DNA of 64,000 bases, taken from contig JAVJQK010000048.1 of the NCBI GenBank assembly GCA_040218145.1, positions 1 to 64,000 on the forward strand, written 5' to 3'. Each line of letters starts with the position of its first letter. The stretch's first letter is position 1. The stretch comes from Sandaracinaceae bacterium. Lineage in GTDB: Bacteria; Myxococcota_A; Polyangia; Polyangiales; Sandaracinaceae. The position numbers and the translations under genes were made by a program. This document shows, one piece after another, positions 1 through 64,000 of this stretch. A model generated the notes under the pieces. The model was not told the origin of the DNA and did no database searches. It saw nothing but the letters and a program-made list of their open reading frames with translations.

Positions 1-289
1 CGAAGCCGTGCTGCTCGAGCGCCCACTTCACGAGCTTGCTGATCTCCCCGTGGAACAGCCGCTTGAAGATCGGCATGTTCGCCATCACCGAAGTCGCGAC
101 GAGGTGGATGTGGTTCGGCTCGATCGTGATCTGATGCACGATCACCCCCGTCTTCGCCGCCGCCTCCGAGAGGAAGTACAGGATCCACGCGTGCAGCTGC
201 GGCGCGAACGGCGTCAGAAAGAGCTTCCGACACACGCAACGAATGGTGACCGCGTACGTGGCGGCGGCCTGGATCTTCGCGCGGGGCAC
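1..289 (-). CDS. IS200-like / REP-associated tyrosine transposase (RAYT), partial
   Basis: The minus-strand frame encodes about 96 residues from a GTG at 289 and runs off the left edge, so the C-terminal part with the catalytic Tyr is not visible. The signature is the HUH-type metal-binding segment PNHIHLVA at residues 58-65, as in Y1_Tnp transposases. The start resembles RAYT proteins (PRAKIQAAATYAVTIRC). The frame is open upstream and another GTG lies at 352, so the start is uncertain. RAYTs are single-copy housekeeping-like relatives of IS200/IS605 transposases that act on REP palindromes; two perfect palindromes lie just upstream at 368-409. Family assignment is fairly sure; activity cannot be judged. 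Confidence 0.75.
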   Translation of the reverse strand, partial: MPRAKIQAAATYAVTIRCVCRKLFLTPFAPQLHAWILYFLSEAAAKTGVIVHQITIEPNHIHLVATSVMANMPIFKRLFHGEISKLVKWALEQHGF

Positions 290-367
290 ATCGCCTACAC
301 GAATCAAGATTCGCTCCAGCCACCTCACACGGGAGAATCGACGCTCGAACACCCCGTGTGGCCCCCG

Positions 368-409
368 ATCCGCCGGCGGATGGGTGGCGGAGTGGTGGCG
401 GCCGCCACC
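368..409. repeat. Two adjacent perfect palindromes (REP-like candidate)
   Basis: ATCCGCCGGCGGAT at 368-381 and GGTGGCGGCCGCCACC at 394-409 are each perfect inverted repeats, 12 bp apart. They lie in the 220-bp gap between the RAYT fragment and the next gene. RAYT genes are typically bracketed by REP palindromes, so these may be the cognate elements; they could also be a terminator-like structure. No further copies were recognised in this window. Confidence 0.45.
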
Positions 410-509
410 CCCAACACCGGCTCGACCGTCCCGAGGCGCGACGGCGAAGCCGAGGCCCTCTGGGGGAAGCGGTGTTCGGCATGGCGCCCCGAGCCCCGTT
501 CGTCCAGCT

Positions 510-1250
510 TCAACCAGGGGTGAAGGCGAGCGTGACGCGCACACGCGCCGGCGCGTGGTCGGGGCTCGAGAAGCGCGCCCGACTGAGCGCGGCGCGCACC
601 AGCGCGGGCAGGGGGCGACTCGTCTCTGCTGGCGCGAGCACCCTCAGCGCCGACACGCGGCCCTCGGGCGACACCTCGAAGCGAGCCTCGACCACGCCCG
701 CGATGCTCGGTTCGTCACGCATGGCGCGCTGGTAGGCCATCCTCAGCTGCGGCAGCAGGCCCGGCAGCTGGGCGCGGAGCGCGGTCGCGGTCGCCGCGCT
801 CCCCTCCACGGTCACGCCTCGCAGGGACGCGGTGCCGCGGATGACCCGCTCCACGAGGAGGGAGAAGGTCTGCACCCACGTCCCGGTCGGCCGTGAGCCT
901 CCGTGCGGAACCGGTACGCGGAGCGCCTCGATGCAAGACCGCACGCCCGCGGGCACACGCGCGTGTCGCGACACCCTCACGCCGGTCACCCGGCCGCGAT
1001 CGAACCGGAGGCGAAGGCGCAGCCTCTCTCGCGCCCACTCCGGCAGCTCGGTCCCCGTGAGCTCGCGCGCGTAGCACTGCCAGAGTCGCTCACCGAGCAA
1101 CAGGAAGTCGCGCTCGGTCACCCCCGAGGGTGCGCCGGGCCCCGCGGCGTCTGCATGAAGGCTGTAGCCCCTCGGCTGGGCCTCCGCGACGGGAGCCCAG
1201 CACGAGAGCCCGAGGAGCGCGACGATCAGCAGCCGCGGTCGGCGAAGCAT
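510..1250 (-). CDS. Exported protein with AgmX/TonB-C-like C-terminal domain
   Basis: The product is 246 aa from the ATG at 1250, which overlaps the end of the upstream lipoprotein gene by 25 nt; a GTG at 1271 is an alternative start. The N-terminus is a signal peptide (MLRRPRLLIVALLGLS..., cleavage near AEAQ). The last 90 residues, with QLRMAYQRAM followed by VVEARFEVSPEGRVSALRVL, have the pattern of the TonB-C/AgmX-PglI family found in myxobacterial gliding and adventurous-motility proteins (YRRAL...G.V.L.F.I...G.V). It is likely periplasmic, or anchored and facing the periplasm. The overlap suggests cotranscription with the Cys-repeat lipoprotein. Exact function is unknown. Confidence 0.75.
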   Translation of the reverse strand: MLRRPRLLIVALLGLSCWAPVAEAQPRGYSLHADAAGPGAPSGVTERDFLLLGERLWQCYARELTGTELPEWARERLRLRLRFDRGRVTGVRVSRHARVPAGVRSCIEALRVPVPHGGSRPTGTWVQTFSLLVERVIRGTASLRGVTVEGSAATATALRAQLPGLLPQLRMAYQRAMRDEPSIAGVVEARFEVSPEGRVSALRVLAPAETSRPLPALVRAALSRARFSSPDHAPARVRVTLAFTPG

Positions 1251-2611
1251 GCGGTGATCTCGCCGCGGCACTCACGCATGATGCAGGGCAGATCCGAGCA
1301 GGTGCCAGACGCGAACTCGCCGATCGAGCAGTTGATCACGTTGTTCAGGAACGAGCGCGAGTCCGTGCAGGTCAGCGCGAAGCAGTCGATGAGGCAGCTG
1401 AAGTCGAAGCCGGGCACGCCGCCGCCGCCGCCGCCGCCGAAGTCGATGCAACCGAAGACGCAGGTGAGGCTCTCGCTGCAGGAGCGGAGCGAGCACATTC
1501 CGCAGTCGGCGGGGCAGTTGATGCAGTCCTCGAACCCACCCGCGGACTCGCAACGCATGTTGCCACAGACCGAGCAGACGCCGCAGTCGAGGTTGCAGCT
1601 CGCGCAGTTCTCCGTGCCCCTGCAGAGACCGTCGCCACAGCCCGTGCAGCGGCCGCAGTCGTCCTCACAGGTGAAGCAGGTCTCCGACGCGCTCGCGTCG
1701 CACATGCCGTCGCCGCAGCGCGGGCAGTCGCCGCAGTCGGGCGCGCAGGTCAGGCAGTCCTCGCCGGCCTCGGGCCGGCAGAAGCCGTCTCCGCAGACCG
1801 AGCAGACGCCGCAGTCGGACGGGCAGCTCGAGCAGTCCTCGATGCTGTCGCAGGTGCCATCCCCGCACCGACGGCAGAAGCCACAGTCGCGAGGGCAGCT
1901 GGCGCAGTCCTCGGCCCCCGCGCAGGTGCCGTTGCCGCAGGTCTCGCAGAGCCCGCAGTCCATCGGGCACGTGTCGCAGCGCTCCGTCGCCTGACAGGTC
2001 CCGTCGCCGCAGAAGCGGCAGCGACCACAGTCCGCCGGGCAGCTCGAGCAGTCCTCGCCGCCGCTGCACGTTCCGTCGCCGCAGGTCTCGCAGCGCCCGC
2101 AGTCGGTCGGGCAGCTCGAGCAGTTCTCACCGGTGGAGCAGGCCCCGTCGCCGCAGCGCACGCAGCTGCCGCAGTCGGTCGGGCAGCTGAAGCAGTCCTC
2201 GCCCGCGTTGCACTCCCCGTCGCCGCAGGTGTCGCACCGCCCGCAGTCGTCGGGGCAGCTGCGACAACTCTCGGTGTCATCGCACACACCATCCGGGCAG
2301 GTCTCGCAGAGCCCGCAGTCGGACGGGCAGATGGTGCAGTCCTCGCCGGCGCCGCAGGTCCCGTCACCGCAACCGCCGCAGGCGCCGCAGTCCATGGGGC
2401 AGCTCGAGCACGACTCGCTGAGGCCACACACGCCGTTGCCGCAGATGTCCGGGGGGACGTCCGGACGGATCACGTCGCCGTCGCGCACGCCCGAGTCCAT
2501 CCCGTCCACGGGCGGATCGACCGGGAGGAAGCTGCGCCCGCAGCCGCCCGACACGAGCAGCAGAGGCAGGAGCAAGATGGAGAGCCAAGCGAAGAGCGTG
2601 CGTGCGTTCAT
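1226..2611 (-). CDS. Lipoprotein with 13 six-cysteine repeats
   Basis: A 461-aa protein starting MNARTLFAW, with a hydrophobic segment ending in a lipobox-like SGGC at residues 21-24. After an Asp-rich linker come 13 tandem units of about 24 residues (58-376) with consensus CGDGTCxxxEDCxSCPxDCGxC, six Cys per unit. A glycine run (about 392-398) and a Cys-containing tail follow. Six evenly spaced Cys per unit suggest a disulfide-bonded rod on the cell surface; the acidic DG and ED positions could bind Ca2+. Similar Cys-rich lipoproteins are common in Myxococcota genomes. No enzyme motif is seen. The gene ends inside the start of the following AgmX-like gene. Confidence 0.8.
   Translation of the reverse strand: MNARTLFAWLSILLLPLLLVSGGCGRSFLPVDPPVDGMDSGVRDGDVIRPDVPPDICGNGVCGLSESCSSCPMDCGACGGCGDGTCGAGEDCTICPSDCGLCETCPDGVCDDTESCRSCPDDCGRCDTCGDGECNAGEDCFSCPTDCGSCVRCGDGACSTGENCSSCPTDCGRCETCGDGTCSGGEDCSSCPADCGRCRFCGDGTCQATERCDTCPMDCGLCETCGNGTCAGAEDCASCPRDCGFCRRCGDGTCDSIEDCSSCPSDCGVCSVCGDGFCRPEAGEDCLTCAPDCGDCPRCGDGMCDASASETCFTCEDDCGRCTGCGDGLCRGTENCASCNLDCGVCSVCGNMRCESAGGFEDCINCPADCGMCSLRSCSESLTCVFGCIDFGGGGGGGVPGFDFSCLIDCFALTCTDSRSFLNNVINCSIGEFASGTCSDLPCIMRECRGEITACFADRGC
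1484..2440 (-). repeat. 13 tandem 72-81 bp coding repeats (six-Cys units)
   Basis: The DNA encoding the Cys repeats is a degenerate tandem array. Nine units are exactly 72 bp, followed by units of 78, 78, 72 and 81 bp. Recurrent words are gccgcagtc, gggcagctcgagcagtcctc and close variants. Units differ at many third positions and at the hinge, so this is an old protein repeat rather than a recent perfect minisatellite. It is a place where copy number could vary by recombination or be collapsed in assembly. Confidence 0.8.
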
Positions 2612-2718
2612 GGTGTGGCACGAAGGTAGACCAGGCCCGCGCCGCCATCCAGTTGCGTGCCCGGCCGTGATCCGGCGTGCGCGTGAGATGCCGCACGAGC
2701 AGGTGGCTTACGCCGCCC

Positions 2719-4089
2719 TTACTCCATCTCCGCGAGCTTGTTGTAGAGGGTTCGCCGGCTGATCCCGAGGAGCCGCGCGGCCTGGGTGCGGTTCCCCTCC
2801 GCCTTCTCGAGCGCCTCGCGAATGGCCGCGTGCTCCGCCTCCTCGCGGCGATCCAGCAGCGTCTCCCCCGACGGCTTCGCGCTCGCCCGCCGTCGCGGCT
2901 GTCGCGCCAGCTCGCGCTCGACGTCGCGGCCGGTGACGACCTCGCCGTCCGTGAACACGACGAGGCGCTCGACGAAGTTCGACAGCTCGCGCACGTTGCC
3001 GGGCCAGTCGAGCCCCCGCAGCTGCTCGAGCGCCTCGGGGGCCAGCGCGATGTCCCGGTTCATCCGCTCGGCGATCTCCCGGCAGAAGCGGCGCGCGAGG
3101 GCCGGGATGTCGGCGGCTCGCTCTCGCAGCGGAGGCACCCAGATCGGGATCACGTCCAGGCGATAGAACAGGTCTTCCCGAAACGTGCCCTCCTCGACCA
3201 TCTCGTCGAGATCGCGGTGGGTGGCGGCCACGAAGCGTACGTCGGCGTCGAGCGACTCGGTGCCGCCGAGCCGCTGATACTCCTTCTCCTGCAGCAAGCG
3301 AAGAAGCTTGACCTGTACCGACGGGGTCACGTCGCCGATCTCGTCGAGGAAGAGGGTGCCGCCGCTCGCGAGCTCGACGCGACCGGGCTTGCGGTGCGTC
3401 GCCCCGGTGAAGGCGCCCTTCTCGTACCCGAACAGCTCGCTCTCGAGCAGGTTCTCCGGGAGCGCGGCGCAGTGGACGGGCACGAACGGCCCGCGCTTCC
3501 GGTCGGACGCGGCGTGAATGGCGCGCGCCGCGACCTCCTTGCCGCTCCCGCTCTCGCCGCGGATGAGCACGGTGGAGCTCGCCTTCGCGGCGCGGGCGAT
3601 GAGCTGCGCGACCTCTTGCATGGCGTCGCTGCCCCCGAGCCACGGCGCGTCCTCCGTGGGCGCGGTGGGGCCCGCGGGCTGCTCGGCCGCGTACCGCGAG
3701 GCGCGCAAGGCCTTGTCGACGGTGTAGAGCACCTCGTCGCGGTCGAAGGGCTTGCTCAAGAAGTCGGCCGCGCCCCGCTTCATCGCCTCGACCGCGCGCT
3801 CCACCGTGCCGTGCGCGGTGAGCATGATCACCGGCACGCCGGCCGCCCGCTCCGCGAGGGCGTCGAGCAAGGCCATGCCGTCCATGCCGGGCATGCGCAG
3901 GTCGGTCAGCACGACGTCGACCGGCGGCAGGTCGAGCGCCGACGACGCGACGCGCGCCAGCGCCTCCTGCGCCGTCGTCACGTGCTCGGCCCGGTGGCCG
4001 GCCTGGGACAGGAGCCCCTTCAGGACCACGCCCACCGCGCGGTCGTCGTCGACCACGAGCACCTGCCCCGTCTGCGCTGAGTCACCCAC
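2719..4089 (-). CDS. NtrC-family sigma-54 response regulator
   Basis: 456 aa from a GTG at 4089 with a good ribosome-binding site (GAGGAGA, about 9 nt upstream). Domains: REC at about 9-125 with Asp63 as phospho-acceptor (LTDLRMPGMD); AAA+ sigma-54-activating domain with P-loop GESGSGKE (178-185), GAFTGA loop (225-230) and Walker B GGTLFLDEIGD (243-253); C-terminal Fis-type helix-turn-helix (RTQAARLLGISRRTLYNKL). All residues needed for sigma-54 remodelling are present. It is divergent from a membrane histidine kinase across a 73-bp gap, the classic arrangement for a cognate two-component pair. Target genes are not evident; no -24/-12 element was recognised nearby. Confidence 0.93.
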   Translation of the reverse strand: MGDSAQTGQVLVVDDDRAVGVVLKGLLSQAGHRAEHVTTAQEALARVASSALDLPPVDVVLTDLRMPGMDGMALLDALAERAAGVPVIMLTAHGTVERAVEAMKRGAADFLSKPFDRDEVLYTVDKALRASRYAAEQPAGPTAPTEDAPWLGGSDAMQEVAQLIARAAKASSTVLIRGESGSGKEVAARAIHAASDRKRGPFVPVHCAALPENLLESELFGYEKGAFTGATHRKPGRVELASGGTLFLDEIGDVTPSVQVKLLRLLQEKEYQRLGGTESLDADVRFVAATHRDLDEMVEEGTFREDLFYRLDVIPIWVPPLRERAADIPALARRFCREIAERMNRDIALAPEALEQLRGLDWPGNVRELSNFVERLVVFTDGEVVTGRDVERELARQPRRRASAKPSGETLLDRREEAEHAAIREALEKAEGNRTQAARLLGISRRTLYNKLAEME

Positions 4090-4162
4090 CGGGGGATTCT
4101 CCTCGCCGCCCCCGCGCGCATCAAGGGGCGCGTCGGGGGCGGGCTGTGCGACGCTCCACGAC

Positions 4163-5650
4163 GTGCAGAGCCAGCTCGCGCTGAACCTCGCCGGGTGCGC
4201 CGCCTTCCTGGGGCTGGCCGCGCTCGCCGTCACGCGCGGCAAGAAGAGCCCGCTCGCGTTCCCCACCGCGCTCCTCTGCGTCGACCTCTTCGCCTACACG
4301 AGCCTCGAGGTCCTCGGGAACCTCACCGCCGAGCCGCGCTGGGAGTGGATCGAGAGCGCCGCCGCCGCGTTCGCCGGGCCGCTGCTCTTCCACCTCTCAC
4401 TGACGTTCGTGGGCGCGCGGCGCGCCCAGCGGGCGGCCCTCGGCCTGAGCTATCTCTACTTCGGAGGCGTGGCCCTCGCCTGTGTCGCGCCGCTCTTCGG
4501 CGCCGCGTCACCCGACTTCCCGGGGAGCGATCGCTGGGCGCTGCTGATGCTCGGCGGCATCGCGCCGACCTTCCTGCTCGCGGGCACGTTGCTGGTGCGC
4601 CACTACCGACAGAGCGGCAGCGCCGAGGAGCGCGCGCGGACCCTGCTCTTCATCGCCACGCTCGCGATCGGCGTGGGCGGGCCCGCGACGGACCTCGCGG
4701 CCATCGCGGGGATGCGCTCGGTCCCCCCGCTCGCCGCGATCGGTCTCCTCATCAGCGCGGTGCTCCTGACGGCGCTGGCTCTACGCATCAAGATGCTGCA
4801 AGGCACCCTGCCCCTGCTCCTGACCACGGCGGTGCTCATCGGGCTGGTCGGCGTGGCCGCGCAGCTGCTCGTCTTCCGATGGGCAGGGACGCAGACCGCG
4901 CTGCTGGTGCTCGGCACCGTCACCATCACGCTGGTCCTGCTGGGCGCGGCGCGCCTGGTCTGGACGGCCTGGGCCGAGCACCGCGAGCGCACGGCCCAGC
5001 TCACGACGCTCGGCCGCCTCGGCGCGCAGATGGCGCACGACATCCGCAACCCGCTCGCCGCCATCCACGGCGCGGCTCAGTACCTCGACGAGGAGCGGCG
5101 GCGCGGCGGCCGGCTCGAGGACCACGCGGAGATGATCGCGCTCGTGCTCGAGCAGACCGTGCGGCTCGAGCAGGTCGTCCGGGACTACCGGCGGCTCGGG
5201 CGCGCGGAGCCGGAGCTGACCGAGGTCGACGCCGGCGCGCTCGCGCGCGAGGTGGTCGAGCGCGCCTCGATCTCGGCGGGTGACGCGGTCGCCGTGCGGG
5301 CCGAGGTCCCGGAGGCGCTCACCCTCCCGCTCGACCGCGAGCTGATCCAGACCGTGCTCGAGAATCTCGTTCGAAACGCCGTCGAGGCGCTCGGCTCGGA
5401 GGCGGGAGAGGTCGTGGTGAGCCTGACCGCCACGCCGCAGCGCGCGACGTTCACGGTCCGGGACGACGGCCCCGGCATGGACCCGCGGACGCGCGAGCAG
5501 GCCGAGGACGCGTTCTTCACCACCAAGGCGCGCGGCTCGGGTCTCGGCCTCGCCTTCGTGCGCCGCGTCGTCGAGGCGCATGGCGGAGAGATGCGGCTCG
5601 AATCAGCGCTCGGCCGCGGCACGACGGTGACGCTGAAGCTGCCCCGGTAG
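4163..5650 (+). CDS. Membrane sensor histidine kinase, partner of the NtrC regulator
   Basis: 495 aa from a GTG at 4163 (VQSQLALNLAG), chosen because the first hydrophobic helix begins right after it and because it leaves space for the divergent regulator. The N-terminal half (to about 265) holds roughly seven hydrophobic segments, like the 7TM N-terminal domain of membrane kinases. Then follow HisKA with His292 (QMAHDIRNPLAA), N box NLVRNAVEAL, G1 DDGPGMDP and G2 GSGLGLAFVRR. It should autophosphorylate and feed the NtrC-type regulator encoded on the opposite strand. The ligand is unknown. Catalytic motifs are intact. Confidence 0.9.
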   Translation: MQSQLALNLAGCAAFLGLAALAVTRGKKSPLAFPTALLCVDLFAYTSLEVLGNLTAEPRWEWIESAAAAFAGPLLFHLSLTFVGARRAQRAALGLSYLYFGGVALACVAPLFGAASPDFPGSDRWALLMLGGIAPTFLLAGTLLVRHYRQSGSAEERARTLLFIATLAIGVGGPATDLAAIAGMRSVPPLAAIGLLISAVLLTALALRIKMLQGTLPLLLTTAVLIGLVGVAAQLLVFRWAGTQTALLVLGTVTITLVLLGAARLVWTAWAEHRERTAQLTTLGRLGAQMAHDIRNPLAAIHGAAQYLDEERRRGGRLEDHAEMIALVLEQTVRLEQVVRDYRRLGRAEPELTEVDAGALAREVVERASISAGDAVAVRAEVPEALTLPLDRELIQTVLENLVRNAVEALGSEAGEVVVSLTATPQRATFTVRDDGPGMDPRTREQAEDAFFTTKARGSGLGLAFVRRVVEAHGGEMRLESALGRGTTVTLKLPR

Positions 5651-5770
5651 CGCGCCGGGCTGTGGCACACGAGCACGCCCGCGGCGGGTCGCATCCCCGA
5701 GGTGCGCGCGCGCCCACACGATTCGCCATCCGTCGACTCGCTGGACTGACGTTTGCTCCGCCTGAACCCC

Positions 5771-6343
5771 ATGAACGAACGCAACGACCGGGCCCTCACG
5801 GGCAAGACGATCGCGATCCTCGCCACCGAGGGCTTCGAGCAGGTGGAGCTGGACTCCCCCAAGGCCACGCTCTCCCGGCGTGGAGCGACGATCCACGTGA
5901 TCGCCCCCGAGGAGGGCACCATCCGCGGCTGGGACGAAGACGACTGGGGCGACGAGGTGGAGGTGGACGTGCGCCTCGCCGACGCCGACGCCGACATCTA
6001 CGACGCGCTGGTCCTCCCGGGTGGGCTCTTCAACCCCGATAGCCTGCGGCGCAACGAGGACGCGCTCGACTTCGTCCGAGCGATGCACGATCGCAAGGTC
6101 CCCATCGCCGCCATCTGCCACGCGCCGTGGATCCTGATCGACGCCGGCCTGGTGAAGGGCAAGACGATGACGAGCTTCCCGACGGTCCGCACCGACCTCG
6201 AGAACGCCGGCGCGGAGTGGCGGGACGAGGAGGCGGTGTGCGACGGCCAGCTCATCACCAGCCGCAGCCCGGAGGACCTCGAGGCCTTCAACGACGCGCT
6301 CACCGAAGCCCTGACCGAGGGGCGCGTGCGCAAGGCATCCTGA
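5771..6343 (+). CDS. DJ-1/PfpI family protein (type 1 glutamine amidotransferase-like)
   Basis: 190 aa from the ATG at 5771 (a TTG at 5753 is in frame upstream). The fold signature is clear: TIAILATEGFEQVEL near the N-terminus, DALVLPGGLFNPDSLR, and the nucleophile elbow AAICHAPW with the conserved Cys, followed by TSFPTVRTDLENAGAEW and ITSRSPEDLEAFN. This is the PfpI/YhbO branch, reported as glyoxalase III, deglycase or stress protein in other bacteria; which activity applies here cannot be read from sequence. It follows the sensor kinase on the same strand after 120 bp and ends 3 bp before the convergent hybrid-kinase gene. Confidence 0.88.
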   Translation: MNERNDRALTGKTIAILATEGFEQVELDSPKATLSRRGATIHVIAPEEGTIRGWDEDDWGDEVEVDVRLADADADIYDALVLPGGLFNPDSLRRNEDALDFVRAMHDRKVPIAAICHAPWILIDAGLVKGKTMTSFPTVRTDLENAGAEWRDEEAVCDGQLITSRSPEDLEAFNDALTEALTEGRVRKAS

Positions 6344-6346
6344 CGC

Positions 6347-8260
6347 CTACAAGAACGTCCCGGACGACGTCACGCTGCGGTTCGTCAGCTCGCTGAGCGC
6401 GAGGGCGAGCTCCTCCGGGCTGAACGGCTTGCAGATGAGCGCCTCTCCCTCCTCGAGATGGGCGAGGGCCTCCTCGGGCGCGTAGCCCGACATGAACAAC
6501 ACGGGCAGCCCCGGCCGCACCCGTCGCACGGCCTCGGCGACCTCACGCCCGTTGTGGTCCGGCATCACGACGTCGCTCAAGAGGATGTCGAGGTCCTTCG
6601 CGACCGAGGCCACCTCGACCGCCTCAGCCAGCGTGGACGCGGAGAAGACCGTGTGCCCTCGCGTGCGGAGCATGCGCGAGACGGCATGCCGGACGCCCTC
6701 GTCGTCCTCGACGAGCAGCATGCGGAGGGGGCCGCCCTTCCGGGGCGCCGTTCGTTCGCTCGCGGCCGCCTCCGCGGACGCGGACGCGACCGGCAGGACG
6801 ACCTCGACGCTCGTGCCCACCCCCGGCTCGCTCTCGATCCGGACCTCGCCGCCGGCCTCGGTCACGATGCCGTAGCACATCGCGAGCCCGAGCCCGCTCC
6901 CGGCGCCAGCGTCCTTGGTGGTGAAGAACGGCTCGAAGGCGCGCTGCGTCACCTCGGGGCTCATGCCGACTCCGGTGTCCCGGAGCGTCATGCGGACCAC
7001 CTCTCCCTCGTAGCCGCTCGCCAGCTTGCCGGTCGCGCGCTCGGTGCCGATCCAGAGCTCTCCTCCGTCCGGCATCGCGTCGCGTGCGTTGATGACGAGG
7101 TTCAACACGACCTGCTCTGCGAAGCTCGGGTCGAGCGACACCGGCTCGATCGACTCGTCCAGCACGAGGCGCAGGTTGATGTGCTCTCCGAGCGTGCGAG
7201 CGAAGAGCCGCGTCGCGCCGCGGATCAGCTCGTTGAGGCTGAGGGGCCTCGGATCGGTGCGGTGCCGCTTGGACACCGTCAGCAGCTGCTTCGTCAGCGC
7301 GGTGGCGCGCGCCGTCGCGCCCAGGATCGCCCGCAGCTCCTCCCGCACCGGGCTGCGGAGCCCGAGCTCGTCCATCGCGATCTCGGCGTGGCTCGAGATG
7401 ACGAGGAGCACGTTGTTGAAGTCGTGGGCCAGCCCCCCGGCCAGGCGACCGATCGCCTCGAGCTTCTGGGCCTGCCGCAGCTGGCCCTCGAGCGCGCGCC
7501 TCTCCCGCTCCGCCGCGTCGCGCACGGAGACGTCGCGGAGCGTGGCGAGCGTGGCGCGTTGTCCCTGCCACCGGATCCGGCTCGCGTGAAGCTCCACCGG
7601 CACGCGCGTTCCGTCGAGGCGCGTCAGCTCCGTGAGCGCGATCTCGCCCAGCTCCAGGCTCTGCTCGAACTCTCGATCGAGCAGCTTCGCCGCGGGCTGT
7701 CCGAACAGCGCCTCGGCCGCGGAGTTGACGAACGCGAAGCGGCCCTGCTCGTCGACGACCACGACGGCGTCCACCAGGCGCTGGGCGAGGTTGACCACCT
7801 CGGCGCGCTGTCGCGCTCGCTCGACCGCGTACCGGAGCGCCCGCTCGACCGCGCGGCCGCGGAGCTCGGACTTGGGCAAGAAGTCTTCGGCGCCGAGCGC
7901 CATGGCGTCGAGGCCGAGCTCCTCGTCGTCCGAGCCGGTCAGGACGATGATCGGGATCTGGGACGCGCGGCTCTTCAGGGCGGTGAGCGTGTCGAGCCCG
8001 TCGCTGTCCGGCAGGTTCAGGTCACACATGATGGCGTCGGGCCTGAAGACGCGCAGCTCCGCCAAGGCGTCCTCGAGGGTCTCCACGTGGGTGATGTTCG
8101 CGACCTTGCGCAGCCGAGCCCGCACCAGCCCCGCGTCACCCGGGTTGTCCTCGACCAGGAGGACCTCCACGGGCTCGCTGCGGTCGACGCGGCGGAGACG
8201 CAGCGAGCTGGTCGAGGCGGGCGGCAGCGATGGCCGCGTCGAGAGGCGCCGCTCACCCAC
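6347..8260 (-). CDS. Hybrid histidine kinase, REC-PAS-HisKA-HATPase-REC
   Basis: 637 aa, no membrane segment, so cytosolic. Domains: REC1 at 32-148 with Asp80 (MCDLNLP); PAS at about 155-255; HisKA with His279 (LAGGLAHDFNN); HATPase_c with N box VINARDAM (390-397), G1 DTGVGM (428-433) and G2 GSGLGLA (454-460); REC2 at 513-630 with Asp563 (LLSDVVMP). The start overlaps the end of the upstream single-REC gene by 8 nt, so translation is probably coupled. It is the last gene of a three-gene phosphorelay headed by the ethylene-receptor-like kinase. REC1 may receive phosphate from the upstream proteins and REC2 may pass it on; this is inference. There is no DNA-binding output domain. Confidence 0.92.
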   Translation of the reverse strand: MGERRLSTRPSLPPASTSSLRLRRVDRSEPVEVLLVEDNPGDAGLVRARLRKVANITHVETLEDALAELRVFRPDAIMCDLNLPDSDGLDTLTALKSRASQIPIIVLTGSDDEELGLDAMALGAEDFLPKSELRGRAVERALRYAVERARQRAEVVNLAQRLVDAVVVVDEQGRFAFVNSAAEALFGQPAAKLLDREFEQSLELGEIALTELTRLDGTRVPVELHASRIRWQGQRATLATLRDVSVRDAAERERRALEGQLRQAQKLEAIGRLAGGLAHDFNNVLLVISSHAEIAMDELGLRSPVREELRAILGATARATALTKQLLTVSKRHRTDPRPLSLNELIRGATRLFARTLGEHINLRLVLDESIEPVSLDPSFAEQVVLNLVINARDAMPDGGELWIGTERATGKLASGYEGEVVRMTLRDTGVGMSPEVTQRAFEPFFTTKDAGAGSGLGLAMCYGIVTEAGGEVRIESEPGVGTSVEVVLPVASASAEAAASERTAPRKGGPLRMLLVEDDEGVRHAVSRMLRTRGHTVFSASTLAEAVEVASVAKDLDILLSDVVMPDHNGREVAEAVRRVRPGLPVLFMSGYAPEEALAHLEEGEALICKPFSPEELALALSELTNRSVTSSGTFL

Positions 8261-8702
8261 GCGCGCCTCCCTCCATCGCGCGCGGCAACCGCACGAGCAC
8301 GAACCAGTACTCGTGGAGGGCGCGGACCAGCTCCTGCAGCGCGCCGAGCGTCGGCGGCTTCGTGACGAACGAGCTCGCGCCCAGCTCGTAGCTCGCGACG
8401 ATGTCCCGCTCCTGCTGCGAGCTGGACATGACCACCACCGGCAGACGCCGCAGCAGCGCGTCGGCGCGGATGGAGGTGAGCACGTCCTTGCCGTCCATGC
8501 CGGGGAGGCTCAGGTCGAGCAGGACGAGGTCGGGGAGCCGCTGCGTCTCGGCTCCCTCCCGCAGCCGCGCGAGCGCGCCCTCCCCATCGTCGCAGTGCTC
8601 GAGCTCGTTCGATATCTTCGCACGCTCGAACGCCTTCTCGATGAGCAAGAAGTCGCCCGGGTTGTCCTCGATGACCATGATCCGCGCCGCGCCGTTCGTC
8701 AT
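8253..8702 (-). CDS. Single-domain response regulator (Rcp1/CheY-like)
   Basis: 149 aa, one REC domain. Acidic pocket IEDNPGD (11-17), phospho-acceptor Asp63 (LLDLSLPGMDG), conserved switch residues in VVMSSS and the FVTKPP Lys. The NPGD signature and the alpha4-beta5 region are typical of Rcp1-type regulators that pair with phytochrome-like or membrane sensor kinases. There is no output domain, so it acts as a phosphate shuttle or by protein contact. The start overlaps the stop of the sensor kinase by 4 nt (8699-8702) and its end overlaps the hybrid kinase start by 8 nt, giving a tightly coupled operon. Confidence 0.93.
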   Translation of the reverse strand: MTNGAARIMVIEDNPGDFLLIEKAFERAKISNELEHCDDGEGALARLREGAETQRLPDLVLLDLSLPGMDGKDVLTSIRADALLRRLPVVVMSSSQQERDIVASYELGASSFVTKPPTLGALQELVRALHEYWFVLVRLPRAMEGGARG

Positions 8703-9871
8703 TCCCCCGCCCCTTCCATCACGCGCGGCAGACGAACCCGAAAGGTCGTGCCTTCTCCCGGCGCGGTGACGACGTCGATCTCGCCGCCGTGTCGTTCGAC
8801 CACCTTCTTGCAGATGGCCAGCCCGATCCCCGTCCCCTCGTAGGCGCCCCGCTTGTGCAGGCGCTTGAACAGGTCGAAGACGCGCTCCTTGAACTTCATG
8901 TCGAACCCCACGCCCTCATCGCGCACGGAGATCACCCAGTCTTCTCCGTCGCGCTGCGCGCCCACGTGGACCCGCGGCGCTTCCCCCGCCTTCGCGAACC
9001 GCAGCGCGTTGGAGACGAGGTTCTGGAAGAGCTGCACGAGCTGCGTGCGGTCGAACGAGACGACCGGCAACGGATCGTGGGTGATGGTGGCCGAGGTCTC
9101 CGAGATGCGCAGCCCGAGGTTGTCGAGCGCGGCCTCGAACGCCTCCTCGGCGGCGATCGGCTCGGGCACCAGCTCGCGGGACTGCGCCCTCGAGTAGGCG
9201 AGCAGGTCGTCGAGGAGCACCTGCATGCGCCTCGCCCCGTCGGCCGCGTAGCGCACGTACTCGCGCGCGTCGTCGTCGAGCTGCTCGACGTGCTCGTCTT
9301 CGAGCAGCTCCATGTAGCCAGAGACCATGCGCAGCGGCTCCTGCAGGTCGTGGGAGGCGACATAGGCGAAGCGCTCGAGGTCCTCGTTCGACTGTCGGTA
9401 CGCCTCGGTGCGCTCGTCGACGCGCCGCTCGAGCAGCTCCCGGGACTCCTGCAGCTCCATCGTGCGGAGCGCGACCTCGGCCTCGAGCTGGGTCGGCGTG
9501 CGGAGGGTGAGCGCCTTGCGGAGCGCGGGCACGAGCGCGAGCACGGTCAACCAGGAGACGACCGCCGTCACGGCCTTCACGAGCCCGGAGAGGCGGTAGA
9601 CCGGGTTCCAGAACATGGACGCCTCGATCAGGTGACCCGAGCCGCACGCGACGATGAACGCCGCGAAGAGCAGGAAGACGCCGTTGAAGGGGATGTCCCG
9701 GCGACGTCGCCAGACCAGGACCACCAGCAGGACCGGGATGGTGAAGTAGGCGGCGAAGATCGCGACATCGCTCACGATGTGGAGCCAGCCCAGCCCGCTG
9801 CTCCACAGACCGCATTGCCACCGCGGCGGGAAACCCACCGGATCGAGCAATCGCGCGAAGAACTCGAGCAT
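8699..9871 (-). CDS. Ethylene-receptor-like membrane histidine kinase
   Basis: 390 aa from the ATG at 9871. Residues 28-118 form three hydrophobic helices that match the ethylene-binding domain of plant ETR1: SDVAIFAAYFTIP with Asp35, AFIVACGSGHLI with Cys76 and His80 (the Cu(I) ligands Cys65/His69 of ETR1), and LVKAVTAVVSWLTVLALVPAL. A coiled linker (about 119-165) leads to HisKA with His174 (ASHDLQEPLR), N box QNLVSNAL, G1 DEGVGFDM and G2 GTGIGLAICKK. There is no GAF domain between, unlike plant receptors. Cyanobacterial homologues bind ethylene; binding here is inferred from the intact ligand residues. It heads an operon with a single-REC protein and a hybrid kinase. Confidence 0.88.
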   Translation of the reverse strand: MLEFFARLLDPVGFPPRWQCGLWSSGLGWLHIVSDVAIFAAYFTIPVLLVVLVWRRRRDIPFNGVFLLFAAFIVACGSGHLIEASMFWNPVYRLSGLVKAVTAVVSWLTVLALVPALRKALTLRTPTQLEAEVALRTMELQESRELLERRVDERTEAYRQSNEDLERFAYVASHDLQEPLRMVSGYMELLEDEHVEQLDDDAREYVRYAADGARRMQVLLDDLLAYSRAQSRELVPEPIAAEEAFEAALDNLGLRISETSATITHDPLPVVSFDRTQLVQLFQNLVSNALRFAKAGEAPRVHVGAQRDGEDWVISVRDEGVGFDMKFKERVFDLFKRLHKRGAYEGTGIGLAICKKVVERHGGEIDVVTAPGEGTTFRVRLPRVMEGAGE

Positions 9872-9986
9872 GCCCGGCGTAGAGCAAGGCACGAGCCGGC
9901 GCGCCGAAGCGGCCTATCGGCGTCTCGAGCTGAGACATCGTCGGGTCGAGCCGACACCGAGTGGGCGCGCCCCTACGGACGCGGAC

Positions 9987-11822
<1,836 letters not shown>

Positions 11823-11834
11823 TCGGGTCCGCAA

Positions 11835-13634
11835 TCAGTCCGCGTAGAGCTTCTCGATCTCGTCGGCGAAGTGCTCGCTGACCTTGCTCCGCTTCACCTT
11901 GAGCGTCGGCGTCAGCTCGCCGTCCTCGATGCTCAGGGCGCGGGGCAGGACCTTGATCTTCTTCACCTGCTCGACGCGGGCGAGCTTGGCGTTGACCTGC
12001 TCGACCATCGTCCAGATCGCGTCGTGCACCTGCTTGGACTCGTGCGGCGCGCCGCTGAGGCCATTCTCCTGCATGAACTTCGCGACCGCCTCGTCGTCGG
12101 GCGAGATCAGCGCGGTGAGGTACTTGCGCCGATCCCCGATCACCACCGCCTCGTGCACGAGCGGGTGGTTCTTGATGCCCGACTCGATGTTCTTCGGCGT
12201 GATGTTCTTGCCGCCCGCCGTGATGATGATGTCCTTCTTGCGACCCGTGATGTGGAGGAAGCCCTCGTCGTCGAAGCGGCCGAGGTCGCCGGAGTGCAGC
12301 CAGCCGTCCTCGAGCGTCTCGTTCGTCGCCTTCTCGTCCTTGAAGTAGCCGAGGAAGACGTTCGGGCCGCGCACGACGATCTCGCCGTCGTCCGCGATCT
12401 TCACCTCCACGCCCGGGAGCGCGGGGCCGACGCTGCCGAACTTGGTCCGGCCGGTCAGGTTGAAGGAGGTCGGGCCGCTGTCCTCGGACTGGCCGTAGAT
12501 CTCCTGGATCACGATGTCGAGGCTCGCGAAGAACTCGATGATCTCCTTGCTGATCGGCGCCGCGCCGCTGATCAGGCACTTCGCCTCGTCGAGCCCCACG
12601 GCGGCCTTCAGCTTGGCGAAGACGAGCTTGCTCGCGATCGTGTACTGGAGCGCGAGCAGCCCGGCCGGCTCCTCGCCGCGGTTCTTCAGCTCGTTGACCT
12701 TCACCGCGACGCCGCGCGCCCAGTCGACCAGCTTGGCCTTCGGCCCCGTGGCCAGGGCGAGCTTCGCGCCGATGGCGGTGTGGAACTTCTCCCAGATGCG
12801 CGGGACCCCGAAGAAGATCACCGGCCGGCAGTCCTTGAGGTTGTCGGCGATCTTGTCGATGGACTCGGCGTAGTAGACGGCGCTGCCCACCGTGACCGGG
12901 CCGTGGATCGACGCCATCTGCTCCGCGATGTGCGAGAGCGGCAGGTAGCTCAGGGAGCGGCCGCCGGTCTCCATCGACGCGACCTGGGCCAGGATGCGCG
13001 CGGTCCAGGCGAGGTTCTGGTGCGAGAGCATCACCGCCTTGGGCGGCCCCGTGGTGCCCGAGGTGTAGATGAGCGTCGCGAGCTGGTCGTCCTCGAGGCG
13101 CTCGACGCGCGCGCGCATCTCCGCCTCGAGCGTGTCCTCGCCGTCGCCTTCGTGCTCGGCGTCCGGATCCCCGAGCGCGAGGAAGTCGTCCCACCCGATG
13201 ACGAGCTCGTCGTCGATCGACGTGCCCTTCATCATCACGACGCGCTTCAGGTGCGGCAGCTCCTCCCGCTTCTCCTTCACCTTCAGCCACTGCTCTTCGT
13301 TCTCGAGCAGGACCACGGGGGACTCGGAGTGGTTGAGGATGTACGCGACCTCGTCCGGAGAGCAGGTCGTGTAGATGCCGGCCGGGGCGCCTCCCGCCAT
13401 CATCGCCGCGAGGTCGAAGATCACCCACTCGGGCCGGTTGAAGCCCAGGATGCACGCGCGGTCCCCGAACGCGAAGCCGAGGCTGATCAGGGCTCGGGCG
13501 GATCGCTCGATCTCGTCGCCGTAGTCCGTCCAGCTCGTCGCGTGCCAGATGCCACCGCGCTTGACCAGGTAGGCCGGAGCGTCGCCGCGCTTTTTCACCT
13601 GATCGAAGAGTCGATGAACGATCGTATCTGCCAC
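11835..13634 (-). CDS. Long-chain acyl-CoA synthetase (AMP-forming)
   Basis: 599 aa from a GTG at 13634, preceded by an AGAGGGGG ribosome-binding site about 9 nt upstream; longer in-frame starts lack this. It is an ANL superfamily adenylating enzyme: P-loop-like YTSGTTGPPKAVMLSH, YGQSEDSGP, GDLGRFDDEGFLHITGR and the catalytic Lys region KKDIIITAGGKNITPKNIE. It activates fatty acids with ATP to acyl-AMP and then acyl-CoA, in the FadD15/FACL style (YLPLSHIAEQM). It is probably membrane-associated and cytosolic. It lies upstream of, and likely in operon with, the nucleoside transporter, and is divergent from a lipoprotein gene across about 100 bp. Chain-length preference is not readable. Confidence 0.93.
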   Translation of the reverse strand: MADTIVHRLFDQVKKRGDAPAYLVKRGGIWHATSWTDYGDEIERSARALISLGFAFGDRACILGFNRPEWVIFDLAAMMAGGAPAGIYTTCSPDEVAYILNHSESPVVLLENEEQWLKVKEKREELPHLKRVVMMKGTSIDDELVIGWDDFLALGDPDAEHEGDGEDTLEAEMRARVERLEDDQLATLIYTSGTTGPPKAVMLSHQNLAWTARILAQVASMETGGRSLSYLPLSHIAEQMASIHGPVTVGSAVYYAESIDKIADNLKDCRPVIFFGVPRIWEKFHTAIGAKLALATGPKAKLVDWARGVAVKVNELKNRGEEPAGLLALQYTIASKLVFAKLKAAVGLDEAKCLISGAAPISKEIIEFFASLDIVIQEIYGQSEDSGPTSFNLTGRTKFGSVGPALPGVEVKIADDGEIVVRGPNVFLGYFKDEKATNETLEDGWLHSGDLGRFDDEGFLHITGRKKDIIITAGGKNITPKNIESGIKNHPLVHEAVVIGDRRKYLTALISPDDEAVAKFMQENGLSGAPHESKQVHDAIWTMVEQVNAKLARVEQVKKIKVLPRALSIEDGELTPTLKVKRSKVSEHFADEIEKLYAD

Positions 13635-13735
13635 TGGCCCTACCCCCTCTTGAACACCGCTGTGGTTCGGAAGGCGGGCATTGTACACGAGGGAGGGGGG
13701 CTGGCGATCGGCGTCTTCGGCCCCATCTGTTGGCC

Positions 13736-14641
13736 ATGCGAATCGCCCTGACCGCGCTGCTCCTCCTCTCGGCCTGTGACGCCGCCAGCCCCGAGGCGGC
13801 GCCGGAGCCGACGAGCGCGCCCGAGGCCGACGAAGGCCCGCCGGACGCGGCCCCCATCGAATCCTCGTGGGTCGAGGAGCGCGTCGAGGACTCGCGCGCT
13901 CGGATGGAGAGCTCGGACGCGGGGCGCGTGCTCTGGAGCGCCATCGAAGCGCACGGCGGCCTCGGCACCTGGCTCTCGAAGGGCACGATCGCGTTCGAGT
14001 TCGACTACCGGCCCCTCGACGACCCGAACAAGCGCCGGCACTCCTTCAACGAGGTGGATCTGTGGCGGGCCCGCGCCTTTCAGCGCGAGGTCGACGGCGA
14101 CGCCCGCTTCGGCTTCGACGGGAGCCAGGCGTGGATCGTCCCGTCGCTCGACGCCTTCCCCTCGAGCCCGCGCTTCTGGGCGACCACGCCGTACTACTTC
14201 GTGGGCATCCCCTTCGTGCTCGCCGATCCCGGCGCGCGCTACGAGCGCCTCGAGGACGCCGCGCTCGACGGCGTCGCGCACCAGGTCGTGCGCGTCACCT
14301 ACGAGGAAGGCACGGGCGACTCCCCCGACGACTACTACGTGATCTACGTGCATCCCGAGACGCACCGCGTGAGCGCCATCCGCTACGTCGTGGCCTACCC
14401 CGCGTACTTCCCCGAGGGCGGGCACACGCCCGAGAAGCTCATGCGCTACGAGGACCTGCGCGAGGTCGACGGCCTCTGGCTCGCGCACGGGCTCGACACC
14501 TACCGCTGGGACCCGGAGACGCAGACCGCCGGCGAGCTCGCCACGGACATCGTCGTCGCCGACTACCGCCTCGGGCAGACCTTCCCCGCGTCCCGCTTCG
14601 CGCCGCCCGAGGGCGCGGTGATCCAGGAAGAGGTGGAGTGA
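13736..14641 (+). CDS. Lipoprotein, possibly LolA-like/DUF6503-type fold
   Basis: 301 aa from the ATG at 13736. Signal peptide with lipobox (MRIALTALLLLSAC; Cys about residue 14), then an Ala/Pro/Glu-rich linker. The folded part has alternating beta strands (GTIAFEFDYRPL, ARFGFDGSQAWIV, HQVVRVTYEEG, YYVIYVHPETHRVSAIRYVV), a pattern seen in LolA-like and DUF6503 lipid-interacting lipoproteins. Assignment of the fold is tentative. It stands alone, divergent from the acyl-CoA ligase and convergent with the next gene (stop codons share a TGATCA palindrome at 14639-14644). A role in envelope lipids would fit the neighbour but is a guess. Confidence 0.75.
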   Translation: MRIALTALLLLSACDAASPEAAPEPTSAPEADEGPPDAAPIESSWVEERVEDSRARMESSDAGRVLWSAIEAHGGLGTWLSKGTIAFEFDYRPLDDPNKRRHSFNEVDLWRARAFQREVDGDARFGFDGSQAWIVPSLDAFPSSPRFWATTPYYFVGIPFVLADPGARYERLEDAALDGVAHQVVRVTYEEGTGDSPDDYYVIYVHPETHRVSAIRYVVAYPAYFPEGGHTPEKLMRYEDLREVDGLWLAHGLDTYRWDPETQTAGELATDIVVADYRLGQTFPASRFAPPEGAVIQEEVE

Positions 14642-14944
14642 TCAGCCTGCGTCGTCCGCGGCCGCGTCTTCGGTCGCGGCGTCGGTAGCCGCGTCCTCGG
14701 CCTCGGCGTCCGGCGGCCCGGCGTCCGGCGGCGGGCGGCTGAGACACGGCTGAGGCGCGGTCGCGTCCATGCCGCCGTCCGGTCCCGCGTCCTGGGCCGA
14801 GGCGTCCTCGGGGGCGGCCATCGACAGGCACGCGCAGGCGGTCGCCGAGGTCGACGCCACCACGCTCGAGAGCGCCACGCCGATCAGCCGCGCGCGACGC
14901 CGCAGGATCGCCTGGCGGTCCTCCTCTTCGCGATCTTCCGCCAT
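14642..14944 (-). CDS. Small exported/anchored protein, Asp/Ala/Pro-rich
   Basis: 100 aa. The start ATG at 14944 overlaps the stop of the upstream lipoprotein gene by one base (TGATG), which supports coupled translation and this start. The N-terminus is charged (MAEDREEEDRQ), then RRRARLIGVALSS and a hydrophobic, Ala/Ser/Cys-rich stretch that may be a signal anchor; the rest is low-complexity Asp, Ala and Pro with two isolated Cys. No family recognised. It may be a partner or tail of the thrombospondin-like lipoprotein encoded just upstream. Confidence 0.6.
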   Translation of the reverse strand: MAEDREEEDRQAILRRRARLIGVALSSVVASTSATACACLSMAAPEDASAQDAGPDGGMDATAPQPCLSRPPPDAGPPDAEAEDAATDAATEDAAADDAG

Positions 14945-15966
14945 CAGCACCCTCCGCTGGTCGAGCCGGTCTGACAGCACGACGCGCTGAACGAGCACAC
15001 GCACGCGCCGCAGTTGCGCGGGTTGAGGTTGAAGTTGACCCAGCTGCCGCTCCGGCACACCTGGCTGACGACGCCCAGCCCGGGCTGGGTCACGCAGCGC
15101 CAGTGATTCTCGGGCGCGCCGCCGCAGCTCGAGCCGCCGCTGCCCGTGCCCTCGTGCCCGTACTGGCAGTCGACGCAAGCCGAGCAGGTCTCGCCCGCCT
15201 CGCACGTCCCGTTGCCGCAGACCGGACCGCAGGTGCCGCACGTCGACCACGCGCTCCAGGCGCCCCAGCTGCAGCTCGAGCCGCACTCGCGCCGCCGCGT
15301 CTGGGTGCCGCAGCCGCCCGGGCAGTCCCGCGACTCGCTCTGGACCTCGCCGGAGCGGCACTCGCCCTCGCCGAGGCACGCCATCGGGCCCCACGTGCAG
15401 TCGACGTTGCAGCGCCGCTCCTGGCTGCCGCACATGCCGCAGCTGCCGCCGCTCTCGACGGCTCCGGGAGCGCAGGCGCCCATGCCCATGCAGCCGCCGT
15501 CGTTCATCCACATGCCCTCGACGCAGACCTGCCGCTGCACACCGCAGCGCTCGCAGGCCAGCTCTCGGGGTGGGGAGCCCGCGGCGCAGTCGCAGGTGGA
15601 CGGCGCGCTGCAGGCCTCCCAGCGGCCGTCGACGCAGCGCTCCACGCCGTCCCCGCACGCGCTCGCGCAGGCCCGCTCGCCGGTCGCGCCGAGCGAGGCG
15701 TCCAGATCGTCGCAGTCTCGGTCCGCGGGCACGCCGTCCATGTCGGCGTCGGTCTCCGGCGCGACGCACGCGCGGTCCCGGCAGACCTGCCCGCCACTGC
15801 AAGGCGGATCGCAGCCTTCCGTCGGGGGGCGCTGCGCGTCGACGCCCGGCGAGCCGCCGCCGTCGGTCCCGCGTCTGACGATTCCGTCGTCGCCCATGGC
15901 GCAGCCGAGGAGGGCGAACGAAGCCAGTACGACCGGGAAGGAGAGGCGAAGCACGACGTCGGCCAT
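14944..15966 (-). CDS. Cys-rich lipoprotein with MopE-like and thrombospondin-like motifs
   Basis: 340 aa from the ATG at 15966. Lipoprotein signal (VVLASFALLGCAMG). Then a MopE-type motif DADMDGVPADRDCDDLDASLG, and a long Cys-rich region with recurring segments such as CGVQRQVCVEG, CGSQERRCNVDCTWG and CGTQTRRRECGSSCSWGAW, resembling thrombospondin type 1 repeats (W..W..C....R.R.C). A CGNGTCEAGETCSAC unit matches the six-Cys repeats of the protein at 1.2-2.6 kb. Probably a surface adhesin or structural lipoprotein; no enzyme motif. A longer open frame runs upstream into the tRNA gene but would destroy the lipoprotein signal. Confidence 0.8.
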   Translation of the reverse strand: MADVVLRLSFPVVLASFALLGCAMGDDGIVRRGTDGGGSPGVDAQRPPTEGCDPPCSGGQVCRDRACVAPETDADMDGVPADRDCDDLDASLGATGERACASACGDGVERCVDGRWEACSAPSTCDCAAGSPPRELACERCGVQRQVCVEGMWMNDGGCMGMGACAPGAVESGGSCGMCGSQERRCNVDCTWGPMACLGEGECRSGEVQSESRDCPGGCGTQTRRRECGSSCSWGAWSAWSTCGTCGPVCGNGTCEAGETCSACVDCQYGHEGTGSGGSSCGGAPENHWRCVTQPGLGVVSQVCRSGSWVNFNLNPRNCGACVCSFSASCCQTGSTSGGC

Positions 15967-16109
15967 GTTCGCATCCGTCGGCTGGCCTTGCCAGGTCGCG
16001 GGGCGGTGGGCTACGCCTCCCGCGTCAGAGCGCATCCCGGAGCCTCGGACCGAGCCTGGCCGTCCCGCCGGCCAGGCGACGGGAGGGGTTTCGAGATGCG
16101 CTCTCGTCG

Positions 16110-16196
16110 GGAGGAGTGGCCGAGTGGTCGAAGGCAGCGGTTTTGAAAACCGCCGAGCTCGCAAGGGCTCCAGGGGTTCGAATCCCTTCTCCTCCG
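16110..16196 (+). tRNA. tRNA-Ser (anticodon UGA)
   Basis: An 87-nt class II tRNA. Acceptor GGAGGAG (16110-16116) pairs with CTCCTCC (16189-16195), discriminator G. Anticodon arm GCGGT-TTTGAAA-ACCGC gives TGA. A long variable arm (GAGCTCGCAAGGGCTC region) is typical of serine tRNA. T-loop GGTTCGAATCC present; CCA is not encoded. It decodes UCA (and wobble UCN). It sits between the Cys-rich lipoprotein (divergent) and a small zinc-ribbon ORF. Confidence 0.95.
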
Positions 16197-16209
16197 TGGG
16201 AGCGCCGCG

Positions 16210-16431
16210 GTGACGGACGAGGTCGAGGAGCCGGCGTGCCCGCGCTGCGGGGCCGCGCTGCGCGCGGAGCGCCACCGCTCGGAGGACGGCGTCACCTCGG
16301 TCTGGCGCTGCGCCTGCGGGTGGTCGCGGGCCCGGACCGAGTCGGGCAGCCTCAGCCGCGCCCGCGCGCTCGAGGCGATCGCCCGCGCCCGCGCCGAGGC
16401 CAGCGAGCCGCCCCCTCCCGAAGAAGACTGA
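16210..16431 (+). CDS. Small zinc-ribbon-like protein
   Basis: 73 aa from a GTG at 16210, only 13 nt after the tRNA. It holds CPRCGAALRAER near the N-terminus and WRCACGW about 20 residues later, so a CxxC...CxC cluster that could bind one zinc, followed by a charged helix (RARALEAIARARAEA). No other family feature. It could be cotranscribed with the tRNA. Codon usage fits a real gene and the pattern of conserved Cys is plausible, but it is short and has no strong ribosome-binding site. Confidence 0.55.
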   Translation: MTDEVEEPACPRCGAALRAERHRSEDGVTSVWRCACGWSRARTESGSLSRARALEAIARARAEASEPPPPEED

Positions 16432-16433
16432 TC

Positions 16434-16462
16434 TTGGCCTGGCGCCCGATGGGAGCTATGGA
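16434..16462 (+). promoter_or_regulatory. Candidate sigma-70 promoter for the aldolase gene
   Basis: TTGGCC (16434-16439), a 17-bp spacer and TATGGA (16457-16462) lie about 50 nt before the aldolase start. The -35 matches four of six consensus bases and the -10 three, so this is a weak candidate. Confidence 0.3.
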
Positions 16463-16510
16463 AGAGCCGCGAAAGGTCAGGGGCGCCCAGGTTGCCCCGG
16501 AGGAGGAGAC

Positions 16511-17416
16511 ATGAGCGAAGCCGTCGAGAAGATCCTCGCGAACTACGCGGGCGAGACCCCGGCCGTCATCGGCAACCTGCGCCGCATGCTCAACCACGGC
16601 ACCCTCGCCGGGACGGGCAAGATGGTCATCCTCCCGGTCGACCAGGGCTTCGAGCACGGCCCCGGCCGCACGTTCGAGCCCAACCCGGCCGGCTACGACC
16701 CGGGCTACCACCCGAAGCTGGCCGTCGAGTCGGGCTGCAACGCCTACGCGGCGCCGCTCGGCTTCATCGAGGCGGTCGCGCACCAGTACGCGGGGCACCT
16801 GCCCCTCATCCTGAAGGTGAACAACAGCGACCTGCTCGCCGACGTCGGCGGCTACCAGTCCGCGCTCACCTCCAACGTCGAAGACGCCATCCGGCTCGGC
16901 TGCAGCGCGATCGGGTTCACGATCTACCCGGGCTCGAGCATGCGCAACGAGACCTACCAGCAGATCCGCGACCTCATCGCCGAGGCCCGCTCGGTCGGCC
17001 TGCCCACCGTCATGTGGGCCTACGCGCGCGGCAGCATGGCCAAGGAAGACGAGACCGCGCTCGACGTGATCGCGTACTCCGCGCACATCGCCTGCCAGCT
17101 CGGCGCGCACGTCGTGAAGGTCAAGCCGCCCACCGAGCGCCTCGCCCGCGACGACGCCCGCAAGTACTACGAGAAGATCCCCCACGCGACGATGAAGGAC
17201 CGCATCGCGCACGTGAAGAAGGCGGCCTTCGACGGCAAGCGCATCGTCATCTTCTCGGGCGGCGCGGCCAAGGGGAAGGACGAGGTCCTCGAGGAGATCC
17301 GCGGCATCCACGCCGGCGGCGGCAACGGCTCGATCATGGGCCGCAACGCCTTCCAGCGGCCGTGGGACGAGTCGGTCGCCCTCCTCCGCGAGGTGATGGA
17401 GATCTACAAGGCCTGA
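16511..17416 (+). CDS. fbaB: Class I fructose-bisphosphate aldolase (DhnA/FbaB type)
   Basis: 301 aa with an excellent ribosome-binding site (GGAGGAGGAGAC directly before ATG). Archaeal-type class I aldolase: VILPVDQGFEHGPGRTF near residue 40, NNSDLL, IGFTIYPGSS, the Schiff-base Lys within HVVKVKPP, and the phosphate-binding FSGGAAKGKDE and GGGNGSIMGRNAFQRP. It cleaves and makes fructose-1,6-bisphosphate in glycolysis/gluconeogenesis in the cytosol. The last 13 nt overlap the end of the convergent lipoprotein gene. Symbol given by analogy with E. coli fbaB. Confidence 0.93.
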   Translation: MSEAVEKILANYAGETPAVIGNLRRMLNHGTLAGTGKMVILPVDQGFEHGPGRTFEPNPAGYDPGYHPKLAVESGCNAYAAPLGFIEAVAHQYAGHLPLILKVNNSDLLADVGGYQSALTSNVEDAIRLGCSAIGFTIYPGSSMRNETYQQIRDLIAEARSVGLPTVMWAYARGSMAKEDETALDVIAYSAHIACQLGAHVVKVKPPTERLARDDARKYYEKIPHATMKDRIAHVKKAAFDGKRIVIFSGGAAKGKDEVLEEIRGIHAGGGNGSIMGRNAFQRPWDESVALLREVMEIYKA

Positions 17417-18042
17417 TCGCGCCAGGCGTACTGCTCGACGACGCGCATGTCGCCGTCGTCGAAGTGAACGGTCAGCTCGCGTCGCGTGGGCTGGCCGTTT
17501 TCGTTCAGGAAGAGGCTCGCTTCGCCCGACGGCTGTCCGTCGACCACGAGCCGGTAGTCGAGGCGCCGCCCGCCGTCGACGAGATCCTCGGCCCGCACCC
17601 AGTCGCGCACCCCGCCGTCGGCGTGATCGGGCGGCTCACCACCGACGAGGCGCGCGGCGTTGTGGAGCGCGCCCATGCGCGAGAAGCCCACGACCATCGC
17701 CTCGCGCAGCGCTGGCATCGTGGCGCGCTCGAAGTCGGCGCCCCCGACCGCGCCCCCACCACGGGTTCCGTCGCCGTCGTGCAGCAGCCAGGGCGAGACC
17801 TCCTCTCCGGCGAAGGTGCCCGAGAGATCGAGCCGCAGCGCGTCCTCGTCCCAGGCGAGCGCGCCGCGCAGCTCGGCGTCCACGGCGCCCTCCGCGGTGA
17901 TCGCCAGGTCCACCCCGTGCGAGCCCGCGAGTAGGCCCGCCTCCAGCGCCGCCAGCGGATCGTCGGGGTCGGACGTGGGCGCCGTCGGGCCTCCGCACGC
18001 CGACACGAGGGCGAGCGAGAGCGCGAGCCGGACCGCGCTCAT
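17404..18042 (-). CDS. Lipoprotein of unknown function
   Basis: 212 aa from the ATG at 18042, which forms an ATGA overlap with the upstream gene stop at 18039. Signal with lipobox (LALVSACGG). The mature part has a run of short beta strands (GVDLAITAEGAVDAEL, LRLDLSGTFAGEEVSPWLL, RLDYRLVVDGQPSGEASLFLN, VHFDDGDMRVVEQYAW), suggesting a LolA/LppX-like open barrel that could hold a lipid; this is inference from pattern. The 3' end overlaps the aldolase gene by 13 nt in convergent orientation. Confidence 0.75.
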   Translation of the reverse strand: MSAVRLALSLALVSACGGPTAPTSDPDDPLAALEAGLLAGSHGVDLAITAEGAVDAELRGALAWDEDALRLDLSGTFAGEEVSPWLLHDGDGTRGGGAVGGADFERATMPALREAMVVGFSRMGALHNAARLVGGEPPDHADGGVRDWVRAEDLVDGGRRLDYRLVVDGQPSGEASLFLNENGQPTRRELTVHFDDGDMRVVEQYAWRDQAL

Positions 18043-18593
18043 CGGCGCCTCCAGAGCAGGAGACCGAGCAGGCCGAGCAGCGCCCAGGGGTGACCACCGA
18101 CGGGCGCGACCGAGCAGCTCGCGCAGCCCGCCTGACCGGCCGCGGGGCGCGCCTGTGGAGGCTCGACCTCGTCGTCGGCGCCGACCTCGATCGGAACCTC
18201 GCCCGCGCCCAGATAGACGCGATCGTCGTCGGCGTCCTCGACGCGTCGGGTCCGCGAGCACAGCCCCGCCTGCAGCCCGCCGCCGCCGCGCTCGGCGTAC
18301 ACGAGCCAGCTGGTCTCGGCCTCGAAGCCGAGCCCGCACATCGAGCCCGCGAGCGGGGTGCGGAGCTCCAGGGTCTCCGTCTCGACGCCCTTCCACTGCT
18401 GCACGACGGAGAAGACGGCGACGCGCGCGTCTGCCTCCTCGCGCACCTCCGTGACGCGCCCCTCGAAGACGGCGTCCGCGCCTTGGAAAGCGCCCTCCGG
18501 CGTGAGCTCCACGCACGAGCAGGCGGCGGCCGGAGAGGGAGAGACGAGGGCCGCGCCGAGCGCGAAGGCGAGGGTGAGATGGGGCGTGCGCAC
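18039..18593 (-). CDS. Exported protein with MYXO-CTERM-like anchor and TIMP/NTR-like start
   Basis: 184 aa. Signal peptide ending PSPAAA, then CSCVELTPEGAFQGADAVFEGRVTEV, which resembles the first strands of netrin/TIMP-like domains (CxCx then VF.G.V). The C-terminus is a sorting tail: AGCASCSV...HPWALLGLLGLLLWRRR, that is Cys cluster, hydrophobic helix and Arg run, matching the MYXO-CTERM pattern used for cell-surface anchoring in myxobacteria. Cotranscribed with the following lipoprotein (ATGA overlap). Function unknown; protease-inhibitor or matrix role is only a possibility. Confidence 0.8.
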   Translation of the reverse strand: MRTPHLTLAFALGAALVSPSPAAACSCVELTPEGAFQGADAVFEGRVTEVREEADARVAVFSVVQQWKGVETETLELRTPLAGSMCGLGFEAETSWLVYAERGGGGLQAGLCSRTRRVEDADDDRVYLGAGEVPIEVGADDEVEPPQARPAAGQAGCASCSVAPVGGHPWALLGLLGLLLWRRR

Positions 18594-18622
18594 GGCGGAA
18601 GCATGCCGGGCGAAGCGCGCGA

Positions 18623-18651
18623 TTGACAGCCCCGGAGAGCCCGGTTATGAA
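18623..18651 (+). promoter_or_regulatory. Sigma-70 promoter for tRNA-Ser(GCU)
   Basis: TTGACA (18623-18628), 17-bp spacer, TATGAA (18646-18651). This is a near-consensus promoter that predicts a start near 18658 and a 5' leader of about 58 nt before the tRNA. Confidence 0.75.
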
Positions 18652-18715
18652 CACGGCCCTTCCCCGGCGTCCGTCGCTCCGGAGGGCTTGAAAAGCAGTC
18701 CGACACAACCTGTCG

Positions 18716-18803
<88 letters not shown>

Positions 18804-18842
18804 TTCTCTTCTCGTCTTCGGAAATCCCGTTCGGGTACTTCG

Positions 18843-18870
18843 TTGACACCTCGATCGGGCCGGCTACACT
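18843..18870 (+). promoter_or_regulatory. Sigma-70 promoter for tRNA-Arg(ACG)
   Basis: TTGACA (18843-18848), 16-bp spacer, TACACT (18865-18870), then the tRNA begins 17 nt downstream of the -10. A clean stable-RNA promoter. Confidence 0.75.
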
Positions 18871-18886
18871 GCCGCCTCTTTCGAGA

Positions 18887-18960
<74 letters not shown>

Positions 18961-18962
18961 AC

Positions 18963-18995
18963 AGCGCCGCCTCACACCAGAGGCGGCGCTTTCTT
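18963..18995 (+). terminator. Intrinsic terminator after tRNA-Arg
   Basis: AGCGCCGCCTC (18963-18973) and GAGGCGGCGCT (18980-18990) form a perfect 11-bp stem with a 6-nt loop, followed by TTCTT. It starts 3 nt after the tRNA, so it should end the tRNA transcript before tadA. Confidence 0.85.
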
Positions 18996-19032
18996 GTATC
19001 TGCCGTGCGCGATCTGGCCGCGCGATCCTGCC

Positions 19033-19512
19033 GTGACGAGCGACGACGACGACCGGTTCATGGACATGGCGATCGCCGAGGCCCGCGCGGCCGAGGCGCT
19101 CGGCGAGGTCCCCGTCGGCTCGGTCGCGGTCCTTGACGGCGAGGTGATCGCCCGCGGGCACAACCTGCGCGAGCGGGCCCAGGATCCGACCGCGCACGCG
19201 GAGCTGATCGCGATGCGTGGGGCGGCGGCGCGGCTGTCGACCTGGCGCCTCAGCGGCGTGACGATCTACGTCACCCTCGAGCCCTGCCCCATGTGCGCGG
19301 GCGCCCTGGTGAACGCGCGCGTCGACCGCGTCGTCTACGGCGCGACCGACCCGAAGGCGGGAGCCACCGAGACCCTCTATCGGCTCGGAGACGACGCGCG
19401 GCTGAACCACCGCTTCGCCGTCACGAGCGGCGTGCGGCAGCCCGAATGCGCCGCGCTGCTACGCGATTTTTTCCAACGAATTCGGGATGCTAGACGAAAG
19501 CCCGCCGGCTGA
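19033..19512 (+). CDS. tadA: tRNA-specific adenosine deaminase
   Basis: 159 aa from a GTG at 19033 (VTSDDDDRF); an upstream TTG at 18994 is in frame but lies in the terminator tail. Cytidine-deaminase fold with the zinc/catalytic motifs HAE (in DPTAHAELIAM) and PCPMC (in LEPCPMCAGALV), and the TadA-specific tail region HRFAVTSGV...CAALLRDFFQ. It converts A34 to inosine in tRNA-Arg(ACG), allowing reading of CGU, CGC and CGA. Its substrate tRNA gene is the immediate upstream neighbour, separated by a terminator; a promoter for the gene itself was not resolved. Confidence 0.93.
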   Translation: MTSDDDDRFMDMAIAEARAAEALGEVPVGSVAVLDGEVIARGHNLRERAQDPTAHAELIAMRGAAARLSTWRLSGVTIYVTLEPCPMCAGALVNARVDRVVYGATDPKAGATETLYRLGDDARLNHRFAVTSGVRQPECAALLRDFFQRIRDARRKPAG

Positions 19513-19521
19513 AAAACTCGA

Positions 19522-19549
19522 TTGACGGGCTCGACGCCCCTGCTATGTT
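19522..19549 (+). promoter_or_regulatory. Sigma-70 promoter for tRNA-Ser(CGA)
   Basis: TTGACG (19522-19527), 16-bp spacer, TATGTT (19544-19549). The predicted start is essentially at the first tRNA base. It may also drive the next tRNA and the SRP RNA, for which no equally good promoter was seen. Confidence 0.7.
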
Positions 19550-19556
19550 CCGCGGC

Positions 19557-19643
19557 GGAGGGCTGGCCGAGTGGTCGAAGGCGCTTGATTCGAAATCAAG
19601 TGTACCGGCAACGGTACCGTGGGTTCGAATCCCACGTCCTCCG
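19557..19643 (+). tRNA. tRNA-Ser (anticodon CGA)
   Basis: An 87-nt class II tRNA. Acceptor GGAGGGC (19557-19563) pairs with GTCCTCC (19636-19642) including one G-U pair; discriminator G. Anticodon arm CTTGA-TTCGAAA-TCAAG gives CGA. Variable arm TGTACCGGCAACGGTACC, T arm GTGGGTTCGAATCCCAC. CCA not encoded. Confidence 0.96.
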
Positions 19644-19742
19644 CTGACAGTTCCCAAATGCTCCCTTGTCGAAAGGGGGGCATCGTTCTTTGAGCCGCCG
19701 CCAACGAATGCGTTAGCCGAGGCTCGTCGTCGAGAGACGACG

Positions 19743-19829
19743 GGAGGGGTGACCGAGTGGTCGAAGGTGCACGATTGGAAATCGTGTGTACCGGCAACGG
19801 TACCGCGGGTTCGAATCCCGCCTCCTCCG
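19743..19829 (+). tRNA. tRNA-Ser (anticodon GGA)
   Basis: An 87-nt class II tRNA. Acceptor GGAGGGG (19743-19749) pairs with CTCCTCC (19822-19828) with one G-U; discriminator G. Anticodon arm CACGA-TTGGAAA-TCGTG gives GGA. The variable arm is the same as in tRNA-Ser(CGA), suggesting duplication. It completes the set of four serine isoacceptors in this window. Confidence 0.96.
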
Positions 19830-19867
19830 CTGTCTTTGATGGGCTGTCCTGACACGCCCATCCCTGT

Positions 19868-19947
19868 GGTCCTGCCAACGCTGGCCCGAGAACCCCGCCA
19901 GGCCCGGAAGGGAGCAACGGTATCGGTGTCCAGCGTGTGGCGGGGCC
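19868..19947 (+). ncRNA. ffs: Signal recognition particle RNA (4.5S type)
   Basis: The diagnostic Ffh-binding domain is present (CAGGCCCGGAAGGGAGCA, within 19899-19916), with the GGAA tetraloop and the asymmetric AGCA side. The flanks close as a long hairpin: GGTCCTGCCA with TGGCGGGGCC and ACGCTGG with CCAGCGT. Ends are set by that stem; the mature 5' end may lie slightly upstream. A run of T (19948-19955, then CTT) follows the closing stem and should act as an intrinsic terminator. The RNA scaffolds Ffh for cotranslational membrane targeting, a busy pathway given the many exported proteins here. It may be cotranscribed with tRNA-Ser(GGA), 38 nt upstream. Confidence 0.93.
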
Positions 19948-19958
19948 TTTTTTTTCTT

Positions 19959-20481
19959 GGAGGGCCTGAACGCAGGCCCTCCCCCCATTGGGCAGAGCGC
20001 CAATGGGGCCCCCCTCCCGACTACGGCGGCTCGCGCGCTCCGCGCGCTCACTCGCCGACCCCACCGACGGGGCGGTGGGGGCCCCGCGGCTCGCGCTTTC
20101 GCTGCGCGAAAGCTGGCCGCCTGTCGCTTCGCTGCGCTCGCTCACGCCGCTTCGCTTCGGGCGCTTCGCTGCGCTCGCTCGCGCGCTTCGCTGCGCTCGC
20201 TTCGGGCGCTGCGCTGCGCTCGCTTCGGGCGCTGCGCTGCTCCGGCCGGCCGCTCGCTTCCCACTCCGACCCCACCGACGGGGTGGTGGGGCCCCGCGGC
20301 TCGCGCTTTCGCTCACGCGAGAGCTGGCCGCCCAATCGCTTGCTGCGCTCGTTCACGCCGCTTCGCTGCCTTCGGCTCGCTGCTCGCTGGGCTCGCTGCG
20401 GCCGCTCGCTTCCGACGCCTACCCCACCGACGGGGCGGTGCGGGTCCCGCGGCTCGCACTCTCGCTCACACGAAAGCCGCC
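19959..20481. repeat. Hairpin-rich noncoding repeat tract downstream of SRP RNA
   Basis: About 520 bp with no convincing gene although several frames stay open. It begins with two perfect hairpins: GGAGGGCCTG-aacg-CAGGCCCTCC (19959-19982) and CCCCATTGG...CCAATGGGG (19983-20008). Then come three copies of a 62-65-bp unit (20057-20121, 20268-20332, 20420-20481), each holding CCCCACCG...CGGTGGGG-type and GCTTTCGC...GCGAAAGC-type inverted repeats. The spacers are made of GCTTCGCTGCGCTCGC-like words. The unit order is always the same. Function unknown: possible multi-terminator, structured RNA or REP-like cluster. Confidence 0.75.
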
Positions 20482-20518
20482 TGGTCGCGGCGCCTCGACG
20501 GGTGGAAACCAGGAGAGG

Positions 20519-21562
20519 TCAGTAGTGGATGGCGGCGCTGTGGAAGAGCACGCGGCCTTCGACGCAGTCGGTGGGGTCACCGGGCTCGTCTGGAGCGCAT
20601 CGAGACCACTGGCCGCCGAGGTTGACGCCGTCGACCGGCGCGGTCTGCAGCTGCTCGTGGCTCAGCGGGACGCCAGCGTCGTCTCGGAGCTCACGAAGAG
20701 GGACCTGGAGACGACGTCGCGTCGGAGGGATCGTGATGGGCTCGTAGCGGTAGAGGACGTCGTCGACCCGGAGCCACACGCGCGCGTAGAAGGAGGGGGC
20801 GTCGGTCGCGTTCGTCATGACGACCTCGAGGCTCCCGGTGGTGGTGAATTGGCCTTCGGTGAGCGCGCTCACGTCGACACCGAGCCGACGCCACTCGATG
20901 TTCTCCGAGCACACGCCCCGGCCGTCCTCGATACAAGCCGGATCGGTGCCGGGGCGGTACTCGCTCGCGAACCCTCCTGCGCCGTCTTCGACCACGCTCA
21001 CCGACGTGGGCACGACGCTCCCCGGCTCGGGTCGCGGGCCCGAGTAGAGGACGAACGGGTCGATCGGCCTCAAGAGGGTGCTCTTGGTCCCCAACTCCGA
21101 TCGGAAGACGCACGAGCTGGTGTCGGTGACGAGGAGACGGGCCACGTAGGAGGTGTTGGGGTCGTGGTCGTAGGAGTGCGTCCCCGTGACGACGTCTTGG
21201 CTCGACCCCGTGCGCGGGAGTCGGTACGCGCCGAGCTCGGGGTTCTCCTCCGCTCCGATCACGCGCGCCTCGTCGGTGCCCAGCTGCTCACGGGTCTCGG
21301 CGATCTCGAGCTCGTAGCGCACGAACGACGCCGGGTCGCCGACCGGGGTCCACTCCCAGCGAATGACGTTGGCCGTGGACCAGACGGGGCGAAAGCCCTC
21401 GACGGTCGCCTTGCAGTCCTGGGTGGCGGTCGTCATGCAGCGGTTGGTGGACGCGTCGCAGACGTAGCCCTCGGCACAGGGACACTCCTTGTCGCTCAAC
21501 TCGAGCGGCTCGATCACGCACCCCGAGAGGACGAGGGACAGCAGCAAGATCCAGCGAGCCAT
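20519..21562 (-). CDS. Lipoprotein, fibronectin-like beta-rich, unknown function
   Basis: 347 aa from the ATG at 21562 (MARWILLLSLVLSGCVIE), a clear lipoprotein signal; an ATG at 21580 is an alternative. After the lipobox come a Cys motif CPCAEGYVCDASTNRC typical of myxobacterial exported proteins, then a region with WEWTPVGDPASFVRYELEIAET that looks like a fibronectin type III strand pattern, and a C-terminal beta-rich part (TTTGSLEVVMTNATDAPSFYARVWLRVDD). The gene runs into the end of the hairpin tract downstream. A longer open frame upstream of the start was rejected because it lacks a signal. About 200 bp before it hold nothing recognisable. Confidence 0.75.
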   Translation of the reverse strand: MARWILLLSLVLSGCVIEPLELSDKECPCAEGYVCDASTNRCMTTATQDCKATVEGFRPVWSTANVIRWEWTPVGDPASFVRYELEIAETREQLGTDEARVIGAEENPELGAYRLPRTGSSQDVVTGTHSYDHDPNTSYVARLLVTDTSSCVFRSELGTKSTLLRPIDPFVLYSGPRPEPGSVVPTSVSVVEDGAGGFASEYRPGTDPACIEDGRGVCSENIEWRRLGVDVSALTEGQFTTTGSLEVVMTNATDAPSFYARVWLRVDDVLYRYEPITIPPTRRRLQVPLRELRDDAGVPLSHEQLQTAPVDGVNLGGQWSRCAPDEPGDPTDCVEGRVLFHSAAIHY

Positions 21563-21779
21563 TCTCCGATCTTGCCCCATCGCCCCGCGCCTCGAAAGAC
21601 CTCGGCTCAGCGGCGCTCGGGAGCTGATGAGCTTGAAGAGCGGATCCCCATCGCCGCGGAGGTCGGGTCGTCGCCTCCGAGCCCCGAGAGGGCGGGGGTC
21701 GCGGGGAGGAGACGGACAGAGCGCAGCGTCCATGACCGCAGCCTGGAAGATCCCGGAGCGACGGATCCAGCGGCCGCCG

Positions 21780-24686
21780 CTATTCTCTCCTTTCTCCATT
21801 CGTTTCCGGAGACTGGCGGGCGCTCGCGAGGCGCACGACGCCCCCCAGCCGGTAGCCGTCGTCGTCGGTGAGCAGGCGGGTCGGACGCGAGGGGTCGTCC
21901 TCGATCAGCTCACGAAGCTTGCGGATGGACATGTGGATGCGTCCGTCGTGCCGCCCCGGGTGATAGAGGCGCTCCTCCCAGACGCGCAGCGCGAGCTCCT
22001 CCTTGGACGCGCGTCCGCCCTCGGCCGCCAGCAGCGTGGTGAGGAGCTTCCATGGCAGGGCCTTGCGGGAGAGGTCCACGGTGCGACCGTCCTCCAGCCA
22101 CACGCGCTGACGGCGACCGTCCAGTCCCCAGCCGGGCCGCCAGCTCGCGCCTTCCTCTCGCAAGCCGACCTCGAAGCTCACGGTGGCGACCGCGAGAGGG
22201 CTTCGGCTGCGGAGCGCGGCGACGACGCGCGCGTCGACCGCGTCCAGCGTCGGCCGCGCCGACGCGTCGACCAGCAGCGCTCGGGCCCGGCGAGCCGCCA
22301 CGGGCGAGACGTCCGCGAAGGCCGCGACCCGCTCGAGCACCGCGGGATCATCGAAGCCCTGATGGAGCTCGGCCGCGAGGCGCCCGCGGGTCGAGCCGAT
22401 CCGGGCGCTCGCCTCCACGAGAGCGCGCGCCCCCGCCGCCTGTACCTCGGGGGAGACCGAGACCGCGGCCGCGTCGGCGAGCGCGAGGGCCGCCTCCAGC
22501 GCGAGCAGCGCCCGGTCGCGACGCGTCGCCTCGCGAAGAGCGCGCTGGGCTGCGTCGAACGCGCGCTCGGGCTCGTCGCCGACCAGCGCCGCGTCCGCGT
22601 CGAGCAGCAGCGCCAGGGCTCCTCCTCCCTCCTGGCGGACGCCCTCCTGGACGCGACCGTGGCGGAGCGCGCCGCGGCGCCGCGCCAGCGTCCACCGCGC
22701 GCGCTCGGCGCCCGCCACGGCGCCCACGACGTCCGACGCGTCCTCGGGCGCGAGCCCGCGCATCGTGCGGAGACGCTCCCGCGAGACCGCGAGCTTGGAC
22801 CAGAGCCGTCGGTCCAGGCTGGAGGCCTCGGCCATCCCCGCCTCGATCACCGCGTCGAGCCCCGCGAGATCGCCGACGGCCAGGCGCCGCTCGACCTCGA
22901 GCTCCGTCAGGAAAGGGCGCAGCAGCGAGGCGCTCCGGGCGTAGGGCCGCACCGCGTCGAGCAGCGCGGCGGCGGCGGCGGCGTCGCCCGCCTCCAGGCG
23001 GATCCGCGCCCGCGACAGCAGCGCCCACCGGGCCACGAGGAGCGACGCCCGCCCGCCGCGTGGCGTGGCCGTGAGCCGCTCGAGCAGCTCGTCCGCCGCC
23101 TCCAGCCGGCCGAGCTCCATCAGCGCCAGCGCGACGTCGTGGAGCGCCTCGAGCTCCTCGAACATGGCCTCCGCGGTGCGTCGCAGCCGCGCGAGCGTCT
23201 CCTCCGCGGCCGGGTCGGCCAGGGCGGCGTAGGCGCGGGCCCTCAACGCGTCTCGGCGGAAGGCGACGCTCGGCGTGGGGCCGTCCAGGTCCGCGAGCAG
23301 CGCCAGCGCGTCGGCCTCGCGGGCCTCGTGCAGGAGGCAGCGCGCGCACAGCAGCGCGGCCTCGTGCGCCTCGCCGCCTGCCGCCGCGCGCTGGATCTCG
23401 TCCGCGAGCGCGCTGGCCTGACCGACGTCTCCCCGCGCGTAGACCGTGGCCGCCCAGGCCAGCCGCTCCGCGGGCTCTCGTCCCGTCGGTGAGCGCACCG
23501 CGCCGAGCGCCGTCGGGTTCCCGAGCTCCGCGGCGCAGCGGAGCTGATGGCCGACGAGCCGCGGGTCGCGCAGCTCGCCGATCACGGCCCACAGTCGCGG
23601 CGCCTGGGCGTGCGCGAAGAGCTGCTCGGCCTGCTCGTCGAGCAGCGCGGCGAGCGTGTCGAGCCGCCCGGCGTCGCGGAAGAGGCGGGCCGACTCGACG
23701 AGGAGGACGGGGTCGTCGCGGGTGGCCAGGGTCGCCGCGATCCGCTCGAGCTCACGGGTGGGCCGCGCCGTCCCGGACGGGGCGAGCCACTCGGCGACCA
23801 CGTCGTGCAGGCGGAGACCGGACGCGTCCCGGTGCAGCACGCCGCGACGCTCCAGCCCCGCGAGCAGCGCGGGCGTCGGCAGCGGCGCCAGCTCCGAGAG
23901 CACGTCCTCGGGCAACGGGATCTGCAGCGCGGACATCACGTCGAGGAAGGCGTGCACCGCGTCCGGCAGGTCTCCGAGGAGACGAGCGCGCGACTCCTCC
24001 AGCTGCGAGGGCCCGGCCACCACGTACTGATGCAGGAACCAGGGCGAGCCGGCGGAGGCGGCGATGGCCCGGTGCAGATCGGCGTCGGTCGTCCCCTCGG
24101 CCTCGGTCAGTCCTCGCGCGAGCTGGATCAGCTCGCCCTCCCCCATCGCGCCGACGGGCAGCACCTGCCCGGCGAGCGCGGACGCCTTCGGCTCCATGCG
24201 GCTGGTGACCAGCCATCGGCTCCGCCGCGCGTAGGCCGAGAGCATCGTCAGCAGCTCGCCCATCTCGCCCGCGTCCGCGTGGTGCGCGTCATCGATGACC
24301 ACCCAGAGCTCGGCCTCCTCCGCGATGTCGATCGCCGCCTCGGTGAGGGCCTCGGGATCGCTCGCCACCGCGGCGAGGTCGACGCTCGCGCGGGCGCTCT
24401 CCGCCAGCACCTTCACCAGATCGAAGCGGACCTGATCGGTCGGGACCCCCGGCCGAAGCCCGAGGTAGACGGTCTGCGGGATCTTCGGCGCGAAGCGCTC
24501 GTGGATCATGCGAAGAAAGAGAGAGGTCTTGCCAATCCCTCCGGGCCCGGTGAGCACGACGACCGGGCCGCGCCCGAGCGCGGCGGCGAGCCAGTCCAGC
24601 TCGCGCCCTCGCCCGACGAAGAGCGGCGGGGGGTTCGGGAGCCGGTGCTTGAGCGGAACCCGCGGCGCCTTGCTGCCCTTCTTCAT
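21780..24686 (-). CDS. STAND-like AAA ATPase with C-terminal OmpR-type winged helix
   Basis: 968 aa from the ATG at 24686. Domains: P-loop TGPGGIGKT (46-54) after the LFVGRGREL entry motif; Walker B-like WVVIDDAH; a long helical repeat region of TPR/MalT-like character (about 330-860, Ala/Leu-rich pairs of helices); and at the C-terminus a winged helix (LAAEGGRASKEELALRVWEE...HMSIRKLRELIEDD...YRLGG) like OmpR/PhoB output domains. It is probably a signal-gated transcription factor. In SARP/AfsR-type proteins the winged helix is N-terminal; here it is C-terminal. It begins 17 nt after the stop of the Ser/Thr kinase gene, so the two are probably cotranscribed and functionally linked. Confidence 0.85.
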   Translation of the reverse strand: MKKGSKAPRVPLKHRLPNPPPLFVGRGRELDWLAAALGRGPVVVLTGPGGIGKTSLFLRMIHERFAPKIPQTVYLGLRPGVPTDQVRFDLVKVLAESARASVDLAAVASDPEALTEAAIDIAEEAELWVVIDDAHHADAGEMGELLTMLSAYARRSRWLVTSRMEPKASALAGQVLPVGAMGEGELIQLARGLTEAEGTTDADLHRAIAASAGSPWFLHQYVVAGPSQLEESRARLLGDLPDAVHAFLDVMSALQIPLPEDVLSELAPLPTPALLAGLERRGVLHRDASGLRLHDVVAEWLAPSGTARPTRELERIAATLATRDDPVLLVESARLFRDAGRLDTLAALLDEQAEQLFAHAQAPRLWAVIGELRDPRLVGHQLRCAAELGNPTALGAVRSPTGREPAERLAWAATVYARGDVGQASALADEIQRAAAGGEAHEAALLCARCLLHEAREADALALLADLDGPTPSVAFRRDALRARAYAALADPAAEETLARLRRTAEAMFEELEALHDVALALMELGRLEAADELLERLTATPRGGRASLLVARWALLSRARIRLEAGDAAAAAALLDAVRPYARSASLLRPFLTELEVERRLAVGDLAGLDAVIEAGMAEASSLDRRLWSKLAVSRERLRTMRGLAPEDASDVVGAVAGAERARWTLARRRGALRHGRVQEGVRQEGGGALALLLDADAALVGDEPERAFDAAQRALREATRRDRALLALEAALALADAAAVSVSPEVQAAGARALVEASARIGSTRGRLAAELHQGFDDPAVLERVAAFADVSPVAARRARALLVDASARPTLDAVDARVVAALRSRSPLAVATVSFEVGLREEGASWRPGWGLDGRRQRVWLEDGRTVDLSRKALPWKLLTTLLAAEGGRASKEELALRVWEERLYHPGRHDGRIHMSIRKLRELIEDDPSRPTRLLTDDDGYRLGGVVRLASARQSPETNGERRE

Positions 24687-24703
24687 CGCGCTCGGCCCCC
24701 AGG

Positions 24704-26285
<1,582 letters not shown>

Positions 26286-26287
<2 letters not shown>

Positions 26288-27050
26288 GACGCGGGCTGGC
26301 GTTCGACCGTACCTCCCCCGACCACCGCTCACAAGCGTCCTCGCCGCGCTGCTGCTGTTCGGCCCCGGCCCGACGCGCGCGGCGGCGCAAGAGACGTCCG
26401 GCGACGAACAGCGCGCGCTCGATCTCTTCATGGAGGCCGAGCAGGCGTACGAGGAGGGCGAGGTCGAGCGGGCGGTCGCGCTCCTCCAGGAGGCGCGCAC
26501 GCTGCGCCGGGAGCCCGTGCTCCTCTACAACCTGGCGCGCGCCTACGAGACGCTCGGGCGGATCGACGAGGCGCTGGCGGCCTACGAGCAGTACCTCGTC
26601 GAGGAGCCGGACGGCTCGGGGCGCGGCGCGATCGAGACCCGCGTCACCGCGTTGCGTCGCCAGATCGCCGAGCGTGAGGCGTTGGCCGAGGCCGAACGGC
26701 TCGCGCGCGAGCGCCCCCGGCCGCCGCCGGCGCGCCCCTCCGCCCTGCCGTGGGTCACCCTCGGCGCGGGGGCCCTCTCGCTCGGCGTCGCGGTGACCCT
26801 CGGCGCGCTCGCCTGGGACGCGCGCGAGGACGCGGAGAACGATCCCGCGCACTCGACCGCGACCGCGTCGCTCGCGCTCGCCGAAGATCTCGCGCTGGGG
26901 GCCAACATCCTCTACGTGATCGGCGGCGCGCTCGCCCTGGGCGGAGCGATCTGGGGCGTGATCGATCTCGCCTCCTCCGACCTCGGGGAGCACGCCGAGG
27001 CCCGCCTCCGGATCGGCCCGGGGCTCGCGCGCCTCGACATTCTCTGGTGA
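26286..27050 (+). CDS. Exported TPR protein
   Basis: 254 aa from the ATG at 26286; another in-frame ATG lies at 26277. Signal peptide (LTSVLAALLLFG...RAAAQ). TPR-like helices follow: EQRALDLFMEAEQAYEEGEVERAVALLQEA and EPVLLYNLARAYETLGRIDEALAAYEQYL. Then a charged helix (EREALAEAERLARERP), a Pro-rich hinge and two hydrophobic helices (VTLGAGALSLGVAVTLGALAW; GANILYVIGGALALGGAIWGVI). The layout equals that of the protein at 30126, so they are paralogues. Start codon overlaps that of the divergent kinase, so one of the two starts may be internal. Probably scaffolds envelope complexes; no target known. Confidence 0.8.
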
Positions 27051-27089
27051 TGCTCCCGTGCGCGCCGCGCGGCGTGCTACCACGCGCAC

Positions 27090-28127
27090 ATGCGCATGTT
27101 GCTGCTCGGCGGCTCCGGCTTCGTCGGCGGGGCCGTCCTCCGGAGGGTCCTCGACGCGGGGATCGACGTGCGCGTGATGGCGCGCGACACGGGCGCGCTC
27201 GAGGCCCGAGGCGCGGAGGTCCGCTCGGGTGATCTCGGCGATCCGCAGTCCATCGCCGACGCGGCGGAGGGCTGCACGCACGTGGTCAACGCGGCGGGGA
27301 TCGCCAGCTGCCGCGCCCACCCGCGGGCGCTCCAGTGGACGCACGTCGCCGGCGCGGAGAACCTCGTCAACGCCTGCAAGCACGCGGGCGTGAAGCGCCT
27401 CGTCCACGTGACGTGCACGGACGTGACGCTCGGCAACCTCGATCGCGTGCACTGGGACGAGAACAAGACCCTGCACGGCGCCGCGTATGGAGATCGGGCG
27501 CGGTCGCTCCAGCTCGGCGAGGAGCTGGTGATGAGCACGGCTGGCCTCGACCTCGAGACGGTCTCGCTCCGCGCCGCGTGGGTGTGGGGCCCCGGCGACA
27601 CGAGCCGGCTGCCCGGGCTCTGCCGAGAGGGCCTCGACGGCGGCGTGCAGCTCGTCGGCGACGGGCGGACGTACTTCGCGACCACCTACGTGACCCACGT
27701 CGTCGAGGCGGTGATGGCGGCGCTCGAGGCGGAGGACGCGGGCGGGCAGATGTTCCACATCGTCGACCCGGTCTTCCAGCACGCGCGGGACTTCTTCGGC
27801 GCGCTCTCGGCGGCGCTGGATCTCCCGCCCCCGCGGAGCAGCGCCCCGCTCTCCTTCGCCCTCCCCCTCGCGCGCCTGCGCGGCAAGGGCCCCGCCGGCC
27901 TGCGCCCCGACGAGATGCTGCAGCGCGGGCGGAGCACCCTCTTCGATCTGAGCGCCGCGAGCGGGAAGCTGTCGTTCGAGCCCTCGGTCGGCTTCGACGA
28001 CGGGCTGAAGGCGACGCGCGCCTGGGTCGACGCCCAGGGCGGCCCGAAGGCGGTCGCGGCGCTCGAGAAGTCCCCACCCGGGGCGTCGAGCGTGGACGCC
28101 CAGGTCGCGGCGGCGGGCGGCGACTGA
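27090..28127 (+). CDS. Atypical NAD-dependent epimerase/dehydratase (extended SDR)
   Basis: 345 aa with N-terminal Rossmann motif LLGGSGFVGGAVLRR (GxxGxxG), DLGDPQSI and VNAAGIA, typical of extended SDRs of the epimerase/3-beta-HSD group. The catalytic Tyr aligns with YGDRARSLQLGEEL, but the usual YxxxK Lys is Ala (Arg is next), and the Ser/Thr position is VTCTDVT. The nucleotide-binding part is intact while the proton-relay Lys is missing, so it may be a nonclassical reductase or a binding protein. It stands between the TPR gene (39 nt gap) and a lipoprotein gene (20 nt gap), so a + strand operon is possible. Confidence 0.88.
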   Translation: MRMLLLGGSGFVGGAVLRRVLDAGIDVRVMARDTGALEARGAEVRSGDLGDPQSIADAAEGCTHVVNAAGIASCRAHPRALQWTHVAGAENLVNACKHAGVKRLVHVTCTDVTLGNLDRVHWDENKTLHGAAYGDRARSLQLGEELVMSTAGLDLETVSLRAAWVWGPGDTSRLPGLCREGLDGGVQLVGDGRTYFATTYVTHVVEAVMAALEAEDAGGQMFHIVDPVFQHARDFFGALSAALDLPPPRSSAPLSFALPLARLRGKGPAGLRPDEMLQRGRSTLFDLSAASGKLSFEPSVGFDDGLKATRAWVDAQGGPKAVAALEKSPPGASSVDAQVAAAGGD

Positions 28128-28147
28128 GCGGCGTACCTTGTGAGTCC

Positions 28148-30052
28148 ATGGTGACGGTGCGCCTCCTTCGCTTGCTCCTCGGCCTGCTCCTCTTCGGATG
28201 CGAGACCGGAGGCGCGTGCGTCGACACGGACCTGGACGGCTACGGGCCGGGCTGCGAGCTCGGCGAGGACTGCGACGAGGACAACGCGGCGCGCAACGTG
28301 GACTGCGTCGGCGTGCCGCCCCCCGACTGCGCGGCCGATCCCACGTTGACCGGCTGCCCCTGCTTGCCGGGCGGCGTGCAGACCTGCCTCGACGACGGCG
28401 CCGGGCTCGGGATCTGTCTGGCCGGGGAGACGGTCTGCGTCGCTGGCTTCTGGGGGCTCTGCGAGGGGGGGACCGGCCCGCGCTCGGAGCGCTGCGACGG
28501 GGTCGACGACGACTGCGACGGCCTGGTCGACGAGGGCGTGGTCAGCCCCTGCGGCGGCTGCACGCCCGGCTGCCTGGGCGGACTCTGGGGCGAGCCGCCC
28601 GAGCCGTTCGTGCCGGAGGGAGACCTGACGCTGACCCGGCGGGGGGAGCTGACGCTGGGGTTCGTCGAGCGGCGCTTCGGCGCGGTCTGGGTCGCCAACA
28701 GCGCGGGCGGCACGCTCTCCCGCATCGACGCGGACGAGGCACGCGAGACGGCACGCTACGACACCGGCGGCGCCGAGCCGAGCCGCGTCGCGGTCGACTA
28801 TCTCGGGGACGCGTGGGTGGTGAACCGGGAGTTCGACGGCGTCGCGTCGGTCACCAAGGTGGCCGGCTCGGAGGCGCGCTGCGTGGACCGCGACGGCGAC
28901 GGGCTCGAGACCTCGAGCGGCCCGACCGACGTTCGCCCGGTCGACGAGGACGAGTGCGTGCTCTTGCACGTCGAGGTCGGCGAGGCCGGCGCGGTGGCGC
29001 GCGCGATCGCGATCGACGGGGACACCGGGCTCGACGGCGCGAGCGGCGGCGACGCGTGGATCGGCCTGCACGACGCCGAGGCGATCGTGGAGCTGGAGGG
29101 GATCACGGGCGCGCAGCTGCGGCGGGTCGAGACGCCGGGCTTTCAGCCCTACGCCGCGACCTTCGATCGCTGGGGCACGCTCTGGATGATCGCGCGCGAC
29201 GGGCTGCTGGCGCGGATCGACGTGAGCCCGGAGGAGCCGATCGTGGAGATCCTCGAGGTCCCCTTCGCCTGCTACCTGCTCTACGGCCTGGCGGCGGATC
29301 TCGAGGGTCGGCTGCTGATGACCGGCTTCAGCTGCGACCGGATCTTCGGCTACGACCCGGACGTCGACCGCTTCGAGACCCGCACCCTGCCGCCGAGCCC
29401 GCGCGCGGCCACCTTCGACGGCGTCGACCGCTTCTTCGTCGCCCACACGGCGTTCGCGGTCAGCGAGGTGGCCTTCGATCCGCTCCGGGTCCGCGAGACC
29501 TGGTCGCTCGCGTCCGAGACCACCGTGCCCTTCGAGACCATCGGCGTGGGCGTCGACGTGAGGGGCCAGGTGTGGACCGCCAGCACCCGCGGAGGCGAGG
29601 ACGGGCTCGGCGTCGCGAGCCGGCTCGATCCGGAGAGCGGCGAGGTCACGGCCCAGGTCACGGTGGGCGAGGCGCCGCACGTGCAAGGTGACCTGACGGG
29701 CACGCGCACCAACGTGGTGCACGCGGAGGTGGGCAGCCTGACGCACGTCTTCGAGGGCTGCCCGGCCGAGGCCCCGACGCGGTGGCTTCGGCTGCACGTC
29801 TCGGCGCGCGCGGGCGGCGCGGGGGTGGTGGAGCTCGAGGCGCGACACGCCGCGACGCGGGCGGGGCTCGCCTCGGCCAGCTTCGCGACGGTCGGGACCG
29901 TCCCCGGGGACGAGGCGCAGCCCTGGTCGCTCGAGTCGGTGCCAGAGGGAGGCGTGCTGGAGGTCCGGCTGACCCTGCGCGTCGAGGGCGCCTCGGGGGC
30001 GCCGCGGGTCCGGCGGGTCGGCGTCGAGTGGCGCTGCCCGGGGCCGGACTGA
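28148..30052 (+). CDS. Lipoprotein with MopE-like motifs and beta-propeller
   Basis: 634 aa from the ATG at 28148. Lipobox LLFGCETG. Two MopE-type metal-binding motifs: DTDLDGYGPGCELGEDCDEDN and ERCDGVDDDCDGLVDEG. From about 165 on, repeated beta blades such as FGAVWVANSAGGTLSRID, GDAWVVNREFDGVASVTK and GTLWMIARDGLLARID resemble Vgb/virginiamycin-B-lyase-like or NHL-type propellers. A C-terminal beta-sandwich (RWLRLHVSARAGG...) ends the protein. Surface lipoprotein with likely Ca2+-binding motifs; no catalytic residues recognised. Longer upstream frame rejected for lack of a signal. Confidence 0.82.
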   Translation: MVTVRLLRLLLGLLLFGCETGGACVDTDLDGYGPGCELGEDCDEDNAARNVDCVGVPPPDCAADPTLTGCPCLPGGVQTCLDDGAGLGICLAGETVCVAGFWGLCEGGTGPRSERCDGVDDDCDGLVDEGVVSPCGGCTPGCLGGLWGEPPEPFVPEGDLTLTRRGELTLGFVERRFGAVWVANSAGGTLSRIDADEARETARYDTGGAEPSRVAVDYLGDAWVVNREFDGVASVTKVAGSEARCVDRDGDGLETSSGPTDVRPVDEDECVLLHVEVGEAGAVARAIAIDGDTGLDGASGGDAWIGLHDAEAIVELEGITGAQLRRVETPGFQPYAATFDRWGTLWMIARDGLLARIDVSPEEPIVEILEVPFACYLLYGLAADLEGRLLMTGFSCDRIFGYDPDVDRFETRTLPPSPRAATFDGVDRFFVAHTAFAVSEVAFDPLRVRETWSLASETTVPFETIGVGVDVRGQVWTASTRGGEDGLGVASRLDPESGEVTAQVTVGEAPHVQGDLTGTRTNVVHAEVGSLTHVFEGCPAEAPTRWLRLHVSARAGGAGVVELEARHAATRAGLASASFATVGTVPGDEAQPWSLESVPEGGVLEVRLTLRVEGASGAPRVRRVGVEWRCPGPD

Positions 30053-30125
30053 ACCGATCGGGTTCCGGGCTCGTAATTCCCGCGGCCGCGACCGCGTGGG
30101 GTACCATGCGCTCCGGAGGACAGCC

Positions 30126-30983
30126 TTGCTCAGCTCGAAGACAGCGAAGGCCCTGATCGGAGGCGCGGCGCTCGCCGTCCTCCTCCCGGCGGGGGCGCTC
30201 GCCCAGGACCAGCAACCGAACGCCCAGCAGGCGATGCAAGGCGGCGGCATGACCGAAGAGCGTCAGCTCGACGACATGCGGGCCCGCGAGCACTTCCGGG
30301 TGGCGACGGCGTACTACGACGAGGGGCGCTTCGTGGAAGCGGCGGAGCAGTTCCAGGAGGCCTATGAGCTCTCCCGGCGCGCGCAGCTGCTCTACAACGC
30401 CTACATCGCGTGGCGCGAGGCGCACCGGTCCGCGGAGGCGGCCAACGCGCTCGAGACCTACCTCGCGGAGACGCCGGAGGCGCCCGATCGGGTGAACCTC
30501 GAGGCGCGGCTGGTGGAGCTGCGTCGGGCCGTCGCGACGGAGGCCGAGCGCGAGCAGCGGCTGACGGAGGCCGAGCGCGAGGCCGAGGCCAACCGCATCG
30601 CGGCCGAAGAGGCCGAGCGCGCGCGCCGCCAGGCCGTGTCCGAGCCCGAGATCTGGCCCTGGATCGTGCTCGGCGTCGGAGGCGCCGCGGTGATCGCGGG
30701 CGCCGTCGTCGGCGGGCTCGCGCTCGACGAGGCGACCAGCCTCTCCAGCGAGTGCCCGGGCAACCTCTGCCCGCCCACCACCGACCTCGACGAGCGACGC
30801 GGAAACGCGCAGCTCTTCGCCGGGGTCGCGGACGGCCTTCTGATCGGCGGCGGCGTCGTCGCCGCGACCGGCCTGGTGCTGTCCCTCATCTTTGGCCTCG
30901 GCGGCGATGGGGAGCAGCCCGTCTCGGCCGAGGCCGGCTGCGGCCCCACCGGCTGCGGCGCCACGCTGCGCGGGAGCTTCTGA
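30126..30983 (+). CDS. Exported TPR protein, paralogue of the 26.3-kb gene
   Basis: 285 aa from a TTG at 30126, chosen because GGAGGA lies 5 nt upstream and the signal peptide (LIGGAALAVLLPAGALAQ) fits; a GTG at 30096 is less well placed. TPR helices (REHFRVATAYYDEGRFVEAAEQFQEAYEL, AQLLYNAYIAWREAHRSAEAANALETYL), a long charged coiled segment of Glu/Arg/Ala, then two hydrophobic helices (WIVLGVGGAAVIAGAVVGGLAL; LIGGGVVAATGLVLSLIFGLG). Its stop overlaps the next start (TGATG). Same architecture as the protein at 26286. Confidence 0.85.
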   Translation: MLSSKTAKALIGGAALAVLLPAGALAQDQQPNAQQAMQGGGMTEERQLDDMRAREHFRVATAYYDEGRFVEAAEQFQEAYELSRRAQLLYNAYIAWREAHRSAEAANALETYLAETPEAPDRVNLEARLVELRRAVATEAEREQRLTEAEREAEANRIAAEEAERARRQAVSEPEIWPWIVLGVGGAAVIAGAVVGGLALDEATSLSSECPGNLCPPTTDLDERRGNAQLFAGVADGLLIGGGVVAATGLVLSLIFGLGGDGEQPVSAEAGCGPTGCGATLRGSF

Positions 30984-31771
30984 TGCGACGCCTCTTCTCT
31001 TTGTGCATCGCGTTCGCTCTGGGCGGATGCTCGTTGGTCGTCGATGGCGAGGTCGGGGAGCTGCGCCCGGATCAGAACGCGAAGCGCGACGTTCGCGTCG
31101 ACCTGCGCGACTTCACGCCCCACGTCGGTCAGCTCGTGGACGTGAAGATCGTCAACCCGGACACGAACGGGACGCTCGCGCACGCGGTGATCGACGCGCT
31201 CCCGAGCGACTGCGCGAACATCTTCTTCGAGCGAGGGGCGGAGTCGTTCGCCGATCGCGTCGACTTCTTCGCCGATCTCAACGAGAACGGGGTCCTCGAC
31301 CCCGCCCCTGCCGATCACTCGTGGCGACTCCGGCTGAACGACGAGGGGCGCCTCCTCTACGTGCACGACGTGGACTTCACGAACATCGGCGAGGACAACC
31401 CGGCGCGGCTCAACCTGGAGTCGCTGCAGGTCAACATCACGGGCGCGGAGGCGTTCGACGGCCAGCGGGTCGTGGCCAGCGTGATCCGGAGCGACCTCAT
31501 CGATCCGGAGATGGACATTCGAGCCGAGACGGTGCCCGGGATCTATGTGCTCGGGGCCATCGCGGGCGGAACGATCGCCTTCGAGCTCACCGGGGTCATC
31601 GACGCGGGCGAGCGCCACAACGTGGAGCTGGCCATCGGCGACGGCTCCACCCGCTGCGAGACGAGCGCCACCGCTCCGAACTCCGGGCCCCTGATGCTCG
31701 ACCTCGACCTGGGGAGCATCGACTGCGACGACCGACCGCCCCGCATGTCGTTCACGGACTGCGGCCGGTAG
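30983..31771 (+). CDS. Lipoprotein of unknown function
   Basis: 262 aa. The ATG at 30983 shares its A with the upstream TGA, so translation is coupled to the TPR protein. Lipobox ALGGCSLV. The mature part is beta-rich with VDLRDFTPHVGQLVDVKIVN (cupredoxin- or Ig-like opening), DFFADLNENGVLDPAPADHSWRL (acidic loop possibly binding Ca2+) and GIYVLGAIAGGTIAFELTGVIDAGE. No family recognised. Coupled production suggests a complex with the TPR membrane protein. Confidence 0.78.
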   Translation: MRRLFSLCIAFALGGCSLVVDGEVGELRPDQNAKRDVRVDLRDFTPHVGQLVDVKIVNPDTNGTLAHAVIDALPSDCANIFFERGAESFADRVDFFADLNENGVLDPAPADHSWRLRLNDEGRLLYVHDVDFTNIGEDNPARLNLESLQVNITGAEAFDGQRVVASVIRSDLIDPEMDIRAETVPGIYVLGAIAGGTIAFELTGVIDAGERHNVELAIGDGSTRCETSATAPNSGPLMLDLDLGSIDCDDRPPRMSFTDCGR

Positions 31772-31783
31772 ACGACCCGCGGC

Positions 31784-32809
31784 TCAGGTCCAGCGGTCGC
31801 CGCAGACCCAGCCGCCGTTGACGGTCTCGTGCTTCGGGATGCTCGGGTCGCGCACCATGTACATCGGGGCGCGGTCGAGCGGGCAGAAGTGCGTCACGTG
31901 GGAGCGGCGGGTCTTGCCCTCCGCCACGTGGTCGCGCCCGCCGTGGAAGAGATCCGCGGCCCAGAAGAGCGCGTCGCCCTTCTTCGGCAAGAAGCGCTTC
32001 AGCTCGAGCCCCGCCCCCTGCGCCGCCGCGTGCAGCCGCTCGCTGTAGTCGGGGACCACCGTCGTGTCCTCGGGGACCCACTTGTAGCGACCGTCGAAGA
32101 GCTGCTCCTCGAGCGCGTGACTGCCCGGGTAGTACTCGAGCTCCCCCGAGTCCGGCGTGATGTCCTCGAGCGCGATCCAGCACGCGGCGAACTCGAGCGC
32201 GGAGCTGACCCGCACGAACGCGGTGTCCGCGTGCACCGGCTGCCGCGTGCCCTGCACCATCGAGAGGCTCTGGAACGCCAGCGGCGGCCGCTCGAAGATG
32301 AGCTTCAGGAAGCGCGCGAGCGGCGCGTGGTAGATCATGCGCTGCGTCGCCGGGCTCGTCAGGTGGAGATCCAGCAGCTTCGCCGCGTGGAAGGTCATCG
32401 TGTCCGAGCCCGCCACGCCGAAGTGCTTGCCCGACTCCGACCACCACTCGGCCTTGCGGGGAGGCAGATCGTGCTCGAGCGTGCGGCGCAGCTCGTCCAG
32501 CGCCTCGTCGATCACCGCGTGCGGCACCGCGCCCTCGAGGATCACGTAGCCCTCGTCGATCCAGGTCCGGAGCCGCGCCTCCTCCTCCTCGGTGACCAGG
32601 CCGAGCTGACGCTTGCCGGTCAGGATGTCGTGCGCGGTCGAGAGATCCGTCCAGAGCCCACCGTAGCGGCTCCGGAAGTGCGGCACGACGGGCGGCATGT
32701 TCGTGCGCTCGTACTCGTCCTGGGCGCAGGGGACGTCGCGGGGATCCCCCGGTCGGAGCGCGCCGCCGTAGGTCCTCAGCTCGGCTTCGGGTTCGGCCAT
32801 GGCGCCCAT
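31784..32809 (-). CDS. Phytanoyl-CoA dioxygenase (PhyH) family protein
   Basis: 341 aa from the ATG at 32809 (a second ATG at 32800). Fe(II)/2-oxoglutarate dioxygenase of the PhyH family: opening EEGYVILEGAVP-type helix, the HxD iron motif in PVHADTAFVR (193-195), GELEYYPGSHAL, and the distal His in DLFHGGRDHV. The 2OG-binding Arg is probably in TRRSHVTHF. It hydroxylates an unknown lipid or small-molecule substrate. It is divergent from comM across about 130 bp. Confidence 0.9.
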   Translation of the reverse strand: MGAMAEPEAELRTYGGALRPGDPRDVPCAQDEYERTNMPPVVPHFRSRYGGLWTDLSTAHDILTGKRQLGLVTEEEEARLRTWIDEGYVILEGAVPHAVIDEALDELRRTLEHDLPPRKAEWWSESGKHFGVAGSDTMTFHAAKLLDLHLTSPATQRMIYHAPLARFLKLIFERPPLAFQSLSMVQGTRQPVHADTAFVRVSSALEFAACWIALEDITPDSGELEYYPGSHALEEQLFDGRYKWVPEDTTVVPDYSERLHAAAQGAGLELKRFLPKKGDALFWAADLFHGGRDHVAEGKTRRSHVTHFCPLDRAPMYMVRDPSIPKHETVNGGWVCGDRWT

Positions 32810-32942
32810 GATCGCACGCCTGGACCCCCCTCGCGAGCGGCGTCCGCCACCCCTCCGCCCGCCACCCCCGCCGTTTCGCCCTCGCAAGTATGCGGAATCA
32901 CTGAGCGGCGCCCCGGCACGAGCCTTGAGATGGCCCGCCACC

Positions 32943-34454
32943 ATGATGGTGAGAACACGCGCAGGTTGTGTGGTCGGCGTCGAAGCCCGAGCGGTCGACG
33001 TCGAAGCGCACATGACGACGAAGCTCCCGGGCATCGACATCGTGGGGCTGCCCGAGACCGCGGTCCGCGAGAGCCGGGTCCGGGTGGGCGCCGCGATCAC
33101 GGAGCTGAAGATCGCGCTGCCCAAGCGGCGCATCGTGCTCAACCTGGCGCCCGCGGATCTGCGCAAGCGCGGCGCGAGCCTGGATCTGGCGATCGCGGTC
33201 GCGGTGCTCAACGTGGCGGGGGCCTGCGCGCCCAACCGCCTGGAGGACACCTTCCTCTTCGGGGAGCTGTCGCTCGGCGGCGAGCTGCGCGCCTCGCGGG
33301 GGCTCCTGCCCCAGCTGATGCACGCGCGTGATCGCGGCCTGAGCCGCGCCGTCGTGCCGCGGAGCCAGCTGGGCGAGGCGTCGCTCGTGACGGGCATGGA
33401 CATCCGCGGGGCGCACGACCTCGGCGGGGTGCTCGCCTACCTCAACGGAGAGCTCGACCTGCCGCTGGCCGGCGCCGAGGGTCCGCGGATCGCGCGCCAC
33501 GGCGCGCCCGATCTCGCCGACGTGCAGGGCCAATGGCAGGCGAAGCGGGCCATCGAGATCGCCGCCGCGGGCGGGCATCACCTCTTGCTCATCGGTCCCC
33601 CGGGCGCGGGCAAGACCATGCTCGCGCGGCGCCTGCCCGGCGTGCTCCCGCTCCCCTCCCGGGAGGAGGCGCTCGAGATCGCCACCATCGCGAGCGCGGC
33701 CGGGATGGGGAGCCAGCTCGCGGGGGCGCCGATCCGTCGACCCTTCCGCGCGCCCCACCACACCGCGAGCGCGGCGGCGCTGGTCGGTGGCGGCGATCCG
33801 GTGCGTCCGGGTGAGGTCACGCTGTCCCACCTCGGCGTGCTCTTCCTCGACGAGCTTCCCGAGTTCGGGCGCGTCGCGATCGAGTCCTTCCGGACCATCA
33901 TGGAGGGGGGCCGCGCGGTGGTCGCCCGGGCGCGGGAGCGGGTCTCGATGCCCGCGCGTCCGCTCGTGATCGCCGCGATGAACCCCTGCCCTTGCGGCTT
34001 CCACGGCGATCCGACGCGGCTCTGCAGCTGCACGCCCGCGCGCATCGAGCAGTACCGTGGGCGCATCAGCGGGCCGATCCTCGACCGCTTCGACTTGCAC
34101 GTCTGGCTGCCCGCGGTCGCGCTCCGCTCCCTCGAGCCGCACGTGCGCGGCGAGCCGAGCGAGGCGGTGCGGCGTCGGGTCGAGGACGCGCGCGGGCGGC
34201 TCGGCCCACCGGACCGTCGCGCGCCGATCGCGCAGGCGCTCGACGCCCTGCCGCCGCTGACGCGCGAGCTGCTCATCGACACCGCCGAGCAGCTCGGCGC
34301 GAGCATGCGCGGGCTCGGCAACGCGATTCGGGTCGCGCGCACCATCGCCGCCCTCGACGGAGTCGAGACGGTGCAGCCCGCTCACGCCGCGGAGGCCCTC
34401 GGCTACCGCACGTTCGAGCTGGGCGAGGACGGCAAGGCTCTCGCGGCGGGATAG
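32943..34454 (+). CDS. comM: ComM/YifB family Mg-chelatase-like AAA ATPase
   Basis: 503 aa from the ATG at 32943 (a second ATG directly after). N-terminal LonC-like fold (GIDIVGLPETAVRESRVRVGAAI), then AAA+ motor with Walker A GPPGAGKT near 218-225, Walker B VLFLDELPEF, sensor 1 IAAMNPCPCG and the Cys-rich CGFHGDPTRLCSC loop typical of the family. ComM acts as a hexameric branch-migration helicase that helps RecA-dependent integration of DNA in transformation. Here it is 27 nt upstream of recA on the same strand, a sensible functional operon. Confidence 0.93.
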   Translation: MMVRTRAGCVVGVEARAVDVEAHMTTKLPGIDIVGLPETAVRESRVRVGAAITELKIALPKRRIVLNLAPADLRKRGASLDLAIAVAVLNVAGACAPNRLEDTFLFGELSLGGELRASRGLLPQLMHARDRGLSRAVVPRSQLGEASLVTGMDIRGAHDLGGVLAYLNGELDLPLAGAEGPRIARHGAPDLADVQGQWQAKRAIEIAAAGGHHLLLIGPPGAGKTMLARRLPGVLPLPSREEALEIATIASAAGMGSQLAGAPIRRPFRAPHHTASAAALVGGGDPVRPGEVTLSHLGVLFLDELPEFGRVAIESFRTIMEGGRAVVARARERVSMPARPLVIAAMNPCPCGFHGDPTRLCSCTPARIEQYRGRISGPILDRFDLHVWLPAVALRSLEPHVRGEPSEAVRRRVEDARGRLGPPDRRAPIAQALDALPPLTRELLIDTAEQLGASMRGLGNAIRVARTIAALDGVETVQPAHAAEALGYRTFELGEDGKALAAG

Positions 34455-34481
34455 GCCCGGCGCGTCGAACAGGAGAGAGAC

Positions 34482-35506
34482 ATGACGAAGGACAAGATCG
34501 CGGCGCTGAAGACGGCGCTGGAGGCCATCAACAAGGGCAGCGCCGAGAAGCTGGTGCGCATCCTCGGCGACGAGCGGGTCTCGAAGGTGCCCGCCATCCC
34601 CCCGGGGACGCCGTCGCTCGAGCGCGCGCTCGGCTGCGGGGGCTACCCGCGGGGGCGCATCGTGGAGGTCTACGGGCCGGAGGGCAGCGGCAAGACGACG
34701 CTCACGCTTCATGCCATCGCCGAGTGCCAGCGCGCGGGTGGTACGGCGGCCTTCATCGACGCCGAGCACGCGCTCGACGTGACCTACGCCAAGAACATCG
34801 GGGTGCAGGCGGACCGGCTGCTCATCGCGCAGCCCGACCACGGGGAGCAGGCGCTCGAGATCGTCGACTCGCTCGTGCGCTCGAACGCGGTGGACCTCAT
34901 CGTGGTCGACTCCGTGGCGGCGCTCGTCCCCGCGGCGGAGATCGAGGGGAGCATGGGCGACCAGCACGTGGGCTTGCAGGCGCGGCTGATGAGCCAGGGC
35001 ATGCGCAAGCTCGCCGCGGTCGCGAACCGCTCGAACACCTGCATCATGTTCATCAACCAGCTGCGCATGAAGATCGGCGTCACCTTCGGCTCGCCGGAGA
35101 CGACGACGGGCGGCAACGCGCTGAAGTTCTACGCCTCGCAGCGGCTCGACGTGCGGCGGATCGGGCAGGTCAAGCACGGCGACGTGGTCACCGGGCACAA
35201 GATCGGATCAAGGTGGTCAAGAACAAGCTCGCGCCGCCCTTCCGGCTCGCGGAGCTCGAGGTGCGCTACGGCGAGGGCTTCGACGCGGTCATGGATCTGC
35301 TCGACCTCGCGGCCGAGGCGGGGGTGGTCAAGAAGAACAGCGCCTACTACGCGTTCGGCAAGGAGACCATCGGGCACGGGCGCGAGAAGGCGCGGGCCCG
35401 CCTGGTCGAGGACCACGCGCTCCGCCGCAAGATCCACGACGCGCTCTTCCCCGCCGCGAAGCCCGCGGAGACGCCGAAGAAGGGGGCCGACGCGAAGGCG
35501 GCGTGA
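34482..35506 (+). pseudogene. recA: recA, complete but with a -1 frameshift near 35205
   Basis: Ribosome-binding site AGGAGAGAG before ATG 34482. Residues 1-241 are clear RecA: Walker A GPEGSGKT (65-72), FIDAEHALD, Walker [41 protein letters not shown] and the [13 protein letters not shown] loop. After HKI (ATC at 35202-35204) the frame is lost: GGATCAAGGTGG should follow a codon start one base earlier, so one base (probably C, giving ATCCGG) is missing. The other frame continues [13 protein letters not shown]...[13 protein letters not shown] to a stop at 35506. Repaired length would be 341 aa, normal for RecA. Either a sequencing error or a broken copy; M. xanthus is known to carry two recA genes. 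Confidence 0.9.
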
Positions 35507-35517
35507 CGGAACGACGA

Positions 35518-35545
35518 ACGGCCGATCGCGTGGGCGATCGGCCGT
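35518..35545. terminator. Hairpin between convergent recA and lipoprotein genes
   Basis: ACGGCCGATCGC (35518-35529) and GCGATCGGCCGT (35534-35545) form a perfect 12-bp stem with a GTGG loop, 11 nt after the recA stop. There is no clear U tract, but its place between convergent stops fits a bidirectional terminator. Confidence 0.65.
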
Positions 35546-35582
35546 CGTCGTGCTCCCGAGGGAGCCGGTCTGCGTCAGGACC

Positions 35583-37442
35583 TCAGCAGGTCGGGTTGAC
35601 GCAGAAGTTGTGCGGCTCGACGCTCATGAGCGACTCGTCCACCTCGTTGAGGGGGCGACGGTCGCACACGAAGCCGACCAGGCCCGCCGAGCGGCAGTCC
35701 GAGTCGTTGGTGCAGGGCACCGCGCAGGTGCGGCTGACCGCGTCGCAGTCGAGCTGGCCGTCCCGCCCCGCCGGGTCCTTGCCCTGTCCGCAGGGGTTGG
35801 GGTCCGAGGACTCGCTCGTCTCGGGCGCCATCGGGTCGCAGAAGGTGCCGATCTCGACCTCGCCGCCGCCGCCGGACTGGACCGACTGGAAGCACTCGAG
35901 GCGGACCGTCGCGCCCGAAGGCGGCTCGCTCGTGAACGCGATACGCTGGCCTGCGACGGAACCGCTGCCGCAGTTGCTCTGCACGTCCTCGGTGAAGTCG
36001 TCGTAGTACCAGCCGGCCTCGCCCGGGACCTGCTTGACGCCGCCCTCACGCACGGGGACCCGCTGGAAGAGGGTGCAGACCGGGTTGCCGTCCTCGAAGA
36101 GGGCGTTGCCGTCGGTGTCGGTCCGGACCTCGCCGCCCGCGCCGAGCGCGGCGCAGTCCATGCCCTCGGGCATGACCGCGACGACGTCGCAGTCCACCGA
36201 GCCGTCCGCCTCGACGTTGAGCTGACGCGGCAGGCACGCGGCGCCGAGCGCGCTGGCGATCTGGCGAATGATCTCGTCGAGCGCCGGCGCGAAGCTGTCC
36301 TGGCAGATCGACTGCACCGTCACGCCGGCCCCGCGGGTCTCGAGCTCCTGGGCCACGCGGACGATGCGGACGGGCGGGAAGGCCTGACCATTGTCGGTCA
36401 CGCACGAGGGCACGAGGCGGCTCGGGGTCGCCGGGTCGACCCGCTCCTCCATGCGCTCGTCACGCGTGCCGGGCGGGCCGACGAGCGCGTTGTAGTTCGG
36501 GCGCTCGCCGGGGCCGGGCGCGAGGTCGGTCGGGATGCCGACGATGGGCGCGTAGATCAGCAGGCCGGGCGAACGGCGGAGCTGGAGGAAGCCGTTGACG
36601 AACCGCTGGATGGGGTGGAGCGCCGCCTCGGCGTGCGCGAAGCAGCGGAGGTTGAGATCGGTCGCGCCGTAGGTCGCGCTCGACGGGTTGAACAGCTCGG
36701 GATCGAGCGCCGAGCAGTCCTCCTCGTCCGTGACCGGGATGAGGGCGAGGACCGAGTTGTCGCGCACGAAGCCCAGGTTGTCGCCGTCGGCGTGGCCGAG
36801 GCTGCCGCGGAAGAAGGTGGGGGGCGCGTAGCCATCGGCCGTCCACGAGGTGGGGGCCGACGGGGAGACCGCCTTGAGGATCGCCTCGAGCTGCTGCTCG
36901 AAGCCGCAGCCGCCGGTGCCGACCGTGGACACGCAGCCGACGTTGGTACCGAACTCCTCCGGCGTCTGAGCCCCACCCGGCTGGAAGTTGAGGAAGGTCG
37001 GGTACATGGCCATGCAGCCGGTGATGGACGTGTTGCCCGTGGACCGGAGCACGCCGTCGTCGCCGAGGTCGGACCGCATGCACGTGGGCACGGTGAACCC
37101 GCCCGTGCCCATGTCCGACGTGATCACGCCGACGTTGAGGTCCTGCACAGGCTCGAAGTCGCCTTCGTCCTCCATGCCGTTCTCGTTGAGGTCACCGGAG
37201 GCGAGGATGCGCACCATCCGGGGAAGCTCCTGCGCCAGCTGCGCCTGCTCCTCCATCATCGAGTTGGAGTTGTCGACCATGAAGAGCAGGTCGACCTTGT
37301 CCACGCTCGTGACCTGAATCGCTCGGGCGACCGTGACGTTCGTGCACGGGTTCACCGGCCGTCCTTCGCGCTCGATGCAGCCGAAGGCCACTAGGCCGAG
37401 GGCGATCCCCGGCACGGCCCACTTCGTGATCCGCATGTTCAT
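35583..37442 (-). CDS. von Willebrand A-like lipoprotein (myxobacterial surface type)
   Basis: 619 aa with a good ribosome-binding site (GGAGG before the ATG at 37442; a second ATG at 37436). Lipobox VAFGC. vWA/integrin-like domain opens with [13 protein letters not shown], a MIDAS DxSxS motif, and continues [12 protein letters not shown] and [12 protein letters not shown]. Cys-rich C-terminal part ends with [18 protein letters not shown]...GFVCD, an EGF/DSL-like myxobacterial tail. Probably a surface metal-dependent binding protein. Paralogue of the gene at 37.7-39.2 kb. Candidate promoter at 37490-37519. Confidence 0.85.
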
Positions 37443-37489
37443 CTTTCCTCCAAGAAGCCGCCTTTGGGCGGCGGCCGAAGCTCGCGCGT

Positions 37490-37519
37490 ACTGTAGCCGC
37501 GCGAGCGCCGGATGATCAA
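37490..37519 (-). promoter_or_regulatory. Candidate promoter of the vWA lipoprotein gene
   Basis: On the minus strand TTGATC (37519-37514), 18-bp spacer, TACAGT (37495-37490). Between it and the start codon lies a 6-bp hairpin, GCCGCC-caaa-GGCGGC (37472-37457), followed by TTCTT, which could be a 5'-UTR structure or the terminator of the upstream operon. Confidence 0.45.
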
Positions 37520-37523
37520 TCGT

Positions 37524-37703
37524 CTACCACTCCCCGACGAGGGAATCTTCACTGGGCTTTAGCAAGGTCGGATCCATGCCGCCCCGCCGCCCATCCGCGC
37601 AGTCCCGGGCGGCCCATCGCCAGCCTGGTTGGCCCGTGCGCCAACATCGTTGGCAGTAGTACTCGGCGCGGGGGCGGCAGCGGCAGCACGGGCATCGGCT
37701 CAC
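37524..37703 (-). CDS. Small Cys-rich (CxxC...CxxC) protein, candidate
   Basis: 59 aa from a GTG at 37703 that overlaps the TGA of the upstream vWA gene (GTGA, 37703-37700). The sequence starts VSRCPCCRCRPRAEYYCQRCW, with CPCC and CQRC about 13 residues apart, so it could bind one zinc, then Trp/Arg/Gly-rich and an acidic end. It is too short for ordinary gene calling. GGAGG lies immediately next to the GTG, so spacing is poor. Plausible by overlap and motif; not proved. Confidence 0.4.
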   Translation of the reverse strand: MSRCPCCRCRPRAEYYCQRCWRTGQPGWRWAARDCADGRRGGMDPTLLKPSEDSLVGEW

Positions 37704-39172
37704 CCTCCGGTCGGCGGAGGCTCGGACCCCGGCAGCTCCGGGTGGGATGTGCACGCGTCGATCGCTCCGTCGCAGAAGCCGGACTCGCACTGGGAGTGGC
37801 GCGCGCACTGCGCTCCGTCCTCGAGGAGGATCTCCGCGAAGCACTCCGCGCGGAGCACGGCTCGGACCGGCGGGTGCGCGTCGGGCGTGAGCGAGAGCTG
37901 CGGGCAGGTGCCGCGCTCGCCCTCCTGGTAGAAGAAGCCGCTCTCGCCCTCGAAGGGGACCTGGGCGACGGCGCAGATCTCCCGGCCCTCGCCGTCGTCG
38001 GCGAAGCGGGTGTACCCCGGGTGCGCGGAGCACGGGGTCCCCGGCGGGAGGGTGACCTGCACGCGGCACGGCACGCCGCTCGACTCACTGGTCGGCAGGG
38101 CGCGCACGAGGCAGACGCCCTCGAGCCGTGAGCCGATGCGGGCCCCGATCTCCGCCACCGCGGGGCCGAAGTCCTCGGTGCAGATGGTGGTCAGCACCGA
38201 GTCGGGTGACTGCTGCGCCAGCTGCGCGAGGCGCCGCGCCGGGTCGGCTTTGCCCAGGTCCTCTCCCTCCGCCGTGACCTCCTGGCAGGCGGGGCGGAGG
38301 CGGAGCCCCTGGGAGGGGTCGACGTACTCCCGGTACTGCATGTCCTCGGTCTCGAGGAGCGCGCCGATGTCGTCGCCGGCCCAGCCGGTCGGGATCCCCG
38401 CGATGGCCGCGAAGAGGAACATCTCCGGCTCGCGCTCCCCGCGGATCGAGGCCAGCACCTCGGAGACCGGGCGCAGGCGATCCCAGCGTCGAGAGCAGTG
38501 CACGTTCGCGGTCATGGTCATGACGTCGCTGAAGAAGGCGTCGTCGTTCTCGACCGAGCAGTCCTCCTCGTCGGTCACCACGACGAGCGCGAACAGGCTG
38601 TCGTCCCGCGGGAAGTCGTGCTCGACGCGCGCGCGCTCCGTGGCCCGCATCGCCGCCTCGAGCGGCTGCTCGAACGCGCAGCCGCCGATGCCGAGCCCCG
38701 CGACCACCCGCTCGACGTCCGTCGCGAGCGCGTCGGGGTCGTCGCCGCTCACCCACTCGAAGAGCCCCTCCCGGAGCGCGCCGTCCTCGCCCCGCGGCGC
38801 GCAGCGGCTGCCGGGGTACATGACGCTCCCGGTGCCCACGTCGGTGGTGGCGATGCCGATCCGGAGCGACTCGACCGCGGCCCAGTCCGGCTCACCGTCG
38901 GCGTCGTGGTCCGGCGGGGAGACGAGATCCCGGACGAGCGCGGGGATCTGGACCGCCAGGTTGTCTTGCTCCTGGCTCATGGAGCCGGAGTTGTCGATGA
39001 CGAAGAGCAGATCGACGCGGGTCACGCCGAAGTCGCCGACCGACACGTCCTGGCCGAAGCCGATGTTCGGGCCGATCGCGGTGCCCCGGCGCTCCAGACA
39101 GCCCGCCGACATCGGCAGCGTCAGCACCATCGACACGCAAATCACCCTCCAGAGCCGAGCGCTCCACCGCAT
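37700..39172 (-). CDS. von Willebrand A-like lipoprotein, second copy
   Basis: 490 aa from the ATG at 39172, GGAGG 6 nt upstream. Signal with lipobox PMSAGC. vWA domain with [40 protein letters not shown] and FAAIAGIPTGW. Cys-containing tail ending ARHSQCESGFCDGAIDACTS. Its layout follows the 35.6-37.4 kb gene (shared TDEEDCS and acidic loops), so the two are paralogues. The tail motif C....C..GFC is the same type seen in other lipoproteins here. Probably ligand- or metal-binding on the cell surface. Confidence 0.85.
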   Translation of the reverse strand: MRWSARLWRVICVSMVLTLPMSAGCLERRGTAIGPNIGFGQDVSVGDFGVTRVDLLFVIDNSGSMSQEQDNLAVQIPALVRDLVSPPDHDADGEPDWAAVESLRIGIATTDVGTGSVMYPGSRCAPRGEDGALREGLFEWVSGDDPDALATDVERVVAGLGIGGCAFEQPLEAAMRATERARVEHDFPRDDSLFALVVVTDEEDCSVENDDAFFSDVMTMTANVHCSRRWDRLRPVSEVLASIRGEREPEMFLFAAIAGIPTGWAGDDIGALLETEDMQYREYVDPSQGLRLRPACQEVTAEGEDLGKADPARRLAQLAQQSPDSVLTTICTEDFGPAVAEIGARIGSRLEGVCLVRALPTSESSGVPCRVQVTLPPGTPCSAHPGYTRFADDGEGREICAVAQVPFEGESGFFYQEGERGTCPQLSLTPDAHPPVRAVLRAECFAEILLEDGAQCARHSQCESGFCDGAIDACTSHPELPGSEPPPTGG

Positions 39173-39205
39173 GAGAGACCTCCGAGACTGAAATCCAACC
39201 CTCGG

Positions 39206-39225
39206 CTCCCCGACAGAACGGGGAG
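39206..39225 (-). terminator. Hairpin after the YdjM-type gene
   Basis: CTCCCCG-acagaa-CGGGGAG, a perfect 7-bp stem in the 101-bp gap between the YdjM-type gene (ends 39274) and the vWA gene start. No strong U tract on the minus strand; weak terminator candidate. Confidence 0.45.
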
Positions 39226-39273
39226 CGGCCGGGGCTTCGGAGGTGTGTCGTCCCGCGCCGGCGGGTTTTCCAC

Positions 39274-40290
39274 TCAAGGATGCGTGAGCAGCCGCCCGAG
39301 CGCGGACAGCTCGGCGCCCACGTCCATCTCGCGCTGGCGCTGCCACCGCTCGACGCCGCGCAAGTCGCCCTCACGGTCGTAGTGCGCGGTGGCGCCCCAC
39401 AGGGCGCGGGTCGGCTCGACGATCGAGCCGTAGCGGAGGTCCTCGACCACCACGTCGAACCCGGCGTCGACGTGCTCGAGCTCCGCGTGTGCGTAGCCCA
39501 TCGCGAACCACCGGAAGATGCGCAGCTCGTCGGTGCGCATCGCCGCGTCGACGAGCGGGTCCTCCTCGTCTCGGAGCGCGTCCCAGCGCAGCGGCCGCGG
39601 CGCCGAGAGGCTGCCGAGCGCGACCCGGAAGCGGCCCTCGCCGTCGCGCGCCACGATCCGATGCACGAACACGTTTCCCATGGTGGGCAGCGCCCGGATC
39701 TCACGCGACTCGAAGCCCTCGGCCGCGAGGGACGCCTCGGCCTGCGCGATGGCGCGCTGCGACTGCACGAAGCCGAACGCCAGGTAAGCGGTGGTGAACG
39801 CGAGCGCGCCGATGGCGACCCGCCGGCTCCGCGATCGGAGCTCGCCCCGCCACGCCCAGATCACCGCGACCAGCAGAGGCGCCGTGTAGACGAGATCGAT
39901 GATCGCCACCGCGTCGATCGCGTAGCGGTGCGCGCTGAGCGGGGCGAAGAGCTGCGTGCCATACGCCGTGCACACGTCGAGCGCGGGGTGCGTGACGAGC
40001 GCCCACCAGCTCAGGTGCGCCCACTGCCACCACGCCCCCTCGCGGCGGCCCCAGAAGCGCCAGGCGAGGTAGCCCAGGACCGGCGCGAGCAGGCTCTGGA
40101 CGATCCACGAGTGCGACGCCCCGCGGTGGTGGACCAACGCCTCCCACTCCCCGGCGAGGGCGGCCACCATGTCGAAGTCGGGCGCGACCCCGCAGAACGC
40201 GCCCCACGCGAGCGCCCTGCCACCGAGCTTCCCGCGAAAGCCGGCCTCCGCGATGGCGGCCCCGAGCAGGCCCTGGGTGATGGAGTCCAT
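39274..40290 (-). CDS. Membrane-bound metal-dependent hydrolase, YdjM/YbcI (DUF457) type
   Basis: 338 aa starting MDSITQGLLGAAIAEA, the hallmark N-terminus of the YdjM family, with conserved metal-ligand segments CGVAPDFDM, HHRGASHSWI and ALVTHPALDVCTAYGTQLF. Four to five hydrophobic helices (LLAPVLGYLAWRFW; IIDLVYTAPLLVAVIWAW; VAIGALAFTTAYLAFGF). A soluble C-terminal half of about 150 aa is longer than in E. coli YdjM. Inner-membrane protein; some relatives are linked to the LexA regulon, but no SOS box was recognised here. It starts 3 nt after the stop of the STAS-like gene, in an operon with GST. Confidence 0.85.
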   Translation of the reverse strand: MDSITQGLLGAAIAEAGFRGKLGGRALAWGAFCGVAPDFDMVAALAGEWEALVHHRGASHSWIVQSLLAPVLGYLAWRFWGRREGAWWQWAHLSWWALVTHPALDVCTAYGTQLFAPLSAHRYAIDAVAIIDLVYTAPLLVAVIWAWRGELRSRSRRVAIGALAFTTAYLAFGFVQSQRAIAQAEASLAAEGFESREIRALPTMGNVFVHRIVARDGEGRFRVALGSLSAPRPLRWDALRDEEDPLVDAAMRTDELRIFRWFAMGYAHAELEHVDAGFDVVVEDLRYGSIVEPTRALWGATAHYDREGDLRGVERWQRQREMDVGAELSALGRLLTHP

Positions 40291-40293
40291 GCG

Positions 40294-40686
40294 TCAGCGG
40301 GCGTGCCGAACCGCGGCGGCTTCGTCGGTGAAGACGACGCCGACGTTCGGACAGCAGTCCGTCACCACTCGCTGGAGCTGGAGCTTCTGGACGGCGTGGT
40401 CGCCGACCAGCACCGCCACCGGCCGCCGCGCGCGCTCGAACGACTCCAGCATCTGCCCGAGCGCCTCCTGCGTCTTGGGGCCCGTCACCGGGGGCGCCTG
40501 CCGAAGATCGAACACGAGCGCCCGCGCCGGACCGCGCGCGAGGGCCTTGAAGTGAGAGATCTTCTCCTTCGCCCACGCGGCGCCCGTTTGCCCATCGACG
40601 TCGGGGCGTCGCCAGACCACACAGCGCGCGATGCCCTCGTCCAGCTCGATGCGGTAGTTCCCGCCCTCGGCGTAGACGCTCGACAT
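40294..40686 (-). CDS. STAS-like (SpoIIAA-fold) small protein
   Basis: 130 aa, no signal. Pattern of beta strand, helix and strand units: RIELDEGIARCVVWRRP, ARALVFDLRQAPPVTGPKTQEALGQMLESFERARRPVAVLVGDHAVQKLQLQRVV, VGVVFTDEAAAV. This resembles SpoIIAA/STAS-like domains common in myxobacteria, including the protein at 53935-54402 in this window (both end in a TDEEA-type strand and helix). No catalytic motif. Start is 3 nt after the GST stop and its end is 3 nt before the YdjM start. Confidence 0.65.
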   Translation of the reverse strand: MSSVYAEGGNYRIELDEGIARCVVWRRPDVDGQTGAAWAKEKISHFKALARGPARALVFDLRQAPPVTGPKTQEALGQMLESFERARRPVAVLVGDHAVQKLQLQRVVTDCCPNVGVVFTDEAAAVRHAR

Positions 40687-40689
40687 GCA

Positions 40690-41307
40690 TCAGCCCTGGG
40701 GCGGTCTCGTCTTCTTGAACGCGGCGCGCTCACTCAGGGGCGCGAACCACGCGCGCACCGCCGGGTACGGCGTCAGATCGATGCCCGCGAAGTCGCACAG
40801 GCCGATCGACTCGGCGATGGCGATGTCCGCCACCGTCAGCGCGTCGCCGACGACGTGCTTGCGGCCCTCGAGGTGCCCGTTCAGCACGGTGAGCGGCGGC
40901 TTCGCGGCCGCCACCTTCTCGGCGTGCGCGGCCTCGTCGAAGGGCTGCCCCATCGACGCGTAGAGCTTCATCATCCACGGGTCGAGGCACGTCGCGGCCA
41001 GGTCGGCCGCCTGCCACGCGAGCCACTGCCACACCTGCGCCCGGCCCTCCGCGTCTCCGGGCAGCAACTTCCCGTGCTTGTCCGCAATATAGAAGAGGAT
41101 GGCGTTCGACTCGTACAGCACGAAGTCGCCGTCCTTGAGGACCGGCACGCGACCGTTCGGGTTCAGCGCGAGGAAGTCGGGCTTCTTCTGCGCTCCGGAC
41201 ATGAGGTCGACGGCGGTGTGCTCATAGCTCGCGCCCACCTCTTCCAGCGCCCACGTCACCTTGCGCGCGTTGTGAGAGAACTTGTTTCCCAGGATCTCGA
41301 TCGACAT
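40690..41307 (-). CDS. Glutathione S-transferase family protein
   Basis: 205 aa. N-terminal thioredoxin-fold half with SHNARKVTWALEEVGASYE (theta/beta-type Ser/Asn at the active site), NPNGRVPVLKDGDFVLYESNAILFYI (cis-Pro and ESNAI glutathione-contact motif), and all-helical C-terminal half with VGDALTVADIAIAESIGL. Conjugates or reduces with glutathione or a similar thiol in the cytosol; substrate unknown. First gene of a three-gene unit with 3-nt spacings. Confidence 0.9.
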   Translation of the reverse strand: MSIEILGNKFSHNARKVTWALEEVGASYEHTAVDLMSGAQKKPDFLALNPNGRVPVLKDGDFVLYESNAILFYIADKHGKLLPGDAEGRAQVWQWLAWQAADLAATCLDPWMMKLYASMGQPFDEAAHAEKVAAAKPPLTVLNGHLEGRKHVVGDALTVADIAIAESIGLCDFAGIDLTPYPAVRAWFAPLSERAAFKKTRPPQG

Positions 41308-41346
41308 GATTCCCTCCTACCGCCATCGCCCCACCGAAACGGCGCA

Positions 41347-41372
41347 GGGCCGAATCCTCTCGGATCCGGCCC
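41347..41372 (-). terminator. Hairpin after the 41.4-42.5 kb lipoprotein gene
   Basis: GGGCCGAATCC (41347-41357) and GGATCCGGCCC (41362-41372) form an 11-bp stem with one mismatch and a TCTC loop, placed between the lipoprotein stop at 41395 and the GST start. Possible terminator without strong U tract. Confidence 0.45.
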
Positions 41373-41394
41373 CGCGATGCAACGCTCCCGTCGT

Positions 41395-42453
41395 TCAGTC
41401 GTCGTGGCTCGGGCTGTCTCCCGAGCCCGGCGCCGCGCGGTACACGAACGACTCCATGGAGACCGTGTAGTCGTCGCGGTTCGGGCGGTAGCGCATGCAG
41501 TACTCGAGCGGGTAGTAGCCCGAGGTCGCCCACTCCGAGGGGAGCTTCAGCGGCACGCAGGTGTCGGGCTCCGAGAGCAGGTACTGGCGCGTGATCATCG
41601 GCTCGTAGAAGGCGATCTCGCCATCCCAGGCGCCGTAGATCCAGGTGTGGTCGAACGAGCCCGGGTCGGTGAACTCGTGCCCGCTCAGGTCGATGAGGTG
41701 GTCGCCCATCGCGACCTCGGCCGCGCCGAGGCTCTGGTAGTCGGTGGGGATGAACTGCGGCGGGATGGGCGCGGTGGCGACGTCGTAGTCGTCGCAGTCG
41801 ATGAGCAGCGCGCACGGCCCCGCGTCGATGCTGTTCCGCGTGGCCAGGTCGAGGCTGTAGAAGTGGAAGTCGAAGTGCGGGTACGTGTAGACGCCCGGCG
41901 GCGCGTGGCCCATCGTGTTCCAGTTGATGAGCATCCACTCGAACGGCATGTCGGTGTCGTTCACCGCGACGTCGGGGAGGAAGAGGACCGACTCGTGGCC
42001 GCCCATGCACTCCATGCCCACCATGTCGTTCTGGATGACGCCGTCGCCGTTGACGTCGAAGCAGTGGTTGCCGTCGGTCATCGCGGTCGGCAGGTTCTGC
42101 AGCGTGCTGGCCGGGAAATTCACGCCGACGGCCAGCGGGGCGCCCGCGTCGTCGTACTGCGCGTAGGTCTGGAAGTAGCCGTCACCCCGGTCGCCGGCGT
42201 CGCCGTATTCGTAGCAGGGCCCCGGGTACGACAGTGTGCGCGCGGTGATCCGCTCGGCCACCCGGCGCGGCACGCGGACGTCGATCTCCCGGTCCGGGTT
42301 TCGCTGCGGCACCAGGCAGAGATCCACCAGGCCTCCCCGGCGCAGCTCCGCCTCGCTCGCCCCCACGTCCCCCGCCTCGCCCAAGTCGGCGGCGCAACCC
42401 ACCACGGTCAGCGCCATCACACAACCCACTGTCACCGCTCGCATCGTTCGCAT
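41395..42453 (-). CDS. Lipoprotein of unknown function
   Basis: 352 aa from the ATG at 42453, with GGAGGGAAGG shortly upstream; the longer frame to 42504 lacks this. Lipobox TVVGCAAD. The mature domain has HCFDVNGDGVIQNDM (a Ca2+-loop-like DxNxDG segment), MECMGGHESVLFLPDVAVND, YTYPHFDFHFYS and a His/Asp-rich core (PHFDFHFY, GDHLIDLSGHEF) that could bind metal. The HFDFHFY segment recalls TTHB210/DUF5602-type proteins but the assignment is uncertain. Isolated gene. Confidence 0.75.
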   Translation of the reverse strand: MRTMRAVTVGCVMALTVVGCAADLGEAGDVGASEAELRRGGLVDLCLVPQRNPDREIDVRVPRRVAERITARTLSYPGPCYEYGDAGDRGDGYFQTYAQYDDAGAPLAVGVNFPASTLQNLPTAMTDGNHCFDVNGDGVIQNDMVGMECMGGHESVLFLPDVAVNDTDMPFEWMLINWNTMGHAPPGVYTYPHFDFHFYSLDLATRNSIDAGPCALLIDCDDYDVATAPIPPQFIPTDYQSLGAAEVAMGDHLIDLSGHEFTDPGSFDHTWIYGAWDGEIAFYEPMITRQYLLSEPDTCVPLKLPSEWATSGYYPLEYCMRYRPNRDDYTVSMESFVYRAAPGSGDSPSHDD

Positions 42454-42764
42454 GGACCTTCCCTCCCCAAGATTGGACTGTACGAACCCTGCGCACTGTC
42501 TCATTCCGGTGCAAGCGGTCGATTTTCAGTGTGGCGGAATATCACTCTGGACCCACTGTGCATCCGTTCGGGCTATTCACCGCTTTCCTTCATGATCTCG
42601 GTGAGTAAGAGAAACCTGGCCCACCGTGTGACAGGAGAGTAACAAGCACCCATTAGCCGCACTTGGGGGCTATTGAAGAGCGCCTCCGAGCGGGTATGAA
42701 TCGACCGCCTCGCGTTCGCCCGGGAACGTGAGCGAGCTTCCCAGCGAAGCGCTGACGAAGAGGC
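42454..42764. other. Intergenic region, more AT-rich than surroundings
   Basis: 311 bp between ttcA (3' end) and the lipoprotein start. It is visibly more AT-rich than most of the window, carries the leader of the lipoprotein gene at its left end, and holds no gene, RNA or repeat that I recognise. No convincing sigma-70 promoter was found, although TACAGT near 42480 could be part of one. Confidence 0.5.
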
Positions 42765-43583
<819 letters not shown>

Positions 43584-43675
43584 GGAGGGTCAGGGGTAGC
43601 GGCGCGGCGAAGGCGGAGCAAACTGCGGCGAGACGTCTCCTCGCAACGGAGGTCTCGGGTGCTATCGTCGGGCCG

Positions 43676-44023
43676 ATGGGCGACGACCCGGCGCACTTTC
43701 GACGGACTGCGCGCGAGCCGGTCGAGCTGACCGTGCGTTTTCGGCGCGACGCCGAGGACGCCGCGCTCGAGCACTCCGGCCGGCTCGTCGATCTCGGCAT
43801 GGGCGGCGCCCAGGTGAAGTGCGAGCAGCCCCCGCGCGTCGAAGAGCGCGTGCGCCTCGTGCTCTCGGCTCCCTCCGCGTGGGATCCCCTCGATCTGCCC
43901 GCCGTCGTGCGGTGGGTCGAGGACACCACGTTCGGGGTCGCCTTCGGAGAGCTGTCCCGCGCCCAGGCCTCGGCGCTCTACGAGCTGCTGGCCGCGTCTC
44001 GCTTCGCGGAGGCGGCCCGATGA
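43676..44023 (+). CDS. PilZ domain protein
   Basis: 115 aa, essentially one PilZ domain: RRTAREPVELTVRF (the RxxxR c-di-GMP-binding stretch), SGRLVDLGMGGAQVKC (D/NxSxxG-like, here DLGMGG) and VVRWVEDTTFGVAFGEL. c-di-GMP binding is likely but the DxSxxG Ser is Gly, which may weaken it. The stop overlaps the next start (ATGA at 44020-44023), coupling it to a Ser/Thr kinase, so the domain may act as a c-di-GMP input for that kinase. Confidence 0.85.
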   Translation: MGDDPAHFRRTAREPVELTVRFRRDAEDAALEHSGRLVDLGMGGAQVKCEQPPRVEERVRLVLSAPSAWDPLDLPAVVRWVEDTTFGVAFGELSRAQASALYELLAASRFAEAAR

Positions 44024-45804
44024 CCGATCCCGGCGCGAGCGCGGAGCAGAGCCACCCCGGCGACGAGGGCGGGAGCTACGCCGACTGGGTCGGCCGCGTC
44101 ATCGACGACCGCTACCGCATCGAGGGCATGCTGGGCGAGGGCGGCATGGGCGCCGTCTTCGAGGCCGAGCACCTCAAGCTGATGAAGCGGGTCGCCCTGA
44201 AGGTGATCCACCCCCAGTTCGCCGGCGACGGCGAGGTGGCCAAGCGCTTCGTGCGCGAGGCGATGGCGAGCGCCCAGATGGAGCATCCGCACGTGGCCTC
44301 GGCCACGGACTACGGGACGCTCGAGGAGGGCGGCGCCTATCTGGTGATGCAGCTCATCCGCGGCGAGTCGCTCCGGGACGTGCTCGCGCAGTCGGGCGCG
44401 CTCGGGTGGGTGCGCGCGTGCGAGGTCGGGGCTCAGGTCGCAGACGCGCTCTCGGACGCGCACAAGCGCGGCATCGTGCACCGCGATCTGAAGCCCGACA
44501 ACGTCATGCTCGAGCCGCGCGACGACGGCAGCCGCCTGGTCAAGGTGCTCGACTTCGGGATCGCGCGCGTCGCGGACGAGAAGCTCACCCAGAGCGGTCA
44601 GGCGCTGACGCGGGTCGGCACGGTCATCGGGACGCCCGGCTACATGGCGCCCGAGCAGGCGCTGGGGGAGTCGGTCGACTTCCGCGTCGATCTCTACGCG
44701 CTCGGTCTCCTCCTCTACGAGATGGCCACGGGCAAGCGGCTGTTCGAGATCGACGACCTGACCGCCATCGTCACCCGACAGCTCACCGAGGACTGCCCGC
44801 GGGTCTCCGAGCTCGTGCGCGACGTCCCGATCGAGCTCGACGACCTGGTGGCGCGCATGCTCGAGAAGGACCGCGAGCGGCGCCCGGAGAGCGCGGGCGA
44901 CGTGCGCGAGGCGCTGCGGAGCCTGATCCTCGGCGCGACGCTCCAGGCGGTCGCGAGCGGAGAGCAGGAGATCCCGAAGCTCGGCACGACGGAGCTCGCG
45001 GGCGCCAGCGCGCGCGAGCCGACGCCGCTGAGCGTGAGGCTCGAGCCCAGGGAGGACCCGAAGAGGCCGCCCGCGGCCGTCGCCCCGACGATGATGGCCG
45101 CCCCCACGCCGAGCCCTTCGGCTCCGAACGGCGGCTCCCAGCACGGCGCCGCGAGCCCGGCCCCCTCCACGGCCGGGCGGCGCGCCTCCATCCCGACGCC
45201 CATCCGGGAGACGGCGGCCGCGGCGCGGGCCTCGACGATGGACGCCCTGGAGAAGGTGAAGGCCAAGGGGCTGCCGCTGCCGCTCCTCGGCGCGGGGTGC
45301 GCGGGTCTGACCTTGCTCGGGATCACGCTCCTGGGGATCGCCATCTTCGGCGGCTCGGGAGACCTCGTGAAGCAAGAGCACGAGCGCCCCGTCGTGGTCG
45401 AGCCCACCGAGGAGGAGGACGAGGCCCCCCTCGTCCCGAGCCTCCCGATCCCGGACGCCATCCCCGCCGCCCTCAGCCAGGCCCACGCCGACGTGCTGCT
45501 CTCGGAGAGCCGGCGGGATCGTCGCCGCGCGGCGCAGACGATCCTCGCCCACGAGCCCCGCGACGACGTGCCGGAGTTCCTCGTCGTGGTGGCGGAGCTC
45601 GAGCGGGCCACGACCTGCAACCGCAAGAAGCCGCACGTGGAGCGGCTGGGCGAGCTGGGCGATCCGCGCGCGCTGCCCGCCCTCGAGCGCCTCGACGCCT
45701 CGCCCCGGAACGGCTGCCGGCGGCTCTTCCAGCGCTTCGACTGCTACGGCTGCATGCGCGACGCGCTCACGACCTCGATCGAGGCGCTCCGCTCCGAGAT
45801 GTGA
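44020..45804 (+). CDS. Ser/Thr protein kinase, membrane-anchored
   Basis: 594 aa from the ATG in the ATGA overlap with the PilZ gene. Hanks-type kinase (about 32-295): LGEGGMGAVFEAEH G-loop, Lys61 (VALKVIHPQF), HRDLKPDN (154-161), DFG (178-180), GTPGYMAPEQALGE. A Pro/Ala/Ser linker and one membrane helix (GAGCAGLTLLGITLLGIAIFGG, about 425-446) follow, then an outer C-terminal part with a Cys-containing end (TCNRKKPHVERLGELGDPRALPALERLDAS) that looks like a HEAT-like repeat. Complete catalytic set, so active. Coupled to a PilZ protein. Confidence 0.92.
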   Translation: MTDPGASAEQSHPGDEGGSYADWVGRVIDDRYRIEGMLGEGGMGAVFEAEHLKLMKRVALKVIHPQFAGDGEVAKRFVREAMASAQMEHPHVASATDYGTLEEGGAYLVMQLIRGESLRDVLAQSGALGWVRACEVGAQVADALSDAHKRGIVHRDLKPDNVMLEPRDDGSRLVKVLDFGIARVADEKLTQSGQALTRVGTVIGTPGYMAPEQALGESVDFRVDLYALGLLLYEMATGKRLFEIDDLTAIVTRQLTEDCPRVSELVRDVPIELDDLVARMLEKDRERRPESAGDVREALRSLILGATLQAVASGEQEIPKLGTTELAGASAREPTPLSVRLEPREDPKRPPAAVAPTMMAAPTPSPSAPNGGSQHGAASPAPSTAGRRASIPTPIRETAAAARASTMDALEKVKAKGLPLPLLGAGCAGLTLLGITLLGIAIFGGSGDLVKQEHERPVVVEPTEEEDEAPLVPSLPIPDAIPAALSQAHADVLLSESRRDRRRAAQTILAHEPRDDVPEFLVVVAELERATTCNRKKPHVERLGELGDPRALPALERLDASPRNGCRRLFQRFDCYGCMRDALTTSIEALRSEM

Positions 45805-45809
45805 GCGGC

Positions 45810-47096
45810 TCAGCCCTTCGGGCGCCGGATCGAGACGGCGCGGGCGTGCGCCTCGAGGCCCTCGAGCCGGGCGAGCGACTCGAGCAGGTCCGCCTGCCGC
45901 GCGATCGCCTCGGGCTGGTAGCGGATCAACGAGGTCCGCACGACGAAGTCGTACACGCCGAGCGGCGACGTGAAGCGCGCGGCGCCGCCCGTGGGCAGCA
46001 CGTGGCTCGGCCCGGCCGCGTAGTCGCCCGCCGCCTCGGGGGTGTGATCTCCGAGGAACGCCGCGCCCGCCGCCCCGATGTGCTCGAGCAGCGCCTCCGG
46101 CTCGCGGACCTGGAGCGAGAGGTGCTCGGCGGCCAGGGCGTCCGCCACGCGCGCCGCCTCCTCCAGGTCGCCCACCACGAAACATGCTGCGTTGTCACGC
46201 ACCGAGGCCTCCGCGACCGCCCTGCGGGGGAGGTCCGCGAGCTGGCGCTCGAGCGCGGCCTGGACCGCCTCGGCCTGCGCGCGCGAGAGCGTGACCAGGA
46301 GCGCGTAGGCGTCCTCGTCGTGCTCGGCCTGGCTCAGCAGATCCGCGGCGACGACCTCCGGGCTCGCCTCGTCGTCCGCGACCACCAGGATCTCGCTCGG
46401 CCCGGCGATGCCGTCGATGTCGACGATGCCGAAGACGAGGCGCTTGGCGCACGCGACGTAGATGTTCCCGGGGCCGACGATCTTGTCGACGCGGCGCACC
46501 GTCTGTGTGCCGTAGGCGAGCGCCCCGATGGCCTGCGCGCCGCCCGCGTCGATCACCTCGGTGACGCCCGCGATCTCGGCCGCGGCGAGCACCTCGGGGG
46601 TGGGGCGTGGCGTCGCCAGGACGATGCGCGGCACCCCCGCCACCGAAGCGGGCACGGCCGTCATCAGGACCGAAGACGGGTAGCGCGCCTTGCCGCCGGG
46701 GGCGTAGACGCCCGCCGCCTTCACCGGGCGCACACGCTGCCCGAGGCGGACGCCGTCCTCCTCGTAGACGAACCCGGGCTCCCTCTGGTGCAGGTGATAG
46801 CGGCGGATGCGCTCCGCGGCGGCGCCGAGCGCCTCTCGCACCTCGGCCGGGGCCTTCGCGGCCTCCGCGCGCCAGACCGCGTCGGGGAGCGCGACCGCGC
46901 TCGGGCGCCGCTGCTCGAAGCGCTCGGTGAGGTCCAGGACGGCGTCGTCACCGCGCTCTTTCACCGCGCGCAGGATCTCGCGCACCGCGGGCTCGACTCG
47001 CTCGAGGTCCGCGTCGCCGCGATGGGCCAGCGCGCCCAGAGCTCGATCGTACGCGTCGGTGCCTCGGTCGTGGATCGCGAACATCGCCGATCTCAT
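45810..47096 (-). CDS. hisD: Histidinol dehydrogenase
   Basis: 428 aa from the ATG at 47096. HisD hallmarks: GVYAPGGKARYPSSVLM, ASVAGVPRIVLATP, DKIVGPGNIYVACAKR, IAGPSEILVVAD, DLLSQAEHDEDAYA with the zinc-binding and catalytic Gln/His, and C-terminal GPSHVLPTGGAARFTSPLGVYDF. It performs the last two oxidation steps of histidine synthesis. No other his gene is in the window. It is convergent with the kinase gene (5-nt gap) and divergent from the DnaJ-type gene across 53 bp. Confidence 0.93.
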   Translation of the reverse strand: MRSAMFAIHDRGTDAYDRALGALAHRGDADLERVEPAVREILRAVKERGDDAVLDLTERFEQRRPSAVALPDAVWRAEAAKAPAEVREALGAAAERIRRYHLHQREPGFVYEEDGVRLGQRVRPVKAAGVYAPGGKARYPSSVLMTAVPASVAGVPRIVLATPRPTPEVLAAAEIAGVTEVIDAGGAQAIGALAYGTQTVRRVDKIVGPGNIYVACAKRLVFGIVDIDGIAGPSEILVVADDEASPEVVAADLLSQAEHDEDAYALLVTLSRAQAEAVQAALERQLADLPRRAVAEASVRDNAACFVVGDLEEAARVADALAAEHLSLQVREPEALLEHIGAAGAAFLGDHTPEAAGDYAAGPSHVLPTGGAARFTSPLGVYDFVVRTSLIRYQPEAIARQADLLESLARLEGLEAHARAVSIRRPKG

Positions 47097-47149
47097 AGCG
47101 CAAGGCTGCCCTCGAAACGACCGGCCCGAGTGTGCCATGATGGCCGCGC

Positions 47150-48682
47150 ATGGCGGGTGCAGCGCAATTGCCCGAACCGCTCGCGCAGGGAGACCTCGAG
47201 CGAACGCCGTTCGCACACATCCTCCTGTACGTTCACCAGCAGGCGCTCACCGGCACGCTGGTGGTGTGGAAGCCGGAGCCCGGTGAGGCGCGGCCTCGTC
47301 AAGATCGCATTCGATTCGACAGCGGCGCCCCGCAGTCGGGGCGGATGATCGAGCGGGCCTCTCGTCTCGAGCGCGCGATGCTGCCGCTCTTCGCCCGGGC
47401 CGACGGCCCGTACGCGTTCTACGCCGACACGGATCTGGTGGGCGACGGAGACGGCGTGATCGACGGCCCCGCCGACGTCCTCATGCTCATCGCCGCGTCG
47501 CTCCGCGGCTCGTCCCGCGACGAGGTGGTGTCGAGCGTGGTGACGGGCTTCGGCGAGGCGAGGCTGCGCATCCGGCGCGGCGCGGACATCGAGGCGCTCC
47601 ACCTGCTGCCGGACGAGCTGGCCACGGTGCAGCTCCTGCGCGCGGACCCGGTCGCGGTGGCGCAGCTCACGGAGCTGAGTCCGCTCGAGGCCCACCGCGT
47701 CGAGCGGCTCGTCTACCTGCTGGCGATCACCAAGTCGGTGGAGCCCTACGACGAGAGCGAGGCGACCGCGAGCGGGAGCCGCCCGAAGCAGAGCACCCCC
47801 AAGCCCGCGCCCCGCGAGCGGCCAGCCCCCCGAGAGCCAAAGCCGAGCGAGGCCCAGTCCCGCGGCGTCCCCGGCGCTCCCGACCCCGTCGAGCCGCCGC
47901 CGCCCGGGCTCTCGAGCGAGCACCGAGAGCTCTGGAAAGAGGTGGCGCAGCGCGCGGCCGAGATCGAGACCGAGAACTACTACGACATGCTCGGCGTCGC
48001 GCGGGACGCCACCGCGGCCAACATCCAGAAGGCCTACTTCGGGCTGGTCAAGAAGTGGCATCCCGACCGCGTCCCGTCCGAGCTCGCCGCGCTGCGGCCG
48101 GTGGTGGAGCGCATCTTCCGCTACCTCACGCGCGCGAGCGAGACGCTCACCGACGACGAGACCCGCGGCAAGTACCTCGCGACCGTGCAGGACGGGGGCG
48201 GCACGCCGGAGGCGGAGCGACAGCTCGGGCTGATCATCCAGGCCGCGATGGAGTTCCGGAAGGTCGAGGTCCTCATGCGCCGGCGCGAGTGGGACGAGGC
48301 GCTGGCGTTGCTCGACCCGATCCTGTCGATCAACGACGAGGAGCCCGACTACCACGCGACCCGCGCGTGGATCCTCTATCAGAAGACGAACGGCGCGGCG
48401 CAACGCGAGGTGCTCGAGCAGCTCGACAAGGCCCTGTCCTTGACCGAGGCGCACGACAAGGCGCACTACTACAAGGGCATGGTGCTCAAGCGCGCCGGCA
48501 AGCGCGACGCGGCCGCGGAGCACTTCCGGCGCGCGGCGGAGCTCAACCCCAAGAACATCGACGCCGTGCGCGAGGTCCGCCTCCTCGACATGCGCGGCTC
48601 GACGCCGCCGACCAAGCCCGGCGGCGGTGGCGGCAGCGACGGCTCCTTCTTCGGCAAGCTCTTCGGCGGCAAGAAGAAGTAG
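47150..48682 (+). CDS. DUF4388-DnaJ-TPR protein
   Basis: 510 aa. Residues 1-75: DUF4388/PATAN-type start (LERTPFAHILLYVHQQALTGTLVVW...RIRFDSGAPQSG). Residues about 275-345: J domain with YYDMLGVARDATAANIQKAYFGLVKKWHPDR including HPD. Residues about 370-480: TPR helices (EWDEALALLDPILSINDEEPDYHATRAWILYQ, AHYYKGMVLKRAGKRDAAAEHFRRAAELNP). Gly/Lys-rich tail. A combined regulator and co-chaperone adaptor widely seen in Myxococcota. Divergent from hisD; followed by a PilZ gene 48 nt downstream. Confidence 0.9.
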   Translation: MAGAAQLPEPLAQGDLERTPFAHILLYVHQQALTGTLVVWKPEPGEARPRQDRIRFDSGAPQSGRMIERASRLERAMLPLFARADGPYAFYADTDLVGDGDGVIDGPADVLMLIAASLRGSSRDEVVSSVVTGFGEARLRIRRGADIEALHLLPDELATVQLLRADPVAVAQLTELSPLEAHRVERLVYLLAITKSVEPYDESEATASGSRPKQSTPKPAPRERPAPREPKPSEAQSRGVPGAPDPVEPPPPGLSSEHRELWKEVAQRAAEIETENYYDMLGVARDATAANIQKAYFGLVKKWHPDRVPSELAALRPVVERIFRYLTRASETLTDDETRGKYLATVQDGGGTPEAERQLGLIIQAAMEFRKVEVLMRRREWDEALALLDPILSINDEEPDYHATRAWILYQKTNGAAQREVLEQLDKALSLTEAHDKAHYYKGMVLKRAGKRDAAAEHFRRAAELNPKNIDAVREVRLLDMRGSTPPTKPGGGGGSDGSFFGKLFGGKKK

Positions 48683-48730
48683 CCGGCCGCTTTTTCGCGT
48701 CGATCCGCTCGGGTCCGTAGCATTCGGGGC

Positions 48731-49156
48731 ATGTTTCAGCTGGTCCGTCCCCGTCGGCGTCGAAGCCTCCGCCGCTCCTTCCGTGCACGCTGTCAGGCCG
48801 TCCGTCTCGACGGCTTTCGTCTGTTCGGCGAGCACATCCTGGATCTGTCGCCCCGCGGCGCGCTCGTGAGCTCGGATGGCTCCGCGCACCCGGGCGACGA
48901 GATCGTGTTGAGCTTCCAGGCGCCCCACGGCGGCCCCTGGATCGACGTCGTCGGCGAGATCGCGCGCATCGTCGCCGATCGCCGCGTCGAGGATCCCGGG
49001 TTCTGCGCCGGGGTCCGCTTCGCGACGCTCGAGAAGGAGGCCCAGCAGGAGCTGCTGGTTCGCCTCGCGGGCTACCCGCCGCCCGTGCCGTCGCGTCGGC
49101 CGCCGGTGGACTACGCCGAGACGATCCGGCGCGTCGGCGCGATCACACCCAGCTGA
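48731..49156 (+). CDS. PilZ domain protein
   Basis: 141 aa. PilZ fold with RRSFRARCQAVRL (RxxxR), HILDLSPRGALVSS (DxSxxG, intact) and FCAGVRFATLEKEAQQELLVRLA. Likely c-di-GMP receptor. Its last 14 nt overlap the end of the convergent DUF2378 gene (49143-49156). Follows the DUF4388-DnaJ gene on the same strand. Confidence 0.87.
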   Translation: MFQLVRPRRRRSLRRSFRARCQAVRLDGFRLFGEHILDLSPRGALVSSDGSAHPGDEIVLSFQAPHGGPWIDVVGEIARIVADRRVEDPGFCAGVRFATLEKEAQQELLVRLAGYPPPVPSRRPPVDYAETIRRVGAITPS

Positions 49157-49787
49157 CGTCGAAGGCCAGGCTGTGGGGCCCCGCCGGCGGCGGCAGCTCG
49201 CGCGCGTAGACCCTGGACGTGACGGCGCCGAGGCCGCTGTGGATCAGCCCCTGCCAGGCCATGCGCACGTACGAGAAGCGCGCGAGGGTGACCCCGTAGA
49301 ACTCGATGCGGGCGTCCTTTCGCCCGAGCCCCACCGCGCGCGCGGCGCCTCCCTGGGCGATGCGGCCCAGCACCCGGGGCAGCTGCGGCAGCATCATCAT
49401 GACGAGATCGGCGCCGGTCGCCCTGCCGAGCGACCGGGCGACGCGCGCGATGAACGTCCGCTCGAGCCGCCGGCCGACCTCCTCGCCGATGGCGAGCTGC
49501 ACCTCGGGGTCGGCGATCAGCTGGTCCATCACGGTGTAGTGCGCATCGGCGAGCGCGAGCGGCACCCACGACGCGGCCAGCACGCTCCGGATCCCGTCGT
49601 GGTGCGCGGCGGGGAGGCGCTCGAAGTACGCGTCGGTCAGCCCGCGCGCGCGCATCGCCTGCACGGACGAGAGCACCATGGTGCCCCGGATCGCGTGAAT
49701 GGGCGGCACCGCCTCGGGCGCGCATGGCAGCCCCACGATCTCCCAGGGCTCCACCTCCCAGGACTCGACGCGTGCCACGGCGCTCAC
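49143..49787 (-). CDS. DUF2378/TIGR02265-type myxobacterial protein
   Basis: 214 aa, cytosolic. IRGTMVLSSVQAMRARGLTDAYFERLP, followed by helical core LADAHYTVMDQLIADPEVQLAIGEEVGRRLERTFIARVARSLGRATGADLVMMML and IEFYGVTLARFSYVRMAWQGLI, is the pattern of a paralogous family of unknown function seen mainly in myxobacteria, recognised by this IRGT...YF.LP start. The assignment is from memory of the family pattern, not a database check. Overlaps the convergent PilZ gene. Confidence 0.7.
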   Translation of the reverse strand: MSAVARVESWEVEPWEIVGLPCAPEAVPPIHAIRGTMVLSSVQAMRARGLTDAYFERLPAAHHDGIRSVLAASWVPLALADAHYTVMDQLIADPEVQLAIGEEVGRRLERTFIARVARSLGRATGADLVMMMLPQLPRVLGRIAQGGAARAVGLGRKDARIEFYGVTLARFSYVRMAWQGLIHSGLGAVTSRVYARELPPPAGPHSLAFDVSWV

Positions 49788-49851
49788 CTCCGATACGAAC
49801 GGCGCCCGAGCGGGGTCTCGAAGGGTGGCGTCGGCGGGCCGCCGCGCCGCT

Positions 49852-50769
49852 TCAGCGGACCGAGAGCGGGAAGGAGCGCGCCGCGGTGACGCGCGCGAAC
49901 GCGACGTCCATGCCCGCCGCGTCGAACGGCGAGAGGCGCACCCGCCGTACCGTCAGCCGGGCCGCCGCGTCCTCGAGCAACATGGCCATGTCGGCGGCGG
50001 GGATGCGGAACGATCCCTCGTCGCGCGCCAGGCAGGCCAGGGTCTGCCCCGCGGTCGAGAGCTCGATCTCCACGAAGTCCCGCGGATCTTCGCCGTCCCA
50101 CAGCAGCGTGAGCTGGTCGGACGGGGCGATCTCCGCGAGCCGACCGTCGAGGTGCGCGTAGGTCCCGTCGGCGCCGAGGAGCGCGACCCCGCCCGGGGCG
50201 GCCGGCGCGGGCACGATGACCTCGAAGGCGCCGACGTCGGCGCTGCCGTCGGCGCGGAAGCGGTACTCGTCGACCTCGCCGTCGACCTCTTCTCCGGCGG
50301 AGGGCGCGGGCAGGTTCGCGTCGCCGGCGTAGAAGACGCCCGCGAGCACGCTGGCCAGGTCCGGGAAGGTGCGGGGGGTGAGCCGCGCCTCGGTGTCGGC
50401 GACGCCAGTGCGCAGCAGGCCCACGTGCAGGGCCCCGACATCCACCAGCTCCACGTCCGCCTCGTCCGTGCCGAGCTCGGGGCTGGGCAGCGCGGCGGCC
50501 GGGTCGACGATGGCGCAGGTGCCGAGCGGGGCGGCGTCGTGGCTCCCGAGGAGCCGGAGCACGGAGTCTCCGTCGATGCCCTCGTAGCGGGCGAACGCGG
50601 CCTGCAGCGTGGTGTGGCCGTCGGCCTCCGCGGCGATCTCCGCGCGCTCCACGTGCAGCACGCCGATCGAGCCGCTGAGCGCACCGGTCTCCATTCCGGG
50701 AGAGGGCTCCACGGAGCTGCAGCCGACGAAGGCCAGCGCGAGCAGGAGGACGGAGAGACGCCTGGGCAT
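49852..50769 (-). CDS. Lipoprotein of unknown function
   Basis: 305 aa from the ATG at 50769. Lipobox LAFVGCSSV. Mature region beta-rich: GSIGVLHVERAEIAAEADGHTTLQ, DVELVDVGALHVGLLRTG, a ConA-like or DUF4397-like strand pattern (YAHLDGRLAEIAPSDQLTLLWDGEDPRDFVEIEL) and an acidic linker (EEVDGEVDEYRF). No enzyme motif, no known family. The C-terminal strand LTVRRVRLSPFDAAGMDVAFARV is followed by SFPLSVR. Solitary minus-strand gene. Confidence 0.75.
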   Translation of the reverse strand: MPRRLSVLLLALAFVGCSSVEPSPGMETGALSGSIGVLHVERAEIAAEADGHTTLQAAFARYEGIDGDSVLRLLGSHDAAPLGTCAIVDPAAALPSPELGTDEADVELVDVGALHVGLLRTGVADTEARLTPRTFPDLASVLAGVFYAGDANLPAPSAGEEVDGEVDEYRFRADGSADVGAFEVIVPAPAAPGGVALLGADGTYAHLDGRLAEIAPSDQLTLLWDGEDPRDFVEIELSTAGQTLACLARDEGSFRIPAADMAMLLEDAAARLTVRRVRLSPFDAAGMDVAFARVTAARSFPLSVR

Positions 50770-50841
50770 CGGGAGGCAGTATAGGAATGACGGGGCTCCA
50801 CCACAAGACGGCGACACTCCCGCCGCTCGATCACGGCTCTG

Positions 50842-51576
50842 TCAGACCGGGTAGAGCCGGCCCTGGCGGAGTGGCTCGATCACGCTGGACGCCCGGTCGA
50901 ACGCGTCCGGGTAGTGGATCAGCCTCATCTTGGCCCGGATCTCCGGGCTCAGCCCGGCGAGCTTCTCGTAGGGCGTGTGGGTGCCGAGGTTGGTCTCGTG
51001 CACCATCAGATCGGCCTCCGCGAGCCAGTCGATGAGCGACGGATCGAAGGCGGTGTCCGCGCTGTAGCCGAGACAGCGCCCGCCCGCGTGGATGCGGAAG
51101 GCGGTGGTCGGCACGTGATGGAGCGTCATCCGGCACTCGATCTCGAACGGCCCGACCGCCGTGCGCGTGTCGGTGTGGAGAGGCGACAGCTCGAAATAGT
51201 CGCCGAGGCTGCGTCGGGCCGGGGCGCGCGAGCCGGGCACCCAGAGCCGCTCCATGCCCGCCGCCAGGTGGCCCTGCCAGAGCCGCTCGCTCACGGCCGG
51301 GTTCGCCGCGATCACCGCGCGTCGACCGAGCACGAAGTGGTTGAAGTAGCCGTACCCCTCGAGCCCCGAGGCGTGGTCGGCGTGGAGGTGCGTCAGCGCC
51401 ACCGCCTCGACCCGGTCGAGGTCCAGGTCGACGTCGGACTCCCGGAGCATCTTGCGGATGGGGTGCGGGCAGTCGACGAGGATCCAGCGATCCTCGAAGC
51501 CGACGGCCAGACAGCTCGAGTAGTAGAGCGCGCTGAAGGCGTCGCCGACGCCGAGCGGCACGAAGGAGAGGGTCAT
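50842..51576 (-). CDS. Metallo-beta-lactamase fold hydrolase
   Basis: 244 aa. Dinuclear zinc motif HLHADH (LTHLHADHASGLEGYGY) and further ligands LHHVPTTAFRI, YSADTAFDPSLIDWLAEADLMVHETNLG, DYFELSPLHTD, IHYPDAF. The layout resembles RNase Z/YcbL/PhnP-like small-molecule phosphodiesterases rather than lactamases. Start overlaps the coaD stop (ATGA, 51573-51576). Last gene of the tetR-MFS-coaD operon. Confidence 0.88.
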   Translation of the reverse strand: MTLSFVPLGVGDAFSALYYSSCLAVGFEDRWILVDCPHPIRKMLRESDVDLDLDRVEAVALTHLHADHASGLEGYGYFNHFVLGRRAVIAANPAVSERLWQGHLAAGMERLWVPGSRAPARRSLGDYFELSPLHTDTRTAVGPFEIECRMTLHHVPTTAFRIHAGGRCLGYSADTAFDPSLIDWLAEADLMVHETNLGTHTPYEKLAGLSPEIRAKMRLIHYPDAFDRASSVIEPLRQGRLYPV

Positions 51577-52052
51577 CGGCCGAGCCTCTGCGCCAGGCGC
51601 GCGGCCACGATGGGGGGTGCGAAGTCCGAGATGTCCTCACCGCGCTCGGCCCGCTCCTTCAGCTCGCTGCTCGAGACCATCGAGAGCGAGGGCTCGGCGG
51701 GCAGCATCACGGTGGTGATCTCGGGGGCGAGGGCGCGGTTCTGCTGCGCCAGCTCGGTCTCGTACGCCGCGTCGGCCGCGCCGCGGAGGCCGCGCACGAG
51801 GACCGTGGCCCCGATGGCGCGCGCGTACTCGACCACGTAGCCGTCGGTGCCGTCCACGCTCACCGTCGGCATCGGCCCCACCGCGTCGCGCGCGAGCTCG
51901 ATGCGCTCCTCGAGCGAGAAGAGCGGCTGCTTGTCCGGGTGGACGGCGATGAGCAGGCGCACGTGCGCGAAGAGGCGCGCCCCCTCCCTGACCACCGAGA
52001 GGTGGCCGGTGGTGATCGGGTCGAAGGTGCCGGCGTAGATCGCGATGGTCAT
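51573..52052 (-). CDS. coaD: Phosphopantetheine adenylyltransferase
   Basis: 159 aa, the family's normal size. Nucleotidyltransferase motif AIYAGTFDPITTGHLSVV (T/HxGH), RGLRGAADAAYETELAQQNR and SSSELKERAERGEDIS are CoaD signatures. It transfers AMP to 4'-phosphopantetheine, the penultimate step of CoA synthesis; essential in most bacteria. ATG at 52052 overlaps the MFS stop (ATGA). Its position inside a TetR-type operon is unusual. Confidence 0.95.
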   Translation of the reverse strand: MTIAIYAGTFDPITTGHLSVVREGARLFAHVRLLIAVHPDKQPLFSLEERIELARDAVGPMPTVSVDGTDGYVVEYARAIGATVLVRGLRGAADAAYETELAQQNRALAPEITTVMLPAEPSLSMVSSSELKERAERGEDISDFAPPIVAARLAQRLGR

Positions 52053-53227
52053 GGACAGACTCCCGGGAAGGCCGCGAAGGCGCGGCGGCGAAGGGTGACG
52101 GAGAGGGCGGCGGCGACGGTGCCGATGGCGGCCGCGAGCGCGAAGAGGCCGGGGTAGCCGAGGCCCTGCGCGAGGAAGCCCGCGACCGCCGCGCCGCCGC
52201 CCGTGGCCGCGACCACCGCGCACGCCTGGAGCGTGTAGTCGGTGGCGGCGTGGTCGGCTCGGCACGCGTCCATCATGCAGGTGAAGAGCGCCGCGGTGGC
52301 CATTCCCGCGAAGAGGTGCTCGGCGCCCACCAGGACGTGCAGGAGCGCGGTGTCCGGGTGCGCCGCGAGCCAGGCGTAGCCCGCGAGGCCGACGGCCTGG
52401 AGCGCGGCGAACGACGCGAGCGCGCGGCCGCGGCCGAGCGGCTTCATCAGGGCGCCGCCCACGAGCGCCCCGACGAGCCCCGCCCCGAAGCCGACCTCAC
52501 CCAGCAAGACGCCGACCTCCGCGACGCCGAGCCCCCGGTCGACGAGCATGGGCCGCAGCATGGAGGTCGCGAGCGCGTCCCCGAGCTTGTAGACGAGCAG
52601 CAGCGTCAGCCACGTGGCCACGCCCGGCCGGCGCGTGGCCTCGGTGAGCGACGCGAGGGAGGTGGTGGAGGGACGCGCGACCCGAGGCGGCTCCCGGAGG
52701 AAGAGCACCGGGAGCGTCGTGATCGTGAGGCCGAGCGCGAGGAGCCGCAGGGTCGCGCTCCAGCCCAGCTGACCCATCGCGACGAGGAGCACGCCGCCGC
52801 CCACGATCATGCCCACCCTGTATCCCGCGACCTGCACCCCGTTGCCCAGGCCGCGCTCCTCGCGCGAGAGCACGTCGACGGCGAGGCCATCCGTCGCGAC
52901 GTCCTGCGCGGCTGCGAAGAGGTTGGTCGCGAAGAACGCGGCGAGCACGAGGGCCCAGGCGTCGTCGGGGGCGAAGGAGAGGAGCAGCAGCCCCACCACG
53001 CTCACCGCCTGGAGCGGCACGATCCACGCGCGCCGGCTGCGGGCCCGGTCGAGCGTGGGCGCGAGCACGAACTTGAGCGCCCAGGGCAGCGCGAGGAGCG
53101 ACGAGAGCCCGATCAGCTCGAGCGAGACCCCGGCCTCCCTCATCTTCACGGGCAGCGCCTGGGTGAAGAAGCCGAAGGGCAGGCCCTGCGCGAGGTAGAG
53201 CGCGCCGAGCACGAAGAGCCGCCTCAC
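52049..53227 (-). CDS. MFS transporter, AmpG-like
   Basis: 392 aa from a GTG at 53227 forming a GTGA overlap with tetR. About 12 hydrophobic helices. Opening VRRLFVLGALYLAQGLPFGFFTQALPVKMREAGVSLELIGLSSL, DRARSRRAW and AAQDVATDGLAVDVLSREERGLGNGVQVAGYRVG match AmpG/acetyl-CoA-transporter-type MFS proteins. AmpG proteins import muropeptides; others carry acetyl-CoA-like substrates. The nearby coaD hints at CoA precursors but this is inference. Regulated probably by the TetR protein encoded just upstream. Confidence 0.88.
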   Translation of the reverse strand: MRRLFVLGALYLAQGLPFGFFTQALPVKMREAGVSLELIGLSSLLALPWALKFVLAPTLDRARSRRAWIVPLQAVSVVGLLLLSFAPDDAWALVLAAFFATNLFAAAQDVATDGLAVDVLSREERGLGNGVQVAGYRVGMIVGGGVLLVAMGQLGWSATLRLLALGLTITTLPVLFLREPPRVARPSTTSLASLTEATRRPGVATWLTLLLVYKLGDALATSMLRPMLVDRGLGVAEVGVLLGEVGFGAGLVGALVGGALMKPLGRGRALASFAALQAVGLAGYAWLAAHPDTALLHVLVGAEHLFAGMATAALFTCMMDACRADHAATDYTLQACAVVAATGGGAAVAGFLAQGLGYPGLFALAAAIGTVAAALSVTLRRRAFAAFPGVCP

Positions 53228-53826
53228 GACGCACCTCGCAGCAGGCCGTCCGCCATGGCGCGCACGGTCTCGGCCGCGCTCCCCTCCGGGATGGCGCCGG
53301 GCGCGATGACGGAGAGCCGAAACGCGCCCTCGATGGCGGCGAACAGGCCCGCGGCCAGCCGGGGCGCGTGCTCCGGGTCGGCGCCCTCCGCGCGGAGCGC
53401 GTCTTCCACGAGCGTCGTCAACACGCCGAGCTGGACGCGGACCACCTCCCGGTAGGCCTCGCCCACCTTGGGCTCGGTGAGCGCCTCGGTCCCCAGCGCG
53501 ACCCAGCACGCGACGGCGTCCGGGTCGGCGCCCTCCCCGGCCGCGAGGTGCGCGTCGAGGAAGGCGTGCAGCCTCGCCCGGGGCGTCGCGGCCTGGCTGG
53601 CGCGCGCCTCGAAGCGGACGCGGACGGCGGCGGCGATGCGCTCCACCAAGGCGAGCAGGATCTCCTGCTTGTTGCGGAAGTGGTAGTGCACCAGCCCCGG
53701 GGTGAGGCCGGCTCGAGCGGCGATGGCCGAGACGGAGGCCTTGGCGTACCCGCGCGCCGCCATCACGCGGAGCATCGCCTCGACGATCTCTCCACGGCGC
53801 TCGGTGGTGTTGCTCGGTCTCGGCAT
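53224..53826 (-). CDS. TetR family transcriptional regulator
   Basis: 200 aa from the ATG at 53826. N-terminal HTH: REIVEAMLRVMAARGYAKASVSAIAARAGLTPGLVHYHFRNKQEILLAL, a textbook TetR start (residues 12-60). C-terminal part is an all-helical ligand/dimer domain (ADPDAVACWVALGTEALTEPKVGEAYREVV) of the BetI/TetR_C type. A palindrome overlapping its own promoter (53835-53848) suggests autorepression. It heads an operon with the MFS transporter, coaD and an MBL hydrolase, so it may respond to the transported compound. Confidence 0.93.
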   Translation of the reverse strand: MPRPSNTTERRGEIVEAMLRVMAARGYAKASVSAIAARAGLTPGLVHYHFRNKQEILLALVERIAAAVRVRFEARASQAATPRARLHAFLDAHLAAGEGADPDAVACWVALGTEALTEPKVGEAYREVVRVQLGVLTTLVEDALRAEGADPEHAPRLAAGLFAAIEGAFRLSVIAPGAIPEGSAAETVRAMADGLLRGAS

Positions 53827-53832
53827 GACAGT

Positions 53833-53861
53833 AAGTTGGGCGACCAACCAATAAAAGTCAA
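53833..53861 (-). promoter_or_regulatory. tetR promoter with candidate TetR operator
   Basis: On the minus strand TTGACT (53861-53856), 17-bp spacer and CAACTT (53838-53833) form a promoter with a good -35 and a poor -10. The palindrome GTTGG-gcga-CCAAC (53835-53848) covers the spacer and -10, an ideal place for an autorepressor. Confidence 0.6.
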
Positions 53862-53934
53862 GGCGCAGATCGCGACGCAACGAACGAGCGGCGGAGACCT
53901 GCAGAGAGTCGGGCTGCGGTCGTATGCTCTGCGC

Positions 53935-54402
53935 GTGGTCTTCTCCCCCGAACAGGTGGTCATCCATGCGCACGACGAAGCGGTCGTCGTCGCCGTCTGG
54001 GAGAACGTGCTCGTGCAGTATCGGCGGGGGCCGATGACCGAGGCGATGCTGTCGCACATCGCGTCTCTCGTCCGCGCGACCAACGCCAAGCGCACGGGAC
54101 CGGCGGGCGCGCTCTCGCTCCTGGACGAGGCCGCGCCGGTCCCCGACGCGTCGATGCGCCGGCGCCAGTCCGAGGTCATCGGCGCGCTGATGAAGGACGG
54201 ACGAAACCACGTCGCGGTGGTCACCGCGGGCCAGGGCATCGCCAGCTCGATGATGCGGTCCGTGGCGCGGCTCCTCTACCGCGGCACGGGGCGCGTGACG
54301 GTGGTCGGCACCGACGAAGAGGCGATCAGCTGGCTGGCAGAGCGGGTCGGCCGTGAGCGCTCCGACCTGTCGGCCTTCGCCCAGCACGTGCGCGCGCTGT
54401 AG
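53935..54402 (+). CDS. STAS-like small protein of unknown function
   Basis: 155 aa from a GTG at 53935 (VVFSPEQVVIHAHDEAV), the first start in this frame after the tetR promoter region. Strand-helix pattern EAVVVAVWENVLVQYRRGPMTEAMLSHIASLVRATN, ARGRNHVAVV-type strand (DGRNHVAVVTAGQGIASSMM), VTVVGTDEEAISWLAERV. It shares this layout with the protein at 40294-40686 and looks SpoIIAA/STAS-like. Divergent from tetR. No ribosome-binding site is obvious, so the start is uncertain. Confidence 0.65.
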   Translation: MVFSPEQVVIHAHDEAVVVAVWENVLVQYRRGPMTEAMLSHIASLVRATNAKRTGPAGALSLLDEAAPVPDASMRRRQSEVIGALMKDGRNHVAVVTAGQGIASSMMRSVARLLYRGTGRVTVVGTDEEAISWLAERVGRERSDLSAFAQHVRAL

Positions 54403-54591
54403 CGCTGCGGGTTCGCGGGTGCGATGCAGCCCCTCTGCCAGAGCTCGCGCTCGGACTCCGAGCGCACGTCACGAGTTGGTGAGCGTGTGTCCCCGACGGG
54501 CGACGGAGGGATCGGGTCGGGGCCGCGATCCGGCCGCGACTGTCCTGCCCCTCGGACGAACCCGGCACTACGGTGTGGCGGAGGGGGCAAG

Positions 54592-56487
54592 ATGACGGAC
54601 TGGCAGGACGCCTGGGACGGCGCGGCGTCGCACTTCGAGCGACTGCCGAATCCCGTGCTCGTGATCGACGGGGAAGGCGTCGTGCGACGATGCACCCAGC
54701 CCCTCGCGGGCCGCGCCACGAGCGTCGTGACCGACGCAGCGCTGCTGGAGCTCTGCGAGGACGCCGATCGAGCGCCCCTCGGCGCGGCCCTCGCGGCGGC
54801 GAGGGCCGGAGACGCCTCGCACATCCGCGTGCGCCTGGTCCCCTTGCCGGACGAGAGCGAGCCGGCGGCGCTGGAGCTCGCGCTGGCCCCGTTCGGCGCC
54901 GCGCGATCGACGGCGGTCCTCGCCATCGCCACGGACATCACCGCGCTCGCCCTCGAGCAGGCGCGGCTCGAGCGTCGCGAGCGGCTGCTCGTGGACACGC
55001 AGGACGTCGCCCACTTCGGCGTCTGGGAGTGGGACCTGAGCCAGCCCACCGCCGAGTGGTCCGAGGCGCTCTATCAGATCTACGGGCTGGACCCGTCGGG
55101 CCACGTGCCCACCTACGAGGACTATCTGACGCGCGTCCACCCGGACGACCGCCAGCGCGTGATCGACGCGACGAACGGGGTCTTCCAGCGCCACGAGCCG
55201 TATGACCACGACGAGCGGATCTTCCGCACCGACGGGGAGATGCGGTACCTCCACACCTGGGCGCACCCGGTGGTGAACGCGTCGGGCGAGCTGGTGCGGC
55301 TCCTCGGGGTCTGTCAGGACATCACGGCCCGGAAGAAGGCGGAGGCGGAGAGCCAGCAGCTCCAGGATCGGCTGGCCGCCGTCTTCGAGGCGTCCCCCAT
55401 CGGCCTGGCGACCGTCGTCCAGAGCGGAGAGATCATCGACGCGAGCCCCGCCCTCGCCCGACTGTTCGGCGCGTCGCCGAGCGCCCTGCTCGGCAGCCCT
55501 CTGTCGGCCCACCTCCACTCCCAGGACGCGGCCCGCTACGCGCGCTTCCTGGCCGGCGCGTTCGCGAGCGACGGGCGCTCGCCGCGGATGCGCCTCCGGC
55601 TGAAGCGCGACGGCGGCGGCGCCTGGGTGCGCGTGACGGCCGCGAGGCTCCAGATGCGCGGCGGCCGCTCGCACGCGCTCCTGCTGTTCGAGGACCTCTC
55701 GCCCGAGGTGCAGGCGAAGCGCGCCGACGAGCTGGCCACCTCTCGCCTCATGAAGATCCAGGAGCTGGAGCGAGACGCCGAGTGGAAGAGCACGCTGCTC
55801 AGCGTCACGTCGCACGAGATGAAGAACCCGCTGAGCCCGATGGTGCTCCTGGTCGAGATGCTGCAGACGGGGGAGTACGGCCCGCTGACCGACGAGCAGT
55901 CGGACGCGATCTCCTTGATCGGACAGCAGGCGGAGCGTCTGAGCCATCTCGTGCGGGACATCCTCGACGTCGCGAAGATCGAGCGAGGAGGCCTCCGGGT
56001 CGTCCCGCGGGAGCTCGACCTCGGCGCCCTCGTGCAGCGCGTGGCGCGGACGTTCCGCCCCCTGGCGCGGCAGTGGGGCGTGGAGCTCGGCTGTGAGACG
56101 CCGGACGAGCCGCTCCTGGTGGAGGCGGACCCGGAGCGCACCGAGCAGGTCATCGTGAACCTCCTCTCCAACGCGCTCGAGTTCACGCCCGAGCACGGGA
56201 CGGTCACGTTGAGGGTCGACGCCGGCCCGCGCGCGGTCGCCGTCTCGGTCGAGGACACGGGCCCCGGGCTCCGCCCCGAGGACCGCGACCGGCTCTTCCA
56301 GGCCTTCAGCCAGCTGGGCGCCGAGCGGCGCGCGGGTCACCGCGGGACCGGCCTGGGCCTGTTCATCTCCAAGAGCCTCGTGGACGCGCACCACGGAAAG
56401 ATATGGGTCGAGTCCGAGCCGGGCTGCGGCTCCAAGTTCGTCGTGGAGCTCCCGGTCCGCGAACCCCCGCGCGCCTCCGCGCCGTGA
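54592..56487 (+). CDS. PAS-containing sensor histidine kinase
   Basis: 631 aa from the ATG at 54592 with GGAGGGGG just upstream. No membrane segment. Three PAS-like regions (about 11-120; 135-250 with PAC, HFGVWEWDL...HPDDRQRV; 260-372 with FEASPIGLATVV), then HisKA with His408 (TSHEMKNPLSPM), N box NLLSNALEFT, G1 DTGPGLRP, F box and G2 GTGLGLFISKS. Catalytic motifs intact. It has no receiver domain and no adjacent regulator gene, so it is an orphan kinase. A 190-bp gap before it holds nothing recognisable. Confidence 0.92.
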   Translation: MTDWQDAWDGAASHFERLPNPVLVIDGEGVVRRCTQPLAGRATSVVTDAALLELCEDADRAPLGAALAAARAGDASHIRVRLVPLPDESEPAALELALAPFGAARSTAVLAIATDITALALEQARLERRERLLVDTQDVAHFGVWEWDLSQPTAEWSEALYQIYGLDPSGHVPTYEDYLTRVHPDDRQRVIDATNGVFQRHEPYDHDERIFRTDGEMRYLHTWAHPVVNASGELVRLLGVCQDITARKKAEAESQQLQDRLAAVFEASPIGLATVVQSGEIIDASPALARLFGASPSALLGSPLSAHLHSQDAARYARFLAGAFASDGRSPRMRLRLKRDGGGAWVRVTAARLQMRGGRSHALLLFEDLSPEVQAKRADELATSRLMKIQELERDAEWKSTLLSVTSHEMKNPLSPMVLLVEMLQTGEYGPLTDEQSDAISLIGQQAERLSHLVRDILDVAKIERGGLRVVPRELDLGALVQRVARTFRPLARQWGVELGCETPDEPLLVEADPERTEQVIVNLLSNALEFTPEHGTVTLRVDAGPRAVAVSVEDTGPGLRPEDRDRLFQAFSQLGAERRAGHRGTGLGLFISKSLVDAHHGKIWVESEPGCGSKFVVELPVREPPRASAP

Positions 56488-56492
56488 GCGCG

Positions 56493-56870
56493 TCAGCTCA
56501 GCGCCGCCCACCAGCCGATCAGGCCGAGGGGCAAGAAGCCCATCCACTGGGGCAGCTTCAGCCACCCACGCTCGATGCGCGAGACGAAGGCGAGCACGAG
56601 GAAGAGCGCCGCGTAGACGAGGTGGAGGGTGCTGATGACGGCCACGAGCACGGGGCCCACGACGGCGGAGTCGGTGGCGCCAGCCCACAGCAGGGCGCCG
56701 CCGCCGAGCAGCAGGTGCGCGCTGATGGCGTGCCAGCAGACGTACATCGTCCAGCGCGCCGTCGCGTCGTAGTCCGCCGCGAGCATCGGCCGGGCGCACT
56801 CCTTCTCACCGGCCGTCACGTGCACCACGAAGAGCACCAGCGTGAAGACCCCGAGCGCCATCTCCGTCAT
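56493..56870 (-). CDS. Small four-helix membrane protein
   Basis: 125 aa from the ATG at 56870 (ribosome-binding site GGAGGAA, 7 nt upstream). Four hydrophobic helices: MALGVFTLVLFVVHVTA, WHAISAHLLLGGGALLWAG, VVGPVLVAVISTLHLVYAALFLVLAFV and LPLGLIGWWAAL. Conserved-looking Trp and His positions (VHVTAG, CWHAIS, LHLVY) suggest a small membrane cofactor- or quinone-type protein, but no family is recognised. Convergent with the PAS kinase (5-nt gap). Confidence 0.75.
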   Translation of the reverse strand: MTEMALGVFTLVLFVVHVTAGEKECARPMLAADYDATARWTMYVCWHAISAHLLLGGGALLWAGATDSAVVGPVLVAVISTLHLVYAALFLVLAFVSRIERGWLKLPQWMGFLPLGLIGWWAALS

Positions 56871-56934
56871 GGACGTTCCTCCCGCTCGGGAGGTGGGGGC
56901 AGCCCCGGAGAAGTCAACGCGCTCCCGCGACGGC

Positions 56935-59106
56935 TCAGATCCCGGGCGGCTCGGGGGCTCCGAGCTCGAGGTAGCCGACGTCCGGCGCCGCGCCTGCGTA
57001 CTGGTCGTTGACGCCGTAGAGGCGCTCGGCGGCGTCGACGTTGGGGCTGCTCGGCTGGAGCGCCCACCGCCTCGCGCCCGGGTCCACGAACTGCGGCTCG
57101 TCGACGATCCCGTTGCACTCGAGCCCCGTCGCCGCGCACCAGGCGGGCACATCGTCGTAGCGCACGTTGCTCCACTTGATGACCGGCGCGCCGCGCGTGG
57201 TGAACCAGTTGTCGTAGTCGAGGTCGTTCGGCATGGCCGTCCGGCCCATCTCGAAGGCGTAGCGCGTCCCCCGCACGATGTTGTTGCGGAACACCATGTT
57301 GGTGAAGGCGCCCGAGGTGCCCATTCCGTTGGTGTCCGGCTGGTCCGTGTAGCAGGTGTTGTGGAAGATCCAGACCCGGCCGCTCGAGTCGTTGCTCACC
57401 TTGATGCCGCTCTGCTCGTAGTCCGTGAAGCGGTTGCGCAGGGCGAACACCGGCCCGTAGGTGATCGGCGCGAGCGACAGCCCGTTGTGCATGGTGTCGG
57501 CGACGTTCCCCCGGTAGCGGTGGTTGACGCACGCGCCCTCGGGCTCGAGCACGTCGTCGCCGGTCCGGGTGAATCGGTTCGCGTAGACGTCGACGTCGTA
57601 GGCGATGGCCGGGTTGCGGTCGTCGGTGAAGTTGCCGGCGTAGATCCCGTTGAAGATGTCGTGGATGCGGTTGCCGCTGGCGATGAAGCCGCGCCCGCCT
57701 CCCTGGGTGACGGCGGAGTTCTCGTGGTCCGTGCCCTTCGCCGCCGCCCACGGCCAGTCGAAGACGCTCGACTGATGGATGTGGTTGTCCTCGACGCGCA
57801 CGTCGTTGCTGCCGCGTCGCACCCAGATCGGCGAAGGCATCTCGTGGATGTGCGAGCCGCGGATGACGACGTGGTCCGCCGCCACGACGTCCACGCCCTT
57901 GGCGTACTCGCCCTCCCCGTACCAGCGCACCTCGAGCCCCTCGATCCAGATCCAGTCCGAGCCCACGCCGAGCGCGGTGTTGCGGACGGGGATCTGGAAG
58001 ACGTGCCCCGACGGGTCGGTCGCGCTCCGCACGTAGAGCCGGCCTCCGGTGACGAAGAAACCCTCGGCGATGGGCTCGTCGTCGTCGCCCCGCCCGCTGC
58101 GCAGCCCGGCGAGCGAGAGGTAGTGATAGAGCCGCACGCCGTCACGCCCGACGTAGCGCGGGTCACCCGACCAGGACGTGTACCAGACGCCGGATCCGTC
58201 GGCCGTCCAGGAGGGGGACACGGGGTCGGTCCCGTCGAGGATGGCGCCGGGCTCTCCCATCAGGCGGATGTAGGCGCCCTCCGCGCCGTCGCGGCGGAAG
58301 CTCACCTCCTCGCGGTAGATCCCCGGGCGCACGACGACGTCGGTCCCGGCGCGCGCGGCGTCGACGCCCTCCTGGACGGAGCGGAAGGGCGAGGCCGCCG
58401 AGCCGTCGCCGCCCCCGGCCGCCGCCGCGTCGACGTAGATCGTGCGGGTGGCCGCGTGCGGGGGGTCGATGGGCTGCGTGGTCAGCGTGCCGCAGGCCGT
58501 GGACCCGCCCGCCTCGACGCGCACCTCGTATTCGGTCTCGGGCCGCAGCTCGAAGAGCGAGGTCGCGAGGCGCCCGTCGGGGAGCTCCGCCGACTCGGGC
58601 GCGCGGTGCCAGGTGGCGGCGCCGGCCGCGCGGTAGTGAACGACCGCCGCGCTCGGCGATCCGGAGGGCTCGAGCACGACGCCCGCGGTGTAGATGTTCG
58701 CGTGCAGGTCGAGCGTCCCGCCCGTGGCGGTGCAGGCCCCGAGGTCGAAGCAGCCCTGCGGGCAATCGACCGTGCACCCCGGATCGCAGCTCGCCGCCTC
58801 GCAGCGACCCACCCGGCAGGTGAGCCCGTCCCCGCAGGTGCCGCAGCTCCCGCCGCAGCCGTCGTCTCCGCAGGCGAGGCCCTCGCACGCGGGCACGCAT
58901 CCGTCGGGCGGCACGGCGCCGTCGCGCACGCCGCCGTCCGGGTCCGGATCGACCGCGCCGTCGGCGCGGCCGCCGTCCATCACCGCGCCGTCGCGCGCGT
59001 CCACGCTGCCGTCGGGGGGTGAGACCTCGCCGTCGCAGGCGAAGAGGAGGGCACAGAGGAGGGCGAGGGGGAGAACGACCGCGAGGGCACGCTGGGCTCG
59101 AAGCAT
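56935..59106 (-). CDS. Surface lipoprotein with right-handed beta-helix
   Basis: 723 aa. Lipoprotein signal (LALLCALLFACDGE), then Asp/Gly-rich linker and a Cys-rich myxobacterial module (CGDDGCGGSCGTCGDGLTC). From about 240 on a pectate-lyase-like parallel beta-helix: RTIYVDAAAAGGGDGSAASPFRSVQEGVDAARAG opens it, followed by repeated turns (VVIRGSHIHEMPSPIWVRRGSNDVRVEDNHIHQSS, FIASGNRIHDIFNGIYAGNF). Likely binds or degrades a polysaccharide; no catalytic residues assigned. Similar DUF1565/right-handed helix lipoproteins are common in Myxococcota. Confidence 0.85.
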   Translation of the reverse strand: MLRAQRALAVVLPLALLCALLFACDGEVSPPDGSVDARDGAVMDGGRADGAVDPDPDGGVRDGAVPPDGCVPACEGLACGDDGCGGSCGTCGDGLTCRVGRCEAASCDPGCTVDCPQGCFDLGACTATGGTLDLHANIYTAGVVLEPSGSPSAAVVHYRAAGAATWHRAPESAELPDGRLATSLFELRPETEYEVRVEAGGSTACGTLTTQPIDPPHAATRTIYVDAAAAGGGDGSAASPFRSVQEGVDAARAGTDVVVRPGIYREEVSFRRDGAEGAYIRLMGEPGAILDGTDPVSPSWTADGSGVWYTSWSGDPRYVGRDGVRLYHYLSLAGLRSGRGDDDEPIAEGFFVTGGRLYVRSATDPSGHVFQIPVRNTALGVGSDWIWIEGLEVRWYGEGEYAKGVDVVAADHVVIRGSHIHEMPSPIWVRRGSNDVRVEDNHIHQSSVFDWPWAAAKGTDHENSAVTQGGGRGFIASGNRIHDIFNGIYAGNFTDDRNPAIAYDVDVYANRFTRTGDDVLEPEGACVNHRYRGNVADTMHNGLSLAPITYGPVFALRNRFTDYEQSGIKVSNDSSGRVWIFHNTCYTDQPDTNGMGTSGAFTNMVFRNNIVRGTRYAFEMGRTAMPNDLDYDNWFTTRGAPVIKWSNVRYDDVPAWCAATGLECNGIVDEPQFVDPGARRWALQPSSPNVDAAERLYGVNDQYAGAAPDVGYLELGAPEPPGI

Positions 59107-59148
59107 CCGGAGACAGTACGAAGATCGCCTGGCGGAGTCACTCCCCCC

Positions 59149-59952
59149 TCACCAGACCTCCACGGACTGCCTTCGCTCTCCGGCCGGCGTCTCCAGCACG
59201 ATGAGCACCCTCGCCGGGACGAAGCTCCTCCCGCGATACTGCGGCTCGGCGACGTACCGGCTGGCCTCGCCGCGCGACGCCATCGCCATCGCTTCGGCGT
59301 CGAGTTGCTGCTTCCGAGCGGCGGCGGCGGGGGGCAGCGGGATCCGGTTCTCCGGCACGTCGAGGCCGCCGAGCCCCTGGGGACACAGCGCCGCCCACAC
59401 CAGCGCGCCCGCCGCCACCTGCTCTGCGACCGCCTGCTGCGAGTCGACGTGCTCCCACCCGGTCGGAGCGGAGGTCGGGCCCTGCGGCGCGGGCGACGCG
59501 CCGGCCTGCATCGCGGCGAGCTTCTGTCTCGTGCGCCGACTCCAGAGCACCATCAGTGGGATGAACACCAGCGGGAAGCAGCAGAAGAGCCACGACGAGA
59601 CCCCGCTGTAGAGGCCGTCCACGTGTTGCGGCGTGGGGAGCCGCGGCGCGGGCGTGCTCGGGTCGCGTCGGACCGCGATCTGGTAGCGCACGAACGGCAG
59701 GGTGTAGCTCTCGTAGTTCTCGTCGGCCCCGAACAGCTCGCACTGCGCGCGCTCGGACTTTCGGCGCCTGAGCGGGATGACCGACGCGTGGATCGACTCC
59801 ACGCCGCGGAAGGTCTGGCAGTCCTCGCCGAGGTCGGCGCAGAGCTGCTCCTCCAGGTCATCGCAGGGGTCGTAGAGGAGGCCGCACCCCGACGAGAGGC
59901 CGAGGAGCGAGCCGAGGAGCGCGAGGCGAATCGTGGCTTGCACGCTGCGCAA
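59149..59952 (-). CDS. Lipoprotein with C-terminal membrane segment, unknown function
   Basis: 267 aa from a TTG at 59952 (a GTG at 59943 is an alternative; no ATG fits the signal). Lipobox LSSGCGL. Then Asp/Glu/Cys-rich region (DPCDDLEEQLCADLGEDCQTF), a hydrophobic helix (SSWLFCCFPLVFIPLMVLW, about 118-136) and a basic soluble tail. A lipoprotein signal followed by a transmembrane helix is unusual, so topology is uncertain. No family recognised. Confidence 0.7.
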   Translation of the reverse strand: MRSVQATIRLALLGSLLGLSSGCGLLYDPCDDLEEQLCADLGEDCQTFRGVESIHASVIPLRRRKSERAQCELFGADENYESYTLPFVRYQIAVRRDPSTPAPRLPTPQHVDGLYSGVSSWLFCCFPLVFIPLMVLWSRRTRQKLAAMQAGASPAPQGPTSAPTGWEHVDSQQAVAEQVAAGALVWAALCPQGLGGLDVPENRIPLPPAAAARKQQLDAEAMAMASRGEASRYVAEPQYRGRSFVPARVLIVLETPAGERRQSVEVW

Positions 59953-60020
59953 GATACATGACGAGCGATGCCAAGGGAAGCCTCATGGACAGCGCCCGAT
60001 CGCGCCGCGCACCCCCGTGC

Positions 60021-60644
60021 TCACTGGCCCTGGACGAGGCGCGCGACGTCGGCGGCGATCTGGCCGAGGCAAGCGCCCGCGTGGCCCAGCTGGCAGGCGC
60101 GAGCGAGGAGCTGTCGCTGACGCGCCACGTCGGGTGGGATACCGCTGCCGACGGCCGCCGCCGAGGCGAGCGCGACGCAGGCGTCCGCGTTCCCGCGGTC
60201 GCAGGCCCGATCTTCGAGCTGGGCCGCGCGGCGCGGGTTGCGCGCGACCCCGCGGCCGAGCCAGAGGAGGCCCGCGGCGCGGTGACAGCCGAACGCGTCC
60301 GAGGCGCGGCACGCGCGCTCGTAGAGCTGCAGCGCGCGGCGCGGGTCTCGAGCGATGCCCGCCTCGGTCATGCCCGCCTCGTGCAGCGTGCCCAGACGCC
60401 CGCACGACGGCATGTCGCCAGCGTCGCAGCCCTGGTTCCAGGCGAGCGCGGCCCAGGACGGAGTGCGCGGCACGCCGCCCGTGCCGTCGAGGTAGTGCTG
60501 GCCCGCCGCGACGCAGTGCGCGGGTTGCCCGCTGAAGCAATACGCCCAGGCCGTGGCTCCTTCGGCCTGCGCCGACGCGAGCGAGGGCGCCGACGCCAGG
60601 CCGAGCACGGCGAAGACGACGAGCTGGGTGGTGAGACGAGTCAT
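60021..60644 (-). CDS. Exported Sel1-repeat protein
   Basis: 207 aa from the ATG at 60644, with GAGGAGG about 7 nt upstream. Signal peptide ending SLASAQ. Three to four Sel1/TPR-like repeats with Cys at fixed places: NQGCDAGDMPSCGRLGTLHEAG, ALQLYERACRASDAFGCHRAAGLLWLGRG, AAQLEDRACDRGNADACVALASAAAVG, LLARACQLGHAGACLG. Cys pairs about 10 residues apart are typical of periplasmic Sel1 proteins (HcpA-like) and would form disulfides. Binding scaffold; partner unknown. Confidence 0.85.
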   Translation of the reverse strand: MTRLTTQLVVFAVLGLASAPSLASAQAEGATAWAYCFSGQPAHCVAAGQHYLDGTGGVPRTPSWAALAWNQGCDAGDMPSCGRLGTLHEAGMTEAGIARDPRRALQLYERACRASDAFGCHRAAGLLWLGRGVARNPRRAAQLEDRACDRGNADACVALASAAAVGSGIPPDVARQRQLLARACQLGHAGACLGQIAADVARLVQGQ

Positions 60645-60747
60645 CGCAGGACCTCCTCGTCCGGGTGTGCGAGGACGAGGGCCGCGTGCGGGTCGTTTGG
60701 CGCGTTCGGATCCACCATTGGCGCGATCGGTCCCATGATCCGGCGGC

Positions 60748-62733
60748 TCACTCCCCCTCGCGGGGCAAGCGCTCGCGCACCTTCGCGAGCAGCGCGTCGA
60801 GGGTGAACGGCTTGGCGAGGAAGCCCGCGTGGCCGCCGATCTCTCCCTGAGCCGCGCGCGCATAGCCCGACATGAAGACCACGGCGAGCTCGCGTGAGAG
60901 GAGCGCCTGGAGCCGCTCGACGAGCTCGAGGCCCCCCATGCCCGGCATGACCACGTCGGTCACGACGAGATCCAGGGTGTCACACGACGCGGCGAGCTCG
61001 AGCGCGCCGCGCGCGTCGGTCGCCGTGAGCACCTCGAAGCCAGCGTTCCCGAGCGCGCGGGCGACCATGCGTCGGATCGCCGGCTCGTCTTCGACCACCA
61101 GCACCGTACCGGTCGCGCCCGTCGCCGGCGCGACCTCCGGCTCGTCGACCTCGGGCGCCTCCGCGGCGACGTGGAACAGCACGTGGAACGACGTCCCCAC
61201 GCCCGGCTCGCTCTCCGCCCAGACGTGCCCGCCCGCCTGCTGCACCACGCCGTAGACCGTGGCGAGGCCCAGCCCCGTCCCCGCGCCCATGGCCTTGGTC
61301 GTGTAGAACGGCTCGAACACGTGCTCGAGCGTGTCGGCGCTCATGCCGTGCCCGGAGTCCTCGACCGTCAGCTGCACCCCGGGCGCCGCGTCGGGCGAGA
61401 AGCCGGCCGGCCAGGGCACGCGCCCGCGGGTGCGCACCTGGACCCGCCCCGGCCCCTGCATCGCGTCGCGCGCGTTGGTCACGAGGTTCAGCAGCACCTG
61501 CTCGAGGTGCGTCGGATCGATGAGGACGGAGCCGACCCCGGGCTCGAGCGCGAGGGACAGCTCGACGTCCTCCCCGAGCACACGCCGCATCAGCCCGGCC
61601 GCGTCGCGGATGGCGCGATTGACGTTGGTGGGACGGGGGGCGGCGGCCTGTCGGCGGCCGACCGCGAGGAGCTGCTGCGTCAGGCCGCGCGCCTTGAGCG
61701 CCGCCTCGCGGATCTCGGTCACGTCGTCGAGCTGCGGCCGCCCTTCGACGATGCTCTCCGCGAGGAAGTCCGCGAAGCCCAGGATCGCGCTGAGCATGTT
61801 GTTGAAGTCGTGCGCCACGCCCCCCGCGAGGCGGCCGATGCTGTCCAGACGCTGTGCGTGCGCGAGATGCTCCTGGAGCCTGCGCTGCTCGGTCACGTCG
61901 CGCAGGGTCATCACCACCGCCTCGATCCCGGGCAGGTGCTCCAGGTTCCGGCCGACGACGTCGAACTCACGCGCCCGACCGTCCTTGCGGACGAGCCGCA
62001 CCAGCGCGCGGAGGGCGCCGCCCGGCTCGGCGCGCGAGCGCTCGAGCTGCGTCGCGAAGGCCTCGCGGTCCTCCTCGTGCACCAGGTCCTCGAAGGGGCG
62101 CCCCCTCCGCTCGGCCGGCGTCCAGCCGAGCAGCTCCGTCATGGCCGGGCTGACGAAGCTCGCGCTGCCCTCCGCGCTGATCAGCACGAAGAGCTCGCTC
62201 GTGCTCTCGACGAGCGCGCGGAACATCGCCTCGCTGGCGCGGAGCCCGTCCTCCGCGGCGCGCTCGCGGGTCACGTCCTCGAGCTGTCCGACGAAGTAGC
62301 TGGGGCTCCCCTCGTCGTCGAAGAGGGTCGAGACGGACAGCCGACCCAGGAGCACGCCGCCGTCGGCGCGCACGTATCGCTTCTCCACCTGGAACGCGCC
62401 GCCGCGGCCCTCCTGCACGCCCGCCTTGTGCTCCACCTCGACGTCCGCGTCGTCCGGGTGAGTGATGTCCGGCACCGTCAGCCGCAGCAGCGCCTCGCGG
62501 GGGTAGCCGAGCATGTCGCAGAGGGCGGCGTTCGCCTCGGCGATCCGCTCGTCGAGCCCGACCAGCGCGAGCCCGATCGGGGCGTCCTCGAACACCCGGA
62601 GGAAGAACGCCTCGCGGCTGCGGTCGTGGGCGGAGCGAGACTCGAGCTGCGCCTCGAGCGCCTCGATGCGAGCGCGGAGCGCGCGATTCTCGGCCGCGAG
62701 GTCGGCCTCCTCGACTCCGTCGTCGTCCACCAC
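60748..62733 (-). CDS. Hybrid histidine kinase, PAS-PAS-HisKA-HATPase-REC
   Basis: 661 aa from a GTG at 62733 (a second GTG follows). Coiled start (about 9-35), PAS1 at 43-160 (FEDAPIGLALVGLDE), PAS2 at about 168-285, HisKA with His308 (LAGGVAHDFNN), N box VTNARDAM (418-425), G1 DSGHGMS, G2 GTGLGLATVYG, C-terminal REC (541-655) with Asp593 (VVTDVVMPGMGG). All catalytic residues present. No membrane helices, no output domain. Its kinase core is close in style to the hybrid kinase at 6.3-8.3 kb (GG[LV]AHDFNN). Confidence 0.92.
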   Translation of the reverse strand: MVDDDGVEEADLAAENRALRARIEALEAQLESRSAHDRSREAFFLRVFEDAPIGLALVGLDERIAEANAALCDMLGYPREALLRLTVPDITHPDDADVEVEHKAGVQEGRGGAFQVEKRYVRADGGVLLGRLSVSTLFDDEGSPSYFVGQLEDVTRERAAEDGLRASEAMFRALVESTSELFVLISAEGSASFVSPAMTELLGWTPAERRGRPFEDLVHEEDREAFATQLERSRAEPGGALRALVRLVRKDGRAREFDVVGRNLEHLPGIEAVVMTLRDVTEQRRLQEHLAHAQRLDSIGRLAGGVAHDFNNMLSAILGFADFLAESIVEGRPQLDDVTEIREAALKARGLTQQLLAVGRRQAAAPRPTNVNRAIRDAAGLMRRVLGEDVELSLALEPGVGSVLIDPTHLEQVLLNLVTNARDAMQGPGRVQVRTRGRVPWPAGFSPDAAPGVQLTVEDSGHGMSADTLEHVFEPFYTTKAMGAGTGLGLATVYGVVQQAGGHVWAESEPGVGTSFHVLFHVAAEAPEVDEPEVAPATGATGTVLVVEDEPAIRRMVARALGNAGFEVLTATDARGALELAASCDTLDLVVTDVVMPGMGGLELVERLQALLSRELAVVFMSGYARAAQGEIGGHAGFLAKPFTLDALLAKVRERLPREGE

Positions 62734-62778
62734 CCCATTGGAGCACCGACCGCCCGGGCCGGTCGAGCGCGTAATCCG

Positions 62779-64000
62779 CTATGGCGCGCCGGCGTCGCCC
62801 GGGGCGGACTCACCGATGGCCCGGAGCACTCCGTCGTCGCCCCCGATCACGAGCGTGCCGTCCGCGGTGAGGATCGGCGACGCGTCCACCGCCCCGCCCA
62901 CCGGGTGCACCCAGCGCAGCGCCCCCTGCGCGCTGAGGCTGTAGACGAACTCGTCGTGGCCGCCGAAGAACACGCTGCCCTCAGCGTCGACCAGCGGCCC
63001 GGAGGCGACCCCCACCTCGGCGCTCTCGGTCGGGCTCAGGAGGAACGACCAGCGGATCTCGCCCGTCTCCGCGTCGAGCGACACCACCCTCGGCTGCGGC
63101 CCGTAGACGCCCGCGATCACGTCTCCGTTCCGCCCGAGCGCGACGGGGGCGCGGACGAAGCCTCCCAGGTCGGTCCGCCAGCGACGCTCCCCGTCCCGGC
63201 TCACCGCGTGCACGTGCCCGTCGTCGGAGCCCACGAAGAGGGTCCCGTCGTCGCCGAGCGTGGGGCTCGAGCGCACGTCGTCCCCCGTGCGATACGCCCA
63301 GCGCTGCCGCCCGTCGGGGGCCACCGCGTAGAGGTGATCGTCGAGCGATCCGAGGTAGGCGGTGCCGTCCACGTCGATGACGGGGGAGGAGAGCAGGAAG
63401 AGCCCCGGCGCCTCGAACGCCCACGCGATCCGGCCATCGGAGCCGGCCGCGTGGAGGCGCGCGCCGGCCGCGAAGCGGAGCGAGCCGTCGGGCGCGAGCG
63501 CCGGGGGGCCGTCCGCGTCGCCCGAGAGCCGCGCGCGCCACCTCGTCTCGCCGGCCGGCGTGAACGCGAACAGCGCGTCCGCGTCGGAGCCCACGACGAC
63601 CGCGCCGTCGTCGAGCACCAGCGCCGCGCTCCAGATCCGGGCGTGCGCGGGCGCCGTCCACCGGGCCGTCCCATCTGGCGCCACCGCATGCAGCCGCTCG
63701 TCGTGGGCGCCGACGTAGAGGGTGCCGTCGGGCGCGACGACGGGCTGCGCGGTGATGCGCGCGCCGACGTCGTACCGCCACAGCTCCCGCGCGCTCCGCG
63801 GGCCCCGGAGGTCGCTGCGCCCCGTGTTCCTGCGTCCGCCGCGATAGAAGCGGAGGGACGGCGCCTCGGCCTCCACGTCCAGCTCCGCCCGCGACGGCCC
63901 CTCCACCACGTCCTCGCCGGCTCGAAAGACCGGCGCGTCGTCGAGCTCCCGCGTGCGCCCGTCGTCGCCCTCGGGCTCGAAGTGCAGGTAGATCAGCGCG
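62779..64000 (-). CDS. PQQ-type beta-propeller protein, partial
   Basis: At least 406 residues; the frame is open to the right edge, so the N-terminus (and any lipoprotein signal) lies outside. Repeated blades such as GTLYVGAHDERLHAVAPDG, GAVVVGSDADALFAFTPAG, GTAYLGSLDDHLYAVAPDG and GTLFVGSDDGHVHAVSRDG, with W-containing strands (RWTAPAH, RWRARLS, RWAYRTGDD), are PQQ/BamB-like beta-propeller repeats. PQQ cofactor ligands are not evident; it more likely is a structural or binding propeller. It ends 45 nt before the hybrid kinase start, so they may share a transcript. Confidence 0.85.
   Translation of the reverse strand, partial: ALIYLHFEPEGDDGRTRELDDAPVFRAGEDVVEGPSRAELDVEAEAPSLRFYRGGRRNTGRSDLRGPRSARELWRYDVGARITAQPVVAPDGTLYVGAHDERLHAVAPDGTARWTAPAHARIWSAALVLDDGAVVVGSDADALFAFTPAGETRWRARLSGDADGPPALAPDGSLRFAAGARLHAAGSDGRIAWAFEAPGLFLLSSPVIDVDGTAYLGSLDDHLYAVAPDGRQRWAYRTGDDVRSSPTLGDDGTLFVGSDDGHVHAVSRDGERRWRTDLGGFVRAPVALGRNGDVIAGVYGPQPRVVSLDAETGEIRWSFLLSPTESAEVGVASGPLVDAEGSVFFGGHDEFVYSLSAQGALRWVHPVGGAVDASPILTADGTLVIGGDDGVLRAIGESAPGDAGAP

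Follow-up and report, generated by a model that had tools for sequence, protein, structure and literature searches.

An ethylene-receptor-like histidine kinase with receiver and hybrid kinase partners in a marine myxobacterium

Genes of the locus and their host

The window analysed here is a stretch of 64,000 nucleotides from the 11.06 Mb genome of a marine Sandaracinaceae myxobacterium. Open reading frame and Pfam analysis identified three overlapping genes on its minus strand: a histidine kinase with an ethylene-binding domain (EBD; the protein is called EBD-HK below), a single receiver protein and a hybrid kinase of the type REC-PAS-HK-REC (Table 1). The overlaps are exactly 4 nucleotides between kinase and receiver (8699-8702) and 8 nucleotides between receiver and hybrid (8253-8260), just as a sequence-only reading of this DNA had described them. 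EBD-HK is numbered from its ATG; the frame is open up to a GTG at 9892, which as an alternative start would yield a protein of 397 amino acids. Each of the three proteins keeps its catalytic residues (H, D, N/G-box and K): the receiver has its phospho-acceptor Asp63, 'MSSS' and Lys115, and the hybrid has Asp80, His279 and Asp563. The complete relay proposed in the sequence-only reading is thus made plausible by the gene overlaps and the intact phospho-residues, but the three-gene set encodes no output domain.

Table 1. Features of the locus (positions in the window)
Feature	Position	Strand	Description	Basis
EBD-HK gene	8699..9871	-	390 aa from ATG; HisKA-HATPase_c; phospho-acceptor His174	Pfam, AlphaFold
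Ethylene-binding domain	9503..9793	-	Pfam ETR1_N, residues 27-123	profile, AlphaFold, residue conservation
N-terminal motif FPPRWQCGLW	9803..9832	-	residues 14-23	marker of RWxCG class
Single-domain receiver, Rcp1-like	8253..8702	-	149 aa; no output domain	Response_reg 7.4e-20
REC-PAS-HisKA-HATPase-REC hybrid kinase	6347..8260	-	637 aa, GTG start	Pfam
Concentrative nucleoside transporter	9987..11834	-	upstream of EBD-HK, gap about 115 nt	Nucleos_tra2 domains

Two genes lie upstream on the same strand, one for an AMP-binding protein (acyl-CoA synthetase-like) and one for the nucleoside transporter, and the downstream neighbour is a convergent DJ-1/PfpI gene. The transporter is probably not part of the sensor unit; no terminator-like site was found in the gap between it and EBD-HK, and a promoter and terminator scan at the locus returned nothing above chance. 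Judged from their reading frames and Pfam domains, the surrounding genes give no hint of ethylene or copper metabolism. Copper chaperone/ATPase (HMA) domains are encoded elsewhere in the host genome; they were dropped as supporting evidence, as they are also present in 13 of 14 control genomes and their presence is therefore uninformative. Two further observations concern the surroundings: close to its N terminus the transporter carries a long repeat rich in Asp, Ala and Ser (..DADADADSDSD.., repetitive DNA at 11336-11755 of the window), and four tRNA-Ser genes (anticodons TGA, GCT, CGA and GGA) and one tRNA-Arg gene lie within 4 kb (16110-19830).

The EBD is 100% identical in a second genome of the same species, Sandaracinaceae MED-G138, which confirms the myxobacterial origin of the gene; all three proteins are present there. 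Proteins with an ETR1_N domain are found in 26 of 184 Polyangiales genomes and in none of the eight other Sandaracinaceae genomes outside this species: the gene is patchy, through transfer or loss, and its absence from these eight relatives indicates that the trait is dispensable. A report of ethylene receptors in myxobacteria was not found in the open literature.

The membrane domain and its place in the EBD family

The membrane part of EBD-HK matches the Pfam profile PF25487 (ETR1_N) with E=1.3e-35 and 122 bits (the curated cut-off is 27) and is thus a member of this family. The other Pfam matches are HisKA (2.1e-13) and HATPase_c (9.5e-28); with no PAS or GAF domain recognised by Pfam between them and the EBD, the kinase protein has the EBD as its sole sensory domain. 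The sequence-only reading had pointed to Asp35, Cys76 and His80 as counterparts of the ETR1 site, and these residues hold with the ATG start, spaced 41+4 in comparison with 40+4 in ETR1, as the loop has one extra residue. In full, Asp25, Tyr32, Ile35, Pro36, Ile62, Cys65, His69 and Lys91 of ETR1 correspond to D35, Y42, I45, P46, I73, C76, H80 and K99 of EBD-HK. The first seven of these are reportedly the complete list of ethylene-binding residues of Wang 2006. In 93 of 113 aligned EBDs every one of the seven is identical, a conservation far beyond chance (the ETR1 row of this alignment is what we take to be the plant sequence); Tyr42, Cys76, Gly77 and His80 reach 99-100% across the 113 EBDs, and a Phe-Ile pair is also nearly invariant. 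D25, I35, P36, I62, C65 and H69 of ETR1 are named in PMC6586836, and Cys65 and His69 are the copper ligands of the plant receptor (PMC12744750, PMC6586836).

AlphaFold, run with an alignment of 64 proteins from the window and the loci, predicts a confident three-helix membrane fold (mean pLDDT 95.6) with transmembrane helices at residues 25-56, 63-85 and 92-122, followed by a long signalling helix (126-159), which agrees with the three helices described in the sequence-only reading. A PDB sequence search with the membrane domain found no solved relative, and a VIA-align structural search of the PDB returned generic helical bundles alone, with Z of 9 or less. Profile, residues, fold and the homology to the assayed ethylene binder AzoEtr1 of Azospirillum together strongly support an ethylene-receptor-like sensor.

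Relatives were collected by scanning 84,980 species genomes with a DNA pattern that covers both the HGxC and the RWxCG motif; 320 stretches encode a relative and the best 80 were kept. A maximum-likelihood tree and residue tables divide the EBD family into two classes, HGxC and RWxCG. The HGxC clade (support 100/99), named after a motif that precedes helix 1, includes AzoEtr1 and all cyanobacterial sequences of the set, with plant ETR1 loosely attached on a long branch. EBD-HK belongs to the EBD family and falls outside this clade, with RWQCG in place of the HGxC motif; its placement among the RWxCG sequences is affected by the few alignment columns and the many open forks of the tree. RWxCG EBDs are common in Planctomycetota, Bacteroidota, Verrucomicrobiota and Myxococcota. 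The (nearly) fixed differences to the HGxC class (R17/W18/G21/G28/A84/R93) fall for the most part in the N-terminal motif or at the edges of helices, outside the seven pocket residues, and all seven of these are identical in 64 of 76 RWxCG members. We know of no RWxCG member that has been assayed for ethylene among open papers. Cys20 of the RWxCG motif may stand in for the N-terminal disulphide cysteines of plant receptors; the single N-terminal Cys of cyanobacterial receptors is discussed in PMC6682694.

Some relatives deviate at the site. In a Myxococcota subclade (L156, L160, L161, L163, L178 and L179) Asp25, Pro36 and Lys91 are changed jointly to Asn, Ser/Ala/Thr and Arg, and in L160 the Cys65 equivalent is lost as well; judging from these exchanges, the subclade may have altered metal or ligand use. 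Two weak ETR1_N relatives, L026 and L028, have no Cys/His pair and are probably relics or repurposed domains.

The partner genes and a second EBD cassette

The gene set at the locus has the hallmarks of two known arrangements. As in SynEtr1/AzoEtr1-type two-component systems, an EBD is fused to an intact histidine kinase (His174) and a receiver gene overlaps it by 4 nucleotides. As in modules of the type HK / Rcp1-like REC / REC-HK, a kinase with an SHDL-type H-box is followed by an adjacent output-less receiver and a hybrid that starts with a REC domain. The host genome has further sets of the latter kind: contig C63 carries a PAS/GAF kinase, an Rcp1-like REC and a REC-HK-REC hybrid, and contig C76 a PAS kinase, a REC and a REC-HK that has no final REC. 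On contig C108 there is a kinase whose multi-helix membrane sensor is of another type, with an adjacent REC and no hybrid seen (the PAS/GAF and membrane-sensor labels of these kinases are our own reading of the sequences). As far as domain content and gene order go, the three-gene set is a stock module that this genome combines with unrelated sensors, and is not specific to ethylene.

A second EBD kinase cassette lies on the same contig (C48) about 99 kb from the first and outside the window, at about 108.47-112.02 kb (L139:8472-12018). It has an HGxC-class EBD kinase with all seven residues, then a single REC, then a REC-started hybrid with a final REC. The two cassettes of this genome thus share their layout and have EBDs of different classes that are only 44% identical. 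The sequence-only reading overlooked this second cassette, and also that the EBD in the window is of another class than the assayed receptor. The kinase core of EBD-HK shows 51% identity to the C108 kinase, compared with 46% to the second EBD kinase, and the receiver and the hybrid score best, among the paralogues compared, against the C63 PAS/GAF set and not against the second EBD cassette. With all three proteins closer to non-EBD parts, the two cassettes were probably built separately from stock parts; a recent duplication is ruled out as their origin by the same similarities and by the low identity and different classes of the EBDs.

Among 112 EBD loci from bacteria, 35 have a REC gene that directly follows the EBD gene, 26 have a fused REC domain and 44 have no nearby partner (domain calls are from profiles built in this analysis, which can miss PAS domains). 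Coupling to a receiver is thus common. A gene of the REC-HK type is found within 2.6 kb downstream in 13 of the 112 loci, mostly of the HGxC class. The three-gene layout recurs in L157, and in L053 the three parts surround an RWxCG kinase in a different order. L053 is from a Polyangia MAG, and its kinase (L053:6001-7439) is interrupted by a frame change; the contig has low coverage and the break is probably an error of assembly. The neighbours of EBD kinases in relatives vary, from an orphan kinase to a fused REC.

Interpretation and comparison with known systems

As a whole, the locus is probably best explained by a Cu(I)-dependent ethylene-type sensor that feeds a stock phosphorelay. In addition to the evidence for the sensor given above, the EBD is 41-45% identical to Azospirillum EBDs, including that of Sp7 AzoEtr1. 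Several findings count against this explanation: the RWxCG class is outside the AzoEtr1 clade, the EBD is absent in the eight family genomes, no neighbouring gene relates to ethylene or copper, and the receiver and hybrid genes also accompany kinases that have no EBD.

Cys76 and His80 would form a Cu(I) site among the three transmembrane helices, together with Asp35 and a pocket of Tyr42, Ile45, Pro46 and Ile73, and the predicted site would bind ethylene or a small olefin much like it. The signal would pass from helix 3 through the short signalling helix (126-159) directly to HisKA; with helix 3 leading straight into HisKA, the membrane domain is left as the sole input of the kinase. The free receptor is expected to autophosphorylate on His174 and ethylene to lower this activity, as proposed for SynEtr1 and AzoEtr1. 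Inhibition of kinase activity by ethylene is supported for plant ETR1 and indirectly for SynEtr1, and has been proposed for bacterial receptors (PMC11819568). The phosphate may then move to Asp63 of the single-receiver protein, and the hybrid (input REC, PAS, own kinase core and output REC) may act as a further node, taking in another signal and passing phosphate, or an interaction, on to unlinked targets.

Two other readings of the sensor are less likely. An RWxCG EBD might keep the Cu(I) site and be tuned to a different signal, such as another small olefin, CO, Cu(I)/Ag(I) or the redox state. The class is set apart at several (nearly) fixed positions and occurs mostly in the four phyla named above, and the presence of both classes in cassettes of the same layout in one genome suggests that they are non-redundant; we nevertheless consider a different signal unlikely, given that most class members have an unchanged pocket and the differences are mostly outside it. 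It is very improbable that the membrane domain is a relic anchor and the kinase constitutive or governed via the PAS and REC domains of the hybrid. The three-gene module does exist with cytosolic sensors, so that other nodes could control it, but relics lose the site, as in L026 and L028, whereas all seven residues are kept here, in a kinase protein that has no other sensory domain.

The three genes might instead form a co-evolved phosphorelay dedicated to ethylene, with extra nodes specific to its sensing, which would fit the tight overlaps of 4 and 8 nucleotides and the recurrence of the layout in the second cassette and L157, and of its parts in L053. This is improbable too, as kinase, receiver and hybrid all resemble components of non-EBD modules more than those of the second EBD cassette, and as relatives of the EBD kinase have such varied neighbours. 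The stock-module explanation also qualifies the claim of the sequence-only reading that the wiring is richer than in the plant or Synechocystis systems: this is literally true in comparison with AzoEtr1 (kinase and one REC) and SynEtr1 (kinase and two response regulators), but the same module serves unrelated sensors in the host genome and is also found behind other myxobacterial EBD kinases.

Under the favoured explanation, a Cu(I)-dependent ethylene-type sensor on a stock relay, the protein is probably a gas sensor of a sort that many bacteria are known to have; this one comes from a myxobacterium and is of the RWxCG class. Direct proof of bacterial ethylene sensing exists for few cases, and none from a myxobacterium was found in the open literature. 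EBD-HK is among the smallest receptor types, and with a membrane domain that runs directly into the kinase core it offers a simple system to study how Cu(I)-ethylene binding alters kinase activity; having both EBD classes in one genome allows their comparison within a single host. Somewhat speculatively, RWxCG could be a second cross-phylum class of ethylene-type gas receptors, with the host running both classes, through cassettes that share a layout and differ in origin, to separate two related gases or two concentration ranges of ethylene.

Among known systems, AzoEtr1/AzoRR-Etr1 of Azospirillum brasilense Sp7 has the same seven EBD residues, a histidine kinase and a single-receiver gene that overlaps its 3' end, and binding of ethylene to its EBD has been demonstrated (PMC11819568). 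Its EBD, read from the plasmid that carries it (locus L141), is about 44% identical to the one in the window. It differs by a PAS domain before the kinase, by its HGxC type (motif LPHGVC) and by the lack of a reported hybrid third gene (PMC11819568). SynEtr1 (Slr1212)-Slr1213-Slr1214 of Synechocystis PCC 6803 likewise has a membrane EBD, a histidine kinase and linked response regulators, but there is a cyanobacteriochrome between EBD and kinase, the regulators are described as transcription factors and a small RNA is part of the pathway (PMC6682694, PMC6508509). Arabidopsis ETR1 shares the seven residues and Lys91 with the window EBD and differs by a GAF domain, another N-terminal disulphide motif and a loop that is one residue shorter; plant receptors also differ in signalling mainly through a Ser/Thr kinase. 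The C63 and C76 modules of the host itself resemble the locus in gene order and in receiver and hybrid type, with the nearest receiver and hybrid paralogues among those compared in C63; they differ in having another sensory input and no EBD, and C76 also by its missing final REC.
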